NCBI RefSeq assembly: GCF_000001735.4
Contig: NC_003076.8
Location: 11,780,001 to 11,844,000, forward strand
DNA from: Arabidopsis thaliana
Taxonomy: Eukaryota > Streptophyta > Magnoliopsida > Brassicales > Brassicaceae
Direction: 5' to 3'
Length of the DNA stretch: 64,000 bases
This document shows, piece by piece, positions 1-64,000 of this stretch (positions are counted from its first letter, which is position 1; every line of letters starts with the position of its first letter). The notes beneath the pieces are model-generated. The model had not been told where the DNA came from, ran no database searches, and saw only the letters and a list, made by a program, of their open reading frames with translations. Position numbers and translations under genes: made by a program.

Positions 1-1032
1 CACTCTTTTTAATCCAAGTAGCTGACTCTCCTTATTAGAGCAGTTAACCCAAACCCAAACCTAGACTTTCTTTCAAGCCCTATATAACTTGTGAGTGTTT
101 GTGAGGTCTTATTCCGATTAAGCTTGGTAGAAAGTGTTAGGTTCGTAACGACAGAGATAGTGTCTCATGTAGTTCTAGTTCGCATTTTTCGAACTAGATA
201 GGACTAGGTGGGCGCTTATACTTTGGGTTGGGATGTGTTTAAAAGAAAAAAAAAAGGGGTTGATTCAATGATAAGAAAAGGTAGAAGACTCTAGGTGAAG
301 TAAGCTAAAGAAGCAGAAAAAGTCTAATAAAGGTTTTGGGATTTGTAAAGAAAAGAAAGAGTTCTTGTTAGCTATTGGAGATGGGCAAAAGCCCTTGGCT
401 TTAAAATGTTAAAAACAGGAACCTTAGTTGTTAAAGAAATCCAAATCCGCTAGATGTAACAAAGTGTTGAGAAAGCTTCTCCTAGAGTTAAGAGAAAAGA
501 AAAGAATGATTAGAAAAAGGGCTTAAAAGATTCATGAATGCAAAGGGTAGAGTTTAGTTCTTGTATTGGGATTGGAGATGGGATTACCATTAGTGCTTCA
601 TTTGATGTACTCTGGGTAGATGGGATCTTATCTCTGTAGGCATAGCTTGGGACTTACCTTTAGCATTCTACTAAAGCTTAATCATTTTTTGAGAGATCCC
701 CTGTTACTGAAGCCTATTCTGTAAGGGACCATCTTTGTCTCTTGACCTTTTACCTTAACTAATGATGCATTGCTTGATTCACGTTCCAGAACTAATGAAT
801 GTTAAAGGAATTGGTAGATTTGAAAACTTATGTAGGTCGAGCATATGAGTCGGATTGATTGATTGATGAGGCATGGCTAACGTTTTTAAGTAGAATTCGA
901 TCTTGCAGCTTAGAACTTTCAACTTGGACATTGATTTCATCTGGTTTATCTAGTGCTTTGGCTCTGAGTCCCCGCTTTCAAACCTCACCTCCAGCTTGTT
1001 CTTGATTGTTTGCTTGAGGGCAAGCAAAGACT
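1..1032 (+). other. Non-coding 3' internal region of element B
   Basis: This ~1 kb has no credible ORF. It corresponds to the segment between ORF2 and the PPT in D, F and G, including the A-rich stretch near 245-330 and the conserved text that leads into 'caagcaaagactaagtttggg'. Confidence 0.8.
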
Positions 1033-1046
1033 AAGTTTGGGAGAGT
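1033..1046 (+). other. Polypurine tract of element B
   Basis: AAGTTTGGGAGAGT lies directly against the LTR start (TGCTAAGTG at 1047). The equivalent tract in G is AAGTTTGGGGGAGT, so B carries a G-to-A change within it. It would prime plus-strand DNA synthesis in an active element. Confidence 0.8.
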
Positions 1047-2793
1047 TGCTAAGTGTGTATTTTGCATGTTTTGAGCATCCATTTGTCATCACTTTAGCAT
1101 CATATCATCACTGTTTTATACCATTTCACATCATTTGTCATCACTTTGCATGTTTAGGATAGTTTTGCATGCATGTTGCATATTTGCGTTGATTTCATGT
1201 GATTTGGAGCTGTTGACGAGCTATCTGGAAGAAGCGGACCTGATCGTGACAAACCACTCGACCCAGAGGTCGAGTAGGAGCTTCAAGACCTCAAGAGACC
1301 ACTCGACCCCCAGGTCGAGCAGAGGACATCACCACTTCACTTCACCACTCGACCATGAGGTCGAGTGCCCTCGTCTCCATCACTCGATCACTTCACTCGA
1401 CCATGAGGTCAAGTGTCTTCACCTTCACTGCCAGACCACTACTCGACCACATCACTCTGCCTAGAGGTCGAGTACCTCCATCACACCACTCGACTGCATA
1501 CTCGATGACAAGCTTCAGAGCCTTCTTCATTCCGCACTCAACCAGACACTCGAGCACAAGGAAGAAAAGAAGACTCCAGCTATTCACTCGACCTCTCACT
1601 CGACCACCTGGGTCGAGTACAGTTCTTAACCCGTCCAAATACTTCGTCGTTTTGAGTATTAGGGTTTCGGGATATGTGGCTATAAGTAGCATATACTTCT
1701 CATTTTCGTAGAAAAGAAGTTTTTACCTAGTTTTATTTCCGCAGACCTTGTGTTCTAGACTTTTTGTAATCCGGATTTCTCTTTATCTATTCAGTATTCA
1801 GCTTTGGTTCTTGATTTTCGTTTACTGTTGTTCATTCTGTTATCACACTACTGTTACACTGTTGTTATCATGTCTTCAACCTGTTCAACGTTTATGCTTT
1901 CTGTTATGATGTCTGAGTAGTGAATAGGTTTCTGAGGATGGGTTAGAGTAGTGTAGAATTCTCAGTATGCTAGGTGATTGAGTATTGATTGATAGATCCC
2001 TTCTGGATTAGTTGTTCTTAATGCCTATTGCTTTCTGATCAACTGGAATTTGAGCCCAGATATTTCCGCGCCCAAAAGGTATTCGATGAAATGTCTGAAC
2101 CACTAATTCCAGAGATTCGTGACCCTGTACCAAGGTATTGGTTGCAGGGAGCGTTTTGGCTTTAACTTGTTGATTCGTAATGCCTGTTAGGTTAGCTTTC
2201 GTCAATGGTGATTGAGTCTGGGACTAGGTTAGCTTGAGAGTCTCTGTTGCGGTGGCACTTAGATTTGGTTAATGAACTTGTTGTCTAGGGTTAATTTATT
2301 GAGCATGTCAATCACCTGTAAACTGAGGAAACGAAACTACTCAATTATCCCATCCTTAGAAATTCTTTATCTGATTGATTTTATTGTTTACTCTACTACT
2401 GTTTACTGCATCCTGTCATCTGTTGCTTAGTTTCTGCAATTCTTTACTGTTACTCGATCTGATACTCGACCACCCAGTTGTCTAGCAACAGACTATGCAG
2501 TCGAGTATCCCTGTTTCATTTCCTGTCTGTTACTCGACCTGTCACTCGACCTCACCCAGAGCTCTGCAAAGAGCTGTGTTGGTCAAGTGTTTTACTGTTT
2601 CTGTTTGATTTTCTGTTTTCTGCATGTTCACTTAGGACTGCTAGAACACACCAAAACCTGTTATGCTTGGCTTGACTTAGTGACTTCTGATCACATCTTG
2701 ATTGTTAGCATCACACCCATTTGGATTGACAACCTAAAATACTACAATGACATGATTGGTGTTTTAGGATAATTGACTAAAAACCTATTATCA
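1047..2793 (+). repeat. 3' LTR of ATHILA element B
   Basis: A 1,747-bp LTR running from TGCTAAGTGTG to CCTATTATCA. The normal 5' terminus in this family is TGATA, so the start carries a substitution. A TATA-like TATAAGTAG is at 1681-1689. The U3 part (about 1225-1620) is rich in ACTCGACC/GGTCGAGT inverted repeats. The sequence is closest to the LTRs of element D. ORFs called inside it follow the repeats and are not considered genes. Confidence 0.88.
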
Positions 2794-2965
2794 AGAGTCA
2801 ACGGGCAAAGTCTTTTCCCAAAGATGAGCTTTATCTCCAAGTGAGAAAGGGAATAACCTGAGCTTGAAGCTGTCTTCACTAACTCCATTGATCTTAGTGA
2901 GACTACAACGTCTATCAAAGTTATCAAGATGATCCAATGGGTCCTCCATTGGCAGTCCATGAAAC

Positions 2966-2970
2966 TTGTT
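2966..2970. repeat. Target site duplication (left) of solo LTR C
   Basis: TTGTT, identical to 4601-4605 on the other side of the solo LTR. Confidence 0.9.
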
Positions 2971-4600
2971 TGATTGTAGGATTTTTACTCAATTAATCCC
3001 TAAAACACTATCCTGTCGTTGTAGTATTTTAGGATGTCAATCCAATCCGGTGTGATGCAAACAGATGAGAAATGATCAGAAAGCTCTAAGTCAAGCCAAG
3101 CAGAAAGTTGGTTGGTTCTAACAGTCCTAGTATACAATAACAGAAATGAAATGAAACTAAAAGCAGAAATGGCAATAGCAGGCAAGTAAATGACAAAGCA
3201 TAAATGATAACATGCAATCAAATGGATAAATGATTCCTAAGGATGGGGTAATCGAACAGTGTGGTCTACTTAATCTATTCAGGCGGTTGACAAAACTTCA
3301 CAGAAGCTATCCCTAGACAACAAGTTCAACAACAGATTAATTCACTCCTGTGATAGAAATCCTCAAGCAAAGCTAGACACTGACCTAAATCCCTTTAGCG
3401 ATCTCTAACTAAGCAGGCATTATCGAATCAACATGTTAAAGTCAATACCCTCTCTACAGCCAATCCCTTGGGGTAGAGTCAGATATCTCTGGAATTAATA
3501 GGATCCAACGCCCATTAAACGCCTTCTGAGCGCTGGACGTCTGGACTCATACTCCACATTAGCTAGTGAAACAAGCAATAAGCGCAACTAATCCAGAAGG
3601 GATTCTAGAATTCTAAACTCAACCGCCTAAAACGACCAAGTAAACCACAACTATTCTATCCCATCCTCAGAAATACAGTTCATTACTCCGACATAATCAA
3701 AGACAATAACAAGGCAACAATTGAAAACATGATAACAGAAATGACGAAAGACTAAAACAAAAACTGAATATCAAATACTTGAAAGCGAAACTACAAAGTC
3801 GCAGGAGAAACACTGCGGCTATCAAAGTTGCGAAAATGTAAAAGCGAGATAATAATGGATAATAGCGGATGCCCTAGGGAAAACCCTAAGAGGCAGTTTA
3901 TATAAGCGAGAAATAAAACAAATAAGGAAACTAAATATATAGCGAATCTTCACGTCATGATCCTGCGACCGAATATGTCATTGGCATCTGACGGGCTGAA
4001 ATGAGCTTCCTAGTGATCGAGTATGTCATTGATCAAACTGGGCTTCAGGGGCTCCGTCTTGCGATCGAGTGAGATGCAGTGAAGTCGAGATTGAATGGTC
4101 CAGCGACCCTGTGATCGAGTGCGATCGAGTGGATGTCATGAGGTGGTGATCGAGTGGTTTCTTCGACTTCTCTTCTCTTCTTTGTTCTCAGCTTGTCTGG
4201 TTGAGTGCAGAATGAGCAGATAGGCTTCCTGGTGATCGAGTGGTTCCGATGGGGTGATTCCTCCGGCTTCGCGATTGAGTGAAACTGAGCTGCTTGCTTC
4301 TCCGGGGTTGCGATAGAGTGATTTGCCCTGGCAGGGCTCCGAGGCTGCGATAGAGTACTTTTGCTGAAGGCGTCATTGGGCATTCTGACTTCATGTTCTG
4401 TTTTTCCTCTGTTTGAACTCCAAAAGCATCCAAAGTACCTGAAAACAACCAAATATGCCATGCACATGCAATCCTAATGCAAAATCGTCCTAAGTATGTA
4501 AAACACACTAAAACGACTCCTAATGAGATGAAATGTGGATGAAACAATGACAAACTGGTGAAGAATGGATGCCTAAATCATGTAAATTATAGACATATCA
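2971..4600 (-). repeat. Solo ATHILA LTR (C) inside gag of element A
   Basis: A 1,630-bp LTR bounded on the + strand by TGATTGTAGG and AGACATATCA (TGATATGTCT on the minus strand). It is flanked by a perfect 5-bp duplication, TTGTT, at 2966-2970 and 4601-4605. Removing it and one TTGTT restores the gag reading 'gaaacttgttgctctgaa', as seen in other copies. No internal ATHILA sequence is attached, so it arose by LTR-LTR recombination. A TATA-like gtttatata is at 3896-3904. Confidence 0.92.
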
Positions 4601-4605
4601 TTGTT
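4601..4605. repeat. Target site duplication (right) of solo LTR C
   Basis: TTGTT, identical to 2966-2970. Confidence 0.9.
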
Positions 4606-5032
4606 GCTCTGAATCATGGAGATAAGACTACTCTTGATCTCAAAGTTGTTATTCTGAATAGGAGGTGGGACACTACCAGCTCTCTGATGGTGGTTTCTAG
4701 GTGCATCACCAGCACCTATGTTGCCTGGCAACTCATTAGCATTCACCTCATTAGCCATCACTACTGGGTTTGAAGTGACTTGTTGTTCTCTAAGTTCACG
4801 CTGAATCCTGTTGATGTCGTCTCTGTATCGCAGGAGATTACGAGAACCTTGTGAACAAGTTTGCATACGTTTTGATCATATTCGGTTGATGTACTCGACG
4901 TGCTAGTCGAGTATGAGTACCTGCGAGACAAAAACAAGCAAATGAAGAAACAAGTGAGTAACCAGAAAAAAAGAAATAGAACTTGATCTTAATAACTTAG
5001 AAATCCTAAATGTAACAAGAAAAACACCCAAA

Positions 5033-5046
5033 TGGCAACGGCGCCA
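5033..5046 (-). other. Primer binding site of element A (inner copy)
   Basis: The minus strand reads TGGCGCCGTTGCC, complementary to the 3' end of tRNA-Asp (including CCA). It is preceded by ATT and by LTR-end bases (ACTATCA), then by the inserted tRNA. In D, F and G the same motif lies directly against the LTR. Confidence 0.9.
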
Positions 5047-5054
5047 AATTGATA

Positions 5055-5126
5055 GTCGTTATAGTATAGTGGTAAGTATTCCCGCCTGTCATGCGGGTGA
5101 CCCGGGTTCAATCCCCGGCAACGGCG
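5055..5126 (+). tRNA. tRNA-Asp(GTC)-like sequence, probable reverse-transcribed primer copy
   Basis: A complete 72-nt cloverleaf: acceptor arm 5055-5061/5119-5125, anticodon stem CCCGC/GCGGG with loop CTGTCAT (anticodon GTC), T arm with TTCAATC, discriminator G at 5126 and an encoded CCA at 5127-5129. The A box (TAGTATAGTGG, 5062-5072) and B box (GGTTCAATCC, 5105-5114) look intact, and a TTTT run follows at 5144-5147. Against the plant tRNA-Asp I recall there are three transitions: A7 (giving an A7-C66 mismatch), T38 and A57. An encoded CCA and a position exactly between LTR and PBS of an element primed by this same tRNA argue for origin from the primer rather than a host gene. It could still be transcribed by Pol III. 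Confidence 0.9.
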
Positions 5127-5132
5127 CCAAAT

Positions 5133-6871
5133 TGATAGTAGGGTTTTGTGTGTCAATTCCCTAAATGCATCTTCTGTCATTGCAACATTTAAGGTGTCAA
5201 TCCAAATGGGTGTAATTGCTATCAATCAGGATATGATTTGAGAATACTAAGTCAAGCAAAGTCTAGATGATTTGAGTTATCTAACAACCTAAGAGATTAT
5301 GCAAGAAACTAACTATACTAAGCAGAAATTAAAGAACATGAGTGATAAAAGCAAGAAGTAAACTACAGACCAGGAACTCTCAATGCATAAACTTAAACAA
5401 TGAACTAAGTAGAGGAATGTAAAGATGCTCGGCCAAGTATGAACATGCAGGTCGAGTAAACAGGTCGAGTAACAAAGTCGAGCAGACTAACAAAGCGAAG
5501 CGAGCAGATAAACTAAACTGAACGAGTAGAAGAGTAAATAACACGAAACTCAATAAATCTAAGCGCAACAGAGCTCTTAAGAATGGGGTAATTGGTTCTA
5601 GTGGACTCCTCAATCCATTTAGCTAACTAACAAACTCAATCAAGCTATTCCTAGATAATAGATTCAGAACCAAATCAATCCACTTTCGTGACAATGATTC
5701 TCATAACTCTACCACTTCCTAATCTCAATTTTCATTGATGAAACATAGCAAAGCAGGCTTTAAACACCAATCTATTAAAGTCAATAAGCAGTCTAAACAT
5801 CCAATGTCTTGGGCTAGAATCTACAAATCTCTGAAATAAGTTGGTTCAGACATTTCATCAAACACTTATTAGGTGGAGAAAGTCTGAAATCAATTTTCAA
5901 TTGATCAGAAAGAAAATAGCATTAAGAACTCCTAAAACAGAACGGAATCATGCATTTATAAACTTAGCTAGCTAAAGAACAGAAGAATCCAACTAAACCT
6001 AACACATCCTCAAGAACTCTAAAGAACACTACTCATGAACTATGAAGAACATCATACAAAACCCAGAAAAATCATAAAACCCATAAATCATTATAAACTT
6101 AGTATGCAATAGATCTAAGCAAGATAAACAACTTTGTAAAAGAAAATAATTGCAAAAACTTAAAAATTCAAAAGGAAATTAAAGGAAAATATTTAGGGTT
6201 TTCACAAAAGAGGCTAGAACAAAAGGAATAAAAGAGGAATCTCCATTAGGTAAAGGGAAGGGGTCTATTTATAGCAAATACTAGGTTGCCCTAATTCGCT
6301 AGAAGACAAAATAAGAAAGTCGGCGCAGCACCACTCGGGTCTAGGCCGAGTAGAAAAGTCGAGCAGCTTCCCTTGGTCACATCACTCGGCTCTAGTCCGA
6401 GTAGCTTGGTCGAGTAGGTGCGAATCTTCAAGATTCACTTTTTCTTCACTTACTCGACATGCACGTCGAGTATAAAGGTCGAGTACAACACAAATCCTCA
6501 AAAATGGCTTCTGCTGCACATTTTGTTGTCACTGTTGCACTGCTAAAACTTCTGATGCACCACTCGACCTTATCCCGTGCTTAGATCTCGAGCATAGCTT
6601 CATTTCTTTGCGTGGCATCTCTTTGGCTTGATCACTCGACGACATCCCGAGTATTGACCACGAGCTCAACTTCTTAGTTCCAAAAACTCCCAAAATAGGT
6701 CCAAAAGCACCTGTTTCACCTGTAAAACACTCCAAATGCAAATATGCTATGTAATGCAATGCAAAATGTGAAAAGGAAGGAAAATGGACTAAGAATGCAT
6801 GAAAAAGGCATGAAACTAAGCTAAATGCATGAAAAACAAGGGCTTAAAATGGTTAAAATCTAGTGTTATCA
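5133..6871 (-). repeat. 5' LTR of ATHILA element A
   Basis: A 1,739-bp LTR. On the + strand it starts TGATAGTAGGG and ends GTGTTATCA against satellite at 6872. A TATA-like CTATTTATA (reverse strand) is at 6265-6273. It is diverged from the D, F and G LTRs. Two U3 palindromes have changed arms (ACTCGG...CCGAGT at 6333-6351 and 6384-6402), with matching changes on both sides of the dyad. Confidence 0.88.
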
Positions 6872-8879
6872 GTGAGTACAACAACTAGAACCGCAATTGG
6901 ATTTTAAAAGCCTAAGTATTGTATTCTTGTAAGAAGATACAAAGACAAACACTCATACGGACTTCAGCTACACCATCAACGCTTTGAGAAGCAAGAAGAA
7001 GATTGGTTAGTGTTTTGGAGCCGAATATGACTTGATGTGATGTGTATGATTGAGTATAGGAACTTAAACCGCAATCGGATCTTAAAAGCCTAAGTAGTGT
7101 TTCCTTGTTAGAAGATACAAAGCCAAAGCCTCATACGAACTTTAGTTACACCATCAAAGCATTGACAATCAAGAAGAAGCTTGGTTAGTGTTTTGGAGTC
7201 GAATATGAGTTGATGTGATGTGTATGATTGGGTATAAGATTTTATTCCGCAACCGGATCTTAAAAGCCTAAGAAGTGTTTCCTTTTTAGAAGATACAAAG
7301 CCAAATCCTCATACGGACTTTAGCTACCCCATCAAAACTTTGAAAAGCAAGAAGAAGCTTGGTTAGTGTTTTGGAGTCAAATAATACTAGATGTCATGTG
7401 TAAGAGTACTATGACAACTAGAACCATAATCAGATCTTAAAAACCTAAGTATTGAATCTTTGTTAGAAGATACAAAGACAAACACTCATATGGACTTCGG
7501 CTACACTATCAAAGCTTTGAGAAGCAAGAAGAAGCTTGGTTAGTGTTTTGGATTCGAATATGACTTGATGTCATGTGTATGACTGAGTATAAAAACTTAA
7601 ATCGCAACCGGATCTTAAAAACCTTAGTAGTGTTTCCTTGTTAGAAGATATAAAGCCAAAGACTCATACGGACTTTAGCTTTACCATCAAAGCTTTGAGT
7701 AGATGAAGGGGCTTGGTTAGTGTTGTGGAGTCAAATATGACTAGATGTCATGTGTATGAGTGAGTATAACAACTAAAACCGCAAACGGGTCTTAAAAGCA
7801 TAAGTATTGTATCCTTGTTAAAAGATACAAAGACAAAGACTCATACGGACTTCGGCTACACCGTCAAAGCTTTGAGAAGCAAGAAGAAGCTTGGTTAGTG
7901 TTTTGGAGTCAAATATAACTTGATGTCATGTGTATGAGTGAGTATAAGAACTTAAACCGCAACCGTATCTTAAAAGCCTAAGTAGTGTTTCCTTGTTAGA
8001 AGATACAAAGCCAAAACCTCATACGGACTTTAGTTACACCATCTATGCCTTGAGAATCAAAAAGAAGCTTGGTTAGTGTTTTGGAGTCAAATATTATTAG
8101 ATGTCAAGTGTTTGAGTGAGTATGACAACTAGAACCATAACCGGACCTTCAAATCCTAAGTATTGAATCTTTGTAAGAAGATATAAAGACAAAGACTCAT
8201 ACGGACTTCGGCTACACTATCAATGGTTTGAGAAGCAAGAAGAAGCTTGGTTAGTGTTTTGGATTCAAATATGATTTGATGTCATGTGTATGAGTGAGTA
8301 TAAAGACTATAACCGCTACGGATCTTAAAAGCCTAAGTATTGTGTCCTTGTTAGAAGATACAAAGACAAATACTCATATGCACTTTGGCTAAACCATCAA
8401 AGCTTTGAGAAGCAAGAAGAAGCTTGGTTAGTGTTTTTGAGTGAAATATGACTAGATGTCATGTGCATGAGTGAGTATACCAACTAGAACCGCAATTGGA
8501 TTTTTAAAGCCTAAGTATTGTATCCTTGTTAGAAGATAAAAAAGACCAACACTCATACGGACTTCGTCAACACCATCAAAACTTTGAGAAGCAAGAAGAA
8601 GCTTGGTTAGTGTTTTGGAGTCGAAAATTACTTGTTGTGATGTGTATGATTGAGTATAAGAACATAAACCGCAACTGGAGCTTAAAAGCCTAAGTATTGT
8701 TTCCTTGATAGAAGATACAAAGGCAAAGACACATACGGAGTTTAGCTACACCATCAAAGCTTTGAGAAATTAGAAGAAGCTTGGTTACTGTTTTGGAGTC
8801 AAATATGACAAGATGTCATTTGTATGAGTGAGTATAACGACTAGAACCGCAATTGGATTTTAAATGCTTAAGTAGTGTA

Positions 8880-11800
8880 TCCTTGTAAGATGATACAAAG
8901 ACAAACACTCATACGGACTTCGGCTACACCATCAAAGCTTTGAGAAGCAAGAAGAAGATTGGTTAGTGTTTTGGAGTCGAATATGACTTGATGTGATGTG
9001 TATGATTGAGTATAAGAACTTAAACCGCAATCGGATCTTAAAAGCCTAAGTAGTGTTTCCTTGTTAGAAGATACAAAGCCAAAACCTCATACGGACTTTA
9101 GTTACACCATCAATGCCTTGAGAATCAAGAAGAAGCTTGGTTAGTGTTTTGGAGTGAAATATGATTAGATGTCATGTCTATGAGTGAGTATGACAACTAG
9201 AACCGTAACCGGACCTTAAAATCCTAAGTATTGAATCTTTGTAAGAAGATACAAAGACAAAGACTCTTACGGACTTCGGCTACACTATCAATGCTTTGAG
9301 AAGAAAGAAGAAGCTTGGTTAGTGTTTTGGATTCAAATATGACTTGATGTCATGTGTATGACTGAGTATAAAGACTATAACCGCTACGGATCTTAAAAGC
9401 CTAAGTACTGTATCCTTGTTCGAAGATACAAAGACAAATACTCATATGCACTTCGGCTAAACCATCAAAGCTTTGAAAAGCAAGAAGAAGCTTGGTTAGT
9501 GTTTTTGAGTGAAATATGACTAGATGTCATGTGTAACAGTGAGTATAACAATTAGAACCGCAATTGGATTTTAAAAGCCTAAGTATTGTATCCTTGTTAG
9601 AAGATACAAAGACAAACACTCATACGAACTTCGTCAACACCATCAAAACTTTGAGAAGAAGAAGCTTGGTTAATGTTTTGGAGTCGAAAAATAACTTGAT
9701 GTGATGTGTATGATTAAGTATAAGAACTTAAACCGCAACCGGAGCTTAAAAGCCTAAGTAGTGTTTCCTTGATAGAAGATACAAAGGCATAGACTCATAC
9801 GGAGTTTAGCTACACCATCAAAGCTTTGAGAAGTAAGAAGAAGCTTGGTTACTGTTTATGAGTCAAATATGACTAGATGTCATGTGTATGAGTGAATATA
9901 ACAACTAGAACCGCAATTGGATTTTAAAAGCCTAAGTATTGTATCCTTGTAAGAAGATACAAAGAGAAACACTCATACGAACTTCAGCTACACCATCAAA
10001 GCTTTGAGAAGGAAGACAAGCTTGGTTAGTGTTTTGGAGTCGAATATGACTTGATGCGATGTGTATGATTGAGTATGAGAACTTAAACCGCAACCGGATC
10101 TTAAAAGCCTAAGTAGTGTTTCCTTGTTCGAAGATACAAAGCCAAAGCCTCATACATAATTTAGTTACACCATCAAAGCCTTGAGAATCAAGAAGTAGCT
10201 TGGTTAGTGTTTTGGAGTCAAATATTATTAGATGTCATGTGTATGAGTGAGTATGACAACTAGAACCATAATCGGACCTTAAAATCCTAAGTATTGAATC
10301 TTTGTAAGAAGATACAAAGACAAAGACTCATACGGACTTCGACTACACTATCAATGCTTTGAGAAGCAAGAAGAAGCTTGGTTAATGTTTTGGAGTCGAA
10401 AATAACTTGATGTGATGTGTATGATTAAGTATAAGAACTTAAACCGCAACCGAAGCTTAAAGGCCTAAGTAGTGTTTCCTTGATAGAAGATACAAAGGCA
10501 TAGACTCATACGGAGTTTAGCTACACCATCAAAGCTTTGAGAAGTAAGAAGAAGCTTGGTTACTGTTTATGAGTCAAATATGACTAGATGTCATGTGTAT
10601 GAGTGAATATAACAACTAGAACCGCAATTGGATTTTAAGAGCCTAAGTATTGTATCCTTGTAAGAAGATACAAAGACAAACACTCATACGCACTTCGGCT
10701 ACACCATCAAAGCTTTGAGAAGGAAGACAAGCTTGGTTAGTGTTTTGGAGTCGAAAATGACTTGATGTGATGTGTATGATTGAGTATAAGAACTTAAACT
10801 GCAACCGGAGCTTAAAAGTCTAAGTAGTGTTTCCTTGATAGAAGATACAAAGGCAAAGACTCATACAGAGTTTAGCTACACCATCAAAGCTTTGAGAAGT
10901 AAGAAGAAGCTTGGTTACTGTTTAGGAGTCAAGTATGACTAGATGTCATGTGTATGAGTGAGTATAACAACTATAACCGCAATTGGATTTTAAAAGCCTA
11001 AGTATTGTATCCTTGTAAGAAGATACAAAGACAAACACTCATACGGACTTCGGCTACACCATCAAAGCTTTGAGAAGCAAGAAGAAGCTTGTTTAGTGTT
11101 TTGGAGTCGAATATGACTTGATGTGATGTGTATGATTGAGTATAAGAACTTAAACCGCAATCGGATCTTAAAAGCCTAAGTAGTGTTTCCTTGTTAGAAG
11201 ATACAAAGCCAAAACCTCATACGGACTTTAGTTACACCATCAATGCCTTGAGAATCAAGAAAAAGCTTGGTTAATGTTTTGGAGTCAAATATGATTAGAT
11301 GTCATGTCTATGAGTGAGTATGACAACTAGAACCGTAACCGGACCTTAAAATCCTAAGTATTGAATCTTTGTAAGAAGATACAAAGACAAAGACTCTTAC
11401 AGACTTCGGCTACACTATCAATGCTTTGAGAAGAAAGAAGAAGCTTGGTTAGTGTTTTGGATTCAAATATGACTTGATGTCATGTGTATGACTGAGTATA
11501 AAGACTATAACCGCTACGGATCTTAAAAGCCTAAGTATTGTATCCTTGTTAAAAGATACAAAGACAAATACTCATATGCACTTCGGCTAAACCATCAAAG
11601 CTTTGAAAAGCAAGAAGAAGCTTGGTTAGTGTTTTTGAGTGAAATATGACTAGATGTCATGTGTATTAGTGAGTATAACATTTAGAACCACAATTGGATT
11701 TTAAAAGCCTAAGTATTGTATCCTTGTTAGAAGATACAAAGACAAACACTCATACCAACTTCGTCAAGACCATCAAAACTTTGAGAAGAAGAAGCTTGGT

Positions 11801-14800
11801 TAATGTTTTGGAGTCGAAAATAACTTGATCTGATGTGTATGATTAAGTATAAGAACTTAAACCGCAACCGGAGCTTAAAAGCCTAAGTAGTGTTTCCTTG
11901 ATAGAAGATACAAAGGCATAGACTCATACGGAGTTTAGCTACACCATCAAAGCTTTGAGAAGTAAGAAGAAGCTTGGTTACTGTTTATGAGTCAAATATG
12001 ACTAGATGTCATGTGTATGAGTGAATATAACAACTAGAACCGCAATTGGATTTTAAAAGCCTAAGTATTGTATCCTTGTAAGAAGATACAAAGACAAACA
12101 CTCATACGGACTTCAGCTACACCATCAAAGCTTTGAGAAGGAAGACAAGCTTGGTTAGTGTTTTGGAGTCGAATATGACTTGATGCGATGTGTATGATTG
12201 AGTATGAGAACTTAAACCGCAACCGGATCTTAAAAGCCTAAGTAGTGTTTCCATGTTCGAAGATACAAAGCCAAAGCCTCATACGGAATTTAGTTACACC
12301 ATCAAAGCCTTGAGAATCAAGAAGAAGCTTGGTTAGTGTTTTGGAGTCAAATATTATTAGATGTCATGTGTATGAGTGAGTATGATAACTAGAACCATAA
12401 TCGGACCTTAAAATCCTAAGTATTGAATCTTTGTAAGAAGATACAAAGACAAAGACTCATACGGACTTCGACTACACTATCAATGCTTTGAGAAGCAAGA
12501 AGAAGCTTGGTTAATGTTTTGGAGTCGAAAATGACTTGATGTGATGTGTATGATTAAGTATAGAACTTAAACCGCAACCGAAGCTTAAAAGCCTAAGTAG
12601 TGTTTCCTTGATAGAAGATACAAAGGCATAGACTCATACGGAGTTTAGCTACACCATCAAAGCTTTGAGAAGTAAGAAGAAGCTTGGTTACTGTTTATGA
12701 GTCAAATATGACTAGATGTCATGTGTATGAGTGAATATAACAACTAGAACCGCAATTGGATTTTAAGAGCCTAAGTATTGTATCCTTGTAAGAAGATACA
12801 AAGACAAACACTCATACGCACTTCGGCTACACCATCAAAGCTTTGAGAAGGAAGACAAGCTTGGTTAGTGTTTTGGAGTCGAAAATGACTTGATGTGATG
12901 TGTATGATTGAGTATAAGAACTTAAACTGCAACCGGAGCTTAAAAGTCTAAGTAGTGTTTCCTTGATAGAAGATACAAAGGCAAAGACTCATACAGAGTT
13001 TAGCTACACCATCAAAGCGTTGAGAAGTAAGAAGAAGCTTGGTTACTGTTTAGGAGTCAAGTATGACTAGATGTCATGTGTATGAGTGAGTATAACAACT
13101 ATAACCGCAATTGGATTTTAAAAGCCTAAGTATTGTATCCTTGTAAGAAGATACAAAGACAAACACTCATACGTACTTCGGCTACACCATCAAAGCTTTG
13201 AGAAGCAAGAAGAAGCTTGGTTAGTGTTTTGGAGTCGAATATGACTTGATGTGATGTGTATGATTGAGTATAAGAACTTAAACCGCAATCGGATCTTAAA
13301 AGCCTAAGTAGTGTTTCCTTGTTAGAAGATACAAAGCCAAAACCTCATACGGACTTTGGTTACACCATCAATTCCTTGAGAATCAAGAAGAAGCTTGGTT
13401 AGTGTTTTGGAGTCAAATATGATTAGATGTCATGTCTATGAGTGACTATGACAACTAGAACCGTAACCGGACCTTAAAATCCTAAGTATTGAATCTTTGT
13501 AAGAAGATACAAAGACAAAGACTCTTACAGACTTCGGCTACACTATCAATGCTTTGAGAAGAAAGAAGAAGCTTGGTTAGTGTTTTGGATTCAAATATGA
13601 CTTGATGTCATGTGTATGACTGAGTATAAAGACTATAACCGCTACGGATCTTAAAAGCCTAAGTATTGTATCCTTGTTAAAAGATACAAAGACAAATACT
13701 CATATGCACTTCGGCTAAACCATCAAAGCTTTGAAAAGCAAGAAGAAGCTTGGTTAGTGTTTTTGAGTGAAATATGACTAGATGTCATGTGTAACAGTGA
13801 GTATTACAATTAGAACCGCAATTGGATTTTAAAAGCCTAAGTATTGTATCCTTGTTAGAAGATACAAAGACAAACACTCATACCAACTTCGTCAACACCA
13901 TCAAAACTTTGAGAAGAAGAAGCTTGGTTAATGTTTTGGAGTCGAAAATAACTTGATGTGATGTGTATGATTAAGTATAAGAACTTAAACCGCAACCGGA
14001 GCTTAAAAGCCTAAGTAGTGTTTCCTTGATACAAGATACAAAGGCATAGACGCATACGGAGTTTAGCTACACCATCAAAGCTTTGAGAAGTAAGAAGAAG
14101 CTTGGTTACTGTTTATGAGTCAAATATGACTAGATGTCATGTGTATGAGTGAATATAACAACTAGAACCGCAATTGGATTTTAAAAGCCTAAGTATTGTA
14201 TCCTTGTAAGAAGATACAAAGACAAACACTCATACGGACTTCGGCTACACCATTAAAGCTTTGAGAAGGAAGACAAGCTTGGTTAGTGTTTTGGAGTCGA
14301 ATATGACTTGATGCGATGTGTATGATTGAGTATGAGAACTTAAAACGCAACCGGATCTTAAAAGCCTAAGTAGTGTTTCCTTGTTAGAAGACACAAAGCC
14401 AAAGCCTCATACGGAATTTAGTTACACCATCAAAGCCTTGAGAATCAAGAAGAAGCTTGGTTAGTGTTTTGGAGTCAAATATTATTTGATGTCATGTGTA
14501 TGAGTGAGTATGACAACTAGAACCATAATCGGACCTTAAAATCCTAAGTATTGAATCTTTGTAAGAAGATACAAAGACAAAGACTCATACGGACTTCGAC
14601 TACACTATCAATGCTTTGAGAAGCAAGAAGAAGCTTGGTTAATGTTTTGGAGTCGAAAATAACTTGATGTGATGTGTATGATTAAGTATAAGAACTTAAA
14701 CCTTAAAAGCTTAAGTAGTGTTTCCTTGATAGAAGATACAAAGGCATAGACTCATACGGAGTTTAGCTACACCATCAAAGCTTTGAGAAGTAAGAAGAAG

Positions 14801-15560
14801 CTTGGTTACTGTTTATGAGTCAAATATGACTAGATGTCATGTGTATGAGTGAATATAACAACTAGAACCGCAATTGGATTTTAAGAGCCTAAGTATTGTA
14901 TCCTTGTAAGAAGATACAAAGACAAACACTCATACGGACTTTGGCTACACCATCAAAGCTTTGAGAAGGAAGACAAGCTTGGTTAGTGTGTTGGAGTTGA
15001 AAATGACTTGATGTGATGTGTATGATTGAGTATAAGAACTTAAACTGCAACCGGAGCTTAAAAGTCTAAGTAGTGTTTCCTTGATATAAGATACAAAGGC
15101 AAAGACTCATACAGAGTTTAGCTACACCATCAAAGGTTTGAGAAGTAAGAAGAAGCTTGGTTACTGTTTAGGAGTCAAGTATGACTAGATGTCATGTGTA
15201 TGAGTGAGTATAACAACTATAACCGCAATTGGATTTTAAAAGCCTAAGTATTGTATCCTTGTAAGAAGATACAAAGACAAACACTCATACGGACTTCGGC
15301 TACACCATCAAAGCTTTGAGAAGGAAAAAGAAGCTTGGTTAGTGTTTTGGAGTCGAATATGACTTGATGTGATGTGTATGATTGAGTATAAGAACTTAAA
15401 CCGCAAACAGATCTTAAAAGCCTAAGTAGTGTTTCCTTGTTAGAAGTTACAAAGCCAAAGACTCATACGGAATTTAGTTACACCATCAAAGCCTTGAGAA
15501 TCAAGAAGAAGCTTGGTTAGTGTTTTGGAGTCAAATATTATTAGATGTCATGTGTATGAG
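8880..15560 (+). repeat. Higher-order repeat of ~2,128 bp (12 monomers), about three tandem copies
   Basis: The unusual 6-bp-shortened monomer junction followed by GAAGCTTGGTTAATG occurs at 9661, 11791 and 13919 (spacings 2130 and 2128). The same GGTTAATG variant in a normal-length context occurs at 10373, 12502 and 14630 (spacings 2129 and 2128). The order of monomer types between these markers is the same each time. A shorter six-monomer echo of part of the unit precedes it (about 8.1-9.1 kb). The edges are approximate because similarity fades. Confidence 0.85.
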
Positions 15561-16900
15561 TGAGTATGACAACTAGAACCATAACTTGACCTTAAAAACC
15601 TAAGTATTGAATCTTTGTAAGAAGAGACAAAGAGAAAGACTCATACGGACTTCGGCTACACTATCAATGCTTTGAGAAGCAAGAAGAAGCTTGGTTAGTG
15701 TTTTGGATTCGAATATGACTTGATGTCATGTGTATGATTGAGTATAAAAACTGAAACCGCAATCGGATTTTAAAACCCTAAGAAGTGTTTTGTTATAAAA
15801 AGATAGAAAGCCAAAGACTCATACGGACTTCATCTACACCATCAAAGCTTTGAGAAGCAAGAAGAGTCTTCGTTAATGTTGTGGAATAAAATATAACTAG
15901 ATGTCATGTGTATGAGTGAGTATAACAACTAGAACCGCAACCGGATTTTAAAAGCATAAGTATTGTATCCTTGTTAGAAGTTACAAAGACAAATACTCAT
16001 ATGTACTTCGGCTAAACCAAAAAAGCTTTGAGAAGCAAGAAGAAGCACGGTTAGTGTTTTGGAGTCGAATATGACTTGATGTGATGTGTATGATTGAGTA
16101 TAAGAACTTAAACTGCAACAGGAGCTTAAAAGCCTAAGTAATGTTTCCTTGTTAGAAGATACAAAGCCAAAGACTCATACGGATTTTAGCTACACCATCA
16201 AAGCTTTGAGAAGCAAGAACAAACTTGGTTAGTGTTTTGGAGTCAAATATGACTAGATGTCATGTGTATGAGTGAGTATAACAACTAGAATCAGAAAAAG
16301 ATCTCAAAAGCCTAAGTATTGTATCCTTGTTAAAACATACAAAGACAAAGACTCATATGGACTTTGGCTAAACCATCAAAGCTTTGAGAAGCAAAAAGAA
16401 GTTAGATTAGAGTTTTGGAGTGAAATATGCGTAGACGTCATGTGTATAAGTGAGAATAACAACTAGAACCGCAATTGGATTTTAACAGACTAAGTATAGT
16501 ATCCTTGTTTGAAGATACAAAGACAAACACTCATACGGACTTCGGCTACACCATCAAAGCTTTGAGAAGCAAGAAGAAGCTTGGTTAGTGTTTTGGAGTC
16601 GAATATGACTTGATGTGATGTGTATGATTGAGTATAAGAACTTAAACCGCAACTGGATCTTAAAAGCCTAAGTAGTGTTTCCTTGTTAGAAGATACAAAG
16701 CCAAAGACTCATACGGGGTTTAGCTACACCATCAAAGCTTTGAGAAGCAAGAAGAAGCTTGGTTAGTGTTTTGGAGTCAAATATTACTAGATGCCATGTG
16801 TATGAGTGAGTATGACAACTAGAACCATAACCAGATCTTAAAAACCTAAGTTTTGAATCTTTGTTAGAAGATAGAAAGACTAAGACTCATACGGACTTCG

Positions 16901-16905
16901 GCTAC
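16901..16905. repeat. Target site duplication (left) of element D
   Basis: GCTAC within the satellite monomer, identical to 28294-28298. Confidence 0.92.
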
Positions 16906-18618
16906 TGATAATAGGTTTTTAAGATCAATTAATCCTAAAGCACTATCATGTCGTTGTAGTACTGAAGGTTGTCAATCCAAATGGGTGTGATGCTAACTAT
17001 CAAGATGTGATCAGAAGTCACTAAGTCAAGCCAAGCAATAACAGGTTGTGGTGTGTTCTAGCAGTCCTAAGTAAACATGTGGAAAACAGAAAACAGCTCT
17101 TTGAAGAGCATTGGGTGAGGTTGAGTGACAGGTCGAGTAGCAGACAAAAAATAAAACATAGATACTCGACTGCACAGTCTGTTGCTAGACAACTGGGTGG
17201 TCGAGTATGAGGTCGAGTAACAAGAAAGAATTGCAGAAATTAAGCAACAGATGACCAGATGTAGTAAACAACAGTAGAGTAAATAAAGAATTCAATCAGA
17301 TAAAGAATTCCCGAGGATGGGGTAATTGAGTAGTTTCGTTTCCTCAATTTACAGGTGATTGACATGCTCAATAAATTATCCCTAGACAACGAGTTCATTA
17401 ACCAAATTTAAGTGCCACCGCAACAGAGACCCTCAAGTTAACCTAGTCCCAGACTCAATCACCATTGACGAGAGCTAACCTAACAGGCATTACGAATCAA
17501 CAAGTTAAAACCAAAACGCTCCCTGCAACAAATAACTTGGTACAGGGCCACGAATCTCTAGAATTAGTGGTTCAGACATTTCATCGAACAGCTTTTGGGC
17601 GCAGAAATATCTGGGCTCAAATTCCAGTTGATAAGAAAGCAATAGGCATTACGAACAACTAATCCAGAAGGGATCTATCAATCAATACTCAATCACCTAG
17701 CATACTGAGAATTCTACACTACTCTAACCCATCCTCAGAAACCTATTCACTACTCAAACATCATAGTAGAAAGCATAAACGTTGAACAGGTTAAGAACAT
17801 GATAACAGCAGGGTGATAACAGAATGAAGAACAGTAAAAGAAATCAAGAACGAATGTTGGATACTGAATAGACAAAGAGAAATCCGGATTACAAAGGTCT
17901 AGAACACAGTGTTTGCGGAATAAAACTAGAAAAAAACTTGTTTTCGAAAATGTGAAGTACATGCTACTTATAGCCAAATATTCCAAAATCCTAATACTTA
18001 AAACGACACAGTATTGGGACGGATTAAAAACTGTACTGGACCCATGCGGTCGAGTGGGAGGTCGAGTGAATAGCTGGAGTCTTCTTTTCTTCCTTGTGCT
18101 TGAGTGTCTGGTTGAGTGCAGAATGAAGAAGACTCTGAAGCTTGCCATCGAGTATGTAGTCGAGTGGTGGTGATGGTGATACTCGACTTCCTGGTAGAGT
18201 GATGTGGTCGAGTGATGATCAGGTAATGGAGGTAAAGACACTCGACCACGGGGTCGAGTGATGTGATCGAGTGATGGTCAAGTGATGGGGATGAAGACAC
18301 TCGACCTAGGGGTCGAGTGATGTGATGAAATCGAGAAGTCCTCTACTCGACCAGGTGGTCGAGTGGTCTCTTGAGATCTTGAAGCTCCTACTCAACCACG
18401 GGGTCGAGTGGTTTGACATGATCAGGTCCCCTTCTTCCAGTTAGCTCGTCAACAGCTCCAAGTCACCTGAAATAAACACAAATATGCAACATGCATGCAA
18501 ACCTATCCTAAATATGTAAAGTGATGACAAATGATGAGAAATGGTATAAAACAGTGATGATATGATGCTAAAGTGTTAACAAATAGATGATCAAAACATG
18601 CAAAATACACACTTATCA
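16906..18618 (-). repeat. 3' LTR of element D
   Basis: 1,713 bp, from TGATAATAGG to ACTTATCA on the + strand. Its first ~65 bp (AAGATCAATTAATCCTAAAG..., GTAGTACTGAAGG) resemble solo LTR E more than D's own 5' LTR. Beyond that it follows D's 5' LTR (for example 'gatgctaac'), so it is mosaic. Confidence 0.9.
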
Positions 18619-18632
18619 ACTCCCCCAAATTT
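18619..18632 (-). other. Polypurine tract of element D
   Basis: The minus strand reads AAATTTGGGGGAGT, ending directly at the 3' LTR (TGATAAGTG). Confidence 0.88.
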
Positions 18633-20302
18633 AGTCTTTGCTTGCCCTCAAGCAAACAATTAAGAACAAGCTGGAGGTGAGGTTTGAAAGCGGGGACTCA
18701 GAGCCAAAGCACCAGATAAACCAGATGAAATCAATTTCCAAGTTGAAAGTTCGAAGCCGCAAGATGATCGAATTCTACTTAAAAACGTTAACCATGCCTC
18801 ATTATCAATCAATCCGACTCATATGCTCGACCTACACATGTTTTCAAATCTACCAATCCCTTTAACATTCATTAGTTCTGGAACGTGAATCAAGCAATGC
18901 ATCATCAATGAACTCATTTGGCTAAGGTAAAAGGTCAAGAGACAAAGATGGTCCCTTACAGAATAGGTTTCCGTAACAAGGGATCTCTCAAAAAATGATT
19001 ACACTTTAGTAGAATGCTAAACGTAAGTTCCAAGCTATGCATATAGAGATAAGATCCCATCTACCCAGAGTATGTCAAATGAAGCTCTAATGGTAATCCC
19101 ATCTCTAATCCCAATATAAGAACTTAACTCTACCCTTTGCATTCATGAATCTTTTAAGCCCTTTTTCTAATCATTCTTTTCTTTTCTCTTAACTTTAGGA
19201 GAAGCTTTCTCAACACTTTGATACATGTAGCGGATTTGGATTTCTTTAACAACTAATGTTCCTGTTTTTAACATTTTAAAACCAAGGGATTTTGCCCATC
19301 TTCAATAGCTAACAAGAACTCTTTCTTTTCTTTACAAATCCCAAAACCTTTACTAGACTTTTTCTGCTTCTTTAGCTTACTTCACCTAGAGTCTTTTACC
19401 TTTTCTTATCAATGAATCAACCCTTTTTTTTTTTTTTTCCTTTAAACACATCCCAACCCAAAGTATAAGCGCCCACCTAGTCCTATCTAGTCCGAAAAAT
19501 GCGAACTAGAACTACATGACACACTATCTCTGTCGTTACGAACCTAACACTTTCTACCAAGCTTAATCGGAATAAGACCTCACAAACACTCACAAGTGAT
19601 ATAGGGCTTGAAAGAAAGTCTAGGTTTGGGTTTTGGTTAACTGCTCTAATAAGGAGAGTCAGCTACTTGGATTAACAAGAGTGATGAAAATGAATAAGAA
19701 AATCCAAGTATTTTAGGGTATCCATGAGTTCAAATTTGATGCAGACATGATAATTAAAGATCAGATTCAGGTTCAAATTGATAGAGAATGGTATCAGATC
19801 ATGACAGTGTGGTCGAGTAGGGCAATCTAGGCATGGTTCAGTTTTATTTCAAATTCATTGACTATGCAACAGACAACTAGCAACGAGGGAACTGAATTTA
19901 TCCGGTGAATCAAAATGCTTACAAGGCTATCTCATCATCATCCCCTATGCATATGCAACAATCCTAAATGAAACACTCTAGACTCGATCCTAAATGTGAT
20001 GCAACTACATGAACACTCTTTTTTTGTAAAATCATTTTCTGAAATTTTTCAAATTTTTTTGGTTTTTCTATGCCTTAGATGAATGCAGACTGAAAAATAT
20101 ACACAATGCAACACACACTTCCTGAGCCCTCCCCCAAACTTAAATCACACAGTCCACTGTGCGAATAAACTTCAGTTGAAGAATGAACGTAGTCGATCTA
20201 GCAGTAGGAGTACTCAGGACAAATCTAATCACAGAAACAAAAAAAATGAAGAAACAAATCACAACAGATGGTATAATACAATGGTGAAGTGAGGCGCTTA
20301 CC
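18633..20302 (-). other. Non-coding 3' internal region of element D
   Basis: About 1.67 kb between ORF2 and the PPT, alignable with the same region of B, F and G. No supported ORF. It contains a T-rich tract near 19424-19440 and, at its ORF2-proximal end, the second PPT-like motif at 20127-20141. Confidence 0.8.
20127..20141 (-). other. Second PPT-like motif in element D
   Basis: The minus strand reads AAGTTTGGGGGAGGG, nearly the same as the true PPT but ~1.5 kb upstream of it. It is conserved at the same place in F and G. Confidence 0.6.
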
Positions 20303-22224
20303 TCAGTCGAAGAATGAACGTAGTTGCTCGTCAATGGCTGCCTGCGATTGCTCCCAGGCCATAGACGAACCACCTTGTTCTGTATCAGTTCCAGCAGGTG
20401 GTACTCAACCTCATCAGCTTTGTGGCGGCCAGCACCGCTCTGAGGAAACTCGACCTCTCTCCTTCTGCTACGGCCAGCACCGCGGTTGCATAAACTACGA
20501 GACTGCAGAAGTCGTCCGCTCCTACTGCTAGATCGAGTGAGTGTGGTCCTCCTCTTCCTCCCAGATTCACGAGGCTCGAATGATGAATGCCTCGCAGGGA
20601 CATGCGGAATCTCCTGCTCTCTAGGCTCAGGCCTGCGCCGACTTGGCTCGGGCGCGTCATATCTCCTCAAAGGCATGTCCTGAGGGAGATGTCCCTGCGG
20701 AATAGCTGTAGTGGAAGAGGAGCAGCTGAGCTTGTTTTTCATAAACTTGATAGCCCTGAGGCACTTGGCGAGCAACTTGTCCTATTTCATGCACCACTTC
20801 TGCAGCTTGCTGTTGTTCCTGTGAGCTTCGCTTAAACTCCTGCTTTCCCTCGCAGCAGGTATATGCTCACTGAAATGATACATGCTCGTGTCAAACTCCG
20901 CCTCATGTATATCATCCGTCTCATGAATATCTTCTGTTGTAGCTCCTTCGGTATGACTGATCTCCTCAGTTGGCGGACTACCCTCGAAATAAAGTTCTTC
21001 AAGCGCAGGCTTGAAGTCAATGTTCCTGCCCTCGAGAATCCTAGTAGCGTCAATGCAGGTGAGAAGAATGTTGGCGATTTTAATCGATGAATGCTCGAAC
21101 CTGTAGCGGTGAAAGTCGCCAGCCATGTCAAACTCCAAGAACTCACATCTGCGCAAATGATCCAAGTCCATCATCCTCGGTGCTAACCCTGGTTCCTTGA
21201 GCGGTACTCCACAAGCTTCCAGAATTGGCGTCACAACGCCACCCACGCATAGTGCTCCTCTCACCTTCTTCTTCCTGTTCGTCAACGCCCACTTTCTGTC
21301 TCCACACAGATAGATCAACAGAGGCATTACTGGTGGTGCGTTGTTGAGATCGCCTCTCAAGACATTCTTCCCCTTCGTCCGACGCAGAATCCCTGTAAAC
21401 GCATAATCTATCATCTCCATGTCCGTGTTAGACACGGTGCCTGTAGACTCCCTGGAGTAAAAGACGTTGGCGACCGATCTCTGAAAGTAGCGGATCACAG
21501 GACTCCAGATTTGGTTGCTCTTGGACCGCGCCAAGTTTAGCTGTAGATTGTTCCTTATAGTGGCCCACAAATCCTTAAGCTCCTCTCTGTCAAATCTGGG
21601 TTTGGTTCCCTTTCCACAAGGGAAACCAAACAGTTCTTCTAACTTCTTGATCGAAAGCTGATACCGTTGTTCATTCACTGAGAACGTCAAGAAGCCTAAC
21701 CCCATGGTATCCAGCTCAAAGTCTGTGAGTGTCTCATACATCTCCACTTGCAGCGTGGAAAGAAACTCGATTGTCTCCTCCTTAAAGGCAGGGTAAGGGT
21801 AAGACATGAGTGTCTCCAGATGACACTTCTCGAACAGATGCTGCACGTCCTCCAGTAACTCCAATTGGGCTAAAGTCTCATAACACGGATACCTCGTTCC
21901 CCAGAATTCATTCATCTCGAAGAATTTGATATACTCCTCCACTGTAACCTCGTCGGGTTTGTTCAGCAGCTTCGTCTCCCTGCGCCATGACTCTGGCTCA
22001 TACTCGGTCTCGATATCCTCATCAATCAGCTCATATCTACTTGACATCGCCCTCTTTCCTCTGGCGATTTCAGCCCTTCTCTGATTACGTCAGGCTGTAG
22101 AGCGTTCAAATTCATCCCTGAAGCTCTGGTAAACATGTTTCTCTCTCAGTCTAGCGGACCAGGACTCAGCTTCATCCACATTGTAGTCAGGGTCCATAGA
22201 GGATTCTCCACTGTAGTTACTCAT
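20303..22224 (-). pseudogene. ATHILA ORF2 (ORF1-family protein) pseudogene in D
   Basis: The minus-strand frame starts at 22224 ([11 protein letters not shown]...). It is the counterpart of the intact ORF2 in G and shows the family block [23 protein letters not shown]...[18 protein letters not shown]. It is broken by a TGA at 22090-22092 (CGA in G), a TAG at 20782-20784 (a Gln codon in F and G) and a frameshift near 20400; the original stop would be 20303-20305. The 21-nt siR854-like segment seen in F and G is diverged here. Function unknown; I recall this family as Pfam ATHILA ORF-1. Confidence 0.85.
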
Positions 22225-23536
22225 TACGAAACCTGAAAACAAATTTAACTCAAAAATAAACGTTAATACGTTAGTTCCAACAAAACCAGGAACACAAACC
22301 ACAAACCAAAAACAGGTTGAGTAAACTGGTCGAGTAACCCGGTTTTGAAATTTTTCTTTTTTCGTTTTGTAGGTAATTGGTCGAGTGGTTAAGGAGGACC
22401 GAGTGAAGTGATGGAGATAGAGTTGTGAAAACGACAAGGTTATGCAGGAGCTGCGGTCGAGTGAGTCGGACGGCAAGGTCGAGTAGTGAATGATGAGAGT
22501 AGAGTCGTGGATTGGTGATGAGATGATGTTAGAAGAAGTCGAGTGACTGTGAGCGAGAAGTGTTGTTAGAGGAGCGGTGATTCGAGTGATTGAATCGGAG
22601 GGGGAGAAGCGGAGGTGCTGGTCGCGTGAAGAGTGGAGTTTGATTGAGTGGATTCGGTGAAGTCTAGTGGAGTTGTGAGGAAGGGAAGGTTGTGTAGTGG
22701 TCGAGTAAATGAAGAACAAAAGCTGACTGGAGAGATGAGAGAAGCGGCGGTCGAGTGTTTTCCTTGGAGAGGAGAAACGGCTGCTTGGTCAATTGGTGAA
22801 GAGGTCGAGTGGCAGCGTGAGACGGTGGTGAAGAGGCGAGAGAGAAGCAGTCGAGTGGTGCTTTGGACGGAAGATGATGGCGCTAAAGTCGAGTGATTGA
22901 GGGGAAGTCGAGTGGAGACGGAGTGTGAGCGAGTTCGTGTTTGGTCGAGTGTTTGAGAGATGGTGGAGTGTTTGAGGAAGAGAAGTGGCGAGGTCGAGTA
23001 TTTGTGGAGAGAGGGGCGATGGGATCGAGTGAAGTGATAAGGTGAGGTCGAGTGGTGTGGATAAGGAGCGTTGAGGTCGAGTGGTGAAGAGAAGAAGAGG
23101 ATAGATTCTTGTCTTCTGGTCAGTTGCATGGAGGACATGGGCGTCAGCGGCGGGTCCCACAATGTCTTCTTGTCTCTTCTCTGTATTCTTTGTTCACTAG
23201 GAAAGCTCCAGGAAATCCCGCAATCTTCTATAAACTTGATGAACTCTCTGTAAGACTCTGTAGCTCCTGTTGGTCGAGTAAAATGATGATTTAAAATTTT
23301 TTTAGGTTTTTAAACATCACTCATACTCGACCACTATACTCGATCTCTAGGCCATCACTAGAGTAAAAGTTTTGAATTTTTACTCTACCTTCATGTTACT
23401 CCTTTCTTCCTGAGAACCACAAACACAACCAAAACAAATCAAAAATAACAAGAAAGTAAAAATTATTTACAAGGATAGTCATGGGACTTCCTCCCAAGTG
23501 AGCTTGTTTTAAGTCTCTAGCTTGACTCCTCACACT
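22225..23536 (-). other. Spacer between gag-protease and ORF2 in D
   Basis: About 1.3 kb where pol would be expected. It holds many TCGAGT/ACTCGA motifs and Ser/Thr/His-rich spurious frames but nothing like reverse transcriptase or integrase. Close to ORF2 the minus strand has a pyrimidine run ending TTTTCAG just before the start codon, like a splice acceptor. Confidence 0.75.
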
Positions 23537-26277
23537 CATCGAGAAGAAAATGAATGATAGAGAGGGTCTACATAGTCCTCTCTAGCATCATCATCATACC
23601 CAGCGTCCTCCCTGGAGAGGTCTGCAGCAGAATACTCAATTCCCCTTTCTTCAAAATAGGCTTCCTTCTCTTCTGGAGGGTAATCTGTCTCTTGAGACCA
23701 TCTTGAAGTGAATTCTTTTCTCGGGATAGTGTTAATCCCGCCTTTAGGTTAAGTTTCCTTCTGCATCTGATTCAGCTTACTCCTAAGTTCCTCAATAGTG
23801 TGGGCTAGCTTCTCTATAATTTCATCTTGCTTATCAGACCTCTTTTTAAGTTCTTTTACTCTTTCAGTCTCATATCCTTCTCCTGAGATCGCTCTATCAT
23901 TTCCAGAGGTTCTTCCATCTTCTGTTGACCCTTGTGGAGTTCTGTTGATGTTAAAGTGCAACTTGATGTGCTTTCCAAGGTTGAGACCTATTTTCCCTTC
24001 TCTGACATCTATCACTGCTCCCACTGAAGCTAAGAATGGTCTTCCCAGTATTAAGGGATCCTTATGCTCTACTTCCATATCCAGCACCACGAAGTCTCTA
24101 GGCACTTCTACTCCATTAAACATGACTGGTAGGTCTTTCAGCATGCCGAAGGGTTTTCTAGAAGACCTATCCGCAAGGATCAAAGTCAGGTCACAAGGTT
24201 TATACTGAATGAACTCCAACCTTCTTGTCACAGAGAGTGGCATCAAGCTAATAGAGTCTCCGAGATCGCACAGACAATCGCTGAAAGCAAATTCCCCAAT
24301 GGAACATGGTAGAGTGAAAGATCCAGGATCTTCTAACTTCTCTTGAACAATCCTTTTACCAGCAGCTCGAGATGGAGTGGCGTCACTTTCATCATCTGAA
24401 TCGTGATACATCTTGATCCTTTCCAGTATTAAATTTCTCACATCTTTGTGAGGATCAGGAATCAGGTTAAGAACTTCCATTAGTGGCATCACTGCTTCAA
24501 TCTCGTCCAACTGCTTCGCTGCAACAGACTTGTATCTCTTCATCCATGCTTTCCTGAATGTCCACGGAAGAGCACGTGAGGGTAGTGGAGTAGGTTTGAA
24601 TCGTTTTACCATTCTCTCGATTATGGCGGCCTTCTCTTTCGAGGTGGATTGAGTGAGATGGCGAGAACCAGCAGAATGGTTGAATTCAATAACAGAGACT
24701 TCAACCTGAGTAGAAGCCTCTCCTTCTTGAACATCACTGTCCTAGTGATGAAATCAGGGACTGGTCAAGTTGGCAGCTCTCGATCATGGCAGATGGTGAT
24801 GGCGTGAGCGGTTGCATACTCTTTTGGATTCTGTATAGACTTCCCTAAAAGTCCTGTAACTTTTGGTGCAGAGGTAGATGCTGATTGGCCTTCCAAATAT
24901 CTGACTTTGGTGTTTAATGCTTTCCATTTTGGCATTCAGGTCATTGTAGCTGCAGTCCAGCTTATGGTGCAATTCAGATAATTTCTTAGCAATTTCCATT
25001 GAGCTAGATGCTTGTCCCTGTAGCAGCTGTTGAACCATCTGATTCATTTCAGCATCAGGAGCAGCAGGACCTTGGTTTTGCTGAGGTGCAAACCCAGGTG
25101 GTGGTGGTTGTTGGTAGTTCCCCTGGAATTGTTGCTTAGGAACGAAACCTTGGTTGTAGGGAACAAAAGGTTTGTTCTGACCTTGTTGTTGATGTGTAGG
25201 ATACACCTGATCCTGAGGATTAGCAACGTTGGTGCTGCGGTAGGAGAGGTTGGGATTGTTGGTTTTGAAGTTGTTGTATCCTTTGTAGCCACCCTGGTTG
25301 TTGTTGATGTAGGTGACTTCTTCCAACTGGTTACCCTCCCCATCTTGGACTTGATACTGCTCGTCATCAACAAGGAAGTGCACATGCTTCTGCTGGCTAA
25401 GAAGAATTTTGTCCAGGTTGTCATTCAGCGCTTTGATATCCTTCCTGTGTTTGTCATCAGAGTCAGCTGTTCCTTTGACGGTCCTATCACAGTCCTCGTT
25501 GTAATTGCCATCTGATTGAGCAAGGTTCTCAACCAATTCCCAGCCTTCTTCAACATCCTTGTTCTGGAAATTCCCATTGCTGGCGGTATCCAGAAGCATT
25601 CAGATGCGTGGTAGGACTCCTCTGTAAAGAGTGCTGAGCAGAGAGGCTTTAGAAAAGCCATGATGAGGGCATTGGTTGGTGTAACCCTTGAAACGCTCCC
25701 ATGCTTCACAGAAGCTTTCACCATTCTTCTGTGAGAAACCAGAAATCTCATTTCTGAGTCTTGCAGTTCTGGCATTGGAGAATAACTTTGATAGAAAAGC
25801 CTTCTTGCAATCATCCCAGGTGGTGATTGAGTCATGGGGCAGATTCTTCTCCCAGATGTGTGCTTTGCCACCCAAGGAGAATGGAAACAAACGGAGCTTG
25901 AATCCGTCGTCACTGACACCATTGATCTTCGTTAGGTTGCAGAGCCTATCGAATTCATCAAGGTGGTCGAGTGGATCCTCCATTGGCAGACCATGGAATT
26001 TGTTCCCCTGAATCATCGAGATGAGACCACTCTTAATCTCAAAGTTGTTGTTCTGGATAGTAGGAGGTGCAATTCCCTTCCTCTGACGGTGATCACGTGG
26101 TGCATCTCCAGCACCAATGTTGGCAGGGCCATTTTGTTGATTCTGTTCTTCAGCCATTTCGAGTGGTTGCTGAGGTACAGGGTTGACTGTGGTTCTCCCT
26201 TTTCTGAGTTCGCGAGCTGTGCGGTTGATGTTGTCGTTGAAAAGGAGGTTCTGATTGCCTGTTAATCGAGTTCGCAT
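23537..26277 (-). pseudogene. gag-protease pseudogene of element D
   Basis: It starts at 26277 ([19 protein letters not shown]...). The gag core is clear ([32 protein letters not shown]..., [20 protein letters not shown]). A TGA at 25600-25602 interrupts it, then the frame resumes through a Gln/Asn/Pro-rich linker and shifts near 24890. The protease domain is in the frame 24612-23749, where the active-site segment reads DLGDS instead of DLGAS. The original stop is at 23537-23539. No CCHC zinc knuckle is visible. Dead copy. Confidence 0.87.
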
Positions 26278-26405
26278 ATAGCAGAGGTGTACCTGGATCA
26301 AGAAGACAACAAGAAAAACACACAGTTAGTAACCGAAAAGAAAATTGAAAAACAACTTGATCTAAGCAAGTCTGAAATCTCAAATGTAACAAACAAACAC
26401 CCAAT

Positions 26406-26419
26406 TGGCAACGGCGCCA
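26406..26419 (-). other. Primer binding site of element D (tRNA-Asp)
   Basis: The minus strand reads TGGCGCCGTTGCCA three bases (ATT) after the 5' LTR. The 13-nt match to the tRNA-Asp 3' end stops where 'AATTGG' begins. Confidence 0.92.
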
Positions 26420-26422
26420 AAT

Positions 26423-28293
26423 TGATAATAGGTTTTTTAAGTCAATTATCCTAAAACACCAATCATATCGTTGTAGTATTTTAGGTTGTCAATCCAAATG
26501 GGTGTGATGCTAACAATCAAGATCTGATCAGAAGTTACTAAGTTAAGCCAAGCAATAACAGGTTTTGGTGTGTTATAGCAATCCTAACTGAACATGCAGA
26601 AAACAGAAAATCAAACAGAAACAGCAAAACACTCGACCAAGACAGCTCTGTGCAGAGCACTAGATGAGGTCGAGTGACAGGTCGAGTAACAGGCAGAAAG
26701 TGAAACAGGGATACTCGACTGCACAGTCTGTTGCCAGACAACTGGGTGGTCGAGTATCAGGTCGAGTAACAGGAAAGAATTGCAGAAACTAAGCAACAGA
26801 TAACAAGATGCAGTAAACAACAGTAGAGTAAACAAAGAATTCAATCAGATAAAGAATTCCCGAGGATGGGGTAATCGAGTAGTTTCGTTTTCTCAGTTTA
26901 CAGGTGATTGACATGCTCAATAAATTAACCCTAGACAACAAGTTCATTAACCAAATCTAAGTGCCACCGCAACAGAGACTCTAAAGTTAACCTAGTCCCA
27001 GACTCAATCACCATTGACGAGAGCTAACCTAACAGGCATTACGAATCAACAAGTTAAAGCCAAAACGCTCCCTGCAACCAATACCTTGGTACAGGGTCAC
27101 GAATCTCTGGAATTAGTGGTTCAGACATTTCATCGAACACCTTTTGGGCGCGGAAATGTCTGGGCTCAAATTCGAGTTGATCAGAAAGCAATAGGCATTA
27201 AGAACAACTAATCCAGAAGGGATCTATCAACCAATACTCAATCACCTAGCATACTGAGAATTCTACACTACTCTAACCCATCCTCAGAAATCTATTCACT
27301 ACTCAGACATCATAACAGAAAGCATAAACGTTGAACAAATTGAAAACATGATAACAACAATGTAACAGCAGGATGATAACAGAATGAACAACAGTAAACG
27401 AACTCAAGAACAGAAACTGAATACTGAATACTGAATAGATAAAGAGAAATCCGTATTACAAAAAGTCTAGAACAGAAGGTCTGCGGAAATAAAACTAGAT
27501 AAAAACTTCTTGTCTGCGAAAATGAGAAATACATGCTACTTATAGCCAAATATCCCGAAACCCTAATACTCAAAACGACGAAGTATTGGGACGGGTTAAG
27601 AACTGTACTCGACCCACGTGGTCGAGTGAGACGTCGAGTGAATAGCTGGAGTCTTCTTTTCTTCCTTGTGCTCGAGTCTCTGGTTGAGTGCGGAATGAAG
27701 AAGGCTCTGAAGCTTGTCATCGAGTATGCAGTCGAGTGGTGGTGATGGTGATACTCGACATCCAGATAGAGTGATCAGGTCGAGTAGAGGTATGGCAATG
27801 GGATGAAGTCACTCGGCTTGGGGGTCGAGTGATGTGATCGAGTGGTGTCAGAAGATACTCGACTTCCAGATTGAGTGACGAGGTCGAGTGGTGGTCTTAT
27901 GATGGAGTTACAGACACTCAACCTCATGGTCGAGTGATGTGATCGAGTGATGGTCTGGTGATGGAGATGAGGGCACTCGACCTCGTGGTCGAGTGGTGAA
28001 GTGAAATGGTGATGTCCTTTGCTCGACCCGGGGGTCGAGTGGCCTCTTGAGATCTTGAAGCTCCTACTCGACCACGGGGTCGAGTGGTTTGACATGATCA
28101 GGTCCGCTTCTGCCAGTTAGCTCGTCAATAGCTCCAAATCACCTAAATCAACACAAATATTCAACATGCATGCAAATCTATCCTAAACATGTAAAGTGAT
28201 GACAAATGATGAGAAATGGTATAAAACAGTGATGATATGATGCTAAAGTGATGACAAATGGATGCTCAAAACATGCAACATACAAACTTATCA
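26423..28293 (-). repeat. 5' LTR of element D
   Basis: 1,871 bp, from TGATAATAGG to ACTTATCA on the + strand. A TATA-like CTACTTATA (reverse strand) is at 27536-27544. The U3 segment (about 27600-28090) is full of ACTCGACC/GGTCGAGT palindromes. Confidence 0.92.
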
Positions 28294-28469
28294 GCTACAC
28301 TATCAAAGCTTTGAGAAGCAAGAAGAAGCTTGGTTAGTGTTTTGGATTCGAATATGACTTGATGTCATGTGTATGATTGAGTATAAGAACTTAAATCTCA
28401 ACCGGATTTTAAAAGCCTAAGTAGTGTTTCCTTGTTAGAAGATACAAAGCCAAAGACTCATACGGATTT
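28294..28469 (+). repeat. Single satellite monomer between elements D and E
   Basis: 176 bp of the 178-bp satellite. It begins with D's right TSD (GCTAC, 28294-28298) and ends with E's left TSD (GATTT, 28465-28469). It shows that D and E inserted about one monomer apart in what was a continuous array. Confidence 0.93.
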
Positions 28470-30264
28470 TGATAATAGGTTTTTAAGATCAATTATTCTT
28501 AAAGCACTATCATGTCGTTGTAGTACTGAAAGTTGTCTATCCAAATGGGTGTGATGCAAACAGATGAGATGTGATCAGAAGTCACTAAGTCAAGCCAAGC
28601 AATAATGGTTTTGGGGTTTCTAACAGTCCTAAACGAACATGGAAAAAACAGAAATTTTAACAGAATTACTAAAATCACTCGACCACAACTGGCTGATGCC
28701 AGAAAGCAGAACGTGGTCGAGTAACTGGTCGATTAACAGACAGGAAATGAAACAGTTATACTCGACTGCACAGTTTGTTGCCAGACACTGGGTGTGGTCG
28801 AGTATGCTGGTCGAGTAACACACAGGAAATGAGACAACGGTACTCGACTGCACAGTCTGTTGCCAGACACTAGCTGTGGTCGAGTAAGTTGGTCGAGTGA
28901 TTACAAAAAATAAGAAACAGGCAATGAGAACGATAAAGCGATAACGATAAAACAGAGAAATTAGATAGAGAAGAAAATCCTAAGGATGGGATAATCGAAT
29001 GGAGTTGTATCCTAGCCTTTCCGGATGGTTAACAAGAGCAATCAAGCTATCCCTAGACAACAGGTTCAACAACAGATCAATTCACTCACGTGATAGAAAT
29101 CCTCAAGCAAAGCTAGCCCAGACTAATTCCCATTAACCGAATCTAACTATGCAGGCAATAAGAATAGATAGATAAAGTCAATACACGCTTTAAACGACCA
29201 ATCCCTTGGGATAGAGACGCATATCTCAGGAACTAGTGGATCAAGCATTCCATCAAACACCTTCTGGGTAAGGGAATGCTTTTGATCGAATTCTAGTTGA
29301 TCAGAAAGAAATAAGAAGTAAACACAACTAGTCCCGCCGTTTAATCAGTTCTAAAAACTTAACCATTCTACATAATAAGGATTCCACAACCATTCTATCC
29401 CATCCTTAAGAACTCTATGTCACTACTCAGACAACATGCTCAAAGACATAAACGCATGTAAATGATAATATTGCATAAGTAAAGAGATAAAGAGTAGAGA
29501 AACAAGATGACCGATGAAATCAAATGCGGAATCTAATATTGCAAGATGACTTGGAAAAACCTCGAATTATAGGTTACAGAAGCAAAAGCAGCGAAACCAG
29601 AGTAAAACATAAAATAAAACTGAAGCAAAAAACTCAATGTCGACTAGATGTCCCAGGACAAAACCCTTAGACACTTATTTATACAAAACGAAATAAAATG
29701 ATAGTAGATGGGCCGGGAACCTAATCGACCGACCCATAGAGTGATAATGGGCCGAGATGGACTTCGTGATGGGATGAAGCTCTGGACCGCTTCCAAACAC
29801 TTCTTCTTCTCCTCTTCTCTTCCTTGTGCTCAGCCTGTCTGGTTGAGTGCGTTTTTGAGTAGACTCTAAAGATGTGGTTAAGTGCTTGGTCGAGTACTGG
29901 TGTTGGTGGTGAGTGATGATACTCGACCCGGGGGTCGAGTAATGTGGTAGAGCGAATGGCCGAGTGGTATGACGAAGTGAAACTCGACCAGGGGGTCGAG
30001 TGATGTCATCGAGTGGCCTGAGCTGCGGTTACTCGACCACGGGGTCGAGTAGATGGGAAGAATGGCTCCAATGTCACTCGATCAGGGGGTCGAGTATGGT
30101 GCTGGATGTACTCGTCCTGGGTGGTCGATTATGTCTTCTGGTTCAGGCTCGCTTCTTCCAATTTGCTCGCCAACAACCCCAAATCACCTGAAAACAACTC
30201 AGAAATTCAATATCTATGCAAAGCTATCCTAATCATGCAAAGTATGCAAGATGATGAGAAATGA
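28470..30264 (-). repeat. Solo ATHILA LTR E, left part
   Basis: Starts TGATAATAGG at 28470 and stops at 30264, where element F is inserted; it resumes at 41598. With the right part it is ~1,879 bp and has no internal sequence, so it is a solo LTR. The flanks are GATTT (28465-28469) and GACTT (41682-41686), a TSD with one transition. U3 palindromes such as ACTCGACCCGGGGGTCGAGT are at about 29920-30090. Confidence 0.9.
30260..30264. repeat. Target site duplication (left) of element F
   Basis: AATGA within solo LTR E, identical to 41593-41597. Confidence 0.92.
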
Positions 30265-32057
30265 TGATAATATATTTTTAGTCAATTATTCCTAAAACAC
30301 CAATCATGTCATTGTAGTATTTTAGGTGTCAATCCAAATGGGTGTGATGCAAACAGATGAGATGTGATCAGAAGTCTCTAAGTCAAGCCAAGCAATAACA
30401 GATTTGGGGTTTCTAACAGTCCTAAGCGAACATGCAGAAAACAGAAGCAATAACAGAATTACTAAAATCACTCGACCACAACAGGCTGATGCCAGAAGTA
30501 GGATGTGGTCGAGTAATAGACAGGATATGAAACAGCTATACTCGACTGTACAGTCTGTTGCCAGACACTGGGTGTGGTCGAGTAAGTTGGTCGAGTGATT
30601 GTAAAAACTAAGAAACAGGCAATGAGAACGATTAAGCGATAACGATAAAACAGAGAAATAAGGTAGACGAGAAATTCCTAAGGATGGGGTAATCGAGTAG
30701 AGTGGTGTCCTAGCCTATTCGAATGGTTAACAAGCGCAATCAAGCTATCCCTAGACAACAGGTTCAACAACAGATCAATCCACTCCCGTGATAGAAATCC
30801 TCAAGCAAAGCTAGCCCAAACTAATTCCCATTAACGGAATCTAACTATGCAGGCAATACGAACAGACTGATAAAGTCAATAAACGCTCTAAACGGCCAAT
30901 CCCTTGGGATAGAGACGCATATCTCAGGAACTAGTGGATCAAGCATTCCATCGAACACCTTCTGGGTGCGGGAATGCTTGGGATCGAATTCCAGTTGATC
31001 AGAAAGAAATAAGCAGTAAACGCAACTAGTCCTAAAGGGATTCAATCAATTCTAAAACTTAACCATTCTACAGACTACGGATTCCACAACTACTCTATCC
31101 CATCCCTAAGAATTCTAAGTCACTACTCAGACAGCATGCTCAAAGACATAAACGCAGGTAAACGATAATATTGCATAAGTAAAGAGATAAAGAGTAGAGA
31201 AACAAGATGACTAATGAAATCAAACGCGGAATCTCAATAACTTGGAAAAATCGCGAACTACAGGTTGCAGAAGCAAAAGCGGCGTAGCAGAGTAAAACTG
31301 AAAATAAAACTAAAGCAAAAACGCAATGTCCACTAGATGTTTTAGGACAGAACCCTAAAACATCTATTTATACCAAACGAAATAAAATGATAGTAGACGG
31401 GCCAATAACCTAATCGCCCGGCCCATAGAGTGATAATGGGCCGAGATGGGCTTCGTGATCCGATGAAGGTCCAGGCCGCTTCCAAACACTTTGTCTTCTC
31501 CTCTTTTCTTCCTTGTGCTCAGCTTGTCTGGTTGAGTGCGGATTTGAGTAGACTGTGAAGACGTGATCGAGTGTCCGGTCGAGTGATGGTGATGGTGGTG
31601 AGTGATGATACTTGACCAGGGGGTCGAGTAACGTGGTAGAGTGAATGGTCGAGTGTGGTCAGGTGGTGTGGCGAAGCGGTACTCGACCGGGGGTCGAGTA
31701 ATGTCGTCGAGTGGCCTGAGCGGAGGTTACTCGACCTGGTGGTCGAGTGGACGGGAAGAATGGCTCCAAAGTCACTCGACCTGGGGGTCGAGTATGTGGG
31801 AAGAATGGCTCCAAAGTCACTCGGCCTGGGGGTCGAGTATGTCTTCTGGTTCTGGCTCGTTTCTTCCAATTTGCTCGCAAACAGCTCCAAATCACCTGAA
31901 AACAACTCAGAAATGCAATATGTATGCAAAGCTATCCTAATCATGCAAAGTGTGCAAGAATGATGAGAAATGATATAAAACAGTGATGAATGATACGAAA
32001 CTAGACTCAAAGTGATGATGAATAGACACTGAAAACATGCAAATTATAGACATATCA
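30265..32057 (-). repeat. 3' LTR of element F
   Basis: 1,793 bp, from TGATAATATA to AGACATATCA on the + strand. TATA box complement CTATTTATA at 31364-31372. U3 palindromes are at about 31610-31840. It lacks a 12-bp repeat of 'ggtcgagtaaca' present in the 5' LTR. Confidence 0.93.
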
Positions 32058-32071
32058 ACTCCCCCAAACTT
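32058..32071 (-). other. Polypurine tract of element F
   Basis: The minus strand reads AAGTTTGGGGGAGT, directly adjoining the 3' LTR. Confidence 0.9.
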
Positions 32072-33686
32072 AGTCTTTGCTTGCCCTCAAGCAAATAAGA
32101 AGACATAGTTGAAGGAGAGGAGTGAAGGCGGGGACTCAGAACCAAAGCATATGATAGAGCAAATAAAATCAATGTCCAAGTTGGTAGTTCTAAGATGCGA
32201 TATGATTGAATTCCACTCAAAAACGTTAGCCATGCCTTGTTATCAATAAATCCGTCTCTTATACTCGACCTACACATGTTTTCAAATCTACCAATCCCTT
32301 TAACATTCATTAGTTCTGGAACGTGAATCAAGCAATGCATCATCAATGAACTCATTTGGCTAAGGTGAAGGTCAAGAGACAAAGATGGTCCCCTACAGAA
32401 TAAGCTTAAGTAACAGGGGATCCCTCAAGAATGATTGAGCTTTAGTAGAATGCTAAAGGTAAGTCCCAAGTTATGCATACAGAGATAAGATCCCATCTAC
32501 CCAGAGTATAACAATGAAGCTCTAATGGTAATCCCAACTCCTGTCCCAACTTAACTCTACCCTTTGCACTCATGAATCTTTCAAACTCTTTTTCATATCA
32601 TTCTTTTTTTTTTTTCTCTTAACTCTAGGAGAAGCTTTCTCAACGCTCTTGATACATCTAGCGGGTTTGGACTTCTTTAACAACTAAGGTTCCTGTTTTT
32701 TTTTTTAAAACCAAAGGCTTTTAACCTTTCTTCTTTAGCTAACAAGAACCTCATTCTTTTCTTTAACATTCCCAACACCTTTACTAGATTTTTTTCTAAC
32801 TTCTTTAGCTTACTTCCCCTAGAATTCTTTCCCTTTCCTCATCAACAATGGATTCCCTCTTTTCTTTTAAACACATCCCAACCCATGATATAAGCGCCCA
32901 CCTAGTCCTATCCAGTCTGAAGAACGCGAACTAGAACTACATGAGACACTATCTCTGTCGTTACGAACCTAACACTTTCTACCAAGCTCAATCGAAATAA
33001 GACCTCACAAACACTCACAAGTGATATAGGGCTTGAAAGAAAGTTCAGGTTTGGGTATGGGTTAACTGCTCTAATAAGGAGAGTCAGCTACTTGGATCAA
33101 CAAGAGTGGTTAAAATGAGTAAGAAAATCCAAGTATTTTAGGGTATCCATGAGTTCAAATTCGATGCCAAGACATGATAATTCTAAATCAGATTCAAGTT
33201 CAAATTGATAGGGAATGATATCAGATCCTAACAGTGTGGTCGAGTAGAGCAATCTAGGCATGGTGCAGTTCTTACTTCAATTTCAATGACAACGCATCAA
33301 ACAACTAACAACGAGGGCACTGAGCTTATCTGGTGAACCAAAATGCTTACAAGGCTATCTCATCATTATCCCCTATGCATATGCAACAATCCTAAACGAC
33401 ACACTCTAGACTCGATCTTAAATGCAATGCAACTACATGAACACTCTATTTTTGTGAAATCATTTTCTGGAATTTTTCAATTTTTTTGGTTTTTCTATGC
33501 CTTAGATGAATGCAGACTCAAGATTATACAATGCAACACACACTTCCTGAGCCCTCCCCCAAACTTAAATCACACAGTCCACTGTGTGACCAAATTTGGA
33601 AGAGAGTACTCAGGACAAAAACACATCACAAAAACAAAATAAAAACAAGAGATGGTATATTACAATGGTGGAGTGAGGTGCATACC
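32072..33686 (-). other. Non-coding 3' internal region of element F
   Basis: About 1.6 kb between ORF2 and PPT without a supported ORF; alignable with 58734-60372 in G. It includes short T tracts (32607-32617, 32697-32706) and the second PPT-like motif at 33552-33566. Confidence 0.8.
33552..33566 (-). other. Second PPT-like motif in element F
   Basis: The minus strand reads AAGTTTGGGGGAGGG, at the same place relative to ORF2 as in D and G. Confidence 0.6.
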
Positions 33687-35633
33687 TCAGTGGAAGAAGG
33701 AGCGGAGTTGGTCGTCAATAGCTGTCTGTGATTGCTCCCAGGCCATCGAAGAATCTCCCTGTTGTGTCCCAGCTTCCCCCTGGGGGTACTCGACCTCTGC
33801 TCCTTCGTCGCGGCCAGCACCGCTGTGATGATACTCGACCTCTCTTCTTCTGCTGCGGCCAGAACCGCGGTCGCGTAAGCTACGGGACTGGAAAAGTCGT
33901 GTACTCCTACTGCCAGACCGAGCGAGTGCAGCCTTCTTCTTTCTCCCGAGCTCCCGAGGCTCGAATGATGAATGCCTCGCAGGGACTGGTGGGACTACTC
34001 GGTCACTAGGCTCAGGCCTGTGGTGACTTGGCTCAGGCCTGTGATGACTTGGCCCTGGCGCGTCATATCTCCTCGAAGGCATGTCCTGAGGACGCTCTCC
34101 CTGCGGAATAGCTGTAGTAGAAGAGAAGCAGCTTATCTTGTCCGTCAGAAACGTGATGGCTTTGAAGCACTTGATAAGTAGCCTATCTTGTTTCTTGCAC
34201 CACCTCTGCAACTTACTGTTGTTTCTGTGAGCTTCACTCAAGCTCTTGCTCTCCCGCGCTGGAGGTACGTGCTCACTGAAATGATACATGCTCGTATCAT
34301 ACTCCTCCTCCCTATCCTCATCTGTCTCAGCAATATCATCCTCTGTAGCTTCCGTCGTAGGGACATTGTCATCAGTCGGTGGAGCGCTCTCAAAGTAGAG
34401 GTAATCACGCGCAGGTCTGAAGTCAATGTTCTCACCCTGAAGTATGGTTGTGGCCTCGATGCAGGGAAGCAAAATGTTGGCTGTTCGGGTCAGGGAGTGC
34501 TCGAATTTGTAGCGATAAAAATCGCCAACCATGTCGTATTCCAGAAACTCACAACGCCGCAAGTGATCTAAATCCATCATCCTCGGATCAAACCCTGGAG
34601 ATGTGAGAGGTACACCACATGCAATCAGAATCGGTGTCACAACGCCACCTACACAAAGGGCTCCTCGCACCTTCTTCTTTCCGTTGGTGTGCGCCCACTT
34701 CCTGTATCCACACATATGGATCAACAGAAGCATAACCAGTGGTGTATCATTGAGGTCGCCCTTTAGGACCTTCTTCCCCTTTGTTCTCTGGAGAATGCCC
34801 TTGAGTGCAGAATCAATCATTTCCATGTCTGTGTTAGACACGGTGCCCGTAGATTTCCTGGGGTACAGAACATTCGCTACTGAGCGCTGATAGTAACGGA
34901 TCACAGGGCTTCAAATCTGGTTGCTCTTAGACCTTGCAGAGTTGAGCGCCAAATCGTTCCCAATGGTTAACCACAAATCCTTCAACTCTTCCCTCTCGAA
35001 CTTGGGTTTAGTTCCCTTTCCACTAGGAAAACCAAATAATCCTTCGAAGCTCTTGATAGATAGCTGGTAACGCTACTCGTTAACTGAAAAAGTCAAGAAC
35101 CCCAACCCTTCACTCTCCAGTTCATCTGCAGTAAGTCCCTGATACAACTCCACTTGCAGAGTGGAGAGAAACTCTATTGTTTCCTTCTTATAAGCGACGT
35201 ACGGGTAAGACATCAGCGTCTCAAGATGGCACTTCTCGAATAAGTGCTGTACGTCCTCCAGTAGCCCAAGCTGGGCTAGAGTCTCGTAACAGGGGTACCT
35301 CGTTCCCCAGAAGTCGTTCAGCTCGAAAAGTCTGATGTACTCCTCCACTGTAACTTCATCAGGCTTGTTCAACAGTTTTGTTTCTCTGTGCCATGACTCA
35401 GGCTCATACTCGACGTCAATATCTTCGTCGATCAACTCATATCTGCTGGTCATCGCTCTCTTTCCTCTAGCAATCTCAGCTCTCCTTTCATTGCGTCGAG
35501 CTACTGAGCGTTGGGTCTCGGCTCTGAAGCTCTCATAAGCCTGTTGCTCTCTCTCTGGTCTAGTTGACCAAGATTCAGCTTCATCGACGTTGTAATCCGC
35601 ATCCATGGAGGATTCGCCACTGTAGTTACTCAT
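33687..35633 (-). pseudogene. ATHILA ORF2 (ORF1-family protein) pseudogene in F
   Basis: Exactly the length of G's intact ORF2 (1,947 bp), starting at 35633 ([21 protein letters not shown]...). It is interrupted by two stops: TAG at 35073-35075 (CAG in G) and TGA near 34908 (CGA in G). No indels are needed to align it with G. The acidic segment with the 21-nt siR854-like sequence is kept (34302-34322). The C-terminal part is Arg/Ser-rich. Function unknown. Confidence 0.9.
34302..34322 (-). other. siR854/miR854-like 21-mer in ORF2 of F
   Basis: The reverse complement encodes Asp-Glu-Asp-Arg-Glu-Glu-Glu and matches the 21 nt of Arabidopsis siR854/miR854 as I recall it. The same 21-mer is in G. 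Confidence 0.65.
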
Positions 35634-36882
35634 ATTGATTCCCTGAAAAAGAATGTAACTCAAAACCAAATATCAATATGTTAGTTCAAATAAACACACA
35701 CACTAAACCAGTCAAGTACGCGGTCGAGTGAAACGGTCGAGTAAACGGCGAATTTAGAGAAGACGGTGGCGGTTTGAGGAGCAGTCGAGTAAAGAGACGA
35801 ATGGAGGCGCAGTGAATGGCGAGGTCGAGTGAATGGTGGATAGTTGAGAGATGGTGAAGCCGGTCCGGTGGTCGAGTGAACGGAGATGACGGAAGCACGG
35901 ACAATGGCGAGAAACTCCGGCGAAGATGTTGAGGCGAAGTGTGAAGTGGTCGAGTGAAACGAGAGACGGTGAGAGAGTATGCGAAGCTGGAACGGCGAGA
36001 AGCTCCGGCGAAGTCGAGTAAATGAAGATGAAGATGAAGCACGGAGAGGTCGAGTTGCGGTCGAGTGGTAAGGAGGCGACGGTGAGAAGGAAGAAATGGC
36101 GAAATCGAGTACCGTCGTCGAGTGAAGGAGAGAGTGAAGGAGGTGGCGCGAACGGCGACGGTTGTTTCGAGGTAGAGTGAAGGAGGGAGACAAAGCCGGA
36201 GGGGCGAGATCGAGTGAACGGTGAGGTCGAGTGTGATGGTGCGGTCGAGTGACTGAAGAGGAAGAGATATGGTGAGGTTTGGTCGTGCGTGTGAGGATGA
36301 GGTCGAGTGAGGGTTGTGAGGAAGAGAGATAGTGTCGGTGGGGAGAGATAGGGTTAGATCGAGTGGATGAGATGGAGTGCTGGGATTTTCTTATCCTTAG
36401 AAACGCTTGGGGAACAAAAGTGAGAGGTGGTGGGCCACGCTCTGTCTGTTTGTCCTGAAGCATTGTTTATTGTTGTCTAGGAATGTCTCAGAGCCTTCTG
36501 TAATCCTCTGTAAATTTGATAAGCTCTCTGTAAGTCTTTGTAGCTTCTGTTGGTCGAGTATAAATATGATTTCAAAATTTTGAGTTTTTAAAATCATTAC
36601 TAATACTCGACCAAACTACTCGAACTCATGGCCTCTGAGTGCAACAGAGGTTTTTTCAAATTCTTGAATTTCTGAAATACTCGATCTCCTGTTGCTCTGT
36701 AGAGTAAAAATTTTAAATTTTTACTCTACCTCCACGCTGTTTCTCTGTTCCTGAGAATCACAAACACAACCAAAAACAGATCAAAAATAACGAGAAAATA
36801 AAAGTTTTATTTACAGAAACAGTCTTGGGAATTCCTCCCAAGTGAGCTTGTTTAAAGTCTCTAGCTTGACTCCTCACACTCA
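35634..36882 (-). other. Spacer between gag-protease and ORF2 in F
   Basis: About 1.25 kb in place of pol. Dense in TCGAGT/ACTCGA motifs. The long minus-strand frame 36463-35681 is a low-complexity Ser/Thr/His/Arg-rich product of these motifs and of CT-rich sequence, not a recognisable protein. Confidence 0.75.
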
Positions 36883-39615
36883 TTAAGAAGAAAATGGGTG
36901 ATAGAGAGGGTCTGCATAGTCCTCTCTAATCTCATCATCATATTCAGCATCCTCTCTTGAGAGATGAGTTGCAGAATACTCAATTCTTCTTTCCTCGAAA
37001 TAGGCTTCTTTCTCTTCTGGTGGATAATCTATCTCTTCAGACCATCTTGAAGTAATCTTTTTCCTCGGGATAGTGTTATTCCCGCATTTGGATTAGCTAT
37101 CTCTTGCATCTGATCCAGTTTACTCTTAAGTTGCTCAACTGTCTGAGCTAGCTTCTCTATGGTCTCTTCTTGCTCATCAGATTTCTTTTTGAGATTTCGC
37201 AAGTCGGGTGTAGAGGCTGTGCTTGGTCTAGCGATTGAATTCGAAGGCTGAGGTTGAGCCCTGACCTTTTCTTCTACAGCTGTCCTTTGCGAGGTTTTAT
37301 TGATGTCAAACTGGAGCTTGATGTGCTTCCCAAGGTTGAGACTTATTCTCCCATCTCTGACATCTATCATCGCTCCCACTGAGGCTAAGAAAGGTCTTCC
37401 TAGGATTAGAGGATCCTTAGGTTCTGCTTCCATATCAAGCACAACGAAATCCGTAGGCACCTCCACTCCATTAATCATTAGTGGCAGATCTTGTAGAAGG
37501 CCGAAGGGTTTTCTTGAAGACCCATCAGCAAGGATTAAAGTCAGGTCGCAAGGTTTGTACTGAGTGAATTCCAGCTTCCTTGCTACTGAGAGTGGCATTA
37601 AGCTTACTGAAGCTCCCAAATCACAAAGGCAATTGCTGAAAACCAATTGACCGATGGAACATGGTAGAGTGAAAGTTCCTGGATCTTCCAGTTTTTCTTG
37701 AACACTCCTCTTAACAGTGGTCCTAGACGGGATAGCATCACATTCGTCTTCTGAATCTTGATGAATCTTGATCCTTTCTAGAATTGACTTTCTCACATCT
37801 TTGTGAGGATCCGGGATTAGGTTGAGCACTTCTATTAGAGGCATCACCGCTTCCATCTCATCAAGCTGCTTCTCTGCAAGAGAATTGTATCTTTCTATCC
37901 ATGCTTTCCTGAATTTCCATGGAAGAGCACGTGAAGGTAATGGTGCTGGCTTGAATCGTTTTACCATCCTCTCAATGATGGCTGCTTTCTCGTCTAGGTT
38001 GGACTGTGTTTGAAATCGGGATCCTGCTGAATGGGCGAGTCCAACCACTGAAATTTCAATCTGAGTAGAAACCTCCCCGTCTTGAACATCACTGTCCTCG
38101 GTGATTGATGTGGAGACATGTCGAGTAGGCAGCTCTCGATCATGGCAGATGGTGATAGCGTGAGCGGTGGCGTATTCCTTTGGGTTCTGTATGGACTTTT
38201 CTGGAAGTCCTGTTACTTTTGGAGCAGAAGTTGACGCGTTTGCCCTTCCATGTATCTGACCTTATAGGTAAGTGCCTCAAGTTTGATATTCAGATCGTTG
38301 AAAGTACAATCAACCTTGTTGTGGATTTCGGCCATCTTTTGGCGAGATCCATTGCTCCTGCAGCTTGCCCTTGGAGAATCTGCTGTAACATGTTCTTCAA
38401 GTCTGAATCTGGAAGTTGTTGAAGCTGGTTGTTGTTGTGCTGTGTGAACCCAGGTGGTGGAAGTTGCTGCTGATAGTTGCCCTGATACTGCTGCTTAGGA
38501 ACATACCCTTGACCTTGGTTGTATGGAACAAAGGGCTTGGGTTGATTCTGCTGCTATGAAGGGTAAACTTGGTCCTGCGGGTTTGCAATGTTTGTACTTC
38601 TGTAAGACAGATTGGGATGGTTCTGCTTGAAGTTGTTGAAACCTTTGTTGTAACCTCCTTGGTTCTGCACATAACTGACCTCTTCTGACTGCATAGTCTC
38701 CCCATCCTGAACTTGGAACGTCTCATCATCACCCAGAAAATGAATGTGCTTCTGTTGCGCAAGCAGTAGCTTGTCCAGTTTGTCATTCATGGCTTTCATT
38801 TCCCTGCGATGCTTCTCATCAGAATCAGAGCTGGTGCGGACGCTTCTATCATAATCTTCATTATAGTTGCCATCCGACTAAGCTAAGTTCTCTACCAGCT
38901 CCCATCCGTCTTCAACGTCTTTGTTGAGAAAGTTCCCGTTAGAAGCGGTATCTAGAAGCATCCTGATCTTTGGGAGGACACCTCTGTAGAGAGTGCTGAG
39001 AAGCGAAGCTTTGGAGAAACCATGATGAGGACATTGCGTCTGATAACCTTTGAAGCGCTCCCATGCTTCGCAGAAAGTCTCATTATTCGTCTGAGTGAAA
39101 CCGGAGATATCATTCCTTAGTCTCGCAGTCCTGGAGTTCGAGAAAAACTTAGCCAAGAAGGCTTTCTTGCAGTCATTCCAGGAGGTGATAGAGCCTTGAG
39201 GAAGCGACTTTTCCCACTGATGGGCTTTGTCTCCAAGAGAGAAAGGAAACAATCTGAGCTTGAAGCCATCCTCACTGACTCCATTGATCTTTGTTAGGCT
39301 GCAGAGCCTATCAAACTCGTCCAGGTGATCGAGTGGATCCTCCATAGGGAGGCCGTGGAACTTGTTGCTCTGAACCATGGCAATGAGACCGCTCTTGATC
39401 TCAAAGTTGTTGTTCTGCACAGGTGGAGGCACGATTCCATTACGCTGATTGTGGTTGCGTGGTGCATCGCCTGCACCTATGTTGTTTGGTTGCACCTGCT
39501 CATCAACAACTGCAGCCATTGTGTCTGTTTCTGTCTGTGTTCTGAGTTGGCGTGCAATACGGTCGATGTTATCGTTGAACAGGAGATTCTGATTTCCTCG
39601 TGACCGTGTTTGCAT
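36883..39615 (-). pseudogene. gag-protease pseudogene of element F
   Basis: It starts at 39615 ([19 protein letters not shown]...) with a full Retrotrans_gag-like core. It is broken by TAG at 38878-38880 and again near 38552-38554 (both CAG in G), by a 1-bp deletion near 38243 and by another near 37104. The protease segment (frame 38048-37029) keeps the catalytic-type DLGAS and the [17 protein letters not shown] flap-side block. The C-terminal tail has a predicted coiled coil. The original stop would be 36883-36885. No zinc knuckle. Confidence 0.9.
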
Positions 39616-39770
39616 ACAACGAGTACCAACTGGTGAAGCTAGTGATCCGTAGTACCTAAATCAAAACAGACAAACAGAAATAACACAAAGTTAGTAACTT
39701 TCAGAAAAAATGAAAAAGAACTTGATCTTAAATATTCTGAAATCTCAAATATAGCAAACAAACACCCAAT

Positions 39771-39784
39771 TGGCAACGGCGCCA
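39771..39784 (-). other. Primer binding site of element F (tRNA-Asp)
   Basis: The minus strand reads TGGCGCCGTTGCCA, three bases after the 5' LTR end. Confidence 0.92.
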
Positions 39785-39787
39785 AAT

Positions 39788-41592
39788 TGATAATATATTT
39801 TTAGTCAATTATTCCTAAAACACCAATCATGTCATTGTAGTATTTTAGGTGTCAATCCAAATGGGTGTGATGCAAACAGATGAGATGTGATCAGAAGTCT
39901 CTAAGTCAAGCCAAGCAATAACAGATTTGGGGTTTCTAACAGTCCTAAGCGAACATGCAGAAAACAGAAGCAATAACAGAATTACTAAAATCACTCGACC
40001 ACAACAGGCTGATGCCAGAAGTAGGATGTGGTCGAGTAACAGGTCGAGTAACAGACAGGATATAAAACAGCTATACTCGACTGCACAGTCTGTTGCCAGA
40101 CACTGGGTGTGGTCGAGTATACTGGTCGAGTGATTGTAAAAACTAAGAAACAGGCAATGAGAACGATTAAGCGATAACGATAAAACAGAGAAATAAGGTA
40201 GACGAGAAATTCCTAAGGATGGGGTAATCGAGTAGAGTGGTGTCCTAGCCTATTCGAATGGTTAACAAGCGCAATCAAGCTATCCCTAGACAACAGGTTC
40301 AACAACAGATCAATCCACTCCCGTGATAGAAATCCTCAAGCAAAGCTAGCCCAGACTAATTCCCATTAACGGAATCTAACTATGCAGGCAATACGAACAG
40401 ACTGATAAAGTCAATAAACGCTCTAAACGGCCAATCCCTTGGGATAGAGACGCATATCTCAGGAACTAGTGGATCAAGCATTCCATCGAACACCTTCTGG
40501 GTGCGGGAATGCTTGGGATCGAATTCCAGTTGATCAGAAAGAAATAAGCAGTAAACGCAACTAGTCCTAAAGGGATTCAATCAATTCTAAAACTTAACCA
40601 TTCTACAGACTACGGATTCCACAACTACTCTATCCCATCCCTAAGAATTCTAAGTCACTACTCAGACATCACGCTCAAAGACATAAACGCAGGTAAACGA
40701 TAATATTGCATAAGTAAAGAGATAAAGAGTAGAGAAACAAGATGACTAATGAAATCAAACGCGGAATCTCAATAACTTGGAAAAATCGCGAACTACAGGT
40801 TGCAGAAGCAAAAGCGGCGTAGCAGAGTAAAACTGAAAATAAAACTGAAGCAAAAACGCAATGTCCACTAGATGTTTTAGGACAGAACCCTAAAACATCT
40901 ATTTATACCAAACGAAATAAAATGATAGTAGACGGGCCAATAACCTAATCGCCCGGCCCATAGAGTGATAATGGGCCGAGATGGGCTTCGTGATCCGATG
41001 GAGGTCCAGGCCGCTTCCAAACACTTTGTCTTCTCCTCTTTTCTTCCTTGTGCTCAGCTTGTCTGGTTGAGTGCGGATTTGAGTAGACTGTGAAGACGTG
41101 ATCGAGTGTCCGGTCGAGTGATGGTGATGGTGGTGAGTGATGATACTCGACCAGGGGGTCGAGTAACGTGGTAGAGTGAATGGTCGAGTGTGGTCAGGTG
41201 GTGTGGCGAAGCGGTACTCGACCGGGGGTCGAGTAATGTCGTCGAGTGGCCTGAGCTGAGGTTACTCGACCTGGTGGTCGAGTGGACGGGAAGAATGGCT
41301 CCAAAGTCACTCGACCTGGGGGTCGAGTATGTGGGAAGAATGGCTCCAAAGTCACTCGGCTTGGGGGTCGAGTATGTCTTCTGGTTCTGGCTCGTTTCTT
41401 CCAATTTGCTCGCAAACAGCTCCAAATCACCTGAAAACAACTCAGAAATGCAATATGTATGCAAAGCTATCCTAATCATGCAAAGTGTGCAAGAATGATG
41501 AGAAATGATATAAAACAGTGATGAATGATACGAAACTAGACTCAAAGTGATGATGAATAGACACTGAAAACATGCAAATTATAGACATATCA
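39788..41592 (-). repeat. 5' LTR of element F
   Basis: 1,805 bp, from TGATAATATA to AGACATATCA on the + strand. It carries the same variant terminus (TGATAATATATTTTT) as the 3' LTR. TATA box complement CTATTTATA at 40899-40907, upstream of the leader on the minus strand. U3 palindromes are at about 41145-41375. Confidence 0.93.
40899..40907 (-). promoter_or_regulatory. Putative TATA box, 5' LTR of F
   Basis: TATAAATAG on the minus strand, just downstream (in element direction) of the palindrome-rich U3; the same box is in the G LTRs. It would drive genomic RNA synthesis. Confidence 0.65.
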
Positions 41593-41597
41593 AATGA
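41593..41597. repeat. Target site duplication (right) of element F
   Basis: AATGA, identical to 30260-30264. Confidence 0.92.
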
Positions 41598-41681
41598 TAT
41601 AAAACAGTGATGAATGATATGCAACTAGACTCAAAAAGATGATGAATGACCACAAAAAACATGCAAATTATAGACATATCA
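41598..41681 (-). repeat. Solo ATHILA LTR E, right part
   Basis: The 84 bp that complete LTR E after the insertion of F. It ends AGACATATCA (TGATATGTCT on the minus strand) against GACTT (41682-41686), E's right TSD. Confidence 0.92.
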
Positions 41682-42629
41682 GACTTCATCTACACCATCA
41701 AAGCTTTGAGAAGCAAGAAGTGTCTTAGTTAGTGTTGTGGAGTCAAATATGACTAGATGTCATGTGTATGAGTGAGTATAACAACTAGAACCGCAACCGG
41801 ATTTTAAAAGCATAAACAATGACAAAGACTCATATGGACTTCGCCTACACCATCAAAGCTTTGAAAAGCAAGAAGAAGCTTGGTTAGTGTTTTGGAGTGA
41901 AATATGACTAGATGTCATGTGTATGAGGGAGTATAACAACTAGAATCGCAACCAGATCTTAAAAGCCTAAGTATTGTATCCTTGTTAGAAGATACAAAGA
42001 CGAAGACCCATACGGACTTCGGCTACACCATCAAAGCTTTGAGAAGCAAAAAGAAGCTTGGTTTGTATTTTGGAGACGAATATGACGTGATGTCATGTGT
42101 ATGATTGAGTATAAGAACTTAAACCGCAAACGGGTCTTAAAAGCCTAAGAAGGGTTTCCTTGTTAGAAGATACAAAGCCAAAGACTCATACGGACCTGGC
42201 TACAACATCAAAGCTTTGAGAAGTAAGAAGAAGCTTGGTTAGTAATTTGGAGTCGAATATGACTTTATGTCATGTGTATGATTGAGTACAAGAACTTAAA
42301 GAGCAACCGGATCTTAAAACCCTAAGTAGTGTTTCCTTGTTAGAAGATACAAATCCAAAGACTCATACAGACTTCGGTTTCACCATCAAACTTTGAGAAG
42401 CAAGAAGAAGCTAGGTTAACCTTTTGGAGTCGAATATGACTTGATGTCATGTGTATGACTGAGTACAAAAACAAGAACCGCAACGGATCTTAAAAGCCTA
42501 AGTATTGTATCCTTGTTAGAAGATACAAAGACATAGACTCATACCGAGTTTGGCTAAACCATCAAAGCTTTTAGAAGCAAGAAGAAGCTTGGTTAGTGTT
42601 TTGGAGTGAAATATGACTAGATGTCATGT

Positions 42630-42667
42630 GTTTTATATTTATTTATTTTTATTTTTTTTGGGTCAAA
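42630..42667 (-). mobile_element. 38-bp A/T-rich insertion in a satellite monomer with 15-bp flanking duplication
   Basis: GACTAGATGTCATGT occurs at 42615-42629 and again at 42668-42682. Between the copies is non-satellite DNA that on the minus strand reads TTTGACCC followed by an A-rich tail (AAAAAAAATAAAAATAAATA...). The layout resembles a severely 5'-truncated non-LTR retroposon with a poly(A)-like tail, but filler DNA from break repair is possible. Confidence 0.5.
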
Positions 42668-45600
42668 GACTAGATGTCATGTATATGAGTGAGTATAACA
42701 ACTAGAACCGCAATTGGAATTTTAAAAGCCTAAGTATTGTATCCTTGTTAGAAGATACAAAGCCAAAGACTCATACGGACTTCGGCTACACCATCAAAGC
42801 TTTGAGAAGCAAGAAGAAGCTTGGTTATTGTTTTGGAGTCAAATATGACTATTCATGTGTATGAGTGAGTATAAAAACTAGAACCGCCACAGATCTAAAA
42901 AACATAAGTATTGTATCCTTGTTAGAAGATACATAGACAAAGACTCATACGAAATTCGGCTAAACCATCAAATCTTATTGAAGCAAGAAGAAGCTTGGTT
43001 AGTGTTTTGGAGTGAAATATGAATAGATATCATGAGTATGAGTGAGTATAACAGCTAGAACCGCAATTGGAATTTTAGAAGCCTAAGTATTGTATCCTTG
43101 TTAGAAGATACAAAGACAAACACTCATACGGGCTTCGGCTACACCATCAAAGCTTTGAGAAGCAAGAAGAAGCTTAGTTAGTGTTTTGGAGTCGAATATG
43201 ACTTGATGTGATGTGTATGATTGAGTATAAGAAATTTAACCGCAATCGGATCTTAAAAGCCTAAGTAGTGTTTCCTTGTTAGAAGATACAAAGGCAAAGC
43301 CTCATACGGTCTTTAGCTATACCATCAAAGCCTTGAGAAGCAAGAAGAAGCTTGGTTAGTGTTTTTGAGTCGAATATGACTTGATGTCATGTGTATGAGT
43401 GAGTATAAAAACTAGAACCGCAACGGATCTTAAACGCCTAAATATTGTATCCTTGTTAGAAGATACATAGACAAAGATTCATACCGAATTCGGCTAAACC
43501 ATCAAAGCTTTTAGAAGCAAGAAGAAGCTTGGTTAGTTTTTTGGATTAGAATATGACTTGATGTCATGTGTATGACTCAGTATAAAAACTAGAACCACAA
43601 TTGGAATTTTAAAGGCCTAAGTTTTGTATCCTGGTTAGAAGATACAAAGACAAACACTCATACGGACTTTGGCTACACCATCAAAGCTTTGAGAAGCAAG
43701 AAGAAGCTTGGTTAGTGTTTTGGAGTCGCATATGACTTGATGTCATGTTTATGAGTGAGTATAAAAACTAGAACCGCAACGGATCTTAAAAGCCTAGCTA
43801 TTGTATCCTTGTTAGAAGATACATAGACAAAGACTCATACGGAATTCGGCTATACCATCAAAGCTTTTAGAAGCAAGAAGAAGCTTGGTTAGTGTTTTGG
43901 AGTGAAATATGACTAGATGTCATGTGTATGAGTGAGTATACCAACTAGAACCACAATTGGAATTTTAAAAGCCTAAGTATTGTATCCTTGTTAGAAGATA
44001 CAAAGACAAACACTCATACGGACTTTGGCTACACCATCAAAGCTTTGAGAAGCAAGAAGAAGCTTGGTTAGTGTTTTGGAGTCGAATATGACTTGATGTG
44101 ATGTTTATGATTGAGTATAAGAAACGAAACCGCAAACGGATCTTAAAAGCCTAAGTAATGTTTCCTTGTTAGAAGATACAAAGGTAAAGCCTCATACAGA
44201 CTTTAGCTATACCGTCAAAGCCTTGAGAAGCAAGAAGAAGCTTTGGTTAGTGTTTTGGAGTCAAATATTACTAGATGTCATTTGTATGAGTGAGTATGAC
44301 AACTAGAACCATAACCGTATCTTAAAAACCTAAGTATTGAATCTTTGTTAGAAGATACAAAAACAAAGACTCATACGGACTTCGACTACATTATCAAAGC
44401 TTTGAGAAGCAAGAAGAAGTTTGGTTAGTGTTTTGGATTCAAATATGACTTGATGTCATGTTTTTGACTAACTATAAAAACTAGAACCACACCAGATCTT
44501 AAAAGCATAAGAATTGTATCATTGTTAGAAGATACAATGACGAAGACTCATATTGACTTCGGCTAAACCAGCAAAGCTTGGAGAAGCAAGAAGCAGTTGG
44601 TTAGTGTTTTGGAGTCGAATATGACTTGATGTCATGTGTATGAGTGAGTATAAACACTAGAACCGCAACGGATCTTAAAAGCCTAAATATTGTATCCTTG
44701 TTAGAAGATACATAGACAAAGACTCATACAGAATTCGGCTAAACCATCAAAGCTTTTAGAAGCAAGAAGAAGCTTGGTTAGTGTTTTGGAGTGAAATATG
44801 ACTAGATGTCATGTGTATGAGTGAGTATACCAACTAGAACCACAATTGGAATTTTAAAAGCCTAAGTATTGTATCCTTGTTAGAAGATACAAAGACAAAC
44901 ACTCATACGGACTTTGGCTACATCATCAAAGCTTTGAGAAGCAAGAAGAAGCTTGGTTAGTGTTTTGGAGTCGAATATGACTTGATGTGATGTGTATGAT
45001 TGAGTATAAGAAATTAAACCACAACCGGATCTTAAAAGCCTAAGTAGTGTTTCCTTGTTAGAAGATACAAAGGCAAAGCCTCATACGGACTTTAGCTATA
45101 CCATCAAAGCCTTGAGAAGCAAGAAGAAGCTTTGTTAGTGTTTTGGAGCCAAATATGACTAGATGTCATGTTTATAAGTGAGTATAAAAACTAGAACCGT
45201 AACGGATCTTAAAATCCTAAATATTGTATCCTTGTTAGAAGACGCATAGACAAAGACTCATACGGAATTCGGCTAAACCATCAAAGCTTTTAGAAGCAAG
45301 AAGAAGCTTGGTTAGTGTTTTGGAGTAAAATATTACTAGATGTCATGTGTATGAGTGAGTATGACAACTAGAACCATAACCGGATCTTAAAAACCTAACT
45401 AATGAATTTTTGTTAGAAGGTACAAAGACAAAGACTCATACAGACTTCGACTACACTATCAAAGCTTTGAGAAGCAAGAAGAAGCTTGGTTAGTGTTTTG
45501 GATTTGAATATGACTTGATGTCATGTGTATGACTCAGTATAAAAACAAGAACCGCAACAGATCTTAAAAGCATAAGTATTGTATCCATGTTAGAAGATAC

Positions 45601-45720
45601 AAAGACAAACACTCATACGGACTTTGGCTACACCATCAAAGCTTTGAGAAGCAAGAAAAAGCTTGGTTAGTGCTTTGGAGTCGAATATGACTTGATATGA
45701 TGTGTATGATTGAGTATAAG

Positions 45721-48700
45721 AAATTAAACCACAACCGGATCTTAAAAGCCTAAGTAGTGTTTCCTTGTTAGAAGATACAAAGGCAAAGCCTCATACGGAC
45801 TTTAGCTATACCATCAAAGCCTTGAGAAGCAAGAAGAAGCTTTGTTAGTGTTTTGGAGCCAAATATGACTAGATGTCATGTTTATAAGTGAGTATAAAAA
45901 CTAGAACCGTAACGGATCTTAAAATCCTAAATATTGTATCCTTGTTAGAAGACGCATAGACAAAGACTCATACGGAATTCGGCTAAACCATCAAAGCTTT
46001 TAGAAGCAAGAAGAAGCTCGGTTAGTGTTTTGGAGTAAAATATTACTAGATGTCATGTGTATGAGTGAGTATGACAACTAGAACCATAACCGGATCTTAA
46101 AAACCTAACTAATGAATTTTTGTTAGAAGGTACAAAGACAAAGACTCATACAGACTTCGACTACACTATCAAAGCTTTGAGAAGCAAGAAGAAGCTTGGT
46201 TATTGTTTTGGATTTGAATATGACTTGATGTCATGTGTATGACTCAGTATAAAAACAAGAACCGCAACAGATCTTAAAAGCATAAGTATTGTATCCTTGT
46301 TAGAAGATACAAAGACAAACACTCATACGGACTTTGGCTACACCATCAAAGCTTTGAGAAGCAAGAAAAAGCTTGGTTAGTGCTTTGGAGTCGAATATGA
46401 CTTGATATGATGTGTATGATTGAGTATAAGAAATTAAACCGCAACCGGATCTTAAAAGCCTAAGTATTGTTTCCTTGTTAGAAGATACAAAGGCAAAGCC
46501 TCATACAGACTTTAGCTATACCATCAAAGCCTTGAGAAGCAAGAAGAAACTTGGTTAGTGTTTTGGAGTCAAATATTACTAGATGTCATGTGTATGAGTG
46601 AGTATAACAACTAGAACCATAACCGGATCTTAAAAACCTAAGTATTGAATCTTTGTTAGAAGATACAAAGACAAAGGCTCATACGGACTTCGACTACACT
46701 ATCAAAGCTTTGAGAAGCAAGAAGAAGCTTGGTTAGTGTTTTGGATTCGAATAAGACTTGATGTCATGTGTATGACTCAATATAAAAACTAGAACCGCAA
46801 CAGAGGTTAAAAGCATAAGTATTGTATCATTGTTAGAAGATACAATGACGAAGACTCATATGGACTTCTGCTACACCATCAAAGCTTTGAGAAGCAAGAA
46901 GAAGTTTGGTTAGTGTTTTGGAGTCGAATATGACTTTATGTCATGTGTATGAGTGAGTATAAAAACTAGAACCGCAACGGATCTTAAAAGCCTAAATATT
47001 GTATCCTTGTTAGAAAATACATAGACAAAGACTCATACAGAATTCGGCTAAACCATCAAAGCTTTTAGAAGCAAGAAGAAGCTTGGTTAGTGTTTTGGAG
47101 TGAAATATGACTAGATGTCATGTGTATGAGTGAGTATACCAACTAGAACCACAATTGGAATTTTAAAAGCCTAAGTATTGTATCCTTGTTAGAAGATACA
47201 AAGACAAACACTCATACGGACTTTGGTTACACCATCAAAGTTTTGAGAAGCAAGAAGACGCTTGGTTAGTGTTTTGGAGTCAAGTATGACTTGATGTGAT
47301 GTGTATGATTGAGTATAAGAAATTAAACCGCAAATGGATCTTAAAAGCTTAAGTAATGTTTCCTTGTTAGAAGATACAAAGGCAAAGCCTCATACAGACT
47401 TTAGCTATACCATCAAAGCCTTGAGAAGCAAGAAGATGCTTGGTTAGTGTTTTGGAGTCAAATATTACTAGATGTCATGTCTATGAGTGAGTATGACAAC
47501 TAGAACCATAACCGGATCTTAAAAACCTATGTATTGAATTTTTGTTAGAAGATACAAAGACAAAGACTCATACGGACTTCGACTACACTATCAAAGCTTT
47601 GAGAAGCAAGAAGAAGCTTGGTTAGTGTTTTGGATTCGAATATGACTTGATGTCATGTGTATGACTCAATATAAAAACTAAAACCATAACATATCTTAAA
47701 AGCATAAGTATTGTATCATTGTTAGAAGATACAATGAACGAAGACTCATATGAACTTCGGCTACACCATCAAAGCTTTGAGCAGCAAGAAGCAGTTTGGT
47801 TAGTGTTTTGGAGTGTAATATGACTTGATGTCATGTGTATGAGTGAGTATAAAAACTAGAACCGCAACGGATCTTAAAAGCCTAAATATTGTATCCTTGT
47901 TAGAAGATACATAGACAAAGACACATACGGAATTCGGCTAAACCATCAAAACTTTTAGAAGCAAGAAGAAGCTTGGTTAGTGTTTTGGAGTAAAATATAA
48001 CTAGATGTCATGTGTATGAGTGAGTATACCAACTAGAACCACAATTGGAATTTTAAAAGCCTAAGTATTGTATCCTTGTTAGAAGATACAAAGACAAACA
48101 CTCATACGGACTTTGGATACACCATCAAAGCTTTGAGAAGCAAGAAGAAGCTTGGTTAGTATTTTGGAGTCGAATATGACTAGATGTGATGTGTATGATT
48201 GAGTATAAGAAATTAAACCGCAACCGGATCTTAAAAGCCTAAGTACTGTTTCCTTGTTAGAAGATACAAAGGCAAAGCCTCATACAGACTTTAGCTATAC
48301 CATCAAAGCCTTGAGAGGCAAGAAGAAGCTTGGTTAGTGTTTTGGAGTCAAAGATTACTAAGTGTCATGTGTATGAGTGAGTATGACAACTAGAACCATA
48401 ACGAGATCTTAAAAACCTAAGTATTGAATTTTTGTTAGAAGATACACTATCAAAGCTTTGAGAAGCAAGAAGAAGCTTGGTTAGTGTTTTGGATTCGAAT
48501 ATTACTTGATGTCATGTGTATGAATCAGTATAAAAACTAGAACCGCAACATATCTTAAAAGCATAAGTATTGTATCATTGTTAGAAGATACAATGACGAA
48601 GACTCATATGGACTTCGACTACACTATCAAAGCTTTGAGAAGCAAGAAGCAGCTTGGTTAGTGTTTTGGAGTCGAATATGACTTGATGTCATGTGTATGA

Positions 48701-50756
48701 GTAAGTATAAAAACTAGAACCGCAACGGATCTTAAAAGCCTAAATATTGTATCCTTGTTAGAAAATACATAGACAAAGACTCATACAGAATTCGGCTAAA
48801 CCATCAAAGCTTTTAGAAGCAAGAAGAAGCTTGGTTAGTGTTTTGGAGTGAAATATGACTAGATGTCATGTGTATGAGTGAGTATACCAACTAGAACCAC
48901 AATTGGAATTTTAAAAGCCTAAGTATTGTATCCTTGTTAGAAGATACAAAGACAAACACTCATACGGACTTTGGCTACATAATCAAAGCTTTGAGAAGCA
49001 AGAAGAAGCTTGGTTAGTGTTTTGGAGTCGAATATGACTTGATGTGATGTGTATGATTAAGTATAAGAAATTAAACCACAACCGGATCTTAAAAGCCTAA
49101 GTAGTGTTTCCTTGTTAGATGATACAAAGGCAAAGCCTCATACGGACTTTAGCTATACCATCAAAGCCTTGAGAAGCAAGAAGAAGGTTTGTTAGTGTTT
49201 TGGAGCCAAATATGACTAGATGTCATGTTTATGAGTGAGTATAAAAACTAGAACCGTAACGGATCTTAAAATCCTAAATATTGTATCCTTGTTAGAAGAC
49301 GCAAAGACAAAGACTCATACGGAATTCGGCTAAACCATCAAAACTTTTAGAAGCAAGAAGAAGCTTGGTTAGTGTTTTGGAGTAAAATATTACTAGATGT
49401 CATGTGTATGAGTGAGTATGACAACTAGAACCATAACCGAATCTTAAAAACCTAACTAATGAATTTTTGTTAGAAGGTACAAAGACAAAGACTCATACAG
49501 ACTTCGACTACACTACCAAAGGTTTAAGAAGCAAGAAGAAGCTTGGTTAGTGTTTTGGATTTGAATATGACTTGATGTCATGTGTATGACTCAGTATAAA
49601 AACAAGAACCGCAACAGATCTTAAAAGCATAAGTATTGTATCCTTGTTAGAAGATACAAAGACAAACACTCATACGGACTTTGGCTACACCATCAAAGCT
49701 TTGAGAAGCAAGAAAAAGCTTGGTTAGTGCTTTGGAGTCGAATATGACTTGATATGATGTGTATGATTGAGTATAAGAAATTAAACCGCAACCGGATCTT
49801 AAAAGCCTAAGTACTGTTTCCTTGTTAGAAGATATAAAGGCAAAGCCTCATACAGACTTTAGCTATACCATCAAAGCCTTGAGAAGCAAGAAGAAACTTG
49901 GTTAGTGTTTTGGAGTCAAATATTACTAGATGTCATGTGTATGAGTGAGTATAACAACTAGAACCATAACCGGATCTTAAAAACCTAAGTATTGAATCTT
50001 TGTTAGAAGATACAAAGACAAAGGCTCATACGGACTTCGACTACACTATCAAAGCTTTGAGAAGCAAGAAGAAGCTTGGTTAGTGTTTTGGATTCGAATA
50101 AGACTTGATGTCATGTGTATGACTCAATATAAAAACTAGAACCGCAACAGAGGTTAAAAGCATAAGTATTGTATCATTGTTAGAAGATACAATGACGAAG
50201 ACTCATATGGACTTCTGCTACACCATCAAAGCTTTGAGAACCAAGAAGAAGTTTGGTTAGTGTTTTGGAGTCGAATATGACTTTATGTCATGTGTATGAG
50301 TGAGTATAAAAACTAGAACCGCAACGGATCTTAAAAGCCTAAATATTGTATCCTTGTTAGAAAATACATAGACAAAGACTCATACAGAATTCGGCTAAAC
50401 CATCAAAGCTTTTAGAAGCAAGAAGAAGCTTGGTTAGTGTTTTGGAGTGAAATATGACTAGATGTCATGTGTATGAGTGAGTATACCAACTAGAACCACA
50501 ATTGGAATTTTAAAAGCCTAAGTATTGTATCCTTGTTAGAAGATACAAAGACAAACACTCATACGGACTTTGGCTACATCATCAAAGCTTTGAGAAGCAA
50601 GAAGAAGCTTGGTTAGTGTTTTGGAGTCGAATATGACTTGATGTGATGTGTATGATTGAGTATAAGAAATTAAACCGCAAATGGATCTTAAAAGCTTAAG
50701 TAATGTTTCCTTGTTAGAAGATACAAAGGCAAAGCCTCATACAGACTTTAGCTATA
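45721..50756 (+). repeat. Large segmental repeats inside array 2 (~3.35 kb and ~0.71 kb)
   Basis: The block 45721-47409 recurs at 49068-50756 with a constant offset of 3,347 bp. One marker is the rare 'gaataagacttgatg...gcaacagaggttaaaagc' monomer (46751 and 50098). A shorter four-monomer unit of 710 bp is repeated in tandem just before (aaattaaacc at 45011, 45721, 46431). These blocks are segmental duplications within the array. Confidence 0.78.
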
Positions 50757-50761
50757 CCATC
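50757..50761. repeat. Putative target site duplication (left) of element G
   Basis: CCATC, the last five satellite bases before the LTR. Its partner should lie beyond the right edge of the window. Confidence 0.6.
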
Positions 50762-50980
50762 TGATATGTCTATAATTTGCATGTTTTCAGTGTCTATTCA
50801 TCATCACTTTGAGTCTAGTTTCGTATCATTCATCACTGTTTTATATCATTTCTCATCATTCTTGCACACTTTGCATGATTAGGATAGCTTTGCATACATA
50901 TTGCATTTCTGAGTTGTTTTCAGGTGATTTGGAGCTGTTTGCGAGCAAATTGGAAGAAACGAGCCAGAACCAGAAGACAT

Positions 50981-51210
50981 ACTCGACCCCCAGGCCGAGT
51001 GACTTTGGAGCCATTCTTCCCACATACTCGACCCCCAGGTCGAGTGACTTTGGAGCCATTCTTCCCGTCCACTCGACCACCAGGTCGAGTAACCTCAGCT
51101 CAGGCCACTCGACGACATTACTCGACCCCCTGGTCGAGTACCGCTTCGCCACACCACCTGACCACACTCGACCATTCACTCTACCACGTTACTCGACCCC
51201 CTGGTCGAGT
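50981..51210. promoter_or_regulatory. Array of five U3 palindromes (ACTCGACC-N4-GGTCGAGT)
   Basis: Perfect 8-bp arms with 4-nt centres at 51026-51045 (CCCA), 51071-51090 (ACCA), 51120-51139 (CCCT) and 51191-51210 (CCCT). A fifth at 50981-51000 has one arm mismatch. The spacings are 45, 45, 49 and 71 bp. They lie 240-470 bp upstream of the TATA box. A dyad binding site or a hairpin-forming element is likely; the factor is unknown. Confidence 0.75.
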
Positions 51211-51447
51211 ATCATCACTCACCACCATCACCATCAGTCGACCGGACACTCGATCACGTCTTCACAGTCTACTCAAATCCGCACTCAACCAGACAAGCTG
51301 AGCACAAGGAAGAAAAGAGGAGAAGACAAAGTGTTTGGAAGCGGCCTGGACCTCCATCGGATCACGAAGCCCATCTCGGCCCATTATCACTCTATGGGCC
51401 GGGCGATTAGGTTATTGGCCCGTCTACTATCATTTTATTTCGTTTGG

Positions 51448-51456
51448 TATAAATAG
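51448..51456 (+). promoter_or_regulatory. Putative TATA box, 5' LTR of G
   Basis: TATAAATAG, conserved in the F LTRs and in LTR 2 (61073). Transcription would be expected to begin some 25-35 bp downstream, which would define U3/R. Confidence 0.7.
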
Positions 51457-52570
51457 ATGTTTTAGGGTTCTGTCCTGAGACATCTAGTCGACATTGCGTT
51501 TTTGCTTCAGTTTTATTTTCAGTTTTACTCTGCTACGCCGCTTTTGCTTCTGCAACCTGTAGTTCGCGATTTTTCCAAGTTATTGAGATTCCGCGTTTGA
51601 TTTCATTAGTCATCTTGTTTCTCTACTCTTTATCTCTTTACTTATGCAATATTATCGTTTACCTGCGTTTATGTCTTTGAGCATGCTGTCTGAGTAGTGA
51701 CTTAGAATTCTTAGGGATGGGATAGAGTAGTTGTGGAATCCGTAGTCTGTAGAATGGTTAAGTTTTAGAATTGATTGAATCCCTTTAGGACTAGTTGCGT
51801 TTACTGCTTATTTCTTTCTGATCAACTGGAATTCGATCCCAAGCATTCCCGCACCCAGAAGGTGTTCGATGGAATGCTTGATCCACTAGTTCATGAGATA
51901 TGCGACTCTATCCCAAGGGATTGGCCGTTTAGAGCGTTTATTGACTTTATCAGTCTGTTCGTATTGCCTGCATAGTTAGATTCCGTTAATGGGAATTAGT
52001 CTGGGCTAGCTTTGCTTGAGGATTTCTATCACGGGAGTGAATTGGTCTGTTGTTGAACCTGTTGTCTAGGGATAGCTTGATTGCGCTTGTTAACCATTCG
52101 AATAGGCTAGGACACCACTCTACTCGATTACCCCATCCTTAGGAATTTCTCGTCTATCTTATTTCTCTGTTTTATCGTTATCGCTTAATCGTTCTCATTG
52201 CCTGTTTCTTAGTTTTTACAATCACTCGACCAACTTACTCGACCACACCCAGTGTCTGGCAACAGACTGTGCAGTCGAGTATAGCTGTTTCATATCCTGT
52301 CTATTACTCGACCTGTTACTCGACCACATCCTACTTCTGGCATCAGCCTGTTGTGGTCGAGTGATTTTAGTAATTCTGTTATTGCTTCTGTTTTCTGCAT
52401 GTTCGCTTAGGACTGTTAGAAACCTCAAAACTGTTATTGCTTGGCTTGACTTAGTGACTTCTGATCACATCTCATCTGTTTGCATCACACCCATTTGGAT
52501 TGACACCTAAAATACTACAACGACATGATTGGTGTTTTAGGAATAATTGACTAAAAACCTATTATCAATT

Positions 52571-52584
52571 TGGCGCCGTTGCCA
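52571..52584 (+). other. Primer binding site of element G (tRNA-Asp)
   Basis: TGGCGCCGTTGCCA, three bases (ATT) after the LTR; 13 nt complementary to the 3' end of tRNA-Asp. The matching tRNA is seen in this same window at 5055-5126. Confidence 0.94.
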
Positions 52585-52739
52585 ATTGGGTGTTTGTTTG
52601 CTATATTTGAGATTTCAGAATATTTAAGATCAAGTTCTTTTTCATTTTTTCTGAAAGTTACTAACTTTGTGTTATTTCTGTTTGTCTGTTTTGATTCAGG
52701 TACTACGAATCACTAGCTTCACCAGTTGGTACTCGTTGT
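52585..52739 (+). other. 5' leader of element G
   Basis: Untranslated leader between PBS and gag. It contains a pyrimidine-rich run ending in TTGATTCAG at 52699, a plausible 3' splice site 40 nt before the gag start. Confidence 0.5.
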
Positions 52740-55476
52740 ATGCAAACACGGTCACGAGGAAATCAGAATCTCCTGTTCAACGATAACATCGACCGTATTG
52801 CACGCCAACTCAGAACACAGACAGAAACAGAGACAATGGCTGCAGTTGTTGATGAGCAGGTGCAACCAAACAACATAGGTGCAGGCGATGCACCACGCAA
52901 CCACAATCAGCGTAATGGCATCGTGCCTCCACCTGTGCAGAACAACAACTTTGAGATCAAGAGCGGTCTCATTGCCATGGTTCAGAGCAACAAGTTCCAC
53001 GGCCTCCCTATGGAGGATCCACTCGATCACCTGGACGAGTTTGATAGGCTCTGCAGCCTAACAAAGATCAATGGAGTCAGTGAGGATGGCTTCAAGCTCA
53101 GATTGTTTCCTTTCTCTCTTGGAGACAAAAGCCCATCAGTGGGAAAAGTCGCTTCCTCAAGGCTCTATCACCTCCTGAAATGACTGCAAGAAAGCCTTCT
53201 TGGCTAAGTTTTTCTCAAACTCCAGGACTGCGAGACTAAGGAATGATATCTCCGGTTTCACTCAGACGAATAATGAGACTTTCTGCGAAGCATGGGAGCG
53301 CTTCAAAGGTTATCAGACGCAATGTCCTCATCATGGTTTCTCCAAAGCTTCGCTTCTCAGCACTCTCTACAGAGGTGTCCTCCCAAAGATCAGGATGCTT
53401 CTAGATACCGCTTCTAACGGGAACTTTCTCAACAAAGACGTTGAAGACGGATGGGAGCTGGTAGAGAACTTAGCTCAGTCGGATGGCAACTATAATGAAG
53501 ATTATGATAGAAGCGTCCGCACCAGCTCTGATTCTGATGAGAAGCACCGCAGGGAAATGAAAGCCATGAATGACAAACTGGACAAGCTACTGCTTGTGCA
53601 ACAGAAGCACATTCATTTTGTGGGTGATGATGAGACGTTCCAAGTTCAGGATGGGGAGACTATGCAGTCAGAAGAGGTCAGTTATGTGCAGAACCAAGGA
53701 GGTTACAACAAAGGTTTCAACAACTTCAAGCAGAACCATCCCAATCTGTCTTACAGAAGTACAAACGTTGCAAACCCGCAGGACCAAGTTTACCCTTCAC
53801 AGCAGCAGAATCAACCCAAGCCCTTTGTTCCATACAACCAAGGTCAAGGGTATGTTCCTAAGCAGCAGTATCAGGGCAACTATCAGCAGCAACTTCCACC
53901 ACCTGGGTTCACACAGCAGCAACAACAACCAGCTTCAACAACTCCATATTCGGACTTGAAGAACATGTTACAGCAGATTCTCCAAGGGCAAGCTGCAGGA
54001 GCAATGGATCTCGCCAAAAAGATGGCCGAAATCCACAACAAGGTTGATTGTACTTTCAACGATCTGAATATCAAACTTGAGGCACTTACTTCTAAGGTCA
54101 GATACATGGAAGGACAAACAGCATCAACTTCTGCTCCAAAAGTAACAGGACTTCCAGGAAAGTCCATACAGAACCCGAAGGAATACGCCACCGCTCAGGC
54201 TATCACCATCTGTCATGATCGAGAGCTGCCTACTCGACATGTCTCCACATCAATCACCGAGGACAGTGATGTTCAAGACGGGGAGGTTTCTACTCAGATT
54301 GAAATTTCAGTGGTTGGACTCGACCATTCAGCAGGATCCCGTTTTCAAACCCAGTCCAACCTAGACGAGAAAGCAGCCATCATTGAGAGGATGGTAAAAC
54401 GATTCAAGCCAGCACCATTACCTTCACGTGCTCTTCCATGGAAATTCAGGAAAGCATGGATAGAAAGATACAATCCTCTTGCAGAGAAGCAGCTTGATGA
54501 GATGGAAGCGGTGATGCCTCTAATAGAAGTTCTCAACCTAATCCCGGATCCTCACAAAGATGTGAGAAAGTCAATTCTTGAAAGGATCAAGATTCATCAG
54601 GATTCAGAAGACGAATGTGATGCTATTCCGCCTAGGACCACTGTTAAGAGGAGTGTTCAAGAAAAACTGGAAGATCCAGGAACTTTCACTCTACCATGTT
54701 CCATCGGCCAATTGGTTTTCAGCGATTGTCTTTGTGATTTGGGAGCTTCAGTAAGCTTAATGCCACTCTCAGTGGCAAGGAAGCTGGAATTCACTCAGTA
54801 CAAACCTTGCGACCTGACTTTAATCCTTGCTGATAGGTCTTCAAGAAAACCCTTCGGCCTTCTACAAGATCTGCCAGTAATGATTAATGGAGTGGAAGTG
54901 CCCACGGATTTCATTGTGCTTGATATGGAAGCAGAACCTAAGGATCCTCTAATCCTAGGAAGACCTTTCTTAGCCTCAGTGGGAGCGATGATAGATGTCA
55001 GAGATGGGAGAATAAGTCTCAACCTTGGGAAGCACATCAAGCTGCAGTTTGACATCAACGAAACTTCGCAATGGTCAGCTGTAGAAGAAAGGATCAGGGC
55101 TCAACCTCAGCCTTCGAATTCAATCACTAGACCAAGCACAGCCTCTACACCCGACTTGCGAGATCTCAAAAAGAAATCTGATGAGCAAGAAGAGACCATA
55201 GAGAAGCTAGCTCAGACAGTTGAGGAACTTAAGAGTAAACTGGATCAGATGCAAGAGATAGCTAAATCCAAATGCGGGAATAACACTATCCCGAGGAAAA
55301 AGATTACTTCAAGATGGTCTGAAGAGATAGATTATACACCAGAAGAGAAAGAGGCCTATTTCGAGGAAAGAAGAATTGAGTATTCAGCTACTCATCTCTC
55401 AAGAGAGGATGCTGAATATGATGATGAGATCAGAGAGGACTATGCAGACCCTCTCTATCACCCATTTTCTTCTTAA
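52740..55476 (+). pseudogene. gag-protease gene of element G, frameshifted
   Basis: Starts [19 protein letters not shown]. Without damage it would be about 911 aa: gag core (about residues 86-235, with [19 protein letters not shown] and [16 protein letters not shown]), a Gln/Asn/Pro-rich linker, an aspartic protease segment ([13 protein letters not shown], Asp codon at 54736; later [17 protein letters not shown]) and a C-terminal coiled coil (near 55156-55258). Compared with unit H, an extra A near 53129 (gacaaaagccc vs gacaaagccc) shifts the frame, and a Trp codon is TGA near 53178. After the shift the frame is open from 53200 to the TAA at 55474-55476. No CCHC knuckle, no reverse transcriptase. 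Confidence 0.92.
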
Positions 55477-56786
55477 TGAGTGTGAGGAGTCAAGCTAGAG
55501 ACTTTAAACAAGCTCACTTGGGAGGAATTCCCAAGACTGTTTCTGTAAATAAAACTTTTATTTTTCTCGTTATTTTTGATTTGTTTTTGGTTGTGTTTGT
55601 GATTCTCAGGAACAGAGCAACAGCGTGGAGGTAGAGTAAAAATTTAAAATTTTTACTCTACAGAGCAACAGGAGATCGAGTATTTCAGAAATTCAAGAAC
55701 TTGAAAAACCTCTGTTGCAGTCAGGGGCCATGAGGTCGAGTAAACTGGTCGAGTATTAGTGATGATTCTAAAAACCAAAATTTTGAAATCATATCCATGC
55801 TCGACCAACAGAAGCTACAGAGACTTACAGGGAGTTCAACAAATTTATAGAGGATTACAGAAGGTTCTAGTCAACAGAAAACAGTGCTTCAGGACAAATA
55901 GACAGAACGTGGCCCACCACCTCTCACTTTTGTCCCCCCACGCGTTTTAAGAGATAACAAAATCTCTTCCTTCCTTCTCCACCACTCGATCTCACCATAT
56001 CCTCTCCCACCGACATCATCTCTCTCCCTCTCCAAACACTCGACCACGAAAACTCACTCCACCTCACGTCCATCACTCGACCAAACCTCTCAATCCCTTT
56101 TCCTCTCCAAACACTTGACCTCACCCGTCACTCGATCTCGCCCCTCCGGCTTCGTCTCTCTCCTTCACTAGACGACGGTACTCGATTTCGCCATTTCTTC
56201 CTTCTCACCACTCGACGGTTACTCGACCGCTCCGCCCTTCACTTCGCCGGAAGCTTCACCGCCTCACCGTCGCCTCCTTACCACTCGACCGCAACTCGAC
56301 CTCTCCGTGCTTCATCTTCATCTTCATTTACTCGACTTCGCCGGAGCTTCTCGCCGTTCCAGCTTCGCATACTCTCTCACCGTCTCTCGTTTCACTCGAC
56401 CACTTCACACTTTGCCTCAACATCTTCGCCGGAGTTTCTCGCCATTGTCCGTGCTTCTGTCATCTCCGTTCACTCGACCACCGGACCGGCTTCACCATCT
56501 CTCAACTATCCACCATTCACTCGACCTCGCCATTCACTGCGCCTCCATTCGTCTCTTTACTCGACTGCTCCTCAAACCCCCACCGTCTTCTCTAAATTCG
56601 CCGTTTACTCGACCACACTGTTACGTCTCTCATTCGTGTACAGTCGACCGCTATACCCGAAGCCACAATATCACTGTACTCGACCGTTTCACTCGACCGC
56701 GTACTTGACTGGTTTAGTGTGTGTGTTTATTTGAACTAACATATTGATATTTGGTTTTGAGTTACATTCTTTTTCAGGGAATCAAT
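55477..56786 (+). other. Spacer between gag-protease and ORF2 in G
   Basis: 1.3 kb in the place where Ty3/gypsy elements carry pol. It is CT-rich with many ACTCGACC and GGTCGAGT motifs from about 55735 on. The 133-aa frame 56307-56708 is a low-complexity product of these. A splice-acceptor-like run (ttctttttcag, ending 56777) lies 9 nt before the ORF2 start. Confidence 0.78.
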
Positions 56787-58733
56787 ATGAGTAACTACAG
56801 TGGCGAATCCTCCATGGATGCGGATTACAACGTCGATGAAGCTGAATCTTGGTCAACTAGACCAGAGAGAGAGCAACAGGCTTATGAGAGCTTCAGAGCC
56901 GAGACCCAACGCTCAGTAGCTCGACGCAATGAAAGGAGAGCTGAGATTGCTAGAGGAAAGATAGCGATGACCAGCAGATATGAGTTGATCGACGAAGATA
57001 TTGACGTCGAGTATGAGCCTGAGTCATGGCACAGAGAAACAAAACTGTTGAATAAGCCTGATGAAGTTACAGTGGAGGAGTACATCAGACTTTTCGAGCT
57101 GAACGACTTCTGGGGAACGAGGTACCCCTGTTATGAGACTCTAGCCCAGCTTGGGCTACTGGAGGACGTACAGCACTTATTCGAGAAGTGCCATCTTGAG
57201 ACGCTGATGTCTTACCCGTACATCGCTTACAAGAAGGAAACAATAGAGTTTCTCTCCACTCTGCAAGTGGAGTTGTATCAGGGACTTACTGCAGATGAAC
57301 TGGAGAGTGAAGGGTTGGGGTTCTTGACTTTTTCAGTTAACGAGCAGCGTTACCAGCTATCTATCAAGAGCTTGGAAGGATTATTTGGTTTTCCCAGTGG
57401 AAAGGAAACTAAACCCAAGTTCGAAAGGGAAGAGTTGAAGGATTTGTGGTTAACCATTGGGAACGATTTGGCGCTCAACTCTGCAAGGTCTAAGAGCAAC
57501 CAGATTCGAAGCCCTGTGATCCGCTACAATCAGCGCTTAGTAGCGAATGTTCTGTACCCCAGGGAATCTACAGGCACCGTGTCTAACACAGACATGGAGA
57601 TGATTGATTCTGCACTCAAGGGTATTCTCCGGAGAACAAAGGGGAAGAAGGTCCTAAAGGGCGACCTTAATGATACACCACCGGTCATGCTTCTGTTGAT
57701 CCATATGTGTGGATACAGGAAGTGGGCGCACACCAACAGGAGGAAGAAGGTGCGAGGAGCCCTTTGTGTGGGTGGCGTTGTGACACCGATTCTGATTGCA
57801 TGTGGTGTACCTCTCAAATCTCCAGGGTTTGATCCGAGGATGATGGATTTAGATCACTTGCGTCGTTGTGAGTTTCTGGAATACGACATGGTTGGCGATT
57901 TTTATCGCTACAAATTCGAGCACTCCCTGACCCGAACAGCCAACATTTTGCTTCCCTGCATCGAGGCCACAACCATACTTCAGGGTGAGAACATTGACTT
58001 CAGACTTGCGCGTGATTACCTCTACTTTGAGAGCGCTCCACCGACTGATGACAATGTCCCTACGACGGAAGCTACAGAGGATGATATTGCTGAGACGGAT
58101 GAGGATAGGGAGGAGGAGTATGATACGAGCATGTATCATTTCAGTGAGCACGTACCTCCAGCGCGGGAGAGCAAGAGCTTGAGTGAAGCTCACAGAACCA
58201 ACAGTAAGTTGCAGAGGTGGTGCAAGAAACAAGATAGGCTACTTATCAAGTGCTTCAAAGCCATCACGTTTCTGACAGACAAGATAAGCTGCTTCTCTTC
58301 TACTACAGCTATTCCGCAGGGAGAGCGTCCTCAGGACATGCCTTCGAGGAGATATGACGCGCCAGGGCCAAGTCATCACAGGCTTGAGCCAAGTCACCAC
58401 AGGCCTGAGCCTAGTGACCGAGTAGTCCCACCAGTCCCTGCGAGGCATTCATCATTCGAGCCTCGGGAGCTCGGGAGAAAGAAGAAGGCTGCACTCGCTC
58501 GGTCTGGCAGTAGGAGTACACGACTTTTCCAATCCCGTAGCTTACGCGACCGCGGTGCTGGCCGCAGCAGAAGAAGAGAGGTCGAGTATCATCACAGCGG
58601 TGCTGGCCGCGACGAAGGAGCAGAGGTCGAGTACCCCCAGGGGGAAGCTGGGACACAACAGGGAGATTCTTCGATGGCCTGGAAGCAATCACAGACAGCT
58701 ATTGACGACCAACTCCGCTCCTTCTTCCACTGA
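56787..58733 (+). CDS. ATHILA ORF2, intact (ATHILA ORF1-family protein, function unknown)
   Basis: 648 aa, uninterrupted. I chose the ATG at 56787 ([21 protein letters not shown]), which follows a splice-acceptor-like TTTTTCAG; the in-frame upstream extension has no ATG. The N-terminal two thirds is a conserved block ([24 protein letters not shown]..., [64 protein letters not shown]). An acidic stretch follows (about residues 425-450), then a Pro/His repeat (PSHHRLEPSHHRPEPS) and an Arg/Ser-rich basic tail. I see no signal peptide and no convincing membrane segment, so an envelope role is not supported despite its position after gag. I recall the family as Pfam ATHILA ORF-1. The F and D copies are pseudogenes; this one has no inactivating change. 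Confidence 0.88.
   Translation: MSNYSGESSMDADYNVDEAESWSTRPEREQQAYESFRAETQRSVARRNERRAEIARGKIAMTSRYELIDEDIDVEYEPESWHRETKLLNKPDEVTVEEYIRLFELNDFWGTRYPCYETLAQLGLLEDVQHLFEKCHLETLMSYPYIAYKKETIEFLSTLQVELYQGLTADELESEGLGFLTFSVNEQRYQLSIKSLEGLFGFPSGKETKPKFEREELKDLWLTIGNDLALNSARSKSNQIRSPVIRYNQRLVANVLYPRESTGTVSNTDMEMIDSALKGILRRTKGKKVLKGDLNDTPPVMLLLIHMCGYRKWAHTNRRKKVRGALCVGGVVTPILIACGVPLKSPGFDPRMMDLDHLRRCEFLEYDMVGDFYRYKFEHSLTRTANILLPCIEATTILQGENIDFRLARDYLYFESAPPTDDNVPTTEATEDDIAETDEDREEEYDTSMYHFSEHVPPARESKSLSEAHRTNSKLQRWCKKQDRLLIKCFKAITFLTDKISCFSSTTAIPQGERPQDMPSRRYDAPGPSHHRLEPSHHRPEPSDRVVPPVPARHSSFEPRELGRKKKAALARSGSRSTRLFQSRSLRDRGAGRSRRREVEYHHSGAGRDEGAEVEYPQGEAGTQQGDSSMAWKQSQTAIDDQLRSFFH
58098..58118 (+). 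other. siR854/miR854-like 21-mer in ORF2 of G
   Basis: In-frame codons 438-444 of ORF2 (Asp-Glu-Asp-Arg-Glu-Glu-Glu). The 21 nt agree with my memory of Arabidopsis siR854/miR854, a small RNA from Athila6 reported to target UBP1b. This identification is from memory. Confidence 0.65.
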
Positions 58734-58853
58734 GGTATGCACCTCACTCCACCATTGTAATATACCATCTCTTGTTTTTATTTTGTTTTTGTGATGTGTT
58801 TTTGTCCTGAGTACTCTCTTCCAAATTTGGTCACACAGTGGACTGTGTGATTT

Positions 58854-58868
58854 AAGTTTGGGGGAGGG
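58854..58868 (+). other. Second PPT-like motif in element G
   Basis: AAGTTTGGGGGAGGG, matching the true PPT (AAGTTTGGGGGAGT) for 13 nt but about 1.5 kb upstream. Conserved in D and F at the same place. Confidence 0.6.
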
Positions 58869-59709
58869 CTCAGGAAGTGTGTGTTGCATTGTATAATCTT
58901 GAGTCTGCATTCATCTAAGGCATAGAAAAACCAAAAAAATTGAAAAATTCCAGAAAATGATTTCACAAAAATAGAGTGTTCATGTAGTTGCATTGCATTT
59001 AGGATCGAGTCTAGAGTGTTTCGTTTAGGATTGTTGCATATGCATAGGGGATAATGATGAGATAGCCTTGTAAGCATTTTGGTTCACCAGATAAGCTCAG
59101 TGCCCTCGTTGTTAGTTGTTTGATGCGTTGTCATTGAAATTGAAGTAAGAACTGCACCATGCCTAGATTGCTCTACTCGACCACACTGTTAGGATCTGAT
59201 ATCATTCCCTATCAATTTGAACTTGAATCTGATTTAGAATTATCATGTCTTGGCATCGAATTTGAACTCATGGATACCCTAAAATACTTGGATTTTCTTA
59301 CTCATTTTAACCACTCTTGTTGATCCAAGTAGCTGACTCTCCTTATTAGAGCAGTTAACCCATACCCAAACCTGAACTTTCTTTCAAGCCCTATATCACT
59401 TGTGAGTGTTTGTGAGGTCTTATTTCGATTGAGCTTGGTAGAAAGTGTTAGGTTCGTAACGACAGAGATAGTGTCTCATGTAGTTCTAGTTCGCGTTCTT
59501 CAGACTGGATAGGACTAGGTGGGCGCTTATATCATGGGTTGGGATGTGTTTAAAAGAAAAGAGGGAATCCATTGTTGATGAGGAAAGGGAAAGAATTCCA
59601 GGGGAAGTAAGCTAAAGAAGTTAGAAAAAAAATCTAGTAAAGGTTTTGGGAATGTTAAAGAAAAGAATGAGGTTCTTGTTAGCTAAAGAAGAAGGGTTAA
59701 AAGCCTTTG

Positions 59710-59714
<5 letters not shown>

Positions 59715-59752
<38 letters not shown>
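59715..59752 (+). repeat. Poly(A) tract of 38 nt in G
   Basis: An uninterrupted A run following 'ggtttt'. The equivalent in F is a ~10-nt T tract on the + strand (32697-32706), so the tract expanded in G. Length could be affected by assembly. Confidence 0.85.
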
Positions 59753-59753
<1 letters not shown>

Positions 59754-60372
59754 AGAAACCTTAGTTGTTAAAGAAATCCAAACCCGCTAGATGTATCAGA
59801 GCGTTGAGAAAGCTTCTCCTAGAGTTAAGAGAAAAGAAAAGAATGATATGAAAAAGAGTTTGAAAGATTCATGAGTGCAAAGGGTAGAGTTAAGTTGGGA
59901 CAGGAGTTGGGATTACCATTAGAGCTTCATTGTTATACTCTGGGTAGATGGGATCTTATCTCTGTATGCATAACTTGGGACTTACCTTTAGCATTCTACT
60001 AAAGCTCAATCATTCTTGAGGGATCCCCTGTTACTTAAGCCTATTCTGTAGGGGACCATCTTTGTCTCTTGACCTTCACCTTAGCCAAATGAGTTCATTG
60101 ATGATGCATTGCTTGATTCACGTTCCAGAACTAATGAATGTTAAAGGGATTGGTAGATTTGAAAACATGTGTAGGTCGAGTATAAGAGACGGATTTATTG
60201 ATAACAAGGCATGCCTAACGTTTTTGAGTGGAATTCAATCATATCGCATCTTAGAACTACCAACTTGGACATTGATTTTATTTGCTCTATCATATGCTTT
60301 GGTTCTGAGTCCCCGCCTTCACTCCTCTCCTTCAACTATGTCTTCTTATTTGCTTGAGGGCAAGCAAAGACT

Positions 60373-60386
60373 AAGTTTGGGGGAGT
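60373..60386 (+). other. Polypurine tract of element G
   Basis: AAGTTTGGGGGAGT directly before the LTR start at 60387. Confidence 0.92.
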
Positions 60387-62192
60387 TGATATGTCTATAA
60401 TTTGCATGTTTTCAGTGTCTATTCATCATCACTTTGAGTCTAGTTTCGTATCATTCATCACTGTTTTATATCATTTCTCATCATTCTTGCACACTTTCGA
60501 TGATTAGGATAGCTTTGCACACATATTGCATCTCTGAGTTGTTTTCAGGTGATTTGCAGCTGTTTGCGAGCAAATTGGAAGAAACGAGCCAGAACCAGAA
60601 GACATACTCGACCCCCAGGCCGAGTGACTTTGGAGCCATTCTTCCCACATACTCGACCCCCAGGTCGAGTGACTTTGGAGCCATTCTTCCCGTCCACTCG
60701 ACCACCAGGTCGAGTAACCTCAGCTCAGGCCACTCGACGACATTACTCGACCCCCTGGTCGAGTACCGCTTCGCCACACCACCTGACCACACTCGACCAT
60801 TCACTCTACCACGTTACTCGACCCCCTGGTCGAGTATCATCACTCACCACCATCACCATCAGTCGACCGGACACTCGATCACGTCTTCACAGTCTACTCA
60901 AATCCGCACTCAACCAGACAAGCTGAGCACAAGGAAGAAAAGAGGAGAAGACAAAGTGTTTGGAAGCGGCCTGGACCTCCATCGGATCACGAAGCCCATC
61001 TCGGCCCATTATCACTCTATGGGCCGGGCGATTAGGTTATTGGCCCGTCTACTATCATTTTATTTCGTTTGGTATAAATAGATGTTTTAGGGTTCTGTCC
61101 TGAGACATCTAGTCGACATTGCGTTTTTGCTTCAGTTTTATTTTCAGTTTTACTCTGCTACGCCGCTTTTGCTTCTGCAACCTGTAGTTCGCGATTTTTC
61201 CAAGTTATTGAGATTCCGCGTTTGATTTCATTAGTCATCTTGTTTCTCTACTCTTTATCTCTTTACTTATGCAATATTATCGTTTACCTGCGTTTATGTC
61301 TTTGAGCATGCTGTCTGAGTAGTGACTTAGAATTCTTAGGGATGGGATAGAGTAGTTGTGGAATCCGTAGTCTGTAGAATGGTTAAGTTTTAGAATTGAT
61401 TGAATCCCTTTAGGACTAGTTGCGTTTACTGCTTATTTCTTTCTGATCAACTGGAATTCGATCCCAAGCATTCCCGCACCCAGAAGGTGTTCGATGGAAT
61501 GCTTGATCCACTAGTTCATGAGATATGCGACTCTATCCCAAGGGATTGGCCGTTTAGAGCGTTTATTGACTTTATCAGTCTGTTCGTATTGCCTGCATAG
61601 TTAGATTCCGTTAATGGGAATTAGTCTGGGCTAGCTTTGCTTGAGGATTTCTATCACGGGAGTGAATTGGTCTGTTGTTGAACCTGTTGTCTAGGGATAG
61701 CTTGATTGCGCTTGTTAACCATTCGAATAGGCTAGGACACCACTCTACTCGATTACCCCATCCTTAGGAATTTCTCGTCTATCTTATTTCTCTGTTTTAT
61801 CGTTATCGCTTAATCGTTCTCATTGCCTGTTTCTTAGTTTTTACAATCACTCGACCAACTTACTCGACCACACCCAGTGTCTGGCAACAGACTGTGCAGT
61901 CGAGTATAGCTGTTTCATATCCTGTCTATTACTCGACCTGTTACTCGACCACATCCTACTTCTGGCATCAGCCTGTTGTGGTCGAGTGATTTTAGTAATT
62001 CTGTTATTGCTTCTGTTTTCTGCATGTTCGCTTAGGACTGTTAGAAACCCCAAAACTGTTATTGCTTGGCTTGACTTAGTGACTTCTGATCACATCTCAT
62101 CTGTTTGCATCACACCCATTTGGATTGACACCTAAAATACTACAACGACATGATTGGTGTTTTAGGAATAATTGACTAAAAACCTATTATCA
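60387..62192 (+). repeat. Shared LTR: 3' LTR of G and 5' LTR of H
   Basis: 1,806 bp, colinear with LTR 1 at an offset of 9,625 bp. Differences that I noticed include ttgcat/ttcgat near 60498, a T/C near 60520, G/C in 'gatttgcagc' near 60557 and T/C near 62049. It is preceded by a PPT (G) and followed by a PBS (H), so it serves both units. U3 palindromes at 60606-60835; TATA box at 61073-61080. Confidence 0.94.
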
Positions 62193-62195
62193 ATT

Positions 62196-62209
62196 TGGCG
62201 CCGTTGCCA
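62196..62209 (+). other. Primer binding site of unit H (tRNA-Asp)
   Basis: TGGCGCCGTTGCCA, three bases after the shared LTR. Confidence 0.93.
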
Positions 62210-62364
62210 ATTGGGTGTTTGTTTGCTATATTTGAGATTTCAGAATATTTAAGATCAAGTTCTTTTTCATTTTTTCTGAAAGTTACTAACTTTGTGTTAT
62301 TTCTGTTTGTCTGTTTTGATTCAGGTACTACGAATCACTAGCTTCACCAGTTGGTACTCGTTGT

Positions 62365-64000
62365 ATGCAAACACGGTCACGAGGAAATCAGAATCTCCTG
62401 TTCAACGATAACATCGACCGTATTGCACGCCAACTCAGAACACAGACAGAAACAGAGACAATGGCTGCAGTTGTTGATGAGCAGGTGCAACCAAACAACA
62501 TAGGTGCAGGCGATGCACCACGCAACCACAATCAGCGTAATGGCATCGTGCCTCCACCTGTGCAGAACAACAACTTTGAGATCAAGAGCGGTCTCATTGC
62601 CATGGTTCAGAGCAACAAGTTCCACGGCCTCCCTATGGAGGATCCACTCGATCACCTGGACGAGTTTGATAGGCTCTGCAGCCTAACAAAGATCAATGGA
62701 GTCAGTGAGGATGGCTTCAAGCTCAGATTGTTTCCTTTCTCTCTTGGAGACAAAGCCCATCAGTGGGAAAAGTTGCTTCCTCAAGGCTCTATCACCTCCT
62801 GGAATGACTGCAAGAAAGCCTTCTTGGCTAAGTTTTTCTCAAACTCCAGGACTGCGAGACTAAGGAATGATATCTTCGGTTTCACTCAGACGAATAATGA
62901 GACTTTCTGCGAAGCATGGGAGCGCTTCAAAGGTTATCAGACGCAATGTCCTCATCATGGTTTCTCCAAAGCTTCGCTTCTCAGCACTCTCTACAGAGGT
63001 GTCCTCCCAAAGATCAGGATGCTTCTAGATACCGCTTCTAACGGGAACTTTCTCAACAAAGACGTTGAAGACGGATGGGAGCTGGTAGAGAACTTAGCTC
63101 AGTCGGATGGCAACTATAATGAAGATTATGATAGAAGCGTCCGCACCAGCTCTGATTCTGATGAGAAGCACCGCAGGGAAATGAAAGCCATGAATGACAA
63201 ACTGGACAAGCTACTGCTTGTGCAACAGAAGCACATTCATTTTCTGGGTGATGATGAGACGTTCCAAGTTCAGGATGGGGAGACTATGCAGTCAGAAGAG
63301 GTCAGTTATGTGCAGAACCAAGGAGGTTACAACAAAGGTTTCAACAACTTCAAGCAGAACCATCCCAATCTGTCTTACAGAAGTACAAACGTTGCAAACC
63401 CGCAGGACCAAGTTTACCCTTCACAGCAGCAGAATCAACCTAAGCCCTTTGTTCCATACAACCAAGGTCAAGGGTATGTTCCTAAGCAGCAGTATCAGGG
63501 CAACTATCAGCAGCAACTTCCACCACCTGGGTTCACACAGCAGCAACAACAACCAGCTTCAACAACTCCAGATTCGGACTTGAAGAACATGTTACAGCAG
63601 ATTCTCCAAGGGCAAGCTGCAGGAGCAATGGATCTCGCCAAAAAGATGGCCGAAATCCACAACAAGGTTGATTGTACTTTCAACGATCTGAATATCAAAC
63701 TTGAGGCACTTACCTCTAAGGTCAGATACATGGAAGGACAAACAGCGTCAACTTCTGCTCCAAAAGTAACAGGACTTCCAGGAAAGTCCATACAGAACCC
63801 GAAGGAATACGCCACCGCTCACGCTATCACCATCTGTCATGATCGAGAGCTGCCTACTCGACATGTCTCCACATCAATCACCGAGGACAGTGATGTTCAA
63901 GACGGGGAGGTTTCTACTCAGATTGAAATTTCAGTGGTTGGACTCGACCATTCAGCAGGATCCCGTTTTCAAACCCAGTCCAACCTAGACGAGAAAGCAG
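62365..64000 (+). CDS. gag(-protease) ORF of unit H, open to the window edge
   Basis: ATG at 62365 ([19 protein letters not shown]). I found no stop through 545 codons; the frame leaves the window at ...NLDEKAA, before the protease. Visible parts: a variable N-terminus, the conserved [24 protein letters not shown] stretch, the gag core from residue 86 with WERFKGY at residue 185, and a Gln/Asn/Pro-rich linker at about residues 355-400. Compared with G it has the normal gacaaagccc and TGG at the two damaged sites. One replacement to note is Phe for Ser in 'NDIFGFTQ'. The product should form virus-like particles that package the RNA. No zinc knuckle is seen in the part shown. Confidence 0.88.

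Follow-up and report, generated by a model that had tools for sequence, protein, structure and literature searches.

In the retroviral scheme of reverse transcription, the 3' end of the minus strand is without U5. In the Ty3 scheme, this end does carry U5 (as outlined in PMC5371799). In HIV, m1A58 of the primer tRNA causes the major plus-strand stop, at the base before A58; on a tRNA that is unmodified, the plus strand reaches the tRNA 5' end, and it also passes A58 when the m1A58 enzyme is lost (as summarised in PMC13191261). Retained tRNA sequence is on record in the MMLV circle of Colicelli and Goff, where an incomplete tRNA-Gly lies beside the LTR, and in a Jurkat clone, where a tRNA-Gly adjoins an HIV provirus and the authors also propose a priming-independent insertion (both as described in PMC12220202). 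Whole-primer copying in retroviruses is described mainly as a dead end. Here, an integrated LTR retrotransposon of Arabidopsis thaliana is described that contains a complete copy of a tRNA-Asp, including the CCA, between its LTR and a second PBS.

The window is a 64-kb stretch of DNA (C5:11780001-11844000), and the genome searched comprises 119.66 Mb in seven contigs. The minus strand of the window, which is the sense strand of the element, reads LTR end, ATT, the complement of a complete tRNA-Asp(GTC) with CCA, ACTATCA-ATT and a second, ordinary PBS (Table 1). The first-pass annotation had described this anatomy, with the LTR-end/PBS segment duplicated on both sides of the tRNA and a two-base overlap between the tRNA 5' end and the LTR terminus, and its description is exact to the base: the 23 bp at 5034-5056 are identical to those at 5117-5139, and the tRNA 5' end shares the GT at 5055-5056 with the LTR terminus, a microhomology of 2 nt. 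The four Asp PBSs that adjoin LTR ends elsewhere in the window (52571 and 62196 on the plus strand, 39784 and 26419 on the minus strand) are all single and ordinary.

Table 1. Features of the tRNA-containing junction and its host element (window positions; C5 coordinates where given)
Feature	Position	Strand	Basis or remark
Nested LTR of another Athila-type element, splits leader	2971..4600 (approximate)	-	Breaks in sister alignments
Element leader	4601..5033	-	Goes on at about 2794-2970 beyond nested LTR
PBS complement (internal, ordinary, 13-nt PBS)	5034..5046	Element on -	Then ATTTGGGTG, as in sister elements L011 and L012
ATT spacer ahead of internal PBS	5047..5049	- (AAT on +)	Sequence
LTR terminus, second copy, ACTATCA	5050..5056	- (TGATAGT on +)	Sequence
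Complete tRNA-Asp(GTC) copy with CCA, antisense to element	5055..5129	+	ARAGORN; Rfam RF00005; alignment to host gene body plus CCA
LTR-proximal PBS TGGCGCCGTTGCC, the 3' end of the captured tRNA itself	5117..5129	-	
ATT spacer, LTR to LTR-proximal PBS	5130..5132	- (AAT on +)	Sister elements share spacer
5' LTR, 1739 bp, TGATAACA...TACTATCA	5133..6871	-	Pairs with 3' LTR at C5:11763871-11765557
TSD GTGAG	6872..6876	.	Other copy at C5:11763866-11763870, adjoins 3' LTR

A tRNA scan of this region, proposed as a check by the first-pass annotation, bears out its call: ARAGORN returns a single tRNA in the whole window, the tRNA-Asp(gtc) of Table 1. The Rfam model RF00005 matches 5055-5126 with 52.8 bits (E 1.7e-8); four host tRNA-Asp genes reach 60.3 bits each, and the capture at L009 (see below) reaches 51.9 bits. 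The copy is identical to the host tRNA plus CCA at 72 of 75 positions and is exact at both mature ends; a chance origin is therefore not at issue. The three variant bases reported earlier (A7, T38 and A57) agree with the alignment to the host gene, in which they appear as G7A, C38T and G57A (linear positions 7, 38 and 56); all three are C:G to T:A changes, and two lie at CpG.

The same annotation had described the A and B boxes as intact and followed by a TTTT run. The A box is the same as the host's and a TTTT run is present at 5144-5147, within the LTR and as the LTR's own sequence, but the B box carries one purine-for-purine change (A57), which the B-box consensus tolerates. The fold energy of the window copy is -22.8 kcal/mol versus -26.0 kcal/mol for the host tRNA without CCA (z -0.67), and its predicted acceptor stem has six pairs versus seven in the host tRNA; none of the three sequences folds into a full cloverleaf. 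Activity of the captured copy as a tRNA gene is thus conjectural.

The 3' LTR of the element lies outside the window, about 20 kb from the 5' LTR; the best relative of a 632-base piece of the 5' LTR, after itself, is C5:11764965-11765557 on the same strand. The two LTRs differ by 41 substitutions at 1686 aligned sites (22 transitions and 19 transversions) and by three gaps of 13, 40 and 1, and their K2P distance of 0.0247 gives an age of about 0.8 My with a rate of 1.5e-8 substitutions per site per year and of about 1.8 My with a rate of 7e-9. The element integrated normally into a satellite array, because GTGAG stands at both outer ends and the empty site is unbroken satellite: the joined flanks minus one GTGAG match the adjoining 178-bp satellite, which we take to be centromeric, at 94% over 400 bp without gaps. 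The TSD marks normal integration of the element and says nothing on the time at which the tRNA entered it. The element now spans about 23 kb including nested insertions, one of them within the leader, and sister element L012 shares 95.7% identity with window 4601-5046.

Among the features of Athila elements, a PBS complementary to tRNA-Asp past the LTR and ATT, two TG...CA LTRs and a 5-bp TSD are found here. Athila itself is primed by tRNA-Asp. In the relevant part of PMC6317226, tRNA-Asp is listed among the primers of non-chromoviruses, the group of Athila. Window 4000-4765 on the minus strand, most of which is nested LTR, has no Pfam match. The relative L009 has open frames that match RVT_1, RT_RNaseH, Integrase_H2C2 and rve, in that order, and a protease match below the cut-off.

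Rfam matches of other kinds accompany these elements. Four snoR71 matches in the window (25655-25761, 39017-39123, 53233-53339 and 62857-62963) lie about 0.65 kb from Asp PBSs and antisense to the element, and another, in L002 at 1605-1675 (41.9 bits, gathering threshold 40), lies beside the gag start that adjoins a captured tRNA. Since the matches recur near Asp PBSs and the L002 gag start, the snoR71 'snoRNA' family seems to be retrotransposon sequence. Three MIR854 family matches (20698-20918, 34104-34324 and 58096-58316) and one of MIR5643 (41946-42028) also fall in the retrotransposon-rich part of the window.

A pattern of T-arm, acceptor and CCA, allowing up to three mismatches, matches 29 places genome-wide, a listing that holds genes within this limit, and its backward control matches none. 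These places are 23 host tRNA-Asp genes, two PBSs without a tRNA body and four places in three loci with tRNA plus CCA, namely the window, C1:16585702, and C2:3740825 with C2:3740933. A CCA is encoded in none of these 23, all of which also match a 141-base query over the tRNA body; flanks were inspected for six of them. The first-pass annotation had named an ordinary host tRNA-Asp locus with the same flanks as evidence against its reading; among the 43 matches listed (40 of 100 candidates scored), the window locus alone covers the whole 141-base query. The window tRNA is thus no ordinary host gene, because it has a CCA that none of the 23 encodes and is flanked on both sides by LTR sequence of the element. 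No second copy of the window capture was found in the genome searches with the 141-base query and the T-arm, acceptor and CCA pattern, so within those searches no daughters of it are known. A search for similar arrangements, suggested in the same annotation, was productive: two further loci have tRNA-Asp and CCA exactly at an LTR/PBS junction, and these two capture loci are new here.

At the second locus (L009/L002, C1:16585671-16585777), the sense strand reads LTR, ATT, the complement of a complete tRNA-Asp with CCA, and then TTCTGAATC of gag. The LTR is related to that of the window element, with 87-92% identity in most aligned pieces and 85% in one; among 34 matches, no second same-strand LTR match lies close to the L009 element. 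L011 has AGAAGAC ahead of the same gag bases and the tRNA complement ends in CGAC, so that GAC is a 3-nt homology at the L009 junction; about 0.63 kb that lies between the PBS and the gag junction point in L011 is absent from L009. The L009 tRNA differs from the host tRNA by T23G and two C:G to T:A changes, at positions other than those of the window copy. The L009 capture is likely to be independent of the window capture, because both the junctions and the substitutions differ; alternatively, it could stem from a capture of the window type followed by a deletion between GAC repeats.

The third locus (L010 4826-4960, C2:3740824-3740958) has two tRNA-Asp copies, head to head, between the facing LTR ends of two subfamilies. 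One copy is a nearly complete complement (73 nt, with two 1-nt gaps), and the other is without the first bases and nine internal ones; ARAGORN calls no tRNA at L010. The mature tRNA 5' nucleotide is kept in the window, in L009 and in the left L010 copy, whereas the right L010 copy is without it. Identity is 94.8% between the left LTR arm and L045 and 91.6% between the right arm and L038; between the arms themselves, 92 of 117 aligned sites agree over the final 120 bases. Two different elements are linked via their tRNA ends, as if one over-long plus strand had templated on another; an origin by later rearrangement is possible instead.

Shorter tRNA-derived stretches were also found. L018 (5766-5838, C1:14906.8 kb) and L021 (4560-4632, C1:14807.6 kb) have a 19-nt tRNA-Asp complement, two U5-end stretches and a second PBS. 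They represent one event in two copies, within an inverted duplication (98.6% over 8.0 kb). GGAT at their first junction is common with U5 sequence, and the LTR end is repeated after the tRNA-derived bases, as at the window. L027 (C1:14869000-14878000) and L028 (C1:14845000-14854000) are inverted copies of each other, 100% identical over 8.8 kb, which may form a real palindrome or be an effect of assembly.

With up to one mismatch, GGCAACGGCGCCAAAT occurs at 298 places genome-wide and CCCCGGCAACGGCGCCAA at 23 sites, each of which was compared with the full tRNA complement; L009 is absent from the latter because it has two changes. The match to the tRNA ends at 17 nt at six sites, at 18 nt at 10, at 19 nt at two (one duplicated event) and at 22 nt at one, and the others are the full copy in the window, the two L010 copies and one host gene; these are counts of sites, some of them duplicates, and not of events. 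The 18-nt boundary is the base preceding A58. This ladder should be read with caution and is by itself no proof that the bases were copied from tRNA, because selection for RNA pairing also yields PBSs of 17-18 nt. The 13-nt PBS type CCCAAWTGGCAACGGCGCCAA occurs at 151 places with up to two mismatches. Since the bases beyond it are no tRNA copy, the tRNA seems to be rarely inherited past 13 nt in this group, which agrees with the Ty3 scheme.

Matches to other tRNAs were also sought. A 25-nt pattern for initiator-Met, with up to three mismatches, matches nine places, and single matches are weak because the backward control also gave one. L024 (C1:20469940-20470001) has 62 nt of anti-initiator-Met sequence, 87% identical, beside an LTR-like CTACA end, and L052 (C1:20466978-20467036), 3 kb away, is a degenerate duplicate of it. 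L024 is perhaps an old partial capture in a copia-like element; it is left out of the capture count because its LTRs are not established. Three other candidates were rejected: the match in L025 extends over about 19 nt, L026 is an ordinary initiator-Met gene (compensatory T-stem changes, ARAGORN), and L053 looks like a diverged relative of L026 when tRNA and flank are compared by eye. Patterns for one isoacceptor each of tRNA-Lys and tRNA-Arg match 17 and six places, respectively, none with CCA and one of the latter with CCT. A scan of viral contigs for a 20-nt extended PBS gave no match.

The window junction very probably records the capture of a primer tRNA, in which reverse transcriptase would have copied the whole primer and then made an illegitimate second strand transfer. 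From such integrated fossils, we infer the following order of events. The minus strand would have been primed by tRNA-Asp, and the plus strand would then have copied U5, ATT and, as the complete copy suggests, the entire tRNA, from a primer in which m1A58 presumably was absent or failed to block synthesis. With its over-long 3' end (..AACGAC), the plus strand would have missed the normal PBS transfer; its last two bases, AC, would instead have paired with the GT seen at the junction, at a minus-strand end holding the PBS, ATT and the last U5 bases, and synthesis would have continued from there. Integrase inserted the product into satellite DNA with a 5-bp TSD, probably after the capture had taken place. 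A microhomology of 2-3 nt is weak evidence when taken alone.

Read-through of the whole primer followed by a microhomology jump, as the first-pass annotation had proposed, is the best explanation, and it is favoured by the TSD that flanks the element and by two further loci with the same CCA/LTR junction. The annotation had the strand jump back to the LTR end; the microhomology jump stands, but an acceptor on the same template is not required, as a minus strand whose 3' end has already passed the PBS and reached U5 would suffice. It had also called the locus a fossil of failed primer removal or failed stopping, and of these a failure of removal is not separable from a failure to stop. The junctions of both the window and L018/L021 fit such a minus-strand end, but the identical sequence would result from slippage on one and the same template. 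In that version of primer capture, the plus strand reads through as above, returns by slippage to the U5 end of the template it was copying, recopies the U5 end, ATT and the tRNA 3' end, and then makes an ordinary PBS transfer. The 19-nt tRNA copy and repeated U5-end segments of L018/L021 are what repeated slippage would leave. Two separate jumps are required, however, and the second transfer would have to extend from five mismatched bases (GGGGA versus ATTTG) unless plus-strand copying stops at 13 nt; we consider slippage possible but rather doubtful.

Explanations other than primer capture fare worse. The occurrence of AATTGATAGT on both sides of the tRNA, with two bases shared, could be taken as the TSD of a mature tRNA-Asp retroposed by LINE-type machinery into the LTR/PBS junction after integration of the element. 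Such an event is very improbable: poly(A) is absent, the insertion point would need to coincide with the end of the CCA in the PBS complement and involve the element's own primer species, and L009 has the same CCA/LTR junction without such a repeat and with a deletion into gag instead. Equally remote is an origin of the tRNA from an ordinary host tRNA-Asp gene by recombination or gene conversion, the PBS supplying the CCA. The acceptor stem is common to the PBS and tRNA genes, and identity to the query over the tRNA is 95-96% for most of the 23 host genes, but at both the window and L009 the 5' junction coincides with tRNA nucleotide 1 and host leader sequence is absent, and the LTR end is duplicated. 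The stretch is rich in repeats and the assembly has large, near-identical inverted duplications elsewhere, which might raise suspicion of an assembly artefact; matching LTRs with a TSD, the further captures on C1 and C2, and substitutions peculiar to the window tRNA copy make this the least credible explanation of all.

Primer capture also allows a broader, tentative proposal. Plant Ty3/gypsy elements might make their second strand transfer by the Ty3 route, on minus strands reaching beyond the PBS into U5, and occasionally prime with tRNA-Asp that is without m1A58; over-long plus strands might then switch, across 2-4 nt of homology, to U5, to gag or to another plus strand, and the captures would be integrated records of such jumps and would contribute, on a minor scale, new tRNA genes or pseudogenes. 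The germline copy with its TSD and the captures at two more loci indicate that transfer and integration of over-long plus strands can occur in an LTR element of a plant. The junctions bear on the form of the acceptor strand; therefore, the choice between a retroviral and a Ty3-type second strand transfer, and the part played by m1A58, become testable in a plant. Similar accidents at two other places in the genome may be of use in testing the copying mechanism of these elements.

In searches of an open-access library, no report of such an arrangement in a plant element was found; a hit to PMC7472051 was discarded, as the match is confined to its reference list. The TSD-flanked plant form may, at a modest level of confidence, be a new variant of the related captures reported for the MMLV circle and the HIV provirus. 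As described in PMC12220202, the MMLV circle resembles the window in that the minus strand kept a primer tRNA, of which the plus strand left a copy beside LTR sequence; unlike the window, it is unintegrated, derives from a spurious primer and is missing four tRNA 5' bases, whereas the window has a complete copy of the cognate primer, between the LTR and a second PBS, in an integrated copy flanked by a TSD. The tRNA-Gly of the Jurkat clone is likewise a reverse-transcribed mature tRNA with CCA abutting an LTR, but it lies outside the provirus at the 3' LTR, is non-cognate, is missing five bases and comes from a cell line. Plus-strand transfer with PPT recycling in Ty3 and Ty1 involves a minus-strand 3' end with U5 and R, the very acceptor that the window fossil calls for, and the PBS there is not inherited from the tRNA, a feature that the window element seems to share; Ty3 plus strands, in contrast, stop after 12 nt of tRNA, and the relevant section of PMC5371799 describes no full capture. 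Similar to the inferred copying step is HIV product P1, in which the plus strand reaches the 5' end of unmodified tRNA; according to the review PMC13191261, only P2-4 serve as active templates in HIV, whereas the whole-tRNA end at the window appears to have been transferred and integrated.
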